Origin: Flavobacteriales bacterium | GTDB taxonomy: Bacteria > Bacteroidota > Bacteroidia > Flavobacteriales_C > GCA-002722245 | DNA: 52,837 nucleotides | Direction: 5' to 3' | NCBI GenBank assembly: GCA_947444925.1 | Contig: CANFBW010000021.1 | Coordinates: 1 to 52,837, forward strand | Shown: piece after piece, positions 1 to 52,837 of the stretch | Numbering within the stretch: position 1 is the first letter of the stretch | Layout: the number at the start of each line of letters is the position of its first letter | The notes under the pieces: generated by a model | Databases searched by the model: none | What the model was told of the DNA's origin: nothing | The model's input: the letters and a program-made list of their open reading frames with translations, nothing else | Program-made: the position numbers and the translations under genes

Positions 1-192
1 CCAAGCAATGGGCAAATAAATTTTAGTCAGTTGGCTTTGCAAGTAAATGTATATGACCTTGCAGGAAAAATGGTGCTTCAAGCCAACAATGTTCCATCTA
101 TATTTTTAAACGAGAACTTTAGTGCTGGTTTGTATTTCATTAAGGTGCAAACTGCTGAAAATACCTATCAAGCAAAAGTGATGAAAGAGTAA
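1..192 (+). CDS. C-terminal end of a T9SS-sorted secreted protein (partial)
   Basis: An open frame runs from the window edge to TAA at 190-192, giving 63 residues. It reads as the end of a type IX secretion C-terminal domain: a VNVYDLAGKMV strand, then an NFSAGLYFIKVQT segment, then a short charged end (KVMKE). This matches the usual Por-secretion tail, in which a G-x-Y-F/I-x-K/R-V motif closes the domain. The tail directs a protein across the outer membrane and is normally cleaved during surface attachment. The functional part lies upstream of the window, so no enzyme role can be given. A strong hairpin terminator follows at 282-310. Confidence 0.8.
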   Translation, partial: PSNGQINFSQLALQVNVYDLAGKMVLQANNVPSIFLNENFSAGLYFIKVQTAENTYQAKVMKE

Positions 193-281
193 TAAAGTAC
201 AAATAAAAGCACATAATAATTGTCTGGAATGGCAGTGTAGATGTGATTTTTTTAATAGTTTGTTGGCGTATTTTTTAAGAG

Positions 282-310
282 TCCCCACAGTCAAATCTGT
301 GGGGATTTTT
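282..310 (+). terminator. Rho-independent terminator after the partial T9SS gene
   Basis: A perfect 9-bp stem, TCCCCACAG (282-290) paired with CTGTGGGGA (297-305), has a 6-nt loop and is followed by a T run at 306-310. It lies about 90 bp after the stop codon at 192. Confidence 0.85.
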
Positions 311-387
311 GTTGAGTGAAACTTAAACAAGGTTTTTAGGTATAAATTCTAACTGCATAAAATTTGAATTAAATCCACTTATTTAGA

Positions 388-2871
388 ATGAAAAAAATTA
401 CTGCTCTATTTGTCCTTTCTTTGTTGTTTTAAATAGGTAACTCGCAATTTTTGGATCAAAGTTGTTGGAATTTTGATGATCCAACCAGCCATGGTGGTTA
501 CGGTAATCTTCAGCCAGGTCAAACAGAAGCACAGAGTTTTATTGCTGGTATGTCGGGGAATTTAGACAGTATAGTGCTAGGCTTCAATTCTAACGGCAAT
601 AAAGATACCCTCTATTTTAAGTTAGAAATTTTTGAGGGAGAGGGACCCACCGGAACTAAGCTGACTAGTAAATCAGATAGTTTAATTAGTCCGTATAATT
701 TTACTTTTTTTTGCTTTAAGTTTTCCTCGCCTATAAAAACGGTTTGCGGCAAAGTATATACAATGAAATTGTCATGCACCACTATCAATAAGTTCAACCC
801 TCCAACATGGGTTAAATTGTGGGGTTGCCCATCAGGGAAACATTACTTGAATAATGATTTAGATCTCGATTTCGTTTACAATAAGCGCTTAACCACCTTT
901 AAAACCTATGTTTCAAATGCAATGGATACCATTGTTAGTGTAACAAATGGGCATGGTTGTGGCTCTGCTAGTGTTGCATTGTCTGCGAATGCAGCGTCGT
1001 GCGATATCAATTGGTATGCTGCAAGCACCGGAGGATCTCCACTGGCCACTGCCGCAACATTTAATACCCCCGTTATTTCTGCTACAACTACTTATTATGT
1101 TGCAACAAAAGCTTTTCCAAACAAAAGGAAAGCAGTTGTGGCAAACATTCACTCAATTCCGAACACAGGTTTAACATTTAATGGTGTTACGTTAATGGCA
1201 AAATTAAATGGTGCTACTTATCAGTGGTTGGATTACAATAAAAATCCAGTTGCCAATGAAACCAATCAGAGTTTTACGCCAAGCATTAGTGGATTGTATT
1301 CCTTAAAAGTGAGCAAAAATGGTTGTGTGGATAGCTCTGTGGCGGTGCCAGTAAATGTAGTGATGTCATGGAAATCAATTGATGCGGGTGATGGTTCTGT
1401 GCTTGCTATTAAGCAAGATGGAAGTATGTGGGCATGGGGATATAATGCTTACGGACAATTGGGTGATGGCACTCAAAATGATCAAAGTATCCCGTTAATG
1501 ATTGGAAATGATAAAAATTGGAAACAAGTGTCTAACTGCGCCTTTTCTGCATTGGCTTTGAAAACCGATAGTACATTATGGGCCTGGGGCGATAATTTTT
1601 ATGGTCAACTGGGCGATGGTACCTTTGACAGTAAATTATCTCCAGTAAAAGTGGGGAGTGATAAATGGACTTACATTTCGGCAGGAAGTTTCAGTAGTTT
1701 TGGAATTAAAGCCGACGGTACTTTATGGGCCTGGGGAAGTAATGCTGATGGACAATTTAATTACATTAATTCGCCTTTGAAAGTTGACAACTCAAAATGG
1801 ATTGCGATATCCGGTGGTGATAGTCATGTTTTAGGAATTAAACTCGATAGTACTTTGTGGGCGTGGGGTGAAAATTCGAATGGGCAATTGGGTGACGGCA
1901 CTTTCAATACTAGTCAAACTCCAATTCTTATCAGCAGCGCAAAATGGAAAAGTATTTCTGCGGGCAATCAATACAGCATGGCTATAAAAGCCGATGGTAC
2001 TTTATGGACGTGGGGATTTAATTATTTCGGACAGCTGGGAAATGGAGCGTCAATGGTTTCTGAAAATACGCCGGCTAAAGTTGGTGTTGATAAAACATGG
2101 ATAGCGATTAAGGCAAGTCAAAACAATCACAGTTTGGCCATCAAGAGTGATCACAGTTTGTGGGCATGGGGATACAATGGAAGCGGGCAATTGGGTGATG
2201 GCACAAAAGAGGATGCATTGAGTCCAAAAAAAATAGGGAATGATTCATGGTCTAGCATCACAGCGGGAACTGGTTTCTCGATAGGATTGCATACTTCAGG
2301 TTCTTTTTGTGCGACAGGATTTAACACACTCGGACAATTGGGTAACGGAACCAAACTGGATACCTCTAGATATGCCTGCTCAGGGAATGTGGGATGTGTT
2401 TCTCCCGATGTTTCAACGGTGTTAAGTGCTACTACTATTTCAGCAAATCAAGCGGGAGCTTATTATCAATGGATTGATTGCGCAAATGGAAATGCAGCGA
2501 TTAAAACACAAAATCAAAAAACGTTTACAATTCCTGCCAATGGATCTTATGCTGTTGTGGTATATCTCAATGGATGTTTAGATACTTCTGCCTGTGTTAC
2601 GATTAATAATTTAAGTACAGAACGGATCGTTGGTCACCAACAGGTGCTGGTGTATCCAAATCCGACTGCAGGAATTTTTACTGTTGCCAGTGCCAATGAA
2701 ATTCCGACAAGTATTAGCGTTGTCGATATTGCAGGAAGGTTGGTGTTGTCGGTAAATCCTACTAATTCGGCTAGTGCGTTAAATTTGCAAGAATTTAGCG
2801 ATGGCGTGTATTTCATCAAAGTACAAATGATGCAGGGTACTGAAATAATGAAAATACTTTTGCAGCGCTAA
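388..2871 (+). CDS. RCC1-repeat T9SS surface protein with an in-frame stop in its signal peptide
   Basis: The long open frame begins only at a TTG at 451 (806 codons). An ATG at 388 in the same frame starts a normal signal peptide (MKKITALFVLSLLF, then a stop at 430-432, then IGNSQF), so the real start is probably 388 and the gene carries a nonsense codon or a sequencing error. Counting from 451: an N-terminal region of unknown fold (1-150), Ig-like segments (about 165-300), seven RCC1-type repeats of the form WAWGxNxxGQLGDGT (about 305-640, the third degenerate), another Ig-like segment, and a T9SS C-terminal domain with VYPNPTAG near residue 730. RCC1 repeats form a beta-propeller; the surface role is unknown. 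If the stop is real, an unspliced product would lack a signal peptide. Confidence 0.85.
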
Positions 2872-2980
2872 AATATTGAACCGCGCACTATAGCCAACGC
2901 GTAATTGGTAAATAGACTTTAAGGACAGTCTTTTTATTCACCGCTTTGCTCTCTTGAGCTAATTTTTTTAACCAACAAAG

Positions 2981-3008
2981 AAGGTTATCCGAAGGGATGG
3001 CCTTTTTT
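2981..3008 (+). terminator. Rho-independent terminator after the RCC1-repeat gene
   Basis: AAGGTTATCC (2981-2990) pairs with GGATGGCCTT (2995-3004) using two G-U pairs, with a GAAG tetraloop and a T run to 3008. It lies between the convergent RCC1-repeat and acyltransferase genes. Confidence 0.75.
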
Positions 3009-3044
3009 GTTTTGAAAAAATATTAATGCTGCGATGGAATATAA

Positions 3045-4115
3045 CTAACTCGAAAATTTTTCCTTTGCATTTAAAAATTTCTTTTCAATGAAATGATAAG
3101 ACAATGCTGAAATTACTATTGTTATAGATAGAACAAGGCCATATAAAGCGACATTGAAATATGCTTTGTTGTGAATCTGCAGTAAATTGTTTCTGAAAAT
3201 AAGTTCTAAAATTATCCAATGGTACATATATAGGCCGAAGGAGATCTTGCCTAAATAATTGGGAATAGCATAATCGATGTCAATAATATTGGGGTGCGTA
3301 GAGATTATTAGAATTGAAATCGCGAAAAGTGCAGCGTACATTTCATCCGTAAAAAATGGAATATGAACAGCCGAAAACCATAAGGCAAAAGGAAGTAGTA
3401 AAAAAAAGTAACTCACTATGATGTTTCTATTTAACCAATTGATTAACCAATGTTTTTGATGGTAAAGCAAGGCGAAAATTCCTCCGGCAGCCATACAATG
3501 AAATTTAGTGCCATAAAAAAATTCGCCCAAAAAGGAATTGAGTTTTGCACTTGCAACAAAATGAGATAGGAGGGGACTCAAAAAATGAGGCAATAATGCG
3601 AAGAAAAAAAACAGAAAAACAAATACGGTTAGTAAATGTTTTTTTATTTTAAATAGCCAAGGCCATCCTAAATAAAATTGCTCTTCTACGCCAATCGACC
3701 ATACTTGCGGACTGGCTGTCCATCCTATTTTTAATGCATGTGCTACGTTGGGAAAAATTGTAAAGCACAATACTGTTGTGGTGATCGAAGGGGAATAATT
3801 CAATAAAATAAGTGACAGTATTAATACTAAATAAAACAAAGGCCATACTCTGAAAATTCTTCTTAAGTAGAATTTTTTCAAATTTATCCTATTGCAGTCC
3901 TCTCTTTCTTTCAGCAACAATATGGTGATTAAAAAACCGCTTAATGCGAAGAAAAGAATCACTGCAGTATGTTGGCCGGTAAATTTGAAAAAATCCAAAT
4001 TCAAAAAATTCTCAAATCCATATTCTTGCTTAAACATTTCAGTGTGTCCTACAATAACAATTAATGCAGCAATGGCTCTGTAACTATTTAAACCTTTGAG
4101 GTAAATTTTTTTCAT
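3045..4115 (-). CDS. Acyltransferase 3 family membrane protein (OafA/YrhL-like)
   Basis: This is a 356-residue multi-pass membrane protein. The first helix holds the family signature, R13 and H24 spaced as R-x10-H (SYRAIAALIVIVGHTE). A later W-S-I-G-V-E-E-Q-F-Y segment is also typical of the family, and about ten hydrophobic segments follow. Members move acyl groups, often acetyl, from the cytoplasm onto extracellular or envelope sugars. The acceptor here is unknown, but nearby genes act on glycans. The ATG at 4115 is the natural start because the signature begins a few residues after it. The gene stands alone: it is convergent with the RCC1 gene and divergent from the GH18 gene, with a palindromic repeat element in between. 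Confidence 0.88.
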   Translation of the reverse strand: MKKIYLKGLNSYRAIAALIVIVGHTEMFKQEYGFENFLNLDFFKFTGQHTAVILFFALSGFLITILLLKEREDCNRINLKKFYLRRIFRVWPLFYLVLILSLILLNYSPSITTTVLCFTIFPNVAHALKIGWTASPQVWSIGVEEQFYLGWPWLFKIKKHLLTVFVFLFFFFALLPHFLSPLLSHFVASAKLNSFLGEFFYGTKFHCMAAGGIFALLYHQKHWLINWLNRNIIVSYFFLLLPFALWFSAVHIPFFTDEMYAALFAISILIISTHPNIIDIDYAIPNYLGKISFGLYMYHWIILELIFRNNLLQIHNKAYFNVALYGLVLSITIVISALSYHFIEKKFLNAKEKFSS

Positions 4116-4195
4116 GTGACTTTTGAAATGAGATTTTCCAAACCTAAATTAAATTCCTGGCCTAATGGCATGAATCCTATTATTCAATTTTTTTT

Positions 4196-4402
4196 TTGAT
4201 TATCGCAATCGCACCTGTAATTTTAAGGCGATAGATCCTTCAAAGACCGAGACTTCGTTTTTCCTCTGAATCTCAAATCTCAGGAAGACAAGCCTATTCA
4301 AAACAAGTTTATTGGGAATCGGTCACATTTGTCTTCCTGAGGTACTCCGAAGGATCTATCGCCACTTGCGGAATATAAAAGGGTACACTTTCGGGTACTC
4401 AA
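4196..4402. repeat. Palindromic dispersed element, copy A (about 207 bp)
   Basis: Ends are inverted (TGATTATCG at the left, a GTACTCA-type end at the right). Inside are two inverted arms: a long arm at 4228-4290 and a short arm at 4330-4362, both ending in the GATAGATCCTTC core and a CAGGAAGACA inner end. Between them is a 39-nt loop (4291-4329). T runs flank it on both sides (10 T on the left, 7 T on the right). Copies B (10904-11110) and C (52180-52362) share the same plan. There is no reading frame inside. It occupies the gap between the divergent acyltransferase and GH18 genes, so it could affect transcription of either. I read it as a MITE/REP-like element; the family name is unknown to me. 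Confidence 0.85.
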
Positions 4403-4612
4403 TTTTTTTCTCCTTTCGCAATGAACGAATCAGTAAAGAGTAAAAATCAATAGAGTAAATTCGCCTTGACCAAAACCCGACAATTCTTTCTGTGGTATTA
4501 TTTAAATATCTGATCGTGAGTTAAATGTGTTTTTTGCGCAGTGCTTTGTAGTTTTCAAAGCTGTTTTTTTTTGTGTCGTATCTAATTTAGATCCATAACA
4601 AATACTGCAGTT

Positions 4613-6250
4613 ATGAAAAATATAAAAGCACTTTCAACGCTATGTTTACTTTTTTTATCGTTGACCATTTTTGCGCAGCGCCCAGCACTGCGTTTTGTTG
4701 GAACTGTAAAACAAAATAATGCGCCTTTAGCAGGGGTTAGGGTATACATCATGGATTCGGGAGGCATCACTTCAGAAGCACTGTCTGACGCCAAAGGAAA
4801 GTTTGAGGTCAAATCATTTTACAACAAAATATTGCTGATTCACTTTGAAAAAGAGGGCTACATTTCTTTGCATCTATATGCCAGCACGCGCTTGGTTGGT
4901 GTTACACAAGAAGAAATGGAAATGAAAATGGTCTTTGCCATGTATGCTCAACCCAAAGGTGCACTGTTGAAATTTGAAGAGCCAGTGAGCAAAATTGCCT
5001 ATGATTACACCAACAATAAATTTGATTACGATCAAATTTACGAAAAGGAAAGTCAAGGAAAGTTGAAAGCTTTGATGGCTCAAGAATCATTGCCTGAAGG
5101 TGAAATGTTGAATGCAATGCCTGCAAACAAAAAGGTCGTTATTGGTTATTTGCCCAATTGGGCTGCTTACAAAAGAAATCATTTGTTCAATCCCAGCACC
5201 ATCGACTACTCAAAATACACCATTTTAGACTATTCATTTTTTCATCCCGATGAAAATGGCATCATCAAAAGCTGTGATGAAATGGCCGACAAGATGTTGC
5301 TTGACCTAGACCATAACGTGGTGGATAGAGCGCATCAAAAGGGTGTAAAAGTGATGGTGTCTGTTGGCGGTTGGTCGCTATCCAATAAATTTTCAGCGGT
5401 CGCTGCCGATTCTTTGAAACGCTTGGTTTTTGCGAACGAATGCATTCGATTAATGAAGAAATATGATTTTGATGGTGTGGATATTGATTGGGAGTTTCCA
5501 GCATCAAAAAGAACGGGTGGCCACAAAGAAGACACGAAAAATTACACTTTATTTTTAAGAGACCTTCGCCATGCTTTGGATAGCTATGGCAAAGAAGTGC
5601 ATAAGAAAATGTTGCTTACTGCCGCCGTAGGTGCCGGAGCAGAGCATTTTGAAACCATCAACTGGGCCGAGGTAGCACCGCTTTTAGATTACGTCAACTT
5701 GATGTCATACGCATACAATGGCGTTTGGAGCGACAGGGCAGCGCACAACGCACCTTTGAGAGTGAAAAAAGATTCGACAGGCGACTGCATTGAAAGATCG
5801 GTTAACCTGCTGGTGAACAAAAATAAAGTGCCGCTGAATAAAATCAATGTGGGTTTATCTTTTTATGGAAAGGCTATAATGTTTCCCGAAGGCAAAGCGG
5901 CTTTAGGTTCCAACGCGCATTTGCACAAAAGCGACAGCACTTCTTATTTCTACAAAACAAAGGGCACGCCTCCCTATTTTGATGTTTTGATGCACAAACA
6001 ATACTTTGATGAGTACTGGGATGATGTGGCCAAGGTGCCTTATTTAATTAGCAAAGACAAGTCGATGTTTGTGTCTTTCGACAATGAAAAGTCTGTTCAA
6101 TTGAAGTGCGAATATGTCAATACAATTGGTGCAGCAGGAGTTATTATTTGGGAGATTTCAAACGATTTTGTGGAATCAGAAACAGAATCGGGTAAAGTTA
6201 AAAATACTCCCTTGGCAGATATGGCCGCAAAGGTTTTAAATGGAAAGTGA
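4613..6250 (+). CDS. Secreted GH18 family glycosidase (chitinase-like) with N-terminal carboxypeptidase-regulatory-like domain
   Basis: This 545-residue protein begins with a signal peptide (about 1-22, ending IFAQ). Residues 25-110 resemble a carboxypeptidase regulatory-like beta-sandwich (GVRVYIMDSGG...SDAKGKFEV). From about residue 150 it is a GH18 TIM barrel: a VVIGYLPNWAAY first strand, an SVGGWS strand, and the catalytic motif DGVDIDWE at D287-E294, with E294 as the expected acid. All four acidic positions of DxxDxDxE are present. GH18 enzymes cut chitin or related N-acetylglucosamine polymers by substrate-assisted catalysis. No T9SS tail is visible (the protein ends KVLNGK), so it probably stays in the periplasm or leaves another way. 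It appears to be a single-gene unit. Confidence 0.92.
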   Translation: MKNIKALSTLCLLFLSLTIFAQRPALRFVGTVKQNNAPLAGVRVYIMDSGGITSEALSDAKGKFEVKSFYNKILLIHFEKEGYISLHLYASTRLVGVTQEEMEMKMVFAMYAQPKGALLKFEEPVSKIAYDYTNNKFDYDQIYEKESQGKLKALMAQESLPEGEMLNAMPANKKVVIGYLPNWAAYKRNHLFNPSTIDYSKYTILDYSFFHPDENGIIKSCDEMADKMLLDLDHNVVDRAHQKGVKVMVSVGGWSLSNKFSAVAADSLKRLVFANECIRLMKKYDFDGVDIDWEFPASKRTGGHKEDTKNYTLFLRDLRHALDSYGKEVHKKMLLTAAVGAGAEHFETINWAEVAPLLDYVNLMSYAYNGVWSDRAAHNAPLRVKKDSTGDCIERSVNLLVNKNKVPLNKINVGLSFYGKAIMFPEGKAALGSNAHLHKSDSTSYFYKTKGTPPYFDVLMHKQYFDEYWDDVAKVPYLISKDKSMFVSFDNEKSVQLKCEYVNTIGAAGVIIWEISNDFVESETESGKVKNTPLADMAAKVLNGK

Positions 6251-6902
6251 GATAGACAGCAATGTAGGAGTGATTTAAAAGTTGAACGTTTTGCTATTGC
6301 TGCAATTTGTGATTTTTAATTGAGGATTGGGCTGCATGAAATACCTTAGTTAGGAATACACCAATTTCTGTTTTTGTCCTTGGGTAAGGGTTATTTACAT
6401 TGCTGTGTTTGCCAAGTAAAAATCCCCTTTGTAAAGCAGTGCTATGTCATTGAAATCATAAAATGTCAATACATTCTAAGGAGGCGCAAATGAAAGGTGC
6501 TTTTGTGTTTCATTGCTTCAATATACAATAACGTCGTATAGAATTAAAAGATGGATGGCGCATTATTTTCTTGTAAAATGTAAAAATATGCTGTCGGCTA
6601 TTTCAAGAAATCACTTTCATTTCCTTCTTAAAATTCTTCGCGACGCAGTTTTTATTTTCTTTTTGCGACAAAATATCTTGTGATCTAAGAGCATTATTTT
6701 GAATTATAGATCTCAAACAGCAATCTTTTTTTTGCAATGAATTCAGGCATTTGTATAAAATGCTTAGTGTGTCTTAAGTGTAAATCGAATATGTGTAAGT
6801 AGTTGTCGATCAGTTGTTTATGAGTTAATTTGTTTTGTATTCACTTTTTTTTTGCTGACATTCACTACAACCTAAACTAAGTTTTATTTAAAACAACGTA
6901 CT
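6251..6902. other. Gene-free stretch between the GH18 and GH16 genes
   Basis: These 652 bp are AT-rich and hold no open frame of credible length, no RNA gene and no clear hairpin terminator. A 13-codon frame after an AAGGAGG at 6478-6484 (ATG at 6490) is too short to call. Nothing else could be supported. Confidence 0.6.
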
Positions 6903-9380
6903 ATGATTTCTATGAAGCCTTTTTTTGACACGTTCGCAAAGAGTGTGTATTTTAAATTGACATGTGTCACTTTTCTTTTGATGTTTATTTTTTCGCTTGG
7001 GCACGCGCAGTGCTCGCAATTGGTTTGGTCGGATGAATTCAATGGCAGCAGTTTGGATTTGTCAAAATGGAGCTATCAAATTGGAAATGGAACCAACGAC
7101 GGTTTTGATGTGGGTTGGGGGAATCAAGAAAGTGAATATTACACCAGTCGTCCAGAAAACGTAAATGTAACAGGAGGTAATTTGGTCATTACAGCGCGTG
7201 CTGAAAATTACTTGGGGGCGCAATTTACGAGCGGTAGAGTGAGGTCGTTGGGGAAAGGCGATTGGTTGTATGGCTCCTTTGAAGCCCGTATTAAAGTTCC
7301 TGAACCTTTTCAGGATTCTCGCTTGTGGCCGGCGTTTTGGATGTTGCCAAATACAAATACGTGGCCACATACGGGTGAAATTGACATCATGGAAACAGGA
7401 AATATTGGCAATGAGTGGAAATACAATGGCACGATTCATTATTATGCTGGGGGCAATCAAGCAAGTGGAACTGGCGGAGCGACAATCAACACCAGCACGC
7501 AACCTGTTGGAGATTTGTCGAAAGATTTTCATGTTTATCGCATGGATTGGGCGCCTAATTCGATAAAGTTTTTTGTCGACAACATTCAAATTGGGGCAAC
7601 CATGTCATCGGGTACAACAATAGCAGGAGCGTGGCCATTCGACGGCAACAATAAATTTTATATTATTTTAAATATGGCGATTAATGGCTGGTTTCCTGGT
7701 GCTGCAGCGCCAAATAAAGCGCGTTATCCCTTGAGTATGTTGGTAGATTATGTGCGTGTGTACAGTACGCCTTCAGCGGTTCAAATTACTGGCGATGCCA
7801 AAGTTTTGCAAGGTGAACATGGCGTGAAATACGCGGTGCCATACGTTGCCGGAAATTCATACAGTTGGGCACTTCCTAGCGGCGCTACCATTGTTTCTGG
7901 CGCAGGGACCAATCAAATTACGGTGGATTATGGCGCCAATGCGGTGAGTGGAAATGTGTCGCTTACCATAACACCATCGGGAGGCAATTGTACTCCTTCA
8001 ACATCAATTTTACCCGTATCTGTGGTGCCAAAATCATGTACCATGATATTGAATGACTTTGAGGGACCAAGCACCAGAAATTTAGGTTTTAATTTTTCTA
8101 CAGGGTGGTTGAACCGGACGAGCACCACATCCAATTCATGGCCTAATGGAACTTTTGACAATCCTTCTAAAACACCACCAAACACTTCTAATTTGGTGGC
8201 GAAGTATGAACGAAATGGTGGCGCACAATATGATGTTTTGGCCTACAATGACATTGTGATTGGAAATGCAGATGCATATAAAGGAGGTGCTTCTAATTTT
8301 AATATGTTGGTGCGATCAGATGCGCCTGCAGGCACAACGGTGATGATTCAATTGGAAAATCGATTGAAAACGCCAAAAGGATGGCCCAATGGCATACACA
8401 GTAGATACACAGCTGTTACTGGAGCTCCTAATACTTGGGTGAATTTAAAATTCACTTTGCTTGATGCTCCTGATATTACGGCACAAGGAGATTCGGTGAA
8501 TCAAATTGTGCTTTTGTTTGATCCGATTTCTTACCATAACAATACCTATTATTTTGATGATTTTAAATCGGTGGGGAACACTCCTGGCTCCGATGCCATC
8601 ACCGGAAAAATTGCGCCTTGTGAAAGTGAACTTGGTGTGAGTTATACAGTAAAGGGATATGCCGCATCAGTGTTTAATTGGACCAGTCCGAACGGAAGTA
8701 CGATTGCATCAGGGCAGGGAAGCAAAACCATCGCGGTCAATTGGGGCAAAACAAGCGGAAATGTTTCAGTAGTAGAAACCAGCGCTGTGAATTGTGTTGG
8801 AGCTGCAAAGAATTTGTCTGTGGGTTTAGTGCCTTGTATTGTCGTTGCAAATTTTAGTGCAAATAATGTAGTTGCATGCATCAGTGCGCCTGTGGTTTTT
8901 ACCAATAAATCAACGGGATTGGTAGGCAACGAAACCTACTTGTGGAATTTTGGTGCCAATGCCTCACCCGCTACCGCGAATACGGCCGGACCGCACACAG
9001 TGACTTATTCAGCGGAGGGACAAAAAACGGTGTCTTTGTCAATAAATGGGGGATCGCCTATGACTTCAAAATCAAATTATATCACTGTTACAAAATGCAT
9101 TAATGGGATAGAAGAAAATCGTTCGTTTTCTAATCTGCAGGTCTTTCCAAATCCAGCAAGCGACGAATTAAATGTAAAGTTGTATTCCTATGAAAAGGCG
9201 GAGTTTGTGCTGAGTATCAGCAATACTTTGTCGCAAGAAATTGTGCGCATTAAAAAGGATATGGAAATTGGTGAAACGACGCTTCCTATTGCACTTCACG
9301 ACTTAGAAAATGGAATGTATTTTCTTACCGTACGAAAGGGCAATGAAAGTGTGGTGACACAAATTGTACTTCTGAAATAG
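6903..9380 (+). CDS. GH16 family beta-glucanase-like T9SS-sorted enzyme with PKD-like modules
   Basis: This 825-residue secreted protein has a signal peptide in about its first 36 residues (ending GHAQ; an ATG at 6912 could also start it). The GH16 domain spans about 37-290. It opens with LVWSDEFNGSSLDLSKW and holds the catalytic EIDIME at E159-E164 (nucleophile, helper Asp, acid/base). It is followed by an Ig/PKD-like segment (295-375), a beta-sandwich that resembles a carbohydrate-binding domain (about 380-560), two more PKD-like segments, and a T9SS tail starting LQVFPNPAS. GH16 enzymes cut beta-1,3/1,4-glucans or galactans; laminarin-type substrates are likely, but the sequence alone does not settle this. 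The neighbouring GH18 gene suggests scavenging of algal or fungal glycans. Confidence 0.93.
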   Translation: MISMKPFFDTFAKSVYFKLTCVTFLLMFIFSLGHAQCSQLVWSDEFNGSSLDLSKWSYQIGNGTNDGFDVGWGNQESEYYTSRPENVNVTGGNLVITARAENYLGAQFTSGRVRSLGKGDWLYGSFEARIKVPEPFQDSRLWPAFWMLPNTNTWPHTGEIDIMETGNIGNEWKYNGTIHYYAGGNQASGTGGATINTSTQPVGDLSKDFHVYRMDWAPNSIKFFVDNIQIGATMSSGTTIAGAWPFDGNNKFYIILNMAINGWFPGAAAPNKARYPLSMLVDYVRVYSTPSAVQITGDAKVLQGEHGVKYAVPYVAGNSYSWALPSGATIVSGAGTNQITVDYGANAVSGNVSLTITPSGGNCTPSTSILPVSVVPKSCTMILNDFEGPSTRNLGFNFSTGWLNRTSTTSNSWPNGTFDNPSKTPPNTSNLVAKYERNGGAQYDVLAYNDIVIGNADAYKGGASNFNMLVRSDAPAGTTVMIQLENRLKTPKGWPNGIHSRYTAVTGAPNTWVNLKFTLLDAPDITAQGDSVNQIVLLFDPISYHNNTYYFDDFKSVGNTPGSDAITGKIAPCESELGVSYTVKGYAASVFNWTSPNGSTIASGQGSKTIAVNWGKTSGNVSVVETSAVNCVGAAKNLSVGLVPCIVVANFSANNVVACISAPVVFTNKSTGLVGNETYLWNFGANASPATANTAGPHTVTYSAEGQKTVSLSINGGSPMTSKSNYITVTKCINGIEENRSFSNLQVFPNPASDELNVKLYSYEKAEFVLSISNTLSQEIVRIKKDMEIGETTLPIALHDLENGMYFLTVRKGNESVVTQIVLLK

Positions 9381-9396
9381 AGTGAAATTAGCCTTG

Positions 9397-9469
9397 CACC
9401 TTTTGTAAATTGAAACAGTGCGTGAAGTATTCGCGCATCGTTTGGTTTGCAAAAGGTGTTTGCTTTTTA
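9397..9469 (+). terminator. Possible long-loop terminator after the GH16 gene
   Basis: CACCTTTTGTAAA (9397-9409) can pair with TTTGCAAAAGGTG (9446-9458) with one G-U pair, and a TTTTTAT tail follows at 9464. The 36-nt loop makes this a weak call. Confidence 0.35.
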
Positions 9470-9600
9470 TAGTGATCACGTAAATGTGTTTGTTGTTTTT
9501 ACGAACTTATACCTCGGATCAAACAGCTGCGGATTTCCAATATGGTGCACCACAAAGTTCATTACAGTATAAGTTGTAACTTTGCTAAAAGCAATGTGAT

Positions 9601-10239
9601 ATGAATACGAAGGTGGACTTTTATTTTAATGCGGCGGAGCAATGGCAAGAAGAATCGAAGCATTTGAGATTGATTCTGTTGGATTGTGGGTTGGACGAAG
9701 AATTGAAATGGGGAGTGCCATGTTATACTTTTCATAAAAAAAACATTGTTTTAATTCATGCCTTTAAAAACTATTGTGCACTGCTTTTTCATAAAGGGGT
9801 ATTGCTCAGTGATGAGAAGGGCATTCTAATTCAACAAACCAAAAATGTGCAATCGGCGCGTCAAATTCGCTTCACGTCTGTGAAAGAAATTGCAAAACTT
9901 CAGCTTGTTGTGAAGGCCTACGTTTTTGAAGCTATTGAAGTGGAACGTGCCGGATTGAAAGTTGAAATTAAAAAAATCAGTGTGCAAGATGTGCCTGAAG
10001 AGTTGCAAAATATGTTCAAAGAAAACGCTGTTTTGAAAACTGCTTTTGACGGATTAACGCCAGGTAGGCAAAGAGCTTATTTCCTTTATTTTGGGGAGCC
10101 CAAACAGGCCAAGACGAGGCAGACGCGTGTTGAAAAATATATGCCACGAATACTAAAAGGAAAAGGTTTGAACGATTGTATTTGCGGACTTTCAAAAAGA
10201 ATGCCCAATTGCGACGGTTCACACAAGATGTTAGAATAG
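9601..10239 (+). CDS. DUF1801/YdeI-like protein with a C-terminal CDGSH iron-sulfur motif
   Basis: This is a 212-residue cytoplasmic protein. Residues 10-110 resemble the DUF1801 (YdhG-like) fold, with ELKWGVPCYTF and NIVLIHAFKNYCALLFHKG. Residues 125-185 resemble the YdeI/OmpD-associated helical segment (VPEELQNMF...LTPGRQRAYFLYF...TRVEKYMPRIL). The last 20 residues hold C193, C195, C204 and H208 in CxC-x2-S-x3-P-x-CDGSH, the exact three-Cys/one-His pattern that binds a 2Fe-2S cluster in mitoNEET-type CDGSH proteins. The function is unknown; a redox or metal-sensing role is an inference from the motif. It is flanked by gaps of about 220 bp and 97 bp and looks monocistronic. Confidence 0.85.
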   Translation: MNTKVDFYFNAAEQWQEESKHLRLILLDCGLDEELKWGVPCYTFHKKNIVLIHAFKNYCALLFHKGVLLSDEKGILIQQTKNVQSARQIRFTSVKEIAKLQLVVKAYVFEAIEVERAGLKVEIKKISVQDVPEELQNMFKENAVLKTAFDGLTPGRQRAYFLYFGEPKQAKTRQTRVEKYMPRILKGKGLNDCICGLSKRMPNCDGSHKMLE

Positions 10240-10336
10240 GGCAGTCAAGCTTATCTTAAATTCATTAGAAAGTGAATTGGTGCAAAGGCATTTTTGTAAT
10301 TGTAATAGTTTGGTTCAATTATAATAAAGGTCCATT

Positions 10337-10858
10337 TTACAAGTCCAATAATTCAATAAAAGCAAGGGCACTTTCTTCGGACGCTTCAGGACCATTTGCT
10401 GTCAGTATCAATCCGTCGACAACCACTGTTGCTGTTGCCTGATCTATTGCACCGTGTTTTTTTGCCAAGACTGAAAAAGCGCCATCTTCGTTCCAGCCAC
10501 TTGCGTTTTTATTGGTCAATAGACCCCACGTTAAAAAATTTCGTGGCGCAGCGCAGATGGCAGCAATAGGTTTTTTAGATACTAAAAATGAAGTGAATAA
10601 ATTCTTTGCAACAGTGTTGTAGAGGTATTCTAAAGAGCCGGCACCACCTACAAAATAGATGCCATCGTAGTTTGTGGCGTGGGCATCTTTTAGTGCTAAA
10701 TCATTTTGCACGACGAAGCCAAATCGCCCAATAGATTCAGTGGTTGTAGAAGTAGTATGTACTACAATTCCTGCGCGTTCAAAAAAAGCGCGAGGGACGA
10801 TGTATTCAATGTCTCTAAAGTTTTTAGAAGCGAGAAGTAGAAGGATTTTTTTGCTCAT
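10337..10858 (-). CDS. DJ-1/PfpI family protein
   Basis: This 173-residue protein covers a full DJ-1/PfpI domain. A first strand (ILLLLASKNF) is followed by E18 and then C102 in the nucleophile elbow AAICAAP. These two correspond to the conserved Glu and reactive Cys of human DJ-1 (E18, C106). The YFVGGAGSLEYL loop is typical. Family members act as deglycase-like or glyoxalase-like stress proteins, chaperones or amidases; which applies here is not visible. The residue after the Cys is Ala instead of the His common in PfpI proteases, so protease activity is unlikely. Palindromic element B starts 46 bp upstream of its start codon. Confidence 0.88.
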   Translation of the reverse strand: MSKKILLLLASKNFRDIEYIVPRAFFERAGIVVHTTSTTTESIGRFGFVVQNDLALKDAHATNYDGIYFVGGAGSLEYLYNTVAKNLFTSFLVSKKPIAAICAAPRNFLTWGLLTNKNASGWNEDGAFSVLAKKHGAIDQATATVVVDGLILTANGPEASEESALAFIELLDL

Positions 10859-10903
10859 TTTTCAACTTATAAAATAGAATTTATTTTCTGTTTTTTTCGA
10901 TTT

Positions 10904-11110
10904 ATGATTGTCCGTAGTCGGAGCTGTAAGATTAAGGTGATAGATCCTTCGGAGTACCGCAGGAAGACAAGCATATGAACAACAATTTTATTGGGAATGG
11001 TTCACATTTGTCTTCCTGAGATTTGATATTAAGAGGAGAAACGAAGTTTCGGTGTTTGAAGGATCAATCGACACTTTCAGAACATAACGGATACACTTTC
11101 GGATAATCAT
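10904..11110. repeat. Palindromic dispersed element, copy B (about 207 bp)
   Basis: It starts ATGATTGTCCG (10904) and ends CGGATAATCAT (11110), forming a terminal inverted repeat. The short arm is at 10937-10969, the 39-nt loop at 10970-11008 and the long arm at 11009-11071. The loop matches copy A at 32 of 39 positions in the same direction, but the long and short arms are on opposite sides compared with A. The stop codon of the minus-strand gene at 11107-11535 lies inside the right-hand terminal repeat. The flanks are T-rich. Confidence 0.85.
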
Positions 11111-11535
11111 TTTTTGTTTTGTTTTTCGAATTTTAGTAAAACGATATTGCCAAAAATCAAAATTATTGAACTGGAAAGCCATAGCCAATAACCTGTGTGG
11201 TACCCATAGATATTTGATGATGAACCTGCATCGTTTTGCGTTATTTCTTTGCACCCCAAAAAGGACAGTGAAAGACAAAAAGAAATGACGCTGAAAACAA
11301 GCGAGCTTTTTCGATCGCTGATAAAACCTATCCACGCGAGTACCAAAATTGGATTGGCAAGCCAAGTAATGTTGGCCCAAGTGCCACCAATAGGTACGCC
11401 CATCCATCCAACGGTTAAACAGGCAAAACCAATCGGATCCTCACCTCCGGCGCGGTATGCATTTTGCGTGAGTGCCGTCACAAATAGAAGAAAGCTTGTC
11501 ACTAAAAAAAACGCTAAGATGTATTTTCTGTTCAT
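11107..11535 (-). CDS. Small four-helix membrane protein, unknown function
   Basis: I do not recognise this 142-residue protein. It has four hydrophobic segments (about residues 6-24, 62-80, 85-101 and 117-135), so it is an inner-membrane protein. Its start lies 15 bp after the stop of the SMP-30-like lipoprotein gene, so the two are probably co-transcribed as the end of the minus-strand run that begins at 15224. Its last codons (QNKK) and TGA stop overlap the terminal repeat of palindromic element B, so the present C-terminus may have been set by insertion of that element. No enzymatic motif is visible. Confidence 0.7.
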   Translation of the reverse strand: MNRKYILAFFLVTSFLLFVTALTQNAYRAGGEDPIGFACLTVGWMGVPIGGTWANITWLANPILVLAWIGFISDRKSSLVFSVISFCLSLSFLGCKEITQNDAGSSSNIYGYHTGYWLWLSSSIILIFGNIVLLKFEKQNKK

Positions 11536-11550
11536 TGTAATTTTTGTTTT

Positions 11551-12417
11551 TTAAAAGACAATGTATTCAATCCACTTTTTGTCTTGTATGGTGACAAATA
11601 GTTTTTTCCAGTCTTTGCTGAAGCTGACATTGGTGGGTTTTTTGCCATTTAATTTATATTCTTTGAGTAATTTACCCGTTGGTGAAATGGACGCAATTAG
11701 TCCTTTGTCATAACGCGCGACGAATAAATTTCCGCTTTTGTCGCAGCGCATTCCATCCATGCCGCCGTCGGGAAAGGTGGTGAATATTTTTTTGTTGGAC
11801 AGATTTCCAAGTGTATCCACGTCGTACATCCAAATGTTGCGTTGCACGCTTTCATTGACATACAAATGTTTTTGATCGGGTGAAACTTCAACGCCATTGG
11901 TGGTGCCCATGCTATCTTCTAATAGCGTAGTGCTTCCGTTAATACTGATGCGCCACAATTGGCCACTTCCGTTTTTCCAGTTAGGATCGGAAGCAAATAG
12001 AATCCCGTTTTTCATGATGGCCAAATCGTTCGGTTGGTTCATGCTAGAATCATGCGCAAAAACAGAAATGTTTTTTGTGACCAAATCAATTTTTAAAACA
12101 TTGTGATTTTTGTAATCGGCCACATACATATTGTTGTGTGCATCGAAACGAATGCCATTGCCGACACTGCCGTTTGTGAGATTGATAAAAAGTTGCGGAA
12201 TAGAATCTCCCGCTTTGACAACAGCGATAGATCCTTCGTGTTGAAAGTTGACAAGGTATAAGTTGTTGTTGCTATCGACTGCCGGACCTTCAATACCTGT
12301 GGTGAATACAGAGTCGCAGAGTATGTGGCTGTCGCTGCTATTTTTATTTCCGGAGGTTTCACTGCATGCAAAAAACAGACAAAGAGGAAGCGCGATGAGG
12401 AGAGTGATGCATTTCAT
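11551..12417 (-). CDS. SMP-30/gluconolactonase-like beta-propeller lipoprotein
   Basis: The start is taken at ATG 12417 (MKCITLLIALPLCLFFACS), which gives a clean lipoprotein signal with lipobox LFFAC. The longer frame from 12462 would overlap the upstream gene and hide it. The 288-residue product has repeated propeller strands such as GIEGPAVDSNNNLYLVN, GNGIRFDAHNNMYVAD, QPNDLAIMKNGILFASD, TNGVEVSPDQKHLYVNES and GMDGMRCDKSGNLFVAR, the pattern of SMP-30/LRE-like six-bladed propellers. Relatives are lactonases with a bound divalent metal. It would sit on a membrane facing the periplasm or surface. Its start is 1 bp from the stop of the glycosyltransferase gene, indicating one transcript. Confidence 0.88.
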   Translation of the reverse strand: MKCITLLIALPLCLFFACSETSGNKNSSDSHILCDSVFTTGIEGPAVDSNNNLYLVNFQHEGSIAVVKAGDSIPQLFINLTNGSVGNGIRFDAHNNMYVADYKNHNVLKIDLVTKNISVFAHDSSMNQPNDLAIMKNGILFASDPNWKNGSGQLWRISINGSTTLLEDSMGTTNGVEVSPDQKHLYVNESVQRNIWMYDVDTLGNLSNKKIFTTFPDGGMDGMRCDKSGNLFVARYDKGLIASISPTGKLLKEYKLNGKKPTNVSFSKDWKKLFVTIQDKKWIEYIVF

Positions 12418-12418
12418 T

Positions 12419-13849
12419 TTACTTTTCTGTATTTTCAATATGGTACAATTCAATGCCAACAAATGTGCTGTGTTCCGTTATTTTGTAACGTGTTAAAATT
12501 TCTTTTTGTAGTAAATGATGATCATCATGGGCGTGCGAAATGACAAGCCAAATTTGCTTTTTTTCTTGGATGATATCTTTCAATTCTGAAATATTGTTGC
12601 TGTCGATGTCTTTGTCGTTCAATGGAAAAACAAGTTCATTGAATTGATTTTTTTTAGCATAGTAATCGAAGGCATTTTTTTTGACATATTTAGCGTGAAA
12701 AACAATTGTTTCTCCATTTTTTACTTGATTGCTGAGGTGCTGGTAAACTTGTCGCCACTCTTCTTTTTTTGTCGTTAAATAGTAATTTTTTAATGGTACT
12801 GCGCTAAAAAAAATGACGAAAGTAATTAGACCTGCTTTGCCGAATTTGTTGTGCAGATCGGCAACGCCTTTGGCTACAAAAATATAATAAGGGACACTTG
12901 CTACAATGGCATACTTGTGCAAGAAAATGGACGACGAAAACTGCGAGATTAATATTGGAAGAAGGAGAGGGCAAAGAAGCCATAGACTGAGGAAATAAAA
13001 TTCTTTTTTTTGTTTGATGGTCATCCATACCCCCTTTGCTGCTAGAAGGGTGAATGCGGCGAAAAGTATTTTTGATCCATCAAACGAGTAGAGGGCATAG
13101 AGAGGTTCTAGTAGTCCAGGATGGGCGATGTGGTGGGCGCTTTTGAAATACTGCATTTGTTGCAATAAAATAGAAATCCAAGGCGAAAAAGACGCGAGGA
13201 TGAATACAAAAACACCCACGCCTTTTAGGAATTCAAGTGCGCTAATGTTTTTTGAGGCATAGAGGTAGAGCAAGTATATGCTTTGAGCGGCAATGGTGAA
13301 AAATCCGAAGAGGTGGGTGTACAGTAGGGCGCAATTGCAAAGTACAACGAGCAATACAGTGGAGGTTTTTTTTTGATGCAAAGCCCTTTGCGCAAGGTGA
13401 AAGGCCAATAAGCTCAACAGTAATAGGAGTGTGTACATTCGGCTTTCTTGTGCTTCGCGGATGTGGAATACGGAGATGCTCAATAAGCCGGCGCTGAGCA
13501 GGGCGGTGGGTTTGTTGAAGAGTGTGCGCGCAATTTTGTGCGTGAGCACAATGCTGAGTGCGCTCAGCAAAACGGAGAGCGAACGTGCGCCGGTTTCGCT
13601 GTCGCCGAAGAGCAGCATCCAGTAGTGCAATACAATGTAATACAGTGGAGGATGCACATCGTTGGCGGCGCTTTGAATGATGTGGGCTACGTCTTGCCTG
13701 CTGAGAATAATAGAAATGCCTTCATCGAGCCAAATGCTTTCTGTTGATAAATGAAAAATGCGCAACGCGACGCCACATGCAAGAATGAGGCTGAGTAAAA
13801 AATATTCGTTTTTGTAAAAGGGCGTTTTCGAAAGAAGTTCTTTAGCCAC
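12419..13849 (-). CDS. GT39-like membrane glycosyltransferase (ArnT/PMT superfamily)
   Basis: This 476-residue multi-pass membrane protein has about ten hydrophobic segments. The first extracytoplasmic loop has WLDEGISI, followed by DVHPPLYYIVLHYW, the acidic and HPPLYY motifs typical of PMT-like GT-C enzymes. The second loop has the SRMYTLL segment. Such enzymes move a sugar from a polyprenyl-phosphate donor onto proteins or lipids on the outer side of the inner membrane. The acceptor and the sugar cannot be read from sequence. The C-terminal third is a soluble domain. It lies 11 bp after engB and 1 bp before the SMP-30-like gene, within the same minus-strand run. Confidence 0.85.
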   Translation of the reverse strand: MAKELLSKTPFYKNEYFLLSLILACGVALRIFHLSTESIWLDEGISIILSRQDVAHIIQSAANDVHPPLYYIVLHYWMLLFGDSETGARSLSVLLSALSIVLTHKIARTLFNKPTALLSAGLLSISVFHIREAQESRMYTLLLLLSLLAFHLAQRALHQKKTSTVLLVVLCNCALLYTHLFGFFTIAAQSIYLLYLYASKNISALEFLKGVGVFVFILASFSPWISILLQQMQYFKSAHHIAHPGLLEPLYALYSFDGSKILFAAFTLLAAKGVWMTIKQKKEFYFLSLWLLCPLLLPILISQFSSSIFLHKYAIVASVPYYIFVAKGVADLHNKFGKAGLITFVIFFSAVPLKNYYLTTKKEEWRQVYQHLSNQVKNGETIVFHAKYVKKNAFDYYAKKNQFNELVFPLNDKDIDSNNISELKDIIQEKKQIWLVISHAHDDHHLLQKEILTRYKITEHSTFVGIELYHIENTEK

Positions 13850-13860
13850 TTTAATGGGTG

Positions 13861-14463
13861 TTAAGGGTGGTGAACGAGATTACTGTTTTCAATGAAATCG
13901 AGAATCTCTTTGATGCCTTCTTTCTTTTCAGCAGAAGTAACAAAGTTAAAGGGCAATTCCTCCCAGTATTGCAACAGGGTATTGCGGTAATCTTCTATGT
14001 TTTTGGTGGCAGCTGCGCGTCCGAGCTTATCGATTTTGGTAAACACGATGCAAAAAGGAATTTGTTTTTCTCCCAGCCAGTTGATGAATTCGATGTCAAT
14101 TTTTTGTGGTGAATGGCGACTGTCAACGAGTACAAAAGTGTAGAGTAGATTTTGGCGTTTGATGAGGTATTGAGAAATCATGTTTTCCCAACCTGCTTTA
14201 ACACCCTTTGATACTTTGGCATAGCCGTAGCCGGGTAAATCGGTAATGAACCATTTTTCATTGATCAGAAAATGGTTGATCAGCTGTGTTTTTCCGGGTG
14301 TTGAACTGGTTTTTGCTAATGACTTGTGGTTGGTGAGCGCATTGATCAAACTTGATTTACCAACATTGGATCGACCGATGAAGGCATACTCAGGCAAGGT
14401 CGTTACAGGGCAAAGGGCAACATCACTGTTGCTTACAAAAAACTCGGCCTTGTGAATGATCAT
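13861..14463 (-). CDS. engB: YihA/YsxC-type ribosome biogenesis GTPase
   Basis: This 200-residue protein has the full GTPase set: P-loop GRSNVGKS (G30-S37), switch-region T in SSTPGKTQ, G3 DLPGYGYAKV, G4 TKID and G5 TSAEKKEG. The KVSKGVKAGWENMI segment after G3 marks the EngB family. The length is usual for it. EngB is an essential GTPase that helps assemble the large ribosomal subunit. Its ATG (14461-14463) overlaps the TGA of the preceding hydrolase gene by 4 bp, which implies coupled translation. Confidence 0.96.
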   Translation of the reverse strand: MIIHKAEFFVSNSDVALCPVTTLPEYAFIGRSNVGKSSLINALTNHKSLAKTSSTPGKTQLINHFLINEKWFITDLPGYGYAKVSKGVKAGWENMISQYLIKRQNLLYTFVLVDSRHSPQKIDIEFINWLGEKQIPFCIVFTKIDKLGRAAATKNIEDYRNTLLQYWEELPFNFVTSAEKKEGIKEILDFIENSNLVHHP

Positions 14464-15224
14464 TGAATGGGCGTCTTAACTAACCACGTATCAAGAATTG
14501 CGTTGAATTCATCGGGGTGTTCCATCATTGCCGCATGACCACATTTGTCAATCCAATGCAATTCAGATGTTGTGATGAAAGTATTGAAGTCGATCGCTAC
14601 TTCTGGCGGCGTGATGATGTCATTTTTTCCCCAGATCAACAATGTTGGGATTTTGATTTTGTGTAAATCGTCTTTCACATTGTGGCGAATTGCACTTTTA
14701 GCAAGTGCGAGCACTTTGATGAGTTTGCCTCTATTGTTTACAATTTCATAAACCTCTTCAACGAGTTCGTCATTGGCGTGTTTAGGGTCGAAGAAAGTAG
14801 TGGCTGTTTTTTGACGAATGAATTCTTTGTCTTCTCTTTTTGGGTAGCTGCCGCCAAATGCATTTTCATATAAGCCAGAGCTGCCGGTTAGCACCAATCG
14901 CTTTACATTTTCCGGCCATTTTTCTACATACACCAAGGCTACGTGGCCACCTAATGAATTGCCAAGCAAGGTGACGTTTTTGTAGTTTTTGTGTTCAATG
15001 AATTTGTGGATGAACTCCGCTAATGTTTTTACGCCTGTAGTCAAAAGAGGCATGTCGTACAGCGGAAGCATTGGAATTACGATTTTACACTTGCCGCTAA
15101 AGTGTTTGAAAAGGTGCTCAAAGTTGGATAGCGCTCCAAAGAGCCCGTGTAGTAAAATTACTACTTCACCTTCGCCTTCTTCAATGAATTTGAACTGTCC
15201 GTCGTCTTTAATGTCGTATGCCAT
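14460..15224 (-). CDS. Alpha/beta-fold hydrolase
   Basis: ATG 15224 (MAYDIKDDGQFKFIEEGEG) is chosen over the longer frame from 15293, because the usual family N-terminus begins there and the extra 23 residues are hydrophobic and unlikely. The 254-residue product has the oxyanion-hole strand VVILLHGLFG, the nucleophile elbow GNSLGG (Ser nucleophile), an Asp in WGKNDIITP and a His in DKCGHAAM, which completes the triad. The substrate is unknown; such enzymes cut esters, amides or thioesters. It leads the minus-strand run that includes engB and diverges from mraZ. Confidence 0.88.
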   Translation of the reverse strand: MAYDIKDDGQFKFIEEGEGEVVILLHGLFGALSNFEHLFKHFSGKCKIVIPMLPLYDMPLLTTGVKTLAEFIHKFIEHKNYKNVTLLGNSLGGHVALVYVEKWPENVKRLVLTGSSGLYENAFGGSYPKREDKEFIRQKTATTFFDPKHANDELVEEVYEIVNNRGKLIKVLALAKSAIRHNVKDDLHKIKIPTLLIWGKNDIITPPEVAIDFNTFITTSELHWIDKCGHAAMMEHPDEFNAILDTWLVKTPIQ

Positions 15225-15602
15225 ATTTCCAATATCTGCTTTGAGCAAAAATAGCAAAATATTAATAGGAAAGAAGTGAATCGTAGTTGGCACTTAAAAA
15301 AATGACTTTGAAATGCTCGTGTTGCCAGTTTTTACTGGGGTTGTAGCGTTTGTTCAATTGCTTGGCTGGCGTTTGTTGTAGTGTTCAGGTTGGTGAAGGT
15401 GTTGAAAGCCTTGTTGCTATTGGTTATTGGGATTAAATCGTTTTTAGATAAAAATCTCTCCCACGTCAATTTAGCCAATGGTAGTAACCTTTGTAGAGGC
15501 TTTGAGTTAAAAGTTATCAACAAAGTGGTATAAAGTGGGACAAAGTGGAGATAAGTAATTATATTTACACTTTATATCACGAAACCTTCTGAAATCAAGG
15601 GA
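15225..15602. other. Divergent intergenic region between the hydrolase gene and mraZ
   Basis: This 378-bp region holds the start points for two divergent units. Near mraZ lie three 10-bp repeats (15521-15550, separate entry). Further on, a TATATTTAC at about 15559-15567 weakly resembles the Bacteroidota minus-7 box TAnnTTTG. A 63-codon minus-strand frame (15332-15523) has no family features and is not called. Confidence 0.5.
15521..15550 (+). promoter_or_regulatory. Three tandem MraZ-box-like repeats upstream of mraZ
   Basis: Three consecutive 10-bp units (15521-15530, 15531-15540, 15541-15550) each contain AAAGTGG. The GTGG cores are spaced exactly 10 bp apart, on one face of the helix. In E. 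coli, MraZ binds direct TGGGN repeats separated by 5 bp upstream of its own operon, which is the same geometry. The block ends 52 bp before the mraZ ATG and would overlap the promoter, consistent with autorepression of the whole dcw run. Binding by this MraZ is inferred. Confidence 0.75.
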
Positions 15603-16067
15603 ATGACAAACTTCATCGGCGAATACGAATGTAAATTGGACGCTAAGGGCAGATTGATGCTGCCTTCAGGTTTGAAGAAGCAGTGTGCGCCGGAGTCTGA
15701 GGGAAGATTTGTAGTGAACAGAGGGATGGAGGTGTGCTTGGTGATGTATCAAAAACACGATTGGGAAATAGTGACAGAGAAGATTTCGCAATTGAATCAA
15801 TTTGTGATTAAAAACAGAGAGTTTGTTCGTCGTTTCAATAATGGCGCAACGGCGGTGGAGTTGGATGGTGTAGGGCGTTTGCTGTTGCCAAAGAAGTTGT
15901 TGGATTATGCTGGCATTGGCAAGGATTTGATTTTGTTCGCGTATGCCGATAAGATTGAAATCTGGTCGAAGAAAGCTTACGAGGCAATGATGAATAGTGA
16001 GGGTGATTTTGCTTCGCTCGCCGAAGAGGTAATGGGAAATAAAGAAGTGCAAAATAAAAATGACTAA
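15603..16067 (+). CDS. mraZ: Transcriptional regulator and division-cluster protein MraZ
   Basis: This 154-residue protein has the two SpoVT/AbrB-like halves of MraZ: GEYECKLDAKGRLMLPSGLKK near the N-terminus and ATAVELDGVGRLLLPKKLLDYAGI in the middle. Both carry the D-x-x-G-R-L/F-x-L-P motif. MraZ forms a ring that binds direct repeats upstream of its own operon. Three such repeats precede the gene. The stop overlaps rsmH by 8 bp. It is the first gene of the dcw run. Confidence 0.96.
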   Translation: MTNFIGEYECKLDAKGRLMLPSGLKKQCAPESEGRFVVNRGMEVCLVMYQKHDWEIVTEKISQLNQFVIKNREFVRRFNNGATAVELDGVGRLLLPKKLLDYAGIGKDLILFAYADKIEIWSKKAYEAMMNSEGDFASLAEEVMGNKEVQNKND

Positions 16068-16959
16068 TTACCACATTCCAGTAATGCTGAAGGAAAGTAT
16101 AGATGCCTTGCAGATTAAACCTGATGGAATATACGTTGATGCAACGTATGGTGGGGGAGGACACTCTAAACAAATCTTGGCGCAGCTCACTACCGGTAAA
16201 TTGATTGCTTTCGACAGAGATGCTGATGCGGTGAAAAATGAAGTGGGTGATGACAATTTGATTTTGGTAAACGATAATTTTAGCCAGCTGACTAAGTACG
16301 TGAAGTTGTATCGATTTATGAAAGTTGATGGCATACTTGCTGACTTTGGTATTTCTTCATGGCAAATTGATGCCGCCGAAAGAGGCTTTTCTACGCGCTT
16401 TGATGCTGAGCTCGACATGCGCATGGACAAGCGTTCGCCGCTTTCTGCCAAAGATGTTTTGAATACTTATGATGAAGCTGCGCTGTCACATTTGTTAAAG
16501 GAATATGGAGATATTATCAATGGGCGCCAACTCGCACGTGCCATTATTGCATACCGCACAGTGCAGCCTTTCAATACTACTTTTGACTTGAAAAAAGCTT
16601 TGGAAAGCATGGCTTCTAAGGCGGATCACAATAAGTTTTTTGCTAAAATATTTCAAGCCATTCGCATTGAAGTAAATCAAGAGCTTGAAGAAATTAAGTC
16701 CTTTTTAACGCAGTCGGACGAAGTGTTGAATAAAAGTGGACGTTTGGTTTGCATTTCCTACCACTCTTTGGAAGACCGATTGGTGAAGAATTACATGAGG
16801 GCTGGTAATGAAAGCGGTGATGTGGAAAAAGATTTTTTTGGAAATCCAAAAGCCGGGTTGAAGGTAATTACCCGCAAACCACTTCTTCCCACGGAAGAAG
16901 AAATTAAGTTGAACAGCAGAGCTAGAAGTGCAAAATTGAGAATAGCTGAAAAAGCATGA
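16060..16959 (+). CDS. rsmH: 16S rRNA (cytosine-1402-N4) methyltransferase RsmH
   Basis: This 299-residue protein starts YHIPVMLKESIDAL, the family N-terminus, then has the SAM-binding motif DATYGGGGHS, an LADFGISSWQID segment and an RLVCISYHSLEDRLVKNYMR segment, all diagnostic for RsmH (MraW). It methylates the 16S rRNA decoding centre at C1402. It overlaps mraZ by 8 bp and ftsL by 4 bp (ATGA). Confidence 0.97.
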   Translation: MTNYHIPVMLKESIDALQIKPDGIYVDATYGGGGHSKQILAQLTTGKLIAFDRDADAVKNEVGDDNLILVNDNFSQLTKYVKLYRFMKVDGILADFGISSWQIDAAERGFSTRFDAELDMRMDKRSPLSAKDVLNTYDEAALSHLLKEYGDIINGRQLARAIIAYRTVQPFNTTFDLKKALESMASKADHNKFFAKIFQAIRIEVNQELEEIKSFLTQSDEVLNKSGRLVCISYHSLEDRLVKNYMRAGNESGDVEKDFFGNPKAGLKVITRKPLLPTEEEIKLNSRARSAKLRIAEKA

Positions 16960-17318
16960 GCAACGAAAAAAAAATAGAAGCAAAAGAACAGGTCGCTCCT
17001 AAAAAAGGGATGTCAAAGGGATTGAGTGAAGAAAAAGCTTACGCCATTTTGCCTTTTGCGATTTTCTTGACTTTGATTGCGGTGGTGTATATCGCCAACT
17101 CTTACTACGTTGAAAATACCATTCGCGACATCGCCAAATTACAAACGGAATTGCATGAGTTGCGTGCTGAAGATATTGAATTGAAAACAAATGTAAACAT
17201 CAAAACACGTCAGTCGGAAGTAGTTAAAAGTGCCGAGCGTTATGGCTTGAAACCTTTGATTGACCAACCGAAGGGCGTGCTGATTAATGAGAATGTTAAA
17301 CCTCAAATTGAAGAATAG
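16956..17318 (+). CDS. ftsL: FtsL-like division protein
   Basis: This 120-residue bitopic protein has about 30 cytoplasmic residues, one membrane helix (about 34-52, LPFAIFLTLIAVVYIAN) and a periplasmic coiled coil (RDIAKLQTELHELRAEDIELKT). FtsL proteins diverge strongly, so the name rests on this topology and on its place between rsmH and the PBP gene. It is expected to join the FtsQ/FtsB-type subcomplex that activates septal synthesis. Its TAG stop is immediately followed by the GTG start of the next gene. Confidence 0.85.
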   Translation: MSNEKKIEAKEQVAPKKGMSKGLSEEKAYAILPFAIFLTLIAVVYIANSYYVENTIRDIAKLQTELHELRAEDIELKTNVNIKTRQSEVVKSAERYGLKPLIDQPKGVLINENVKPQIEE

Positions 17319-19364
17319 GTGGATGTAAAAAAAGATATTCTATGGAGAGTATATCTTACTTTTTTTGTGATGGTCGCCTTCGCAGTCGTAGTCATCACCC
17401 AAACTGTCAACCTTCAGTTTTTCCAAGCCAAAGAAATTAAAAAATCAGTAGTTGCTAAAGTTGCTGACTATCGTGAGGTAGAAGCCAATAGAGGTGATAT
17501 TTATTCGAGCGATGGTAGTTTGATGGCGACGTCAATGACCTTTTATATGGTGGGCATGGACTGCAGCTCGAAGGCTTTGACCGATAAAAATTTCAATGAA
17601 AACATTGCTGCGCTGAGTGATAGCTTGTCGGCATTGCTTGGTAAAAAGAGCGGCAATCAATATAGAAGAGAATTGGAACACTGTCGTAAAACAAAAAAAA
17701 GATGGTACAAATTGCACGACGGCTTGACGTACACGCAATTCAAAAGATTGAAATCTTTTCCGCTTTTCAACAAAGGAAAATATGAAAGTGGTTTGGTGTA
17801 TACACGTAAGATAGAGCGCAAGCGTCCTTACCAAATGGCTTCACGTACTTTGGGAAAAGGCGGCGAAAGTCAAATTGGAATTGAAGGTGCTTTTAATTTG
17901 TATTTGAGAGGAGAGAACGGATTGCAATATCAGAGAAAAATTGGCGAAGGTATTTGGGTGCCCATTGATGATGCGGGTTCGATTGACCCTATCGACGGCG
18001 GTGATGTGTATACCACTATCGATATGAGTATTCAAGATATTGCTGAAACTGAATTGTTGAGAAAGTTGAGGTTTCACGGTGCTGAGCATGGTTGTGTAGT
18101 TGTAATGGAAGTGGCAACGGGAAGGGTAAAAGCCATTGCGAATTTAAAGGCGACCGATACTTCTGGTACTTTTCAAGAGTATGTGAATTATGCGGTGATG
18201 GAAAGATCGGAGCCGGGTTCAGTCTTTAAATTGGCTTCTCTTTTGGCGGGTATCGAAGATGGTAAATTTGATGCCAATACCATGGTGGATACCAAAAGCG
18301 GACGCGTTACTTTTTACGACAAAACGATTGTTGATTCACATGGACCTTATGGTGTGATCAGTGTTAAGCGAATTTTAGAAGTGTCTTCAAACGTAGGAAC
18401 GGCGATGCTGACAACAGAGCATTATGGTAAAAATCCAAGTGCTTTCATTAACAGGTTGTACAAATTTGGATTGACGGAAAGTTTAAATCTCGATATTAAA
18501 GGAGAGCCGAAACCCAATATTAAAAGTCCGGGAACCTCAGGCTGGTCGGGTTTAACCTTGCCTATTATGTCCTACGGTTACGACATGGAGCTCACGCCGC
18601 TGCAAGTGTTGTCTTTTTACAACGCATTGGCGAACAACGGTTACAGAGTGAAGCCAATGTTTGTGGAACGTGTGGTGCAAAAAGATGGCAGCATCAAAAC
18701 ATTTCATCCCGAGGTTTCTAAATCACCCATCTGCTCTCAAAAAACAATTTTGAATGCCAAAGAAATGTTGGAAGCAGTGGTGCTCAACGGAACTGCAAAA
18801 AGTATCAAAACCGATAAATACAAAATTGCCGGAAAGACAGGAACAGCTTGGTTTGGTTACACGCGTAAAAAAGACGAGGAGCGCCACTATCGTTCCACTT
18901 TTGTGGGATATTTTCCGGCCGACAAACCCAAATACTCTATTATCGTAGTGGTGTCTGATCCTAAAAAGAATGGATACTACGGAGGTGAAGTTTCGGCGCC
19001 AGTTTTCAGAGCCATTTCTGACCGTATTTACGCAAACATGTTGGATACTGCAAAGTTGAAAAAAACTGCTTTAACGCCGTTGATTGCCGCAAAGTTGAAG
19101 CCGTCGGTAATGGAAGATGAGGCGGTGCTTGCAAAGAAAATGCCAGTGAAAAATATTGCTGGTCAAAAGAAAATTGTTGTGCCCGCGCTAGGTGACACTA
19201 AGGTGCCTGACGTTACGGGTATGGGTTTGAAAGACGGTGTTTTTCTTTTGGAAAACATGGGTTTGATTGTGAAAGTGCAAGGGCGTGGCGTCATTAGAAA
19301 GCAATCAATTGAACCAGGAACACAAATCATCAAAGGAACAGAAATAACAATAGAGCTGATATAA
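17319..19364 (+). CDS. ftsI: Division transpeptidase (class B PBP, FtsI-like) with C-terminal PASTA domain
   Basis: This 681-residue protein starts at GTG 17319, directly after the ftsL stop; no in-frame ATG fits the membrane helix at about 9-30. The active-site motifs are complete: S301-x-x-K304 (EPGSVFKL), SSN at 356-358 and KTG at 506-508. An N-terminal dimerisation domain (REVEANRGDIY) precedes them. The last 70 residues (VPDVTGMGLKDGVFLLENMG...) form one PASTA domain, as is usual for the Bacteroidota division PBP. It cross-links septal peptidoglycan in the periplasm, paired with FtsW. Confidence 0.95.
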   Translation: MDVKKDILWRVYLTFFVMVAFAVVVITQTVNLQFFQAKEIKKSVVAKVADYREVEANRGDIYSSDGSLMATSMTFYMVGMDCSSKALTDKNFNENIAALSDSLSALLGKKSGNQYRRELEHCRKTKKRWYKLHDGLTYTQFKRLKSFPLFNKGKYESGLVYTRKIERKRPYQMASRTLGKGGESQIGIEGAFNLYLRGENGLQYQRKIGEGIWVPIDDAGSIDPIDGGDVYTTIDMSIQDIAETELLRKLRFHGAEHGCVVVMEVATGRVKAIANLKATDTSGTFQEYVNYAVMERSEPGSVFKLASLLAGIEDGKFDANTMVDTKSGRVTFYDKTIVDSHGPYGVISVKRILEVSSNVGTAMLTTEHYGKNPSAFINRLYKFGLTESLNLDIKGEPKPNIKSPGTSGWSGLTLPIMSYGYDMELTPLQVLSFYNALANNGYRVKPMFVERVVQKDGSIKTFHPEVSKSPICSQKTILNAKEMLEAVVLNGTAKSIKTDKYKIAGKTGTAWFGYTRKKDEERHYRSTFVGYFPADKPKYSIIVVVSDPKKNGYYGGEVSAPVFRAISDRIYANMLDTAKLKKTALTPLIAAKLKPSVMEDEAVLAKKMPVKNIAGQKKIVVPALGDTKVPDVTGMGLKDGVFLLENMGLIVKVQGRGVIRKQSIEPGTQIIKGTEITIELI

Positions 19365-19375
19365 AAGAAAAATAA

Positions 19376-20839
19376 ATGAAATTATTATCTGACATATTGT
19401 ACAAAGCAGGGATTGATGAAATCAAAGGCACTACTAAGCTTGCGATCACATCTATTTGTTTTGATTCGCGCGCAGTGGAGCAGTCTTCACTTTTCGTAGC
19501 GGTGAAAGGTACCAAGGTGGATGGTCATGTATACATTGAAAAAGCAATTGCCGATGGTGCCATTGCAATTGTATGCGAACAGTTTCCTGAAGTGATGAAC
19601 GATAAAATCACTTACGTTCAAGTGAAGGATTCTAGTTTTTCATTGGGCATTATTGCTGCAAATTTCTTCGACAATCCTTCTGAAAAATTAAAACTGGTAG
19701 GTATCACTGGGACAAATGGAAAAACAACCACAGCTACTTTGCTTTACAATCTTTTCAAGAGCACAGGACATAAAGTGGGTTTGTTGTCGACTGTAAAAAA
19801 TCAAATCAACAATGAGAAATTAATATCCACACATACTACGGGTGACGCGATTCAAATCAACGCTTTGCTTAGTGAGATGGTGAAGAAGGGATGCACGCAT
19901 TGCTTTATGGAAGTGAGTTCTCACGCCATTCATCAAAATAGAATTGCGGGCTTGAAATTTGACGGTGCTGTGTTCACCAACATCACGCACGACCATTTGG
20001 ATTACCACGGTGATTTCAATGAATACATCAAAGCAAAAAAAATGTTTTTCGATCATTTGTCTGCCGATGCTTTTGCTTTGGTGAACAGTGATGATAAGCA
20101 TGGTGAAACAATGGTGTTGAATACCCGCGCCAAGGTGCATACTTATGGATTGAAAACGATGGCTGATTTTAAATGCCGCGTTTTAGAAAATAGGTTTTCA
20201 GGCTTGCTGTTGAACATCGACAACAACGAAGTGTGGTCGAAACTCGTTGGTAAATTTAATGCTTACAATTTGTTGGTGGTGTATGCTACTTCTGTTTTGT
20301 TGGGTGAAGATAAGATGGCGGTACTCACATCGCTGAGCGCATTGTCATCAGTGGAAGGTAGGTTTCAATACGTGAAATCGAAAAATGGAATCATTGGCAT
20401 CGTTGACTATGCGCATACTCCCGATGCATTGGAAAATGTTTTGGAAACCATCAATGGTATTCGCACAGGAAATGAAACCGTTATTTCGGTGGTTGGTTGC
20501 GGTGGAGACAGAGATGCTGCGAAGCGACCGGTAATGGCGAAAATTGCTTGTGAAAATAGCGATAAGGTGATTCTTACTTCTGACAATCCGAGGAGTGAAG
20601 ATCCCGAAGAAATCATCAAGCAAATGCGCACTGGCGTTGATGCTGTGAACTACAAAAAGTGTTTGGCGATACTTGATAGACGCGAAGCGATACGCACCGC
20701 GTGTTCAATGGCAAATGCGGGAGACATTATTTTGGTGGCTGGAAAGGGCCACGAAAAATATCAAGAAATTGCTGGTGTGAAACACCCTTTTGACGATCTG
20801 GAAATATTGGAAGAATCACTAAAATTAATTGAAGGATAA
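19376..20839 (+). CDS. murE: UDP-MurNAc-L-Ala-D-Glu:meso-diaminopimelate ligase
   Basis: This 487-residue protein has all three Mur ligase domains. The ATP-binding loop is [15 protein letters not shown]. The substrate-selecting motif DNPR ([12 protein letters not shown]) indicates meso-diaminopimelate and not lysine, so the wall is DAP-type. KGHEKYQE near the end closes the C-terminal domain. It adds the third amino acid to the UDP-muramyl dipeptide in the cytoplasm. The stop and the mraY start overlap as TAATG. Confidence 0.97.
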
Positions 20840-22056
20840 TGCTGTACTATTTATTCAGATACCTCGATGAGATGAATGTTCCCGGAGCGGGAGTTTTTCA
20901 ATACATCACTTTTCGTACCTTATTGGCACTTGTTGTTTCGCTGTTTATCTCTATGATTTTAGGGAAGCGAATTATCAATTTGCTCAGAAAATTGCAAGTG
21001 GGCGAAACTGTTAGAGACCTTGGTTTAGATGGTCAATTGAAAAAACAGGGCACACCAACCATGGGCGGTTTACTGATTTTGTCGGCCATCGTTATTCCTA
21101 CTTTGCTGTTCGCGCGATTGGAGAATGTGTACATCATTCTTTTGCTTGTTACCACCATTGGTTTGGGTTTTCTTGGTTTTCTCGACGATTACATTAAGGT
21201 TTTCAAAAAGAACAAAGAAGGTTTGCAGGGGCGATTTAAAATCATAGGTCAAGTGGGTATTGGACTTATTGTTGGCGCTGTGCTTTTCTTTAATAAGAAC
21301 GTAATCATTGCTGAGCCAGTTAAACATGCGACTTCTGAAACGGTGCAAATTGCAGATAAGGAATTTGTGGAAATGAAGTCGATGAAAACCACCATTCCTT
21401 TTATGAAGGACAATGAATTGGATTATGGAAAAGCAGTGGAGTATTTCGGATTGGAAGCGAGCGAATGGGCATGGTTGATATTTATTCCAGTGGTGATTAT
21501 TATCGTGACGGCGGTGTCGAATGGCGCTAACTTAACCGATGGTATTGATGGTTTGGCGAGTGGTACATCTGCCATTATCGGTACTACGTTAGGCGTGTTG
21601 GCTTATGTGAGTGGTAATGCGGTGTTCGCTGATTATTTGAACATCATGTACATTCCCAATATTGGGGAGCTTGTTGTTTTTATGGGCGCTTTCGTTGGTG
21701 CTTGCATTGGATTTTTGTGGTACAATGCTTATCCTGCACAAGTGTTTATGGGTGATACAGGAAGTTTGTCTTTGGGTGGTATCATTGCTGTTTTTGCAAT
21801 TGCGATTCGTAAAGAATTATTGATTCCTATCATTTGCGGAATCTTTTTGGTGGAGAATTTATCAGTGATTATGCAGGTGAGTTATTTCAAATACACCAAG
21901 AAAAAATTCGGTGAAGGACGACGTATTTTCAAGATGTCTCCTTTGCATCACCACTATCAAAAATCGGGCTACCACGAAGCTAAAATTGTGACGCGTTTTT
22001 GGATCATTGGAATTATTCTCGCGGTATGTGCTATTGCAACTTTAAAATTGAGATAA
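20839..22056 (+). CDS. mraY: Phospho-N-acetylmuramoyl-pentapeptide transferase
   Basis: This 405-residue integral membrane enzyme has about ten helices. Diagnostic segments are [31 protein letters not shown] (the Asp pair for Mg), [12 protein letters not shown] and [22 protein letters not shown] periplasmic insertion at about 155-205 ([14 protein letters not shown] onward) is longer than in E. coli but normal for this phylum. It moves phospho-MurNAc-pentapeptide to undecaprenyl phosphate, making lipid I. Confidence 0.97.
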
Positions 22057-22063
22057 AACTGAA

Positions 22064-23413
22064 ATGCAAGAAGAAACAATTATAGTTTTAGGTGCAGGCG
22101 AAAGTGGCGTGGGAGCAGCCATTCTCGCGCAAAAGCAAGGATACAAGGTTTTTGTATCTGATGCTGGTGTGATCGCCGCCGACTATAAAAATATTCTTGA
22201 AAAATATTCTATTAATTACGAAACCGGTGAACACAAAAAACTGTACCAGTATACCCCGGTAATGGTAGTGAAAAGTCCGGGTATCCCCGAAAAAAATGAA
22301 ACAGTAATATTCTTTTCAAAAAAGAATATTCCCGTAATTTCTGAAATAGAATTTGCAGGTAAATTCAGCTCTGCTAAAATGATTTGCATTTCAGGTAGCA
22401 ACGGAAAAACCACTACCACTTTGTTGACCTATCACTTGCTGAAAACTGCCGGATACAATGTTGGTCTTGCTGGTAATGTTGGTAAAAGTTTGGCGTGGCA
22501 AGTTGCTGAAGAAGCCTATGATTACTACGTTATTGAGTTGAGTAGTTTTCAGTTGGATGGTATGTTTGACTTTAAATCTGATGTTGCAATTTTATTGAAC
22601 ATCACGCCCGATCATTTGGATCGCTATGATTATAAATTTGAAAATTACGTTGCGTCTAAATTTAGAATTACACAAAATCAAAGTGCAACCGATGCATTTA
22701 TTTATTGTGCCGATGATGCAACAATGAAATCATACATGAGTGCGCATTCTTTCGCTGCAACAATGTATTCAATCAGTGTAAAAAATGATGCTGATGTGAC
22801 CGCTGATGAAAATAATTTGCATTTTTCTATTGCAGAAAAAAATGAAATCATCAGTACCTCTGTACTTACTATTCAAGGCAAGCACAATTTTTATAACGCA
22901 ATGGCTGCAGGTAGCGCAGCGCTTTTGATGGGCTTGACTAAAACGCAAATTGAACAAGGTTTTTCTACTTTTATAAATGCAGAACACCGTTTGGAAAAAG
23001 TGGCGGTGATTGATGGAGTTACTTTTATTAATGATTCAAAAGCAACAAATGTAGATTCTGTTTGGTATGCGCTTGATAGCATGCAACAGCCTACAACATG
23101 GATTGTTGGTGGTGTTGATAAAGGCAATGACTATTCAGTGTTGGAATCTTTTGTTAATAAAAAAGTGAAAGGCATCATCTGTCTTGGGAAAGACAATAGT
23201 ATCTTGGAGGCATTATACGGTGCACGAGGTAAATTATTTTTTTCAACCAACGATATTTCTGCCGCAGTGGCAAAAGCAAAAGCTTGGAGTGTGAGTGGTG
23301 ACGCGGTTTTGCTGTCTCCAGCCTGCGCAAGTTTTGATTTGTTTAAAAATTATATCGACAGAGGAAATCAATTTAAAAACATAGTGAACCAAATAATAAA
23401 CCACAATAATTAA
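22064..23413 (+). CDS. murD: UDP-MurNAc-L-alanine:D-glutamate ligase
   Basis: This 449-residue protein is full length. It has an N-terminal Rossmann-like domain (IIVLGAGESGVGAA), the ATP loop GSNGKTTTTLL, then a C-terminal domain from about residue 300 with EHRLEKV, NDSKATNVDSVWYAL and LLSPACASFDLFKNYIDRGNQF. These are the residues that contact D-glutamate and nucleotide in MurD. It adds D-glutamate to UDP-MurNAc-L-Ala. The next gene repeats only its C-terminal domain. Confidence 0.97.
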   Translation: MQEETIIVLGAGESGVGAAILAQKQGYKVFVSDAGVIAADYKNILEKYSINYETGEHKKLYQYTPVMVVKSPGIPEKNETVIFFSKKNIPVISEIEFAGKFSSAKMICISGSNGKTTTTLLTYHLLKTAGYNVGLAGNVGKSLAWQVAEEAYDYYVIELSSFQLDGMFDFKSDVAILLNITPDHLDRYDYKFENYVASKFRITQNQSATDAFIYCADDATMKSYMSAHSFAATMYSISVKNDADVTADENNLHFSIAEKNEIISTSVLTIQGKHNFYNAMAAGSAALLMGLTKTQIEQGFSTFINAEHRLEKVAVIDGVTFINDSKATNVDSVWYALDSMQQPTTWIVGGVDKGNDYSVLESFVNKKVKGIICLGKDNSILEALYGARGKLFFSTNDISAAVAKAKAWSVSGDAVLLSPACASFDLFKNYIDRGNQFKNIVNQIINHNN

Positions 23414-23422
23414 AGCAGAATT

Positions 23423-23974
23423 ATGACTACAAAAGGTAATTTCGAATTTCAAAATCAAATCAAAACGGGACCTACAATGGCTGAAAGCCTGAAGAAGGAT
23501 TATGAGAAAATTCGCAAAGAAGGTATCCGCGAAAGTTTTTCGGAATTCGAAAATGTAGAGCATCGCTTGGAATTTGTTGCCAACATTCACGGGATCGAAT
23601 ATGTCAATGATTCGAAAGCAACCAATGTAAATTCTACATGGTATGCTTTGGAAAGAATGACTAAATCAACGGTGTGGATCGTAGGAGGTGTAGATAAAAC
23701 TGTTGACTATTCTTCACTGCACGAATTGGTGAAAGAAAAAGTAAGATGTGTTGTTTACATCGGTACTGAAAAAAATAAAGCCTTCGAAGCTTTCTTAGAC
23801 AAAGTGCAAATGATTGTCGCTGCTGCAACGATGGAGGAAGCTGTGCAAATGGCATACTACGCTGCTGAAAAAGGAGAAGCGGTATTGATGTCTCCTGCCT
23901 CTGCGAGCTTCAATATGTTTGAGAATTATGAAGAAAGAGGAAACAGATTTAAACAGTTGGTAAGAAACTTATAA
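23423..23974 (+). CDS. Free-standing MurD C-terminal-domain paralogue
   Basis: This 183-residue protein begins with about 38 polar residues and then matches the MurD C-terminal domain from FSEFENVEHRLEFV to ERGNRFKQLVRNL. The preceding murD already has a complete C-terminal domain that aligns along the same length. The substrate-contact motifs NDSKATN, WIVGGVDK and SPASASFNMFENYEERGN are kept. The whole N-terminal and ATP-binding central domains are absent, so it cannot catalyse the ligase reaction alone. The frame is clean, with short gaps on both sides (9 and 12 bp), so it looks expressed and not a remnant. Possible roles are MurD regulation, D-Glu binding or scaffolding; all are inference. 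An ATG at 23477 is an alternative start. Confidence 0.9.
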   Translation: MTTKGNFEFQNQIKTGPTMAESLKKDYEKIRKEGIRESFSEFENVEHRLEFVANIHGIEYVNDSKATNVNSTWYALERMTKSTVWIVGGVDKTVDYSSLHELVKEKVRCVVYIGTEKNKAFEAFLDKVQMIVAAATMEEAVQMAYYAAEKGEAVLMSPASASFNMFENYEERGNRFKQLVRNL

Positions 23975-23986
23975 TCCCATTAAGCC

Positions 23987-24202
23987 ATGTTGGATTTATT
24001 CTTTGAAAACCCAGGAAATAGAAAAGAGAAGTTTGTTCTGATCTTAACCCTATTGTTGTTCGGACTTGTTCTGCTGGCGATTTATGGAGTAGTGGAAATG
24101 GTGAAAGGTTTTAATGCTGTGCATTCCGATTTGGGGACTGCACCGATTGTGAATAGAGGTGATGTGATTGAACAAGTTGCTGGCGATGAAGAACATTTAT
24201 AG
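23987..24202 (+). CDS. Small single-pass membrane protein in the dcw run, unknown function
   Basis: A 71-residue frame has an ATG start, a short charged N-terminus (FFENPGNRKEK), one membrane helix (about 16-38, FVLILTLLLFGLVLLAIYGVV) and a polar tail likely facing the periplasm. It sits 12 bp after the MurD-like gene, and its last 17 bp overlap the start of ftsW, which argues for coupled translation. I do not recognise a family. Its position between murD and ftsW suggests a division or wall role, by inference. Confidence 0.75.
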   Translation: MLDLFFENPGNRKEKFVLILTLLLFGLVLLAIYGVVEMVKGFNAVHSDLGTAPIVNRGDVIEQVAGDEEHL

Positions 24203-25367
24203 TTTTATACACGGCGACAAAATTATTTGGTGGGTTGTTTTTTTACTCTCGTTGATGTCGATTGTTATGGTTTACAAGTCGACAGGGAGTTTGGCCTACC
24301 GCTTTCAAGGCGGAAATACGGAGTTCTATTTGATGAAGCATCTGCTTATGCTTTTTTTAGGACTCGCCATTATTTACTTCACACATTTGTTGAAGTACAA
24401 ATACTTTTCCCGCCTATCTCAAATTTTACTCATCATTTCAATTCCTTTGTTATTGCTGACGATGTTGGCCGGACAAAGTGAAAATTCTGCTGACCGTTGG
24501 TTGGTCATTCCTGGCTTGGGTGTGAGTTTTCAAACTTCGGATTTGGCTAAATTGGCACTCATTACTTATCTCGCTCGTGTATTGCACAAGAGGCAGGAAG
24601 GACAAAAATTTAAAGAAATTTTTTTACCAGTCATCGCACCAATATTTTTAGTGTGCGGACTCATCGTTAAGGTGAACTTTTCTACTGCTGCTTTGATTTT
24701 TGGCACCAGTATGGTTTTGCTTTTTATTGGGCGCGTGCCCTTCAAATATATTTTGTACACCGTTGGAATGGCCATTGGTGCATTCGCTCTTTTCATCATG
24801 GTAGTGATTACCGTTTTTCCAGATAACAATCGCGTACAAACTTGGATCAATCGCGTTGGCGCATGGTCGGGATCAGGAGACAAAGCAACTGAAGAAGATT
24901 CTGAGGCGAATTACCAAAGCAATCTCGCTAAGGCAACCATCGTGAGTGGTGGCGTGTTTGGCAATTGGTTTGGGGGTAAAAATGAAAACCCTTCGCCCCC
25001 ACAAGCTTTCTCTGATTTTATGTATGCTTCGCTGATCAAGGAAACCGGATTTGTTGGTGGTATTTTTTGCATTTTGCTCTACTTGCTTTTGTTCTATCGA
25101 TCGATTCGCGTTGCCGTCAAAAGCGAGTCGACTTTCGCAATGCTTCTGGTAGTGGGTTGTTCTATCTCTTTAGTGTTTCAAGCTTTTTCCAACATGGGCG
25201 TTGCCGTGGGTTTATTTCCCGTAACCGGCCAGCCGCTGCCTTACCTCAGTATGGGCGGTACTTCTTTGTGGTTTACCAGTATTTCAATAGGTATTATTCT
25301 AAGTGTGAGTAAAGAAGTTTATGACAAACAAGAAGACAAACAACAGGTGGCCACGCGTAATCATTAG
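24186..25367 (+). CDS. ftsW: Septal peptidoglycan polymerase FtsW (SEDS family)
   Basis: ATG 24186 is preferred to the TTG at 24168 because it gives a typical N-terminus (MKNIYSFIHGDKIIWWVVF). The 393-residue product has about ten membrane helices and SEDS signatures: SADRWLVIPGLGVSFQTSDLAKLALI, YQSNLAKATIVSGG, and PVTGQPLPYLSMGGTS near the end. It polymerises lipid II glycan strands at the septum together with the PBP. Its end overlaps murG by 47 bp. Confidence 0.95.
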   Translation: MKNIYSFIHGDKIIWWVVFLLSLMSIVMVYKSTGSLAYRFQGGNTEFYLMKHLLMLFLGLAIIYFTHLLKYKYFSRLSQILLIISIPLLLLTMLAGQSENSADRWLVIPGLGVSFQTSDLAKLALITYLARVLHKRQEGQKFKEIFLPVIAPIFLVCGLIVKVNFSTAALIFGTSMVLLFIGRVPFKYILYTVGMAIGAFALFIMVVITVFPDNNRVQTWINRVGAWSGSGDKATEEDSEANYQSNLAKATIVSGGVFGNWFGGKNENPSPPQAFSDFMYASLIKETGFVGGIFCILLYLLLFYRSIRVAVKSESTFAMLLVVGCSISLVFQAFSNMGVAVGLFPVTGQPLPYLSMGGTSLWFTSISIGIILSVSKEVYDKQEDKQQVATRNH

Positions 25368-26445
25368 TGGTGGCGGTACTGGCGGACACATCTTTCCGGC
25401 CGTTGCCATAGCCCGCGGCATACAGGAACAATATCCAAGTTCCGATATACTTTTTGTTGGCGCGCAAGGCAAAATGGAAATGGAGAAAGTCCCTGCTGCT
25501 GGTTTTCCAATTGAGGGACTTTGGATCAGTGGTTTGCAAAGAAGTTTGACTTTGAAAAATCTTTTATTCCCCGTTAAAGTATTGTCCAGTGTATGGAAAG
25601 CACTGCGCATCATTCGCAAGTTTAAACCTGATGTGGCTATAGGTGTAGGTGGCTATGCAAGTGGTTCGCTTTTGTACGCGGCATCAATGAAAGGCATTCC
25701 TTGTTTGATACAAGAACAAAATTCTTTTCCGGGCATCACCAATAAAATTTTAAAAAATAGGGTGCAAACTATTTGCGTGGCGTACGATAGAATGGATCGC
25801 TTTTTTCCTAGTGAAAAAATAGTATTGACCGGAAATCCAGTGCGCAAAGAAATTACGAAACTTGAAGGAAAACGCGAAAGGGGATTGGAGAAATTTAATC
25901 TCGACAGCACTAAAAAAACAGTCTTGGTTGTAGGTGGTAGCTTGGGTGCACGCAGTATCAATCAAAGTATTGATGCAAACTTACAGTTGTTTGCCGACAA
26001 CGACATTCAGTTGATTTGGCAAACAGGAAAGTTGTATACAGAACAAGCCAAAAAAAGAGTAGCTGAAGTAGGATACAAAGGAATATCGTCTTTGGATTTC
26101 ATTGCCGATATGGATTTGGCGTATGCCGTTGCCGATGTGGTGATTTCACGAGCAGGTGCACTTGCCGTGTCAGAATTGTGTTTGGTAAAAAAACCTGCAA
26201 TACTCGTCCCACTTCCGTCGGCAGCAGAAGACCATCAAACCAAAAATGCGATGTCGTTGGTGAGTTACAACGCCGCTATTTTAGTGAAAGACAATGAGGC
26301 CAAAGAACACTTGGTGCAAGATGCGATCGCTTTGGTAAACGATCAAGAGCAAATGGACAAGCTTTCTCGGAATATTGAAAAATTGGCCTTTGCCAACGCC
26401 ACTGAAACCATTGTGAGTGAAGTAATGAAATTGATCAACAAATGA
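25321..26445 (+). CDS. murG: UDP-GlcNAc:lipid I N-acetylglucosaminyltransferase
   Basis: This 374-residue GT-B enzyme has the N-terminal G-loop RVIISGGGTGGHIFPA, GVGGYASG, an IQEQNSFPG loop, and the C-terminal donor site VVGGSLGARSIN, VISRAGALAVSELCL and PLPSAAEDHQTKNA. It adds GlcNAc to lipid I to give lipid II on the inner membrane face. The only in-frame ATG upstream of the first glycine loop is at 25321, so the 47-bp overlap with ftsW is probably genuine. Confidence 0.96.
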   Translation: MTNKKTNNRWPRVIISGGGTGGHIFPAVAIARGIQEQYPSSDILFVGAQGKMEMEKVPAAGFPIEGLWISGLQRSLTLKNLLFPVKVLSSVWKALRIIRKFKPDVAIGVGGYASGSLLYAASMKGIPCLIQEQNSFPGITNKILKNRVQTICVAYDRMDRFFPSEKIVLTGNPVRKEITKLEGKRERGLEKFNLDSTKKTVLVVGGSLGARSINQSIDANLQLFADNDIQLIWQTGKLYTEQAKKRVAEVGYKGISSLDFIADMDLAYAVADVVISRAGALAVSELCLVKKPAILVPLPSAAEDHQTKNAMSLVSYNAAILVKDNEAKEHLVQDAIALVNDQEQMDKLSRNIEKLAFANATETIVSEVMKLINK

Positions 26446-27815
26446 ATTTGAAAGAAAAAAATAGTTTTTACTTTATTGGCATTGGCGGCATCGGCATGAG
26501 TGCATTGGCACGTCATTTCAAGGCTCAAGGCAAAAGAGTTTCTGGCTACGATAAAACCGAAACCAAGCTCACGAAGCAGTTGGTGGAAGAGGGAATTGGG
26601 GTGACTTACGACGATAGCATTGATGCGTTGCCAGCGGAAGTGAAGGCCAATCAAAGCGATGTGTTGGTGGTATACACGCCCGCGATTCCGGCCAATCATA
26701 TCGGCAAAAATTATTTGATTTCGCAAGGTGTTCCGCTGTTCAAGCGCAGTGAAGTGTTGGGTGAACTCACCAAGTTGCTGTACAACGTGTCGGTGTCGGG
26801 AACGCATGGTAAAACCACCATATCTTCAATGATCGCGCATCTTTTTAAAGTGGCTGATTTGTCATTCTCTGCTTTTTTAGGTGGAGTTTCAAAAAATTTA
26901 AACAGCAACTACTTGGGCAATAAAGATGCTGAAATTTGTGTGGTAGAGGCGGATGAATACGACAGAAGTTTTTTGCGCTTGTATCCTGATATCATGGTTT
27001 GTTCGTCGGTAGATCCTGATCATCTCGACATTTATGAAACGGGAGAAAAGGTGGTGGAGTCGTTTCAACTTTTTGCTAAGAACATCAAAAGGAATGGACA
27101 ACTTATCGTTAACCATAAAGTGGCCAATACTTTTGAAGAGCCTTATTTGACATACGCTTTAGAGCATAGTGACGCTGATTATTACGCAAAGAATATTCGT
27201 GTGGAAGATGGTGCTTACTGCTTTGATATTGTTGCAAAGGGCAAAACCATTGAGGCTGCAATGCTTGGTTTACCTGGCTTGCACAATGTTGAAAATTGTA
27301 TCGCTGCTTGCGCGGTTGCATTTGAAATGGGTGTTACCCCAACCGTTATTTTACGTGCGTTAAAGGAGTACAAAGGTGTTGATCGTCGTTTTGAAGTTGT
27401 GCTTCGTCAAGAGAACATGGCGTATGTTGACGACTATGCGCACCACCCTGAAGAGTTGAATAGATGTATCACATCCTTGCGTCATTTCTTTCCGGGAAAA
27501 AAAATAACAGGTGTATTTCAACCTCATTTGTTTTCGCGCACACGGGATTTTGCAGATGGTTTTGCGCGCAGCTTAGAATTGTTAGATGAGTTGATATTGT
27601 TAGAGATTTATCCCGCTCGCGAACTTCCGATTCAAGGAATTGACGGGCAATTTTTACTCGATAAAATACAATTAACAAACAAGGTTTTGTGTTCTAAAGA
27701 AGAAATGAAAGAGAGAATTAAAAACAATCCTTTGGAAGTATTGCTCACGGTTGGCGCAGGCGATATTGGCGCATTGGTGGTCGATATTAAAAAGATTTTA
27801 GAAGATAAAAAGTGA
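26442..27815 (+). CDS. murC: UDP-N-acetylmuramate:L-alanine ligase
   Basis: This 457-residue protein starts KNSFYFIGIGGIGMSALARHF, the MurC N-terminal motif, and has the ATP loop GTHGKTTISSM, a VVEADEYDRSF segment, GVDRRFEVV and DDYAHHPEE. It joins L-alanine to UDP-MurNAc, the first amino-acid step. It overlaps murG by 4 bp (ATGA) and ftsQ by 4 bp (GTGA). Confidence 0.97.
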   Translation: MNLKEKNSFYFIGIGGIGMSALARHFKAQGKRVSGYDKTETKLTKQLVEEGIGVTYDDSIDALPAEVKANQSDVLVVYTPAIPANHIGKNYLISQGVPLFKRSEVLGELTKLLYNVSVSGTHGKTTISSMIAHLFKVADLSFSAFLGGVSKNLNSNYLGNKDAEICVVEADEYDRSFLRLYPDIMVCSSVDPDHLDIYETGEKVVESFQLFAKNIKRNGQLIVNHKVANTFEEPYLTYALEHSDADYYAKNIRVEDGAYCFDIVAKGKTIEAAMLGLPGLHNVENCIAACAVAFEMGVTPTVILRALKEYKGVDRRFEVVLRQENMAYVDDYAHHPEELNRCITSLRHFFPGKKITGVFQPHLFSRTRDFADGFARSLELLDELILLEIYPARELPIQGIDGQFLLDKIQLTNKVLCSKEEMKERIKNNPLEVLLTVGAGDIGALVVDIKKILEDKK

Positions 27816-28588
27816 ATTACAAAGTTAAAATTCTTTTGTGGGTGCTCTTCTTTGCGGGCGTAATTACCACTACTGCTTTTGTGGAAAGTGGCAGCAGTAA
27901 AATGCGTTGTCATAAAGTGAACATCGCCATCAATACGTCTCCAGGAAATTATTTTTTGGATCAAAAAGACGTTTTGGATTTGTTGTATTCGAATGGAGAT
28001 TCGCTGCTGAATAAAAAAATAACAGGCATCAACAGTGGTGAAATTGAAATGTTGATAAAAAAACTAGAGCCCGTTGACAGCGTGCAAACCTACGTCACTG
28101 TGGATGGAGAGGTGTTTATTAACATTTCTCTGAGAAAAGTTTTGCTGCGGGTTATTCCACAGAATGGGAAAGGGTTCTATATTGACAGCGCGGGAGCGAG
28201 AATGGAGTGGTTGCCAAAATATACCTCAAGGGTAGTGGTGGCAACTGGTGATTATTTCAGCTACTGTGGAGTGAAGGACAGTTCTTTGGTAAATCAATGT
28301 GAAAAAAAGGTGGTAAAAGACCTCTATGTACTCGCGAAATATTTTAGTGCACACGAGTTTTGGGAAGCCTTTACAGATCAAATTTATTTCAACGAACGCG
28401 GTGAAATTGAGTTGGTGCCAAAGTATGGTGATTTTCGAGTGATACTGGGTAGTGTAGAAGATCTTGATGAGAAGTTCCAGAATCTCGAATTGTTCTATAG
28501 AAATGGAGTGAATGCTGAAAATATTGATTTATACTCAGAGATTGTTTTAAAATATAAGGGTCAAATAGTTTGTAAAAAGAAAGTGTAA
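27812..28588 (+). CDS. ftsQ: Cell division protein FtsQ
   Basis: This 258-residue bitopic protein starts at GTG 27812. A short cytoplasmic end and one helix (about 6-22, ILLWVLFFAGVITTTAF) lead into a periplasmic POTRA-like region (VNIAINTSPGNYFLDQKDVLDLL) and a beta-rich FtsQ domain. Sequence conservation is low, as usual, so its place directly before ftsA supports the name. It links FtsL/B to the divisome. The stop overlaps the ftsA start as TAATG. Confidence 0.88.
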   Translation: MNYKVKILLWVLFFAGVITTTAFVESGSSKMRCHKVNIAINTSPGNYFLDQKDVLDLLYSNGDSLLNKKITGINSGEIEMLIKKLEPVDSVQTYVTVDGEVFINISLRKVLLRVIPQNGKGFYIDSAGARMEWLPKYTSRVVVATGDYFSYCGVKDSSLVNQCEKKVVKDLYVLAKYFSAHEFWEAFTDQIYFNERGEIELVPKYGDFRVILGSVEDLDEKFQNLELFYRNGVNAENIDLYSEIVLKYKGQIVCKKKV

Positions 28589-29898
28589 TGGAAGCTTCAG
28601 AAATTATAGTAGGATTAGACATTGGTACCACTAAAATTGTGTGTTTGGTTGGTCGTCGCAATGAGTACGGCAAAATTGAAATTCTCGGAATGGGAAGATC
28701 GGAGTCGGTGGGCGTAACGCGTGGCGTTGTATCGAATATTGAAAAAACAGTGCAGTCTATAAAAAGTGCAGTGTCAGAAGCAGAAAATCAATCGGGTGTT
28801 ACCATTCGTGAGGTGAATGTTGGTATTGCTGGACAGCATATAAAATCGTTGCAACACAGAGGCATCAAGGTGCGCAGCACGCAAGAGGAAGAGATAGGGC
28901 AAAAAGACATTGATGCTTTGATTGACGATATGTACAAATTGTACATGCAGCCGGGTGAAGAAATTATTCATGTGTTGCCACAAGAATACATTGTTGACAA
29001 TGAACAAGGAATTAAAGATCCAGTGGGAATGTCGGGTGCTCGCCTTGAAGCAAATTTCCACATCATCACAGGGCAAATCGCTGCAGCAAAAAACATTCAC
29101 AAGTGCATTCAAAAAGCAGGATTGAAAGTGGTGGATTTAATATTGGAACCCTTGGCTTCCTCTGAAGCAGTGCTGAATGAAGAGGAAAAAGAAGCTGGAG
29201 TGGTGTTGGTGGACATAGGTGGTGGAACAACTGACATCGCTATTTTTCAAGACGGCATCATTCGCCATACTGCGGTGATTCCTTTTGGAGGAAATGTGAT
29301 CACTGAAGACATTAAAGAAGGTTGTACTATTATAAAGAGTCAGGCTGAATTGTTGAAAATGAAATTCGGTTCTGCTTTGGCGAGTGAAAACAAAGAAAAT
29401 GAAATTGTGTCAATTCCCGGTTTACGCGGACGAGAGCCAAAAGAAATATCGGTTAAAAATTTAGCCCACATCATTCAAGCCAGAATGGAAGAGATTGTGG
29501 AGAATGTGTACTACGAAATTAAAAATTCAGGCTATGAGAAAAAACTCATCGCAGGTATTGTAGTGACAGGTGGTGGTGCGCAGTTAAAACACATGGGACA
29601 GCTTGTTGAATACATGACTGGAATGGACACGCGCATTGGTTATCCAAATGAACATTTGGCGAAAGGCAACTCTCAAGAAATTACGAGTCCGGCTTATGCA
29701 ACGGGAGTTGGTTTGGTAATTAAAGGCTTGCAGGTACTCGACAAACAAAAGGTGTTCAGTAACAATACCACTAAGTTGCCAAATGCTGAAGCGGCGCCTT
29801 CAACTGGTGTGAAAGACCACTCTACAAAAGACAAAGGAAGTTTCTTTGATAAAATATTGCAAAAAGGAAAACAATTTTTTGAAGAAGACGCAGAATAA
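28588..29898 (+). CDS. ftsA: Cell division protein FtsA
   Basis: This 436-residue actin-like ATPase has IIVGLDIGTTKIVCLVG (phosphate 1), an SHS2-type 1C insertion around EVNVGIAGQHIKS, VVLVDIGGGTTDIAIF (phosphate 2) and AGIVVTGGGAQLKHM (adenosine motif). The last residues (SFFDKILQKGKQFFEE) form the amphipathic helix that anchors it to the membrane. It tethers FtsZ filaments and signals to the septal synthesis enzymes. Confidence 0.97.
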   Translation: MEASEIIVGLDIGTTKIVCLVGRRNEYGKIEILGMGRSESVGVTRGVVSNIEKTVQSIKSAVSEAENQSGVTIREVNVGIAGQHIKSLQHRGIKVRSTQEEEIGQKDIDALIDDMYKLYMQPGEEIIHVLPQEYIVDNEQGIKDPVGMSGARLEANFHIITGQIAAAKNIHKCIQKAGLKVVDLILEPLASSEAVLNEEEKEAGVVLVDIGGGTTDIAIFQDGIIRHTAVIPFGGNVITEDIKEGCTIIKSQAELLKMKFGSALASENKENEIVSIPGLRGREPKEISVKNLAHIIQARMEEIVENVYYEIKNSGYEKKLIAGIVVTGGGAQLKHMGQLVEYMTGMDTRIGYPNEHLAKGNSQEITSPAYATGVGLVIKGLQVLDKQKVFSNNTTKLPNAEAAPSTGVKDHSTKDKGSFFDKILQKGKQFFEEDAE

Positions 29899-29908
29899 AT
29901 AAGGGTTC

Positions 29909-29952
29909 AATGTTCAAAGATCAAGATTAGCTAACATTGCTCTTTGAACATT
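29909..29952. promoter_or_regulatory. 12-bp inverted repeat between ftsA and ftsZ
   Basis: AATGTTCAAAGA (29909-29920) is perfectly inverted as TCTTTGAACATT (29941-29952), with a 20-nt spacer. A second CTTTGAACA follows at 29956-29964. The structure fills most of the ftsA-ftsZ gap and could form an RNA hairpin just upstream of the ftsZ start. It has no T run and is therefore not a typical terminator. An operator, an RNA-processing site or a small dispersed repeat are all possible. Confidence 0.55.
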
Positions 29953-29999
29953 AAACTTTGAACAAAAAAAATATTTACCAATACATAAAGCCAATAGAA

Positions 30000-31847
30000 A
30001 TGATGCAGTTTAATTTACCAAAAGAACAATCTTCAATTATCAAAGTGATTGGAGTTGGAGGAGGCGGAAGCAATGCCGTGAATCACATGTACCGTCAAGG
30101 GATTACAGGTGTTGACTTTTTAATTTGTAATACGGATCAGCAAGCGTTGGATATCAGTCCGGTGCCCAATAAAATTCAATTGGGAACGTGTTTGACCGAC
30201 GGTCGTGGCGCAGGATCACTGCCCAACGTTGGACAAAATGCTGCCTTAGAAAATATAGAAGAGATTCGCGCGATCTTGTCAAAAAATACGCGCATGGTTT
30301 TTATCACAGCCGGAATGGGCGGTGGAACAGGAACGGGTGCAGCTCCCGTGATCGCGCAAATTGCGAAAGAAATGGGCATCCTCACAGTAGGTATCGTTAC
30401 TTATCCCTTCCTCTTTGAAGGAAGAAAAAGAGCGAAACAAGCAGAAGAAGGAATTGCAGAATTGAGAAGAAATGTTGACACTTTATTGGTGGTGTGCAAC
30501 GACAAACTTCGTGAAATTTATGGCAACTTGTCTTTGTCGGAAGCTTTTGGTAAGGCCGATGATATATTGACAACTGCCGCCAAAGGAATTGCAGAAATCA
30601 TTACCGTTACCGGATATATCAATGTTGATTTTGAAGACGTAAGAACGGTAATGCGCGATAGTGGTGCGGCCATCATGGGGTCAGCCAAAGCATCTGGCGA
30701 AAACAGAGCTATGGTTGCAGTACAAAATGCATTGGCTTCTCCTTTGTTGAACGACAACAATATCAAAGGCGCGAACTATATTTTATTGAACATCACTTCA
30801 GGTGCGAAAGATGTAACGATGGATGAGATTGCTGAGATCACTGACTATATTCAAGATGAAGCGGGATCAACAGCAGAAATCATTTGGGGTACTGGTGTTG
30901 ATGATTCTTTGGGTGACAACGTAAGTGTTACTTTGATTGCAACTGGCTTTAAAACAACTACCTCATTGGGTAACGAAATAGAAAGTAAAGCAAGCAAAGT
31001 GGTGCATACATTGGAATTGGAAAAACCAGCCGTAAAACAACCTTTGCATATCGCTGCTATTCAACAGCCTTTGGCTGAAGCTCCTGTGAGCAAAGCTGAG
31101 CCTATTGCGAAGGTTGAGCCACTTGTTGTTGCTGAACCAGAGCTTGTGTCTGAGCCAATTGTTTTCATTGCCCCGGTAGTGTTGAACGAAGTGCCAGAAG
31201 AAGTGATGGATAACGAAGTAGAAGAAGTAGTTGCAATTGTACCCGAAGTGGAGCAAGTGGTGATGAGTTTTGATATGGATATTTCCGAAGTAGAAACAGA
31301 GGAAGAACTTCAAGAAGAAGTGAGCGTGGAACAAGGTCTCTTTACTTTTAAGGAAGATGAATTGCCAACAGGTTGGGAAGTGAAATCTGTTTCAAACAGC
31401 ATTGATGAGGTGCCTGAGCCAGTGAGTGTAAAAAGACTGTACGAGCAAGAAGAAGCAAGTGAATTGCCTCGCGCTTTGAATCCAACACCTGATCCTGAGC
31501 CGGTGCAAACACCGCGTCAAACACCAGTTGCTGACTTTGTTCCTGTTTTAAATTTGCAAAAGGAAGAAGCAGCTACTTCGTTCGCAAAGGAGTTGGATGC
31601 TGAAGATCAAATGCGCCAGTCACAAGAGCGTATCATGAAGTTGAAAGCATTGAGTCATCGTATGAAATCGCCAACCGATATTGTTGACTTGGAGAACGTA
31701 CCTGCTTACAAAAGAAAGAACATCAATTTTGACAAGATTCCACATTCATCAGAATCAATTATTTCTCGCTATACTTTGTCGCAAGACGAAATGGAAGGTC
31801 CGGAAATCAGACCGAACAATTCTTTCTTGCACGACAATGTAGACTAG
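30000..31847 (+). CDS. ftsZ: Cell division GTPase FtsZ with a long acidic linker
   Basis: ATG 30000 (or 30003) is chosen: Bacteroidota FtsZ proteins usually begin close to FNLPKEQSSIIKVIGVGGGG, and the frame from TTG 29958 adds 14 unneeded residues. The GTP-binding tubulin signature GGGTGTGAAPV and the T7-type region NVDFEDVRTVM are intact. After the globular core (about 320 residues) comes an acidic, Pro/Glu/Val-rich linker of more than 200 residues. A DLENVPAYKRK motif near the end resembles the C-terminal FtsA-binding peptide, but about 40 residues follow it. FtsZ forms the division ring. A strong terminator follows. Confidence 0.95.
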   Translation: MMQFNLPKEQSSIIKVIGVGGGGSNAVNHMYRQGITGVDFLICNTDQQALDISPVPNKIQLGTCLTDGRGAGSLPNVGQNAALENIEEIRAILSKNTRMVFITAGMGGGTGTGAAPVIAQIAKEMGILTVGIVTYPFLFEGRKRAKQAEEGIAELRRNVDTLLVVCNDKLREIYGNLSLSEAFGKADDILTTAAKGIAEIITVTGYINVDFEDVRTVMRDSGAAIMGSAKASGENRAMVAVQNALASPLLNDNNIKGANYILLNITSGAKDVTMDEIAEITDYIQDEAGSTAEIIWGTGVDDSLGDNVSVTLIATGFKTTTSLGNEIESKASKVVHTLELEKPAVKQPLHIAAIQQPLAEAPVSKAEPIAKVEPLVVAEPELVSEPIVFIAPVVLNEVPEEVMDNEVEEVVAIVPEVEQVVMSFDMDISEVETEEELQEEVSVEQGLFTFKEDELPTGWEVKSVSNSIDEVPEPVSVKRLYEQEEASELPRALNPTPDPEPVQTPRQTPVADFVPVLNLQKEEAATSFAKELDAEDQMRQSQERIMKLKALSHRMKSPTDIVDLENVPAYKRKNINFDKIPHSSESIISRYTLSQDEMEGPEIRPNNSFLHDNVD

Positions 31848-31871
31848 TTCTTGTTGAAAAGAGAAGTTAAA

Positions 31872-31901
31872 AAATCCCGGTGTGAACCGGGATTTTTTTT
31901 T
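31872..31901 (+). terminator. Rho-independent terminator of the dcw run
   Basis: AAATCCCGGT (31872-31881) pairs perfectly with ACCGGGATTT (31886-31895) over a GTGA tetraloop, followed by a long T run to 31901. It closes the mraZ-ftsZ run, 24 bp after the ftsZ stop. Confidence 0.9.
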
Positions 31902-32083
31902 GCTAGCGTCTTTGACATGCTCAGCCTGATTTTATTTGTATCGTCTTCAAGTAGTGGATAGGATACACCAATAAGAATGACTTTAAAGTACGTGTTGGGA
32001 ATCTTATGAATTAAGGGCTGAAGCGTTCACTGAAGAAGCGAAAAATCGTTTTGCGCATCATTTGCCAACATTGGAATGATTCG

Positions 32084-32638
32084 TTACAAGGAGAATTTCC
32101 CCATTAGTATTCTTTTTTTTCGAATGGATAGTAAAGGAAATCTCTTGATGAAAAAAATGTTGTATTCTCCAATTGAAAATAGTTTTGCTGTTTTTTTTCT
32201 TTTTTTGAAATCTGTTTTGTGTACTTCATGATTGCAAGTGCTAATACTGTCATGCGCTTCTGATGCAGTGGGTTTTGTTTCTAGTTCTGATTTAAATGAA
32301 TTTTGCTCTGTCTTTATTGAATCTTGCTGCTGTGCAATGCCTTCACTTGCATGCAGTACTATCAATGTAGAAGTAATTGCGATAGCTTTTTTGAGAAAAT
32401 TTGATCGTTCTTGAAGTTCGAATTCTGCTATTTGTGCGTCGTTAAATCGGCCGCACAATTCTTTGTTTTCGTTTTTAAGTCTGCTGATTTCGGCGAAAGT
32501 ATTTTTAGTTAAGTCAATTACTTCATGATTGCATTGCGCACAAAATCGACCAGCCGCCGTGACGTCCATCTTGTTCCATTTCTGGTTACATGTATATGAC
32601 ATTTGTACTTTTGTAGATAGGCTGTTCATAGCCACCAA
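32084..32638 (-). CDS. Cys-rich N-terminal domain membrane protein, unknown function
   Basis: This 184-residue protein carries an N-terminal pattern seen in many Bacteroidota proteins: C17-x-x-x-W, an FCAQC pair (C33, C36), VIDLT, then CGRF (C62). This suggests a small metal-binding module. A hydrophobic segment at about 79-100 may be a membrane helix. In relatives I recall, a carboxypeptidase-regulatory-like beta domain follows the helix. Here only a Lys-rich tail is present, so the gene may be truncated. Starts at 32638 or 32602 (MSYTCNQKW) are both possible. The function is unknown. Confidence 0.65.
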   Translation of the reverse strand: MVAMNSLSTKVQMSYTCNQKWNKMDVTAAGRFCAQCNHEVIDLTKNTFAEISRLKNENKELCGRFNDAQIAEFELQERSNFLKKAIAITSTLIVLHASEGIAQQQDSIKTEQNSFKSELETKPTASEAHDSISTCNHEVHKTDFKKRKKTAKLFSIGEYNIFFIKRFPLLSIRKKRILMGKFSL

Positions 32639-32682
32639 GGTAACGTATTAACTGAAAGTAATTTCTCTTTTGATTGATTTTC

Positions 32683-33978
32683 TTACTCTGCCTTCAAAGC
32701 CTCTTTAAAAACACGCAACACTCTTTCTCTGGCGAATTTATGTTCCACAATTGGTTGCGGATAATCGTCTTTTTTTTCTTTGATCCAGCTATTGATGTAC
32801 CTGTGCTCTTTGTCGAATTTTTTGGTTTGTTCTTCGGGATTAAAAATGCGAAAGTAGGGTGCTGAGTCACAACCGCAACCAGCTGCCCACTGCCAGTTTC
32901 CGTTGTTGGATGAAAGTTCGTAGTCCAATAATTTTTCGGCAAAGTAGGCTTCGCCCCAGCGCCAATCGATGAGCAAGTGCTTGGTTAAAAAGCTCGCCAC
33001 TATCATGCGCACGCGGTTGTGCATTAGTCCTGTTGCATTGAGTTCTCGCATTCCCGCATCAACAATGGGATATCCTGTTTCGCCTTTGCACCACAATTGA
33101 AATTCACGTTCGTTGTTGCGCCATTGTATTTTGTCGTATTTCTCTTTGAAGGATTGTGCGACTACTTTCGGAAAATGAAAAAGAATCATCATAAAAAATT
33201 CTCTCCATATGAGTTCGTTCAGCCATTGTTCGTTGTGCTGCACAGCTATTTTTACCGCTTGTCGCACACTTATGCTTCCAAAACGAAGATGAGTGCTCAG
33301 TTGCGATGTTCCGCGCACAGAAGGCGTATTTCGCGTGTTGTGGTAGTTGCGGATTACCGCGACATCGAAAATTGGAGACGTAAATTGCAAGTCGCTTTTT
33401 TCAAAACCAAGATCGTGTAAACTCGGAAAATCGAAGGGCTTCGTTTTAATAAAGTGCGCCATTTCTTTTTCGCTGTGCTGTGTCGCAATGTGTTGTTCGG
33501 TGAAAGTGCTTTTCCAGATTTTGGAATAAGGCGTAAAAATAGTGTAGGGTTTTCCGTCACTTTTTACGATTTCATTTTTTTCAAAAATCACTTGGTCTTT
33601 GAAGGTGTGGAAATCAATTTGCTGCCTGCTGAAGTACTTGGTTATCGCTGCGTCGCGCAAAACGGCATAGGGCTCGTGGTCGTGGTTGCAATAAACGGCG
33701 CTGATTTTTTGCACTGCGCTGATTTTCTTAAATGCATTTTCCGGGGTGTCGTGCAACACCAGTAGTGATGATCCGTGTTTTTGCAATTCGTCGTGTAAGC
33801 CTTGCAGAGAATGATGAATAAAATCTACACGACGGTCTTTTTTGTTTTTAAGATCGTTGAGAATGTTGGGGTCAAATATAAAAATTGGCAACACCGCTGC
33901 TCCGCTTTGCAAGGCATGAAGCAGGGCCGTGTTGTCGTGTAATCGCAAATCTCTTCGGAACCAGAATACAGTTGCCAT
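32683..33978 (-). CDS. phrB: Deoxyribodipyrimidine photolyase (class I type)
   Basis: This 431-residue protein starts TVFWFRRDLRLHDNTALLHAL, the photolyase N-terminal antenna-binding domain. The C-terminal FAD domain shows ELIWREFFMMILFHFP, WCKGETGYPIVDAGMRELNATGLMHNRVRMIVASFLTKHLLIDWRWGE (in two parts here) and DYELSSNNGNWQWAAGCGCD. These conserved FAD-pocket segments are intact. It repairs cyclobutane pyrimidine dimers using blue or near-UV light; 6-4 or DASH type cannot be fully excluded, but the length and motifs fit class I. It diverges from the secreted protein at 34087. Confidence 0.92.
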   Translation of the reverse strand: MATVFWFRRDLRLHDNTALLHALQSGAAVLPIFIFDPNILNDLKNKKDRRVDFIHHSLQGLHDELQKHGSSLLVLHDTPENAFKKISAVQKISAVYCNHDHEPYAVLRDAAITKYFSRQQIDFHTFKDQVIFEKNEIVKSDGKPYTIFTPYSKIWKSTFTEQHIATQHSEKEMAHFIKTKPFDFPSLHDLGFEKSDLQFTSPIFDVAVIRNYHNTRNTPSVRGTSQLSTHLRFGSISVRQAVKIAVQHNEQWLNELIWREFFMMILFHFPKVVAQSFKEKYDKIQWRNNEREFQLWCKGETGYPIVDAGMRELNATGLMHNRVRMIVASFLTKHLLIDWRWGEAYFAEKLLDYELSSNNGNWQWAAGCGCDSAPYFRIFNPEEQTKKFDKEHRYINSWIKEKKDDYPQPIVEHKFARERVLRVFKEALKAE

Positions 33979-34044
33979 GATGCAAAGATAAACTAATGCG
34001 CAAAGTTATCGCTTAATCATAAGTTAACACTAAGATAACATAGC

Positions 34045-34064
34045 ATTAACCTGCAATGGTTAAT
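34045..34064. promoter_or_regulatory. Short palindrome in the photolyase/secreted-protein divergent region
   Basis: ATTAACC (34045-34051) is inverted as GGTTAAT (34058-34064) around 6 nt. It lies 66 bp upstream of the photolyase start and 22 bp upstream of the other start, a plausible operator position for a divergent pair. No regulator is identified. Confidence 0.3.
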
Positions 34065-34086
34065 CTTGTTTTTAAATTACTACAAG

Positions 34087-34761
34087 ATGAAAAAGGTATC
34101 AATTACATTTATTTTAATGCTTCTAATCGGGGCTGGATTCGCTCAAGACATTCGATTTTATAAGAAATTGAATGCTTTTTGTGAGAAGCGACTATCGGAG
34201 TTTGAGGGTATCGACAAAGGTCGAATTTTGATTTTAGATTCCATTGCGCAGTCGATTTCTGCGCACCGATCGTTGTCCAATAAAGTGATGGTGGGTTGCG
34301 AAACCAACACGCGCCGAACACAGCTGACATCAATTTGGTTGCAAACGGCTTTGAACTACTATGGGATTTACGATGTTTTTGTTTTCTCTGGTGGCAATGC
34401 AGCGCAGCAAGTAAACATGAACGTTTTTGAACAACTGAAAAAATCAGGTTTTGTGGTCGAGTACCTTGAAGACAAAGCAGTGGTGTCGTTGTCGAAAAAC
34501 TTGTCGACCTATATGTACTATTCTAAAGGACTCCACGATGCAATGAATCCCAAAGACAATTACATTGGCATCAATGTGTGTTCTGGGAAAGAATATTTTA
34601 AATTGAACGGTATTGAGAATTTCAATTTGCCTTTCGAAAATTTGAAGTTTTACGATAAAACACCGTCGGAAAAGTACGTCAACACACAATTGAATTTGCA
34701 AATTAGCAAAGAGATGATGTATTTGGCGCACAAAATAAAGCAGTTGGCGAATGTGAAGTAG
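34087..34761 (+). CDS. Secreted protein of unknown function
   Basis: ATG 34087 gives a clean signal peptide (MKKVSITFILMLLIGAGFAQ), so the longer TTG frame from 34066 is not used. The 224-residue product has no motif I recognise. It contains an EFEGIDKGRILILDSIA segment, a central GGNAAQQVNMNVFEQLKKSG segment and a Lys-rich C-terminus. There are no T9SS tail, lipobox or membrane helix, so it should be soluble in the periplasm. It appears to be a single-gene unit with a strong terminator. Confidence 0.75.
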   Translation: MKKVSITFILMLLIGAGFAQDIRFYKKLNAFCEKRLSEFEGIDKGRILILDSIAQSISAHRSLSNKVMVGCETNTRRTQLTSIWLQTALNYYGIYDVFVFSGGNAAQQVNMNVFEQLKKSGFVVEYLEDKAVVSLSKNLSTYMYYSKGLHDAMNPKDNYIGINVCSGKEYFKLNGIENFNLPFENLKFYDKTPSEKYVNTQLNLQISKEMMYLAHKIKQLANVK

Positions 34762-34789
34762 TAGTACTTTTGATCTATTGTTCAACGAA

Positions 34790-34821
34790 AAAAGCCGTTT
34801 CATTTTATTGAAACGGCTTTT
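34790..34821. terminator. Bidirectional terminator between the secreted protein gene and sucB
   Basis: A perfect 13-bp stem, AAAAGCCGTTTCA (34790-34802) with TGAAACGGCTTTT (34809-34821), has a 6-nt loop. A/T runs on both sides allow it to end transcription from both convergent genes. Confidence 0.9.
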
Positions 34822-34841
34822 GTTTTTTATTGAAGTATGAA

Positions 34842-36083
34842 TTACAATCCCAACAAAATCTCTTCGGCGCTTTTGCTTCCCAAGAGCATTTTTCCTGGGT
34901 TTTCCAGCATTTCTTTCACTTTTACAAGGAAACCTACCGACTCTTTTCCGTCGATGATTCTATGGTCGTAGCTCAAAGCCAAATACATAATTGGACGAAT
35001 GACTACTTGTCCGTCAACTGCTACCGGACGCTCAACGATGTTGTGCATGCCCAAGATGGCCGATTGCGGTGGATTGATAATCGGTGTCGACAACATTGAT
35101 CCAAACACACCACCGTTGGTGATGGTGAAGGTTCCGCCTGTCATATCGTCGATGGTTAGTTTTCCATCGCGTGCTTTTAGCGCCAGTCTTTTTATTTCGG
35201 CTTCAATTTGCGCCAAGCTCATTTGCTCTGCATTTCTCAAAACAGGCACCATCAATCCTTTCGGCGAACTAACGGCAATCGCTACGTCGGCATAATTGTG
35301 TGTGATGATATCGGTGCCGTCAATCATTGCATTCACGCCAGGGTACAAACGCAAAGCCTCGGTCACTGCTTTGGTGAAAAAAGACATAAAGCCCAGGTTC
35401 ACGTCGTGTTTTTTAGCAAAGGCGTCTTTGTATTTTTTGCGGATGTCCATGATCGGTTTCATGTCGACTTCATTGAAAGTCGTCAACATGGCCGTTTCTT
35501 GTTTCACGCTCACCAGTCTTTCAGATAGTTTTTTGCGGAGTGCTGTCATCTTTGTGCGTTCAGAGTCACGTGTGCCGCCCCATCCTGCAAAAGAGTCCGT
35601 GTTTACACCAGATGTAATGTAATCCAACACATCTGATTTTGTTACTCTTCCGCCTTTTCCGCTGCCAGCAACTTTTCCTCCAGCAACACCATTTTCATCG
35701 ATTAATTTTTTTGCTGAAACAGAAGGATGGCCTGCAGCATAAGATACTTCAGCAACCGCGGCTTTCGCAGCAGGGGCTTCTTTTTTGTCAGCAACCGGGG
35801 CAGCAGCCTCTTTTTTAGGAGCAGCAGCACCTTCTGGTTTTTTTGCATCCGTATCGATTTGACAAACTACTGCGCCTACCTTAACAGTAGTGCCAGCTGC
35901 AACCAATATTTTAACGGCGCCAGCTTCTTCAGCCACCAATTCCAAGGTCGCTTTGTCTGAATCAATTTCGCCAATCACTTCGTCTTTCTCTACCCACGCG
36001 CCATCGGCCTTCACCCAGTTGGCGATTTCTACTTCTGTGATAGACTCTCCCGGACTCGGAACTTTTACATCTTTAATTGCCAT
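34842..36083 (-). CDS. sucB: Dihydrolipoyl succinyltransferase (2-oxoglutarate dehydrogenase E2)
   Basis: This 413-residue protein has an N-terminal lipoyl domain with K44 in [10 protein letters not shown], an Ala/Pro/Lys-rich linker (about 80-115), a peripheral-subunit-binding domain ([14 protein letters not shown]) and a C-terminal catalytic domain with HRIIDG at H374-D378. These are the marks of the OGDH E2 core. It transfers succinyl from the E1-formed intermediate to CoA in the citric acid cycle. It lies 35 bp after sucA, on the same strand. Confidence 0.96.
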
Positions 36084-36118
36084 GTGTCTTCTTTTTTCGT
36101 GTTATAATTTTGTGTGGT

Positions 36119-38860
36119 CTATTTCGCCAATATTCTGGCGTGTGAAAATATTTTGTCAAACAATGTTTTGGTTCTTGCTTCGTGTCTTTTGTATGATCCT
36201 GTTGCTGGAGCAGCCGACTCGTTGATAGAGATAACATCCAGTCTTACATCTCTGAACTTGCGCAACATAAACGACCAGGCACCCATGTTTTCAGGTTCTT
36301 CTTGAATCCAGAAATGTTTTTCGGCTTTTTTGTATTTCGCTACAATGGCCTTCAATTGCTTGTCGGGGAAAGGATACATTTGCTCCACGCGCACCAGAGC
36401 CACGTTGTTGAATTCGCCGTATGTTTTTCTTTTCTCTTGGTACTCGTAGTAAATTTTTCCCGTGCAGTACATTACGGTATCAACATCTGCTGCTTTTACC
36501 TCTGCATCGTCGATCACTTCTTGGAAGCGGCCTTTGATCAAATCTTCAATTGGAGAAACACAAGCTGGGTATCTCAATAGTTTTTTTGGTGTGAAAACCA
36601 CCACTGGCTTGCGGAAATCGCGACTCAATTGGCGACGCAAAACATGGTAGAAATTAGCCGGTGTTGAACAGTTGACAATTTGCCAATTGTTGCGTGCCGA
36701 CAATTGTAGAAATCTTTCTAAACGTGCGCTGGAGTGCTCTGCGCCTTGACCTTCATAGCCATGTGGCATTAACATGACCAATCCGTTTTGACATTTCCAT
36801 TTGTCTTCACTTGCGCTGATGAATTGGTCGATGATGATTTGAGCGCCGTTGTTGAAGTCGCCAAATTGCGCTTCCCATATCGTTAAATAGTTGGGTGTGG
36901 TCAAAGCGAAACCATATTCAAATCCCAATACTGCATATTCAGAAAGAAGTGAATTTTTAATCATCAATTGTGCCGGTTGATCGGGCGCAATGTTGTTTAA
37001 AGGGCAATATTCTTCTTCTGATTCTTCTACTTTTAATATGGCGTGACGGTGAGAGAAAGTACCTCTTTCAACATCTTGTCCCGTGAAACGAATGGGGTGT
37101 CCTTCCATCATCAAAGTGCCGTATGCCAAGAGTTCGCACATGCCCCAATCCAATTGGTTTGACACCTCGATCATGCTCTTTCTTTTCTCTAATTCTTTGT
37201 CGATCTTTTTAATGAACTGCAATCCTTTTGGATTTTCATACAATGCTTTTGCCACTTGCAACAGCATTTTTTTATCTACGCCAGTTTCTGGTGATTGATC
37301 AAAATCAGCATCTGTTGACTTGCGAAAACCTTTCCAGTAGTCTTCTAGGAAAGAGGTGATTTTTGATTTTTCAATTTCTTTGGCTTCGGTCAAACGTTCG
37401 TTCAATTCGTTTTGGAAACTTTGTTCCATTTCTTTCGCCATAGCTGCTTCTACCACACCTTGTTGTAATAGTTTGTCAACGTAAATGGTGCGCGGATCAG
37501 GATGGTTGGCGATCAATTTGTACAACAATGGTTGTGTGTAGCGAGGTTCATCTCCTTCGTTGTGGCCGTGTTTGCGGTAGCACAACATATCAATGAATAC
37601 GTCTCTTTTGTATTTTTGACGGTATTCCATGGCGAGGTTGATCGTGTGGGCCATGGCTTCAGCATCGTCACCGTTTACGTGGAAAACCGGACAGAGCGTT
37701 ACTTTTGCAATGTCGGTGCAATACGTTGAAGAACGCGCATCAAGGTAATTGGTGGTGAAACCAATTTGATTGTTGATCACAATGTGAATTGTTCCACCTG
37801 TTTTGTAGGCTTTCAATTGCGCCATTTGCAGCAATTCATAAACAATTCCTTGCGCTGCAACAGCAGCATCACCATGAATCAATATAGGACAAACCTTGTT
37901 TAAGTCGTTGTTGAAAAGAGTGGCCAATTTAGCTTTGGCGATGCCTTCTACCACCGGGTCAACCGCTTCTAAGTGAGAAGGGTTAGGTGACAAGGTCAAG
38001 CGCACGCTTTTTCCGATGTCGGTTTTGATGTCGCAAGTGTAGCCCATATGGTACTTCACGTCGCCATCAAAAAGGTTGTCGTCTTCAAAATCTTTGTGTT
38101 CAAACTCTGAGAAAATCTCTTTGTAGGTTTTGTAAAAGATATTGGCCAGTACGTTCAGTCGTCCGCGGTGTGCCATTCCTACTACAAATTCATCGATACC
38201 GAGTTCTGCACCTTTTTCAATTACTGAATCGAGGGCAGGAATCAAAACCTCAGCTCCTTGCAAAGAAAAGCGTTTTTGTCCTACGTATTTTTTGTCCAAA
38301 AACGATTCGAAAACCACTGCCTGATTCAATTTTTTTAGAATCTGACGTTTTTGGTCAACGGTGAATTTGGTTTTATTTTTATTGTTTTCAACTTTGTCTT
38401 TCAACCAGTTGAATATTTCTGGATTACGAATGTAGGCGTATTCAACCCCTATTGATTCGCAGTAAGTTTCTTCTAAAAAAGCAACGATGTCTTTCAATTT
38501 AGCAACGCCCAATCCGATGTGTTTTCCTGAGTGAAATAGGGTTTCCAAATCTTTTTCCGTCAAGCCGAAATTCTCAATGGCAAGCGTTGGTGAATATTCG
38601 CGACGGGCACGTACGGGGTTGGTTTTGGTGAAAAGATGTCCGCTCTTGCGGTAGGCTTCAATTAGCTCAGTTACCTTAAATTCTTTGGCTACATTTTCTG
38701 GAACAGCATCTCCTGTAGTGAAGTTTGCTCCGTAAAAGTCAAATCCGGCAAAAAACTGTTTCCAGCTTAAGTCAACCGAGTCAGGAGATTGCAGGTATTG
38801 TTGGTAAAGGTTTTCAACCGCGTTTACATCCGCGTTTCCTACGTATGAAAAGTCACTCAT
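36119..38860 (-). CDS. sucA: 2-oxoglutarate dehydrogenase E1 component
   Basis: This 913-residue thiamine-diphosphate enzyme starts MSDFSYVGNADVNAVENLYQ (the E1o N-terminal motif). It has GMAHRGRLNVLANI, YHMGYTCDIK, LSPNPSHLEAVDPVVEG, ILIHGDAAVAAQG and, near the C-terminus, LMPHGYEGQGAEHSSARLER and WIQEEPENMGAW. All are typical of SucA. It decarboxylates 2-oxoglutarate and passes the succinyl group to SucB. It starts 34 bp after the stop of the 117-residue gene and is probably co-transcribed with the run from 44394. Confidence 0.96.
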   Translation of the reverse strand: MSDFSYVGNADVNAVENLYQQYLQSPDSVDLSWKQFFAGFDFYGANFTTGDAVPENVAKEFKVTELIEAYRKSGHLFTKTNPVRARREYSPTLAIENFGLTEKDLETLFHSGKHIGLGVAKLKDIVAFLEETYCESIGVEYAYIRNPEIFNWLKDKVENNKNKTKFTVDQKRQILKKLNQAVVFESFLDKKYVGQKRFSLQGAEVLIPALDSVIEKGAELGIDEFVVGMAHRGRLNVLANIFYKTYKEIFSEFEHKDFEDDNLFDGDVKYHMGYTCDIKTDIGKSVRLTLSPNPSHLEAVDPVVEGIAKAKLATLFNNDLNKVCPILIHGDAAVAAQGIVYELLQMAQLKAYKTGGTIHIVINNQIGFTTNYLDARSSTYCTDIAKVTLCPVFHVNGDDAEAMAHTINLAMEYRQKYKRDVFIDMLCYRKHGHNEGDEPRYTQPLLYKLIANHPDPRTIYVDKLLQQGVVEAAMAKEMEQSFQNELNERLTEAKEIEKSKITSFLEDYWKGFRKSTDADFDQSPETGVDKKMLLQVAKALYENPKGLQFIKKIDKELEKRKSMIEVSNQLDWGMCELLAYGTLMMEGHPIRFTGQDVERGTFSHRHAILKVEESEEEYCPLNNIAPDQPAQLMIKNSLLSEYAVLGFEYGFALTTPNYLTIWEAQFGDFNNGAQIIIDQFISASEDKWKCQNGLVMLMPHGYEGQGAEHSSARLERFLQLSARNNWQIVNCSTPANFYHVLRRQLSRDFRKPVVVFTPKKLLRYPACVSPIEDLIKGRFQEVIDDAEVKAADVDTVMYCTGKIYYEYQEKRKTYGEFNNVALVRVEQMYPFPDKQLKAIVAKYKKAEKHFWIQEEPENMGAWSFMLRKFRDVRLDVISINESAAPATGSYKRHEARTKTLFDKIFSHARILAK

Positions 38861-38894
38861 AAATTCGTTTTGTAATTGATGGCCAATTTAAGGT

Positions 38895-39248
38895 TTATTT
38901 TTTATAAAACTCACGGATGACCACTTTCTTCAGCTCTCTTTGTAAAATTAAATCGGTGAGTTTTGCGATGGGTTGGTCTTCGAGATGCAGGGTGCGTAAG
39001 GCTTTTTCTTCGTCGAGGTCAATTTGGTAGAGGATGCTCCACAGGCTCGAGAGGTTGGCATTCCAGAGGTGATCTATGTGTTTGTAAACCTCTTGAAACA
39101 GTTCGTCGTAGGCGCTTTCGGGGTTTCCTGAAAAGGCAACATAGAGGTTGAACATTTGAAAATCCTTTTGCACCTGTGCCGCTGTTTTCTCAATGATGTC
39201 AAGGCGTTTTCGGTAGGGGCTGAGGTCCTTCAGATCGAGTTGCAGCAT
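38895..39248 (-). CDS. Conserved-looking protein of unknown function
   Basis: This 117-residue, mostly helical, soluble protein has no Cys, no signal peptide and no motif I recognise. Features include an N-terminal DLKDLSPYRKRLDIIEKTAAQVQKDF in short parts and a central YKHIDHLWNANLSSLWSILYQIDLDEE segment. Its ATG overlaps the stop of the polyprenyl synthase gene by one base (TAATG), so it is translated from the same mRNA. The location between prenyl synthesis and sucA gives no clear role. Confidence 0.8.
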   Translation of the reverse strand: MLQLDLKDLSPYRKRLDIIEKTAAQVQKDFQMFNLYVAFSGNPESAYDELFQEVYKHIDHLWNANLSSLWSILYQIDLDEEKALRTLHLEDQPIAKLTDLILQRELKKVVIREFYKK

Positions 39249-40225
39249 TACTGTATTCTTTTAGAAAGCAAGTCGGCAAAGTTTTTTAGGTCGCTTTTTT
39301 TATGCGCAGGCACTTGTATTTCATCTAGCAAGAGGTAGGCAGCACTGTAGTATTCTTGCATTTTAGCAAGGGAAAGCTGGTCGATTCCATTTCGGCTGTA
39401 AATAGCAGTGACTGCCTGCACTTTCTCTGCATTGTCGGGATTTTCGGCAGCAATCCATTGTAGTAATTCTACTTTGTCTTTGGCGCTCGCCTTGTCAAGG
39501 GCGGATAGCAAAAGGAAAGTTTTTTTGTTGCTAATAATGTCTCCGCCAATTTGTTTGCCAAATTTTAGCGGATCACCATATACGTCTAGGTAATCGTCCA
39601 TGAGTTGAAAACCCATACCTAGATTTTCTCCGAAGCGGTAAATTTTCTCTCCATTTTCAGTCGATGCATTTCCTAAAATAGCACCAATTTTCAAGCTTCC
39701 GGCGAGCAGCACAGATGTTTTTAAACGAATCATTTCGAGGTAGTCGGCAATGCTTACATCGTTTTGTTGCTCGTAGTTCATGTCGAATTGTTGTCCTTCG
39801 CAAACCTCAATCGCTGTGGAGTTAAAAACGTCGTAAATTTCGCGAATTCGGGTAGATTGAATCTTGTTGATTTGTGCGAAAGCAACAACAAGCATTGTGT
39901 CTCCCGAAAGAATAGCGGTATTTGGATTCCACTTTTCATGCACCGTTTGATGTCCGCGGCGCAGTGGAGCATTGTCCATGATGTCGTCGTGAATCAATGT
40001 GAAATTGTGAAACAATTCAACAGCCAATGCAGCATATGCACAGTCTTCAATGTTTTCTTCGAAGAGTGCGTTGGCAATGAAAATTAGTTGGGGACGCAAA
40101 CGTTTGCCGCCAATTGACAGGATGTAGCGAAGTGGCTCGTACAACTGCGCTGGCGCTTTGTCAATAGACAATTCAGCAATTTTTTGCTCAATTAATTTCT
40201 CGTAAGTCAAGGCGGAAACTTGCAT
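39248..40225 (-). CDS. Polyprenyl diphosphate synthase (trans-isoprenyl type)
   Basis: This 325-residue protein has both aspartate-rich motifs: D80-D81-x-x-D84 (LIHDDIMDN) and DDYLD in FQLMDDYLDVYG. It also has GGKRLRP for diphosphate binding and KTSVLLAGSLKIGA. It adds isopentenyl units to an allylic diphosphate; the chain length cannot be read here, but octaprenyl or similar for menaquinone is a likely product in this phylum. It lies 2 bp from the epimerase gene and overlaps the next gene by 1 bp. Confidence 0.93.
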   Translation of the reverse strand: MQVSALTYEKLIEQKIAELSIDKAPAQLYEPLRYILSIGGKRLRPQLIFIANALFEENIEDCAYAALAVELFHNFTLIHDDIMDNAPLRRGHQTVHEKWNPNTAILSGDTMLVVAFAQINKIQSTRIREIYDVFNSTAIEVCEGQQFDMNYEQQNDVSIADYLEMIRLKTSVLLAGSLKIGAILGNASTENGEKIYRFGENLGMGFQLMDDYLDVYGDPLKFGKQIGGDIISNKKTFLLLSALDKASAKDKVELLQWIAAENPDNAEKVQAVTAIYSRNGIDQLSLAKMQEYYSAAYLLLDEIQVPAHKKSDLKNFADLLSKRIQ

Positions 40226-40227
40226 TA

Positions 40228-41172
40228 TTAATGTGTTAAGGGCGCAAAGTGATTGCTTTCTAGTAATTTACGGATGCCTTCTCTCAATGGCAGCATGTCT
40301 CGGTTGAGTAGTGCTTTCATTTTGGAGTTGTCAGGACACCTGCGCGTCATGTCGCCTTCCTTTAGTTTGTCAATGTGTACTATTTTTGAAGAAGAACCAG
40401 TGAGTTCAATAACGAGCTTGGCCAATTCGAGCATGGTGATTTCAGTTTCGCCGCCGATGTTGATCACGTCATTGATCACTTTGTTTTCGTAGAAAGCTTT
40501 TACGCAAGCGCCAACATTGTCATCAACGAAACAAAAAGTTCGCGTTTGACTGCCATCACCATAAATGCTGATGTCTTTGTTGTGCAGCGCTGCATGGATG
40601 AATTTTGACATGACGAAGTCTTTACTTTGTCGCACACCATAGGTATTGAAAAAACGGAAAATGGTGTATTCCAACCCGAATTCATATTGGTATGAGCGCA
40701 AGAAAGCCTCTCCCACATTTTTAACAACTGCATATGGCACGCGGGAGTTGAGAGGGGTTGTCAATTCGTGCTGCGGCAATTCAACGGGTTCTCCGTATAC
40801 TTCTGATGAAGAAGAGAAGAACACGCGTTTAACACCTGTGCTTTTGGCAATGTTCAATATGTGTTTAATTCCTTCAATGTCGCGCAATACTTTCACTGGA
40901 TGCGCTTGTGTTCTAATAACACCCACCAAAGCAGCGTAGTGAAAAACGTAGTCGAATTTGTGTCCGAACATGATTTCAGAAATGTCTCTGTACTCATTCA
41001 CGTCGGCCTTGATAAAAAGCCAATTTTCTTTCGATTTTTTAGGTAGATTTTCTTTTTTACCGGTAGACAAGTTGTCAACGATCACCACAAAATTGCTGGG
41101 ATCCTCCATTAGTTTTTCCGCCAAATGGCTTCCTACAAAACCTGCGCCGCCAGTGATAAGTATTTTTTTCAT
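40228..41172 (-). CDS. NAD-dependent sugar epimerase/dehydratase (SDR family)
   Basis: This 314-residue extended short-chain dehydrogenase has the nucleotide motif TGGAGFVGSHLAEKL (GxxGxxG), an SSSSEVYGEP active-site strand, and the catalytic pair in YAVVK (YxxxK). DNLSTGKKENLP after the Rossmann start is typical of UDP-sugar epimerases and UDP-glucuronate decarboxylases. The exact sugar is uncertain. The neighbouring rfbA supports nucleotide-sugar metabolism for a surface glycan. Confidence 0.88.
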   Translation of the reverse strand: MKKILITGGAGFVGSHLAEKLMEDPSNFVVIVDNLSTGKKENLPKKSKENWLFIKADVNEYRDISEIMFGHKFDYVFHYAALVGVIRTQAHPVKVLRDIEGIKHILNIAKSTGVKRVFFSSSSEVYGEPVELPQHELTTPLNSRVPYAVVKNVGEAFLRSYQYEFGLEYTIFRFFNTYGVRQSKDFVMSKFIHAALHNKDISIYGDGSQTRTFCFVDDNVGACVKAFYENKVINDVINIGGETEITMLELAKLVIELTGSSSKIVHIDKLKEGDMTRRCPDNSKMKALLNRDMLPLREGIRKLLESNHFAPLTH

Positions 41173-41179
41173 AGACCTG

Positions 41180-42049
41180 TTAATTTTCTTGAGATAAAAG
41201 ATTTTTCAAATAGATGCCATAGCCGCTTTTGAGAAGTGGTGTGGCTATTTCGAGCAATTGTTGCGCCGTTATAAATCCTTGTTGGTAAGCGATTTCCTCA
41301 ATACAGCCAATTTTTAAACCCTGTCTTTCTTCGATTACCTGAACATATTGTCCAGCTTGCATCAATGATGCAAAGGTGCCTGTGTCGAGCCACGCAGTTC
41401 CTCTGTCGAGTATTTCTACTTTCAGTTTTCGGCGTTCAAGGTATATTTTATTGACGTCGGTGATTTCGTATTCCCCCCGTGCACTTGGTTTTAACTGTTT
41501 CGCTATTTCCACTACATCGTTGTCATAAAAATACAAGCCAGGTACAGCGTAGTTGGATTTTGGCTTCAATGGTTTTTCTTCCAATGAAACAGCGAGTTTG
41601 TTTTCGTTGAATTCCACTACGCCGTATCGCTCTGGATCAGAAACGTGGTAAGCGAAAATGGTGCCGCCGTTGTTGTTTTCCGACGATTTTAGCAATTTGT
41701 CCATTTCGGTACCGTGAAAAATATTGTCGCCTAGCACCAAGGCTACGGTATCTTTGCCTATAAATTCTTCACCGAGCACGAAGGCTTGCGCCAGTCCGTT
41801 TGGAACCTCCTGAACCACGTAAGAGAATTTACATCCCACGCGTGAGCCATCGCCCAATAAGTTTTTAAATGCAGGTTGATCTTGCGGTGTTGAAATGATG
41901 AGTATTTCCTTAATTCCGGCTTTCATCAAGGTTGCCAGAGGATAATAAATCATGGGTTTGTCATAGATGGGCATCAGTTGCTTGCTCACCACTTGTGTTA
42001 GCGGATAGAGTCTGGTTCCTGAGCCTCCTGCGAGTATGATTCCTTTCAT
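41180..42049 (-). CDS. rfbA: Glucose-1-phosphate thymidylyltransferase
   Basis: ATG 42049 is chosen over the frame from 42151, which would run into the exporter gene and adds 34 Lys/Asn-rich residues. The 289-residue product begins [18 protein letters not shown], with [31 protein letters not shown] and [16 protein letters not shown], all diagnostic of RfbA/RmlA. It makes dTDP-glucose for the rhamnose pathway. The start overlaps the exporter stop (ATGA). Confidence 0.95.
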
Positions 42050-44394
42050 TGTGCTGCTGTTTTTGTTGCTTTTATTTTTTTTCTTTCGGCTATGGAAATA
42101 TTGCTTTTTTCCAAAGTTAACAATGTTGCAGGTAAAATAATGATGTTGCACAACATTCCTGTCAGTAGCGTGAGCGATATCAGAAATCCTAAGGCCACCG
42201 TACCGCCGAAGCTGGATGAAGTGAAAATAAAGAAGCCGAAGAACAATACCAATGAGGTGTAAAATATGCTGATACCTGTAGCATTAAGTGTTTTAGCTAC
42301 CGATACATTGATGTTTCCGTTGTGGATTTTAAGTTCGTGTTTGTAGCGGTCGAGAAAGTGAATGGTGTTGTCCACCGTGATACCAAAGGCGATGCTGAAG
42401 GTTAGCAAAGTTGAAATTTTAAGTGGAATGTCAAAATAACCCATTACGCCAGCAGTAAGTAGCAAAGGAATGATGTTCGGTATCAGGGCGATGAGTACCA
42501 TTTTAGCCGATTTAAACGAATAGGCGATGAAGGCAGCAATGACTACAATGGCGAACACGATGGATGAAAATAGGTTGTCGATCAGCAATTCTGTAGCGCG
42601 GGCATACATAATGCTCGGCCCAGTGACATCGACAGAATTTTTGTTGAATTCAAATATTTTGGCAATTTTCGGCAGCAAATCTTTTTTGATTGCAGTCACG
42701 CGTGCCGAGGTTACGTCTTGCATCGCCACGCTAATACGCAGTATCTGACGGTCTTTGTCGACAAAGCGTTTGAGCATATTTTGTTTACTGCCGTTGGAGT
42801 TGGCTGCCATCGTTAAAATAAAACCTTTGTCGTAGTTGTCGGGTAAGCTGTACTCTGCTGGATTGCCGTTGTAGTAGGCTTGACGGGCATATTTTATAGC
42901 GTCAACAATAGATACTGGTTTTGAAAACTCGGGGTATTGTTGCAGCAGAACATACAGTTCTTCCACTTTCAGCAAAGTCTTTTCTTGCAAGGCCCTGCCT
43001 TTTTTTTGTGTATTGATAATGATTTCAAATGGAACGATGCCTGAGAAATTTTTTTCAAAATAGTGCAAATCTACTTTAACCGGATTGTCATCGGGTATTT
43101 CATCCACAATGCGACCTTTTGTTTCAATCAGTGAAATGCCGTACAATGAAACAACTGTCAGTATTGTTGTAATGGTGTATAAAAGCCATCTTTTGCGCGC
43201 CACAATAAAATTCACTTTGTTGATGATGGCCTTGAGCCATTTTTTTTCGTGGTGGCGAAAATCTGTGGCTTTGGGTTCAGCCATAAAACTGTAGGCGATG
43301 GGTACAATCACAATACACAAAACATACAATACCATAATGTTTAGTGCCGCAACGATACCGAATTCAACTAAAATATCGCATTTTGTGAGGGCGAAGGTGG
43401 CGAAACCAACGGCTGTAGTGAAGTTGATCATGAAGATCGCGGTGCCAATATTTTCAATCACACTGTAAATTCCCACCATTTTATTGCCGTGCGACTTGTA
43501 TTCTTCAAAGTATTTTTCAAGCATGAAAATGCAGTTGGGAATGCCCAATACAACGATGAGTGCCGGAATTAATGACGTAAGTAGGGTGATTTTGTAACCC
43601 ATTAAGTGAATGGTGCCTAACGACCACACTACCGCGATGCCTACAATGAGCATAGAGAGCAGCACCGCTTTCAGTGAGCGGATGAAGAAAAACAGAATGC
43701 TCGCCGTTATCAAAGCAGAAAGGAGTAAAAATATTTTGGTTTCTTTTTCAACTTGAGCGCCTATCATGCCCCGCACATAGGGCAATCCCGAGTATCTGAA
43801 TTTAATGTTATTGGCTTTTGCGAAGGTCTCCATTTCGTCGACCACATGAAGAATGAACTTGTTGCGTCGCGGAGTGTCAAGCGAGTCAGGGTTCAAGGCA
43901 ATGGCAGTGATGGCGATACTTGAGCCGCTTTTCCAAAGCAAGCCATCGTAAAATTTTTCACCGTAAAGTAGTTTTTTGACGCTGTCGACTTCGGCTTGAC
44001 TTTGTGGCATCTTAGCAAGTGCTTTCTTGAAAGCGAACTTTGTGTTGCTGCTGTCTCGGCGCAAAACATAAAAGTTGGTTGAAGAGAACACACTGTCCAC
44101 CGCAGCCACTGTGTTGAGTTTTTGAGTGAATTTATAAAGTGCTTGAAATTTGTCGAGTCGGTATATGTTGGCATCGTCCGTAGCAACGATAATCACGTTG
44201 TCATTGGCGCCGTATGTTTTTTTGAATTTTTTAAATACAATGGCCGTCGAGTCGTCGGTAGGCAAAAGGTTGTTGAAGCTGTAAGATATTTCGCACTTCC
44301 GACCTTCGTAGCCCATGTATACTGTTAGCACGCCTATGATGATCAATAGAGTCAATCTGTTTCGTAAAATGGTGCGCGCAATGAAATTCCACAT
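42046..44394 (-). CDS. RND-superfamily exporter (MMPL-like, two repeated six-helix halves)
   Basis: This 782-residue protein has a first helix followed by a large periplasmic loop, then a cluster of five helices (with [26 protein letters not shown]). The pattern is repeated in the second half ([25 protein letters not shown]...[19 protein letters not shown]). Acidic residues in the fourth-helix equivalents fit proton-driven transport. Members of this branch export lipids or other hydrophobic molecules. The cargo is unknown. It heads the minus-strand run that continues into rfbA. Confidence 0.9.
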
Positions 44395-44486
44395 AAGCCC
44401 AAAAATAGGAAGTATATATGGAGTTGCAAAGATACAGGTGGAGCAAATCCTTATTTTGTTCGTACTTTAGCACTCAATTCATCAAA

Positions 44487-45512
44487 ATGCCTAAAATCTA
44501 TTGGAACGATAGTCGAAATTTGCTCAAGAAATTGACGCTGCGTCGTGCGTGGAATTATTACGTTTTGGTGCTCAGTTATTTTTGGTCGAAGTGGACGGGA
44601 AAGCTTGTGGTGTGGGGAAAACCCTTTAGTATTTCGGTAGAGCCAACCACGAGTTGTAACTTGCGTTGTCCCGAATGTCCGAGCGGTTTGCGTGCCTTCA
44701 CGCGCGAGACAGGAATGCTTGAAAAAGAATTTTTCACCAAAACGATTGATGCGCTGTCGAAAGATTTATTGTACCTCGTTTTTTATTTTCAAGGAGAGCC
44801 TTACCTTAATCCTAAGTTTTTGGACATGGTGGCTTATGCGTCTAAAAAGGGGATTTACACCGCAACATCCACCAATGCGCATTATTTGACCGATGCTGTA
44901 TGCGAAAAAACCATTCTTTCGGGCTTAGACCGAATGATTATTTCCATTGATGGCACTACACAGGAGACGTACGAGTCATACAGAATAGGCGGAAAACTCG
45001 ACAAGGTCATTGAGGGCGCAAAGCGCATGGCTGAATGGAAGAAAAAGCTGAAGAGCAGCACGCCGCATTTGATTTTTCAATTTTTGGTCGTGCGCCACAA
45101 CGAACATCAAATTGATGAGGTATACAAACTGGCCGAAGACATTGGTATTGATGAGGTGCGTTTGAAAACGGCGCAAGTATATGAATACGAAAATGGCAAT
45201 GATTTGATTCCGCACCAAGAGAAGTATTCACGTTACAAAAAGAATTCCGACGGCACTTTTTCCATCAAAAACAAAATGGTCAACAGCTGCTGGCGCATGT
45301 GGATGGGTTGTGTGATCACGTGGGATGGACTGGTGGTTCCTTGTTGTTTCGACAAAGATGCCACGCACAAATTGGGCAGTTTGCAACAGCAAAGTTTTCA
45401 CGATTTGTGGCGGGGAGCGCCATATACACAGTTCAGAAAGAGTTTGTTGAAATCAAGATCTGAAATCGATATCTGTAAAAACTGCACCGAGGGCACAAAA
45501 GTTTGGGCCTAA
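44487..45512 (+). CDS. Radical SAM enzyme with SPASM domain
   Basis: ATG 44487 gives a 341-residue protein; ATG 44418 would add 23 residues and is possible. The cluster motif is CNLRCPEC (CxxxCxxC) in ISVEPTTSCNLRCPECPSG, followed by a TIM-like barrel with SIDGTTQETYESYR. A C-terminal SPASM region has Cys residues in NSCWRMWMGC, VPCCFDK and ICKNC, which bind extra iron-sulfur clusters. Such proteins modify peptides or sugars; the substrate is unknown. It diverges from the exporter gene and is followed by a minus-strand MarR gene. Confidence 0.9.
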   Translation: MPKIYWNDSRNLLKKLTLRRAWNYYVLVLSYFWSKWTGKLVVWGKPFSISVEPTTSCNLRCPECPSGLRAFTRETGMLEKEFFTKTIDALSKDLLYLVFYFQGEPYLNPKFLDMVAYASKKGIYTATSTNAHYLTDAVCEKTILSGLDRMIISIDGTTQETYESYRIGGKLDKVIEGAKRMAEWKKKLKSSTPHLIFQFLVVRHNEHQIDEVYKLAEDIGIDEVRLKTAQVYEYENGNDLIPHQEKYSRYKKNSDGTFSIKNKMVNSCWRMWMGCVITWDGLVVPCCFDKDATHKLGSLQQQSFHDLWRGAPYTQFRKSLLKSRSEIDICKNCTEGTKVWA

Positions 45513-45658
45513 GGTCTGCACGGCTCACAATACAGCACTTTAAAGTATTTTAAATTCAATGGAAATAAGTTTTCAGCGCATCAATTTGCTCGTGCACTAG
45601 GTGTAGGTGCATGTGCACTTGTTTAAAATGGTGCTTTGTGACACTTGTGCTACTTTGC

Positions 45659-46111
45659 TTAGCCCCTCATTTTATCGAGTAAATCGCTGATCTGCTTAGC
45701 TTCTTCGCTAGTGATGTTGCCTTTTATAAACTCCATTTCGTCGCTTTTTGTATCGATTTTACTCAATAGATCGAGTCCCTTTTTGGTAATGGAGATATCA
45801 ACATGTCGACGGTCTGTTTTGTTTTCAATGCGCTCCACCAGTTCTTTTTGTTTGAGTTTCTCCACAATGCGCGAGCAGTTTGACGACTTGTCAATCATGC
45901 GGCTGCTGATCAGTTGATTGTTGGCGCAGTTGGGATGTTGGCCGCGCAAAATACGCAGCACATTGAATTGTTCGGGTGAAATGCCGTACTGTTTTAAAAA
46001 CTGTGAATTAGTGCGGTACAACCAACTGCTCGTGAAGCTGATATTGATGGCCAAACGTAGAAATTCGCTTTTGAATTTCTTGCTTTGTTTTATTTCGTCT
46101 TCAATTTTCAT
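45659..46111 (-). CDS. MarR family transcriptional regulator
   Basis: This 150-residue protein has a winged-helix DNA-binding core. EQFNVLRILRGQHPNCANNQLISSRMIDKSSNCSRIVEKLKQKELVERI (split here as one region at 50-100) shows the helix-turn-helix, and DRRHVDISITKKGLDLLSKID is the wing. MarR proteins form dimers that repress nearby genes and respond to small molecules. The target here is unknown. No clear palindrome was found upstream. Confidence 0.92.
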   Translation of the reverse strand: MKIEDEIKQSKKFKSEFLRLAINISFTSSWLYRTNSQFLKQYGISPEQFNVLRILRGQHPNCANNQLISSRMIDKSSNCSRIVEKLKQKELVERIENKTDRRHVDISITKKGLDLLSKIDTKSDEMEFIKGNITSEEAKQISDLLDKMRG

Positions 46112-46367
46112 AAGTGCCCTTCAAGCAAAACTAAATTTTTTAAGCCTATTTTACAATTTAACTCTTCAGCTTAATGCAATACTTGAATATCACTGCGAGG
46201 GAATACCCATTAATTGGTCTTTCGTTTTGCGCTGTCGATTCAGTGCTAAATACTTCGTACAGAAAGGACTGACAGTGCTTGCCACTGTTGGTAAGTTCTT
46301 TTTTTTTGATGCCGTTTAAATTACTAACTTCGTCGCTCTTTTTTAACAGCTAAAAAATTACAAGACG
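46112..46367. other. Divergent region between the MarR gene and tig
   Basis: This 256-bp region holds the divergent starts. ACAGTG (46272-46277) is inverted as CACTGT (46283-46288), a weak 6-bp palindrome that could be an operator. No other feature was found; a plus-strand frame across 45918-46319 overlaps the MarR gene and has no protein-like features. Confidence 0.4.
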
Positions 46368-47723
46368 ATGAATATTACACAGCAAAACGTAGACAATTTA
46401 AATGCGGTTGTAAACATTGAAGTGCAACTGGCAGATTATCAGGATCAAGTGGAAGGTGCTTTGCGAAAACACCAAAGAACAGCGAAAATGCAAGGTTTCC
46501 GTCCGGGCAAAGTGCCAATGGGTATGGTGAAGAAAATGTATGAAGCTTCTGCCAAAGTTGAAATAGTTACGCGTTTGGTGAGCAAATCTTTGGAGCAATA
46601 CATTGTTGACAATAAATTAGAGTTAATGGGGCAGCCTTTGCCCAAGCAAAATACAGCCAACAATTACGATTGGCAGCACCAAAACGAATTCAAGTTCACC
46701 TATGAACTGGCGATTTCGCCACAATTTGAAATTGCTTTGAATGACAAAATTGCTTTTACCCAATACAAAGTGCTTGTTGACGATGGCATGGCCGATAAAT
46801 TCATTAAAGACATCAGCAAAAGATATGGTAAAATGACGGCTCCTGAAGCTGCTGCTGCCGATGATATGTTGTATGTTGACCTGTCTGAACTCGATGCCGA
46901 CGGCACTGAGAAAGAAGGCGGTGTGCACAAAATGACGGTTTTGGCCCTTGATGAAATCAATAAAAAAGCGGCCGATTTGTTTATTGGTAAAAAGAAAGAC
47001 GATGAATTGACTTTCGATCCGGCAGTGGTATACGACGATAAAGCGAAATTGGCCGGCATGCTGGGCATTGAGCCCAATGCCGTGGCTGCTCTTTCTAAGT
47101 CCTTCAAAGTGAAAATTATGAATGTTAGCAAGCTAGAGCCTGCTGAGTTAACGCAAGAACTTTTTGACAAAATATATGGCGTTGGTGTGGTAACCAGCGT
47201 TGAAGAATTTCGCGCCAAAGTAAAGGAAGAAACTTCTCAAATGTTGAGCGAACAAGAATTGGGCAAGTTGAAAAACGATGTTGTTGAGTATTTGTTAGAC
47301 AATGTGAAGATCACAATGCCCGACGAATTTTTGAAAAGATGGTTGGTTTCCGCATCGCAAAAACCAACAACAATGGATCAAATTGAAGGCGAATACGACC
47401 ATTATCAAAAAGGAATGAAATGGCAATTGATTGAGAATAAACTCATCAAAGACAACGACATTCGCGTGGAGTGGGCTGAATTGCAAGCAAAAACAAAAGA
47501 ATTGGTGCGCGCCAATTTCAAACAGTACGGTCAGCAAGTAGAAGAGGAGCAATTGGCTTCTATCGTTACGGGTGTGTTGCAAAAAGAAGAAGAACGCAAA
47601 AATATTTACGACGCGCTGTACTCTGAAAAAATTGTAAATCTGGTAAAATCAAAATGCAAAGTGGAAGAAAAATCTATTTCTTATGATGATTTTCTTAAAT
47701 TAGTTTCTGCACAAAATAATTAA
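46368..47723 (+). CDS. tig: Trigger factor
   Basis: This 451-residue ribosome-associated chaperone has an N-terminal domain with [16 protein letters not shown], matching the ribosome-docking signature GFRxGKxP. The central peptidyl-prolyl isomerase-like domain is weakly conserved, and a long helical C-terminal domain follows. It binds nascent chains at the exit tunnel. It lies 11 bp before clpP, so folding and proteolysis genes are linked, as in many bacteria. Confidence 0.94.
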
Positions 47724-47734
47724 AAATATATCTT

Positions 47735-48418
47735 ATGATGATGGACGGTAAAGAATTTAGAAAATATGCTACCAAACACGTTGGTATCAGCAGTATGCAT
47801 TTGGACAAATACATTGAGTCTTCTATGACTCCTTATATTATAGAAGAACGTTCGTTGAACGTAGCACAAATGGACGTTTTCTCTCGATTGATGATGGACA
47901 GAATAATCTTTCTCGGAACAGGAATTGACGACCATGTAGCCAACATCATTCAAGCGCAATTGCTATTTTTGGAGTCGGCCGATGCCGTGAAAGACATTCA
48001 AATTTATTTGAACTCTCCAGGTGGTTCTGTTTATGCTGGTTTAGGTATTTACGACACCATGCAATACATCAATCCTGATGTAGCTACCATTTGTACAGGT
48101 ATGGCCGCTTCTATGGGCGCTGTATTGTTGTGTGCTGGTGCCAAAGGAAAACGTACTGCTTTGAAACATTCTCGCGTAATGATTCACCAACCAATGGGTG
48201 GTGCGCAAGGTCAAGCGACTGACATTGAAATCACAGCGAAAGAAATTCAAAAATTGAAAAAAGAGTTGTACGATATCATTGCTTACCATTCTGGTCAAAG
48301 CTACGATAAAGTTTGGGCCGATAGCGACAGAGACTACTGGATGATTTCGCAAGAAGCAAAAGAATATGGCATGATTGACGAAGTTTTGTTCAAAAATGCA
48401 AACAGCACTAAAAAATAA
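47735..48418 (+). CDS. clpP: ATP-dependent Clp protease proteolytic subunit
   Basis: This 227-residue serine protease has catalytic S126 in GMAASMGA and H151 in [20 protein letters not shown]. The handle region with [17 protein letters not shown] is typical. The N-terminus before the core is about 30 residues longer than E. coli ClpP after processing. It degrades unfolded substrates delivered by ClpX. The start is ATG 47735, with ATG 47738 and 47741 as alternatives. It is in an operon with tig (11 bp) and clpX (17 bp). Confidence 0.96.
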
Positions 48419-48435
48419 TTTGAATCGATAGCACT

Positions 48436-49680
48436 ATGGCTAAGTCAGTGAAGGAAGAAATACGTTGTTCATTTTGCGGTAGAAGCAAAGTCGACACCAA
48501 TGTACTAATAGCGGGTATCAGCGGCCATATTTGCGACAAATGTATTGAGCAGGCGCACCAAATCTCAAAAGATGAACTGTCTTCAAAGAGCGGTCACTCT
48601 ATCAATACAAGTTTGAACCTATTGAAACCGATGGACATTAAAAAACATCTGGATCAATATGTGATCGGTCAAGATCAAGCTAAAAAAGTTTTATCGGTAG
48701 CGGTTTACAATCACTTTAAAAGATTGGGTCAAAGCACGGTCAGCGATGACAATGTAGAGATTGAGAAATCAAACATCATTTTGGTGGGTGAAACCGGTAC
48801 CGGTAAAACGCTTTTGGCCAAAACCATTGCGCAATTGCTCAATGTTCCTTTTTGCATTGCCGATGCTACGGTATTAACAGAAGCAGGCTATGTGGGTGAG
48901 GATGTTGAAAGTATTTTGTCGCGCTTGTTACAAGCTGCCGACTTTGATGTTGCTGCAGCAGAAAGAGGAATTGTTTTCATTGACGAGATTGATAAAATCG
49001 CGCGCAAAGGAGACAACGCTTCTATCACCCGAGATGTGTCGGGGGAAGGCGTGCAACAAGCTTTGTTGAAACTTTTAGAAGGTTCAGTAGTGGGTGTTCC
49101 ACCGCAAGGCGGACGAAAACATCCCGAGCAAAAATTGGTGCAGGTGAACACCAAAAATATTTTGTTCATCTGCGGTGGTGCCTTTGATGGTCTCGACCGC
49201 ATCATTGAAAAAAGAATGAAGTCGCAAACCTTGGGCTTCAGCGCCAGCAAGCAAATGCGTCAATTCGATCGCAAAAATTTATTGCAGCACGTTACACCGC
49301 AAGACATAAAGTCTTTCGGATTGATTCCTGAATTGATAGGTCGTTTGCCAATATTATCCTTTCTGCTTCCTTTAGACAGAGAGGCTTTGCGCCGAATTTT
49401 GACCGAGCCTAAAAATGCCATCATCAAACAATATGTCAAGTTGTTTGAAATCGATAAAATCAAGCTTACTCTTGAAAAAGAAGCCTTGGATTACATTGTT
49501 GAAAAAGCCATGATTCACAAGTTGGGTGCGCGTGGTTTGCGCTCTATATGTGAAGCCATCATGATTGATGCGATGTTTGACATGCCTTCCGCAAAAGACG
49601 TTAAAGAGTTTAAAGTGACTTTGGAGTATGCACAGGAAAAGGTCGACAACTCTGAGATTGAGGGATTAAAAGTAGCCTAG
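48436..49680 (+). CDS. clpX: ATP-dependent Clp protease ATP-binding subunit ClpX
   Basis: This 414-residue AAA+ unfoldase has an N-terminal zinc-binding domain (CSFCGRS and CDKC), Walker A GETGTGKT, a GYVGED pore loop, Walker [10 protein letters not shown], and IPELIGRLP. The C-terminal AAA+ lid with [11 protein letters not shown] is intact. It unfolds tagged substrates and feeds them to ClpP. It ends the tig-clpP-clpX run. Confidence 0.97.
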
Positions 49681-49715
49681 TTTTTCAGGTAATCCTCTTT
49701 TATTTGTGTTTTTTT

Positions 49716-49727
49716 AAAGCCTTGGCT
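49716..49727. terminator. Weak hairpin after clpX
   Basis: AAAGCC (49716-49721) pairs with GGCTTT two bases on (the TT at 49722-49723 forms the loop after slight opening). A T run precedes it, but none follows on the plus strand. It could serve the minus-strand gene instead. Confidence 0.3.
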
Positions 49728-49732
49728 TTGCC

Positions 49733-49957
49733 TTACCCCATCTCCATCAATACCAAGGCGGCAATCACCGCAATCAAAATAAGGTAGAGCACAATTCTGT
49801 TGTTTTTGTGGGCATGGCGTTGAAAACGGTGCCAGGGTTTTCTATAAGCCCAATGGCTGTAGTGTGCGTAGGTTTTATCGAAATCCATGTGTTTTTCAAT
49901 GTCCTTATCTGAAAGAGAAAGAGGCTTGGTTTTGATATCGTATTTACTTTTTTTCAC
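49733..49957 (-). CDS. Small tail-anchored protein next to the ECF sigma gene
   Basis: This 74-residue protein has about 53 cytoplasmic residues, rich in His, Tyr and Lys (YAHYSHWAYRKPWHRFQRHAHKNN), then one C-terminal helix (about 55-72, IVLYLILIAVIAALVLM). The start overlaps the sigma gene stop by 14 bp, so the two are translated together. A membrane-bound partner of the sigma factor is plausible, but no anti-sigma domain (such as ZAS) is visible. The family is unknown to me. Confidence 0.75.
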   Translation of the reverse strand: MKKSKYDIKTKPLSLSDKDIEKHMDFDKTYAHYSHWAYRKPWHRFQRHAHKNNRIVLYLILIAVIAALVLMEMG

Positions 49958-50528
49958 CGGTCAGCAATTGCATTTTTTTTAATAAAGTAATTTTCAGTTT
50001 TTTCAATATGCGGTGTACTTTCACTTTGGCGTTGCTTTCGCTAATGCCCAGTATTTCGCCCAATTCTTTAAACGATCTTTTTTCAAAATAGCGCATTTCA
50101 ATCAATTGCACCACTTCTTCATTTTGATCACTCATCGTGAGCTTTAATGCTTCCAATTTCACTTCGCTGAACTCATCGTCTATTTCTTCAATAAATAATT
50201 TCACAGTGTGTTCGTCTATACTTACGCTTCTTGCTTTCTTGGAGTTTCGATAATGCAAATTGATTTCGTTCAGCGCAATGCGGTAAAGCCAAGCAATAAA
50301 AGGAACGCCTCGGTATTCATAGCGGTTGATGTTCAGCATCGCCTTCACAAAGGCTTGCTGGGTGAGGTCGGCACTCAAGTCTTCGTCATTGCCCGAACGT
50401 GCATATACAAAGCGAAAAACCGCTTTGTAGTGGCGCTGGTACAAGTCCCTAAAGAACTGTATGTTCTTTTGGGCAGCTTGAATGAGTTTCACTTCATCCG
50501 CGTTATGACTTGCTTTTTGTTCGTTCAC
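49944..50528 (-). CDS. ECF-type RNA polymerase sigma factor
   Basis: This 194-residue protein has region 2 (FRDLYQRHYKAVFRFVYARSG, then DLSADLTQQAFVKAMLNI and WLYRIALNEINLHYR) and region 4 (EMRYFEKRSFKELGEILGISESNAKVKVHRILKKL). This is the extracytoplasmic-function layout without regions 1 and 3. It would redirect RNA polymerase to a stress or envelope regulon. The next gene downstream is a small membrane protein that may be co-regulated. Confidence 0.93.
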   Translation of the reverse strand: MNEQKASHNADEVKLIQAAQKNIQFFRDLYQRHYKAVFRFVYARSGNDEDLSADLTQQAFVKAMLNINRYEYRGVPFIAWLYRIALNEINLHYRNSKKARSVSIDEHTVKLFIEEIDDEFSEVKLEALKLTMSDQNEEVVQLIEMRYFEKRSFKELGEILGISESNAKVKVHRILKKLKITLLKKMQLLTGEKK

Positions 50529-50664
50529 TCTTCCCGGAGTTTAAGTAGATAATACAAAGCTTGCGCAAAGTTACACTTAGTAGCAAAGTATTTTTTAAAC
50601 GTCAACTAAAATTCAATTATTGTTTGCTTTTCCACTTTTGCCTTTTATGACCTACCTTCGCTTT

Positions 50665-51111
50665 ATGAAAATTATTTTTGGGGTACTGCTCACTGTTTTG
50701 TTTTGTGCTTGCAACACCGATGTGTGCAATCAAAAAACAGCGTGGCCGGCACAAGTGGGAATGTATACCAAAACGCTATTGGCGAAAGACAGTTTGACAA
50801 TGCTCGACAGCGTGTCGGCATGGGCCCTCGATAAAGCGCTGTTTTACAAAAACCTTAAATTGAACAAAATGGAATTGCCGCTGTCAATTCTTTGCGACAG
50901 TTCGGTGTTTGTGCTACAAATAAAGTCCATCAAGGATACGGTGAAAATAATGCACAGCAACACTACTTATTTTATGTCAAAACAATGTGGTTATGGTTCT
51001 GAACAGGTAATCGACACTGTGTTTTACACCACCCACAAATTAAAAAGCATTACCCTCAGCAACGCGCAAGCAGATAAAAATGACAAGCAAAATTTGGCCT
51101 TCCATTATTAG
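50665..51111 (+). CDS. Lipoprotein of unknown function (resembles DUF6452)
   Basis: ATG 50665 gives MKIIFGVLLTVLFCACN, a lipoprotein signal with lipobox LFCAC, so the longer frame from 50620 is not used. The 148-residue product has Cys residues after the lipid site (NTDVCNQ, LCDSS, KQCGYG) and is otherwise beta-rich. From memory it resembles the DUF6452 family, often next to a DUF6048 outer-membrane protein, and the following gene fits that pairing. The last 32 bp overlap the next gene. Confidence 0.78.
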   Translation: MKIIFGVLLTVLFCACNTDVCNQKTAWPAQVGMYTKTLLAKDSLTMLDSVSAWALDKALFYKNLKLNKMELPLSILCDSSVFVLQIKSIKDTVKIMHSNTTYFMSKQCGYGSEQVIDTVFYTTHKLKSITLSNAQADKNDKQNLAFHY

Positions 51112-51769
51112 TGCGTTCTTCGCATTGTTTCTGTTTTCTGGCTTATTTGCGCAGGAAGACAGTGTTGTTGCGCGCAAACGCATTTTGCGCCTCAGTATTG
51201 ATTTGGCAACGCCCACTTATTCGTATTTCTTTGACAAAGCCCGCCAACGTTCTGGCTTTGAAGCCTTGGCCGAATATTCATTGACCAATGATTTGTTTTT
51301 AGTGGCCGAAGCGGGTTTTCACCAACTGCATTATGTGCATGCGAATGATTCTGTGTCTGATGCCTACCAGTACGCTGCGCACGGCACCTTTGTGCGCTTG
51401 GGTGTAAACCGAAATTTAATGAAGTACTACAACGAAAAAGACCGCGACCTCTTTTATATTGGTGGCCGCTTGGCCGGCACAGTGTACGATGGCGCTTATT
51501 CAACCATTCAAATTGTTGATAGCTATTGGGGCAAACAAGCGAGTTTTGCTGTGCCTTTGCACTATTATTTTGCTACCTGGGGAGAGTTGGTGGCGGGCAT
51601 GCGCATTGAAACACTGAAGAACTTGTTTTTGGGTTGGGACTTGCGCCTGGGCGTTAAACTTTACGACAGCAACAACACGGCTTACAAAACCCTGTTTATA
51701 CCCGGTTATGGTGCAGGGAAAAGTCCAGTGAGCGTTTGGCTAAACTATTCCATTGGTTACGCTTTTTAA
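51080..51769 (+). CDS. Outer-membrane beta-barrel-like protein (resembles DUF6048)
   Basis: This 229-residue protein has a signal peptide (ending LFAQ at about residue 25) and alternating beta strands rich in Tyr, Leu and Gly, ending SVWLNYSIGYAF with a terminal aromatic residue, as in outer-membrane barrels. Relatives I recall carry the label DUF6048. The start ATG 51080 overlaps the lipoprotein gene by 32 bp, which suggests that the two act together, perhaps as a small envelope complex; the role is not known. Confidence 0.78.
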   Translation: MTSKIWPSIISAFFALFLFSGLFAQEDSVVARKRILRLSIDLATPTYSYFFDKARQRSGFEALAEYSLTNDLFLVAEAGFHQLHYVHANDSVSDAYQYAAHGTFVRLGVNRNLMKYYNEKDRDLFYIGGRLAGTVYDGAYSTIQIVDSYWGKQASFAVPLHYYFATWGELVAGMRIETLKNLFLGWDLRLGVKLYDSNNTAYKTLFIPGYGAGKSPVSVWLNYSIGYAF

Positions 51770-51921
51770 CAGCTTTAATTGGCATTCATCGCTTTTGTGT
51801 GATTGAAAAAATAGTGTTCGTTGCTGCATCAGTCGTAACCAACAAGAAGTTGTCTGTGTCACGAGTCCATGATGCAAAAGAAAATCCAGCCTATAGCTGT
51901 CTCTGCAATGTCAATTCCTTT

Positions 51922-52113
51922 GCTCCGCTTAGCGTTTTTGCCCCTCGCTCCGCTTAGCGTTTTTTAGCTAAGTAGTCTTTGTGCCTTAGAGGCTTCGCCC
52001 CGATTTTGAAGCGCATTACGCCCAAGGCTTTGGCACTGTGCATAGCACTTAGCGAAAGGAACGCTAAGTGAGGCGGGACTAGAAGTTGGCTGCGGCAGCG
52101 AAAGCGGGCTGCC
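51922..52113. repeat. Structured repeat block upstream of element C
   Basis: GCTCCGCTTAGCGTTTTT occurs twice (51922-51939, 51947-51964). AACGCTAAG at 52060-52068 is its inverse, so the block can fold into a long hairpin. GGCAGC (52094) and GCTGCC (52108) form a second stem. It lies 67 bp before palindromic element C. I could not assign a family. Confidence 0.55.
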
Positions 52114-52179
52114 TAAATCATTGTGTGAAAATAGGGCAGTAAAAATGTTGTGTGCGATGGTCATTTTTTTGAAAAAAAA

Positions 52180-52362
52180 ATGATTATCCGGAATTGTACC
52201 AGTAGATTTATGTTTAGGGCGATAGATCCTTCGGAGTACCTCAGGAGGACAAATGCGAACGATTTTCCACATAGGTTTTTTGAGAATGATTGTCTTCCTG
52301 AGGTACTCCGAAGGATCTATCGCCACTTCTGTGAAAGGACTGGTACAATTGCGGATATTCAT
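52180..52362. repeat. Palindromic dispersed element, copy C (183 bp)
   Basis: It starts ATGATTATCCGGAATTGTAC and ends in its near-perfect inverse (TTGCGGATATTCAT, to 52362). Short arms lie at 52219-52251 and 52291-52323, with one mismatch in 33. The 39-nt loop (52252-52290) matches copy A at about 26 of 39 positions, but in reverse orientation. A runs flank both sides (9 A on the left, 8 A on the right), a mirror of the T runs at copies A and B. It ends 16 bp before the ATG of the CBM gene. Confidence 0.85.
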
Positions 52363-52378
52363 AAAAAAAACTATATTC

Positions 52379-52837
52379 ATGAAAAAGGGGGGTCATAAAT
52401 GCATCAATTTATTTTTTTTTGAAACCATTGAATTTTTATTTCCTAACGCTGGTGACGCTGGCGATTTTCGGTCAAAGTGCATTTTCACAAACAGTATTGG
52501 CTACGGTAGAGGCCGAAAACGCTACTTTAAACGGAGTGACCACCACCACAGCCACCCCAGGCTATTCGGGCAGTGCGTATGTGTACATGGCTGGATCGGG
52601 TGACTTGACGTTCACCGTAAACGCAAGCAAAAGCGGCTTTTATCAATTGACCATTCGTGCCCTCACTTCAATGGGCGCTAAAAGTCAAGATTTGTACCTC
52701 AATACTGTGCTGCTTTCTACTTTGGCATTTCCGGGTAACAACTCTTTTTTTGATTTCAATGCCGGCAATTTAAGATTAAACGCAGGTGTAAATACCATTA
52801 AAATTGCTGCAAGTTGGGGCTATATGTATTTTGATAA
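52379..52837 (+). CDS. Start of a secreted carbohydrate-binding protein (CBM6/CBM35-like), partial, possible frameshift
   Basis: The ATG at 52379 opens MKKGGHKCINLF, but a 9-T tract at 52412-52420 puts the rest out of frame. With one T fewer the reading continues as FLKPLNFYFLTLVTLAIF, a signal peptide ending SAFSQ. The in-frame alternative is a TTG start at 52419. The mature part (VEAENATLNG..., GYSGSAYVYM, FTVNASKSGFYQLTIRAL) has the CBM6/35-like beta-sandwich pattern, which binds polysaccharides and usually precedes a catalytic domain. The gene continues beyond the window. Confidence 0.72.

Follow-up and report, generated by a model that had tools for sequence, protein, structure and literature searches.

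A stand-alone MurD C-terminal domain between murD and ftsW in Bacteroidia, a putative non-catalytic component of wall-precursor synthesis

Genes at the locus

The DNA analysed here, which we call the window, is a stretch of 52,837 nucleotides from a Flavobacteriales bacterium (contig CANFBW010000021.1 of assembly GCA_947444925.1). In its dcw cluster a complete murD is followed by an ORF encoding only the C-terminal part of MurD. Positions equivalent to MurD residues are numbered by E. coli MurD, whose sequence was verified against the PDB. The features are as follows.

20839 to 22056, + strand: mraY, the upstream neighbour of murD
22064 to 23413, + strand: complete murD, 449 aa, the parent paralogue (TIGR01087 positions 1-440 of 441, E 9.5e-112; MurD_N, Mur_ligase_M and Mur_ligase_C)
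23423 to 23974, + strand: stand-alone MurD C-domain protein, 183 aa, with TIGR01087 and PF02875 matches
23423 to 23476, + strand: N-terminal tail, residues 1-18, without MurD counterpart in the alignments
23477 to 23554, + strand: residues 19-44, remnant of the last MurD central-domain helices (alignment with ten MurD C-termini)
23555 to 23971, + strand: residues 45-183, the whole MurD C-terminal domain (PF02875 at residues 47-159; Foldseek)
23606 to 23626, + strand: NDSKATN motif (E. coli N316-N322)
23696 to 23698, + strand: K92, the equivalent of E. coli MurD K348
23891 to 23944, + strand: SPASASFNMFENYEERGN, covering the positions that match S415, D417 (N in this protein) and F422 (Y in this protein)
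23987 to 24202, + strand: 71-aa ORF with a single long hydrophobic segment, located between the stand-alone domain and ftsW
24168 to 25367, + strand: ftsW, start codon uncertain, a neighbour kept across families

The stand-alone gene has its own start codon, 9 bp past the murD stop. In a profile search its product matched positions 280-440 of the 441 in TIGR01087 (murD; E 8.5e-50). The score of 170.1 bits is under the curated cut-off of 211.95, so the protein is not a MurD equivalog; against Pfam Mur_ligase_C (PF02875), however, its 43.4 bits exceed the gathering cut-off of 28.4 and make it a member of the domain family. It is 41% identical to the neighbouring MurD over 184 aligned positions (E 5e-45). 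The N-terminal UDP-binding and central ATP-binding domains are missing, as the TIGR01087 match begins only at position 280, and neither a Mur_ligase_M match nor a P-loop was found with the Pfam and TIGR01087 profiles or in the sequence itself. The full-length MurD of the window, in contrast, carries the P-loop GSNGKTTTT.

An earlier, sequence-only reading had described a 183-residue product that spans the whole MurD C-terminal domain, retains NDSKATN and SP..AS...RGN, lacks the ATP-binding domain and follows a complete murD. Our searches bear out each of these points and refine the first: the product also includes the end of the central domain (residues ~19 to 44), starting downstream of HN..N in full-length MurD. 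GGVDK is present as well. The N-terminal tail is lineage-specific, with T3-E8 and Q10 invariant within the window's family.

Structural comparison gave the same assignment. All solved-structure relatives of the protein are MurD, and the best 28 Foldseek matches of its AlphaFold model are MurD structures. The model reached a mean pLDDT of 56 from ten near-identical rows and 65 from twenty rows, which suffices only to confirm the MurD fold and is useless for the N-terminal tail.

Two trivial explanations were rejected. The ORF is not the product of chance or an assembly error, being present in 10 of 10 independent genomes. Nor do the two ORFs make up a split or read-through gene. The murD frame is complete, and its phase relative to the following ORF varies among relatives, so the two are not one gene read through a stop.

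Constraint on the stand-alone gene

The window's family is represented by 10 genomes from two genera, and these ten are all that the sample holds of the order. The stand-alone gene lies directly after murD in every one of them. In all ten loci the stand-alone gene and ftsW are separated by an ORF of 43-92 aa that is poorly conserved in sequence and has one long hydrophobic segment.

Within the two genera, dN of the stand-alone C-domain is 0.026 and 0.039. The corresponding domain of MurD has 0.142 and 0.138, and the remainder of the enzyme 0.23-0.24; the stand-alone value is thus 3.5-5.5 times below that of the same domain in the neighbouring enzyme. The ratio dN/dS runs in the same direction (0.02-0.03 for the stand-alone C-domain, 0.09-0.12 for the MurD C-domain and 0.15-0.16 for the rest of MurD), with dS partly saturated in this family and the dN comparison the safer one. 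Between the two genera the stand-alone protein is ~75% identical and MurD 46-55%. Because dN and dN/dS are lower and between-genus identity is higher, we conclude that the stand-alone domain is more constrained than the adjacent MurD in the window's family. MurD itself evolves fast in this lineage and has not obviously been replaced.

The gene is intact, under purifying selection and without an ATP-binding domain, and its product cannot be a complete ligase. A recent decaying duplicate, which the sequence-only reading had expected to betray itself by absence from close relatives together with decaying reading frames, is ruled out by the presence in all ten genomes and the very low dN. Separately, a locus labelled Chryseobacterium gleum (L046) carries the family's stand-alone gene at 92% identity; it is probably a misnamed metagenome bin.

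Distribution in Bacteroidia

An orthologue search at the same dcw position, as proposed in the sequence-only reading, did turn up stand-alone domains in other families. We searched 396 Bacteroidia genomes of at least 90% completeness, taking two or more stretches as the criterion, and found a second stretch of MurD C-domain type in at least 79 genomes from 18 families; this count leaves out genome G277, discussed below, and two genomes with murD split over contigs. Nearly all stand-alone domains that were read sit between murD and ftsW. In the representatives the ORF has 160-240 aa and lies 1-94 bp past the murD stop, with ftsW behind it wherever the locus extends far enough.

The domain is found almost throughout families f9, f10 and f36, and in part of f20, f5 and f40. 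The mainstream families f53, f39, f35 and f14 gave almost only single matches in the profile search, as did the other classes of the phylum, where a second stretch is almost absent. Outside the window's family, stand-alone domains share 24-96% identity with each other (mean 39%). One genome, G049, has a broken dcw cluster, with murD and mraY on one contig and the stand-alone domain and ftsW on another (L108, L118).

Additional copies were also seen. In genome G308 the interval from murD to ftsW contains a tandem pair of stand-alone C-domain genes (L116:6034-7138). In families f4 and f45, second and more divergent copies (L110:5262-5819, L112:5198-5848) adjoin a gene that, judged by its sequence alone, appears to encode an aldehyde dehydrogenase. 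Apart from this gene in two families, the extra copies located elsewhere in some genomes had no clear functional neighbour.

A family without murD in the cluster

Family f72 has a C-domain-only ORF upstream of ftsW in the dcw cluster, as does the window's family, where one small ORF lies between the two; in f72, however, the cluster has no murD. In G277 the order is murE-mraY-stand-alone-ftsW-murG-murC, and the only MurD found in that genome is an 885-aa fusion of a MurL-like epimerase with a MurD2-like ligase, encoded outside the cluster (L117:5767-8421). A match of stand-alone length is present in 40 of 41 f72 genomes, covering 12 genera; the exception is 61% complete. In 26 of 26 f72 loci mraY directly precedes the stand-alone domain, with no murD between, and ftsW follows in 25, the contig ending in the other. 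In pairs of f72 genomes, dN of the stand-alone gene is well below dS.

The family carries MurD2-like ligases, often fused with MurL into one protein of ~900 aa. MurL was found in 30 of the 30 f72 genomes tested, though below the curated cut-off of a model trained on Xanthomonas. Glutamate racemase (MurI) was found in 0 of 27 f72 genomes, compared with 3 of 3 in the window's family. Among 296 genomes of the class, MurL was found in G277 alone; the window's genome has MurI and lacks MurL, and so does not qualify as a MurD2-pathway genome. Family f72 thus appears to use the MurL/MurD2 L-Glu pathway without a glutamate racemase. A passage of PMC8788868 places the pathway only in Proteobacteria and rare actinobacteria.

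Family f72 is in effect a natural experiment, which separates the role of the stand-alone domain from D-Glu ligation. One reservation applies: the f72 genes may descend from murD by loss of its first two domains, in which case they would not be orthologous to the other stand-alone genes. The trees fit either history.

The glutamate pocket

In simulation, Lys348, Thr321, Ser415 and Phe422 of MurD contact the Glu-mimetic groups of inhibitors, K348 hydrogen-bonding to the Glu-mimetic carboxylate, and Ser415 hydrogen-bonds the D-Glu moiety of MurD inhibitors (PMC3527612). In the window's family R302, D317, K319, T321, K348 and S415 are retained in all ten stand-alone domains. Two changes, C413S and D417N, are fixed. 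The F422 position is Y in the five sequences of one genus and L in the five of the other; Y also occurs at this position in complete MurD proteins of Bacteroidia.

In other families the residues that contact ATP and D-Glu have eroded, and core positions persist. Among 34 stand-alone domains of other families, R302 is R in 17, K319 is K in 18 and T321 is T in 23; K348 is K in only 3 and R in 11. All 34 retain P411, G426 and N316. Erosion is also marked in f72, where T321 is T in 6 of 25 domains, S415 is S in 12 of 25 and F422 is Y or F in 9 of 25. Most D-Glu contacts have gone from these copies, and D317, P411 and the core positions are kept.

From the f72 and G049 loci, the eroded f72 pocket and the lack of a racemase match there, we conclude that persistence of the stand-alone gene is independent of canonical murD, of D-Glu and of an intact pocket, subject to the reservation that the f72 genes may be truncated murD.

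Function

We judge the chances evenly balanced that the stand-alone protein works, without catalysis, as a MurD-derived adaptor or regulator in the cytoplasmic synthesis of wall precursors. Such a protein would dock or regulate through the protein contacts of the MurD C-domain surface, for which the fold would have been kept, and would act neither through ligation nor, in most lineages, through binding of D-Glu. The window's own lineage may be a special case. There the pocket is intact, and the protein, which evolves far more slowly than MurD, may therefore also bind a MurD ligand or act on MurD by contact. The same feature speaks against the adaptor reading as a general account: the window's family retains every D-Glu-contacting side chain tested apart from F422, which fits ligand binding there. 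The sequence-only reading had offered a regulator, a D-Glu sensor or a ligase-binding subunit. A conserved, non-catalytic protein derived from MurD is what we find; the sensor does not hold as a general function.

A more specific form of the adaptor proposal is tentative, with rather less than an even chance: this unnamed dcw protein would be dedicated to a non-catalytic adaptor or regulator role between cytoplasmic precursor synthesis and FtsW, and would be needed whichever of MurD and MurD2 attaches the second amino acid of the stem peptide. The constant adjacency to ftsW is suggestive only, because genes can keep their place in an operon without their products interacting. The small hydrophobic ORF before ftsW is a possible partner candidate in the window's family, and MurD2 could fill that role in f72.

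In the window's own lineage the strongest competing idea is a subunit specific to MurD. The free C-domain would bind MurD, either at the enzyme's N-terminal and central domains or at its C-domain, and would modulate the open-closed cycle or provide the D-Glu site in trans. The gene adjoins murD and is probably co-transcribed with it, given the 9 bp gap; the six pocket residues from R302 to S415 are retained 10/10; and the domain is strongly constrained while MurD evolves fast. Nevertheless, MurD's own C-domain is intact in 10 of 10 genomes and so requires no substitute. The stand-alone gene also persists in f72, where the cluster has no murD, and in G049 it has stayed with ftsW and not with murD. 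A MurD subunit is thus possible but unlikely in the window's lineage, and as a general role, serving the canonical dcw MurD, the ligase-binding subunit of the sequence-only reading fails on f72.

A sensor of D-Glu, or of UDP-MurNAc-peptide, that reports wall-precursor supply is improbable. The C-domain is indeed the D-Glu-binding domain of MurD (PMC3527612), and the contact side chains tested in the window's family would, F422 apart, suit such a role. Elsewhere these side chains are less well kept: K348 survives as K in 3/34 domains of other families, R302 in 17/34 and T321 in 23/34, and in f72 T321, S415 and F422 (Y or F) stand at 6/25, 12/25 and 9/25, with no glutamate racemase found (0/27). 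In addition, the D-Glu site of MurD would be complete only in the closed enzyme, implying weak affinity of a lone domain. Because f72 has no dcw murD, no racemase match and no intact pocket, neither D-Glu sensing nor service to canonical MurD alone can be the general function.

Origin

The 3' end of murD was probably duplicated early in the evolution of Bacteroidia; some families would then have retained the stand-alone copy between murD and ftsW, and many others would have lost it. In our first tree of C-domains, a branch separates the 34 stand-alone domains of other families from the remaining sequences, and another branch sets off these 34 plus the 10 from the window's family (SH-aLRT 85). 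Larger C-domain trees, built from a short alignment, have a backbone without resolution. A tree with all stand-alone domains in one clade was 8.1 log units better than the result of the unconstrained search and is not rejected (p-AU 0.60). The best-scoring history would accordingly be one old origin followed by many losses, which falls short of proof, and independent duplications also happen. One such case is genome G283 of family f42 (L115:4263-6339), where the stand-alone copy and the MurD of the same genome form a group (98).

A different origin, compatible with any of the proposed functions, would make the stand-alone domain the stump of an older MurD, the adjacent full-length enzyme having come later by replacement. 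The window family's stand-alone domain is nearer to other Bacteroidia MurD C-domains (mean 59% identity) than to its own family's MurD (mean 50%), in line with this history. However, the full-length MurD of both genera forms one group among Bacteroidia MurD with 81/91 support. Replacement of the full-length MurD in the window's lineage is thus unsupported, and the grouping on long branches fits fast evolution in place; we regard the stump as very unlikely.

Least credible of all is a functionless, decaying remnant of a tandem duplication, for although several families have fast-evolving copies, losses are frequent and at least one duplication was independent, dN/dS in the window's family (about 0.02-0.03) and the low dN relative to dS in f72 indicate purifying selection, frames are intact in nearly every genome read, and the place is kept across 12 f72 genera without murD.

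Significance and comparison with known systems

The dcw cluster is among the best-studied bacterial gene clusters. That it contains a further conserved gene suggests that peptidoglycan synthesis has a component not yet recognised. The persistence of this gene even where the parent enzyme has gone from the cluster suggests that it probably has a job of its own in wall building. It also makes testable whether a Mur ligase C-domain has contacts beyond its own active site. We found no description of a stand-alone Mur ligase C-domain, or of a MurD regulatory subunit, in the open-licence literature.

Among related structures, 3mvn, a domain of a putative Mpl ligase, gives a weak fold match (E 9e-3), but by its title it was cut from a larger protein and is not a natural single-domain protein. 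HisZ is an example of a catalytically dead paralogue that serves as a subunit of another enzyme. By analogy, the stand-alone protein may likewise be a part of an enzyme reused without activity and encoded in the operon of its pathway, although it corresponds to only one of the enzyme's three domains, and a partner and its activation are so far hypothetical.

The MurD2/MurL pathway consists of an L-Glu ligase and an epimerase and is of the Xanthomonas type (PMC8788868). MurD2 is a relative of MurD, and in f72 MurL and a MurD2-like ligase, often fused, co-occur with the stand-alone domain. MurD2, however, is a full ligase, whereas the stand-alone protein is a single domain, separate from MurD2 and encoded in the dcw cluster.

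The closest comparison is with MurD itself. The two are homologous over the whole C-domain, and in the window's family NDSKATN, GGVDK and SP..AS...RGN are kept, together with the D-Glu contacts T321, K348 and S415 in all ten proteins (F422 being Y in five and L in five). In contrast to MurD, the stand-alone protein is without the UDP- and ATP-binding domains, scores 170 bits against a cut-off of 212, and has the fixed changes C413S and D417N.
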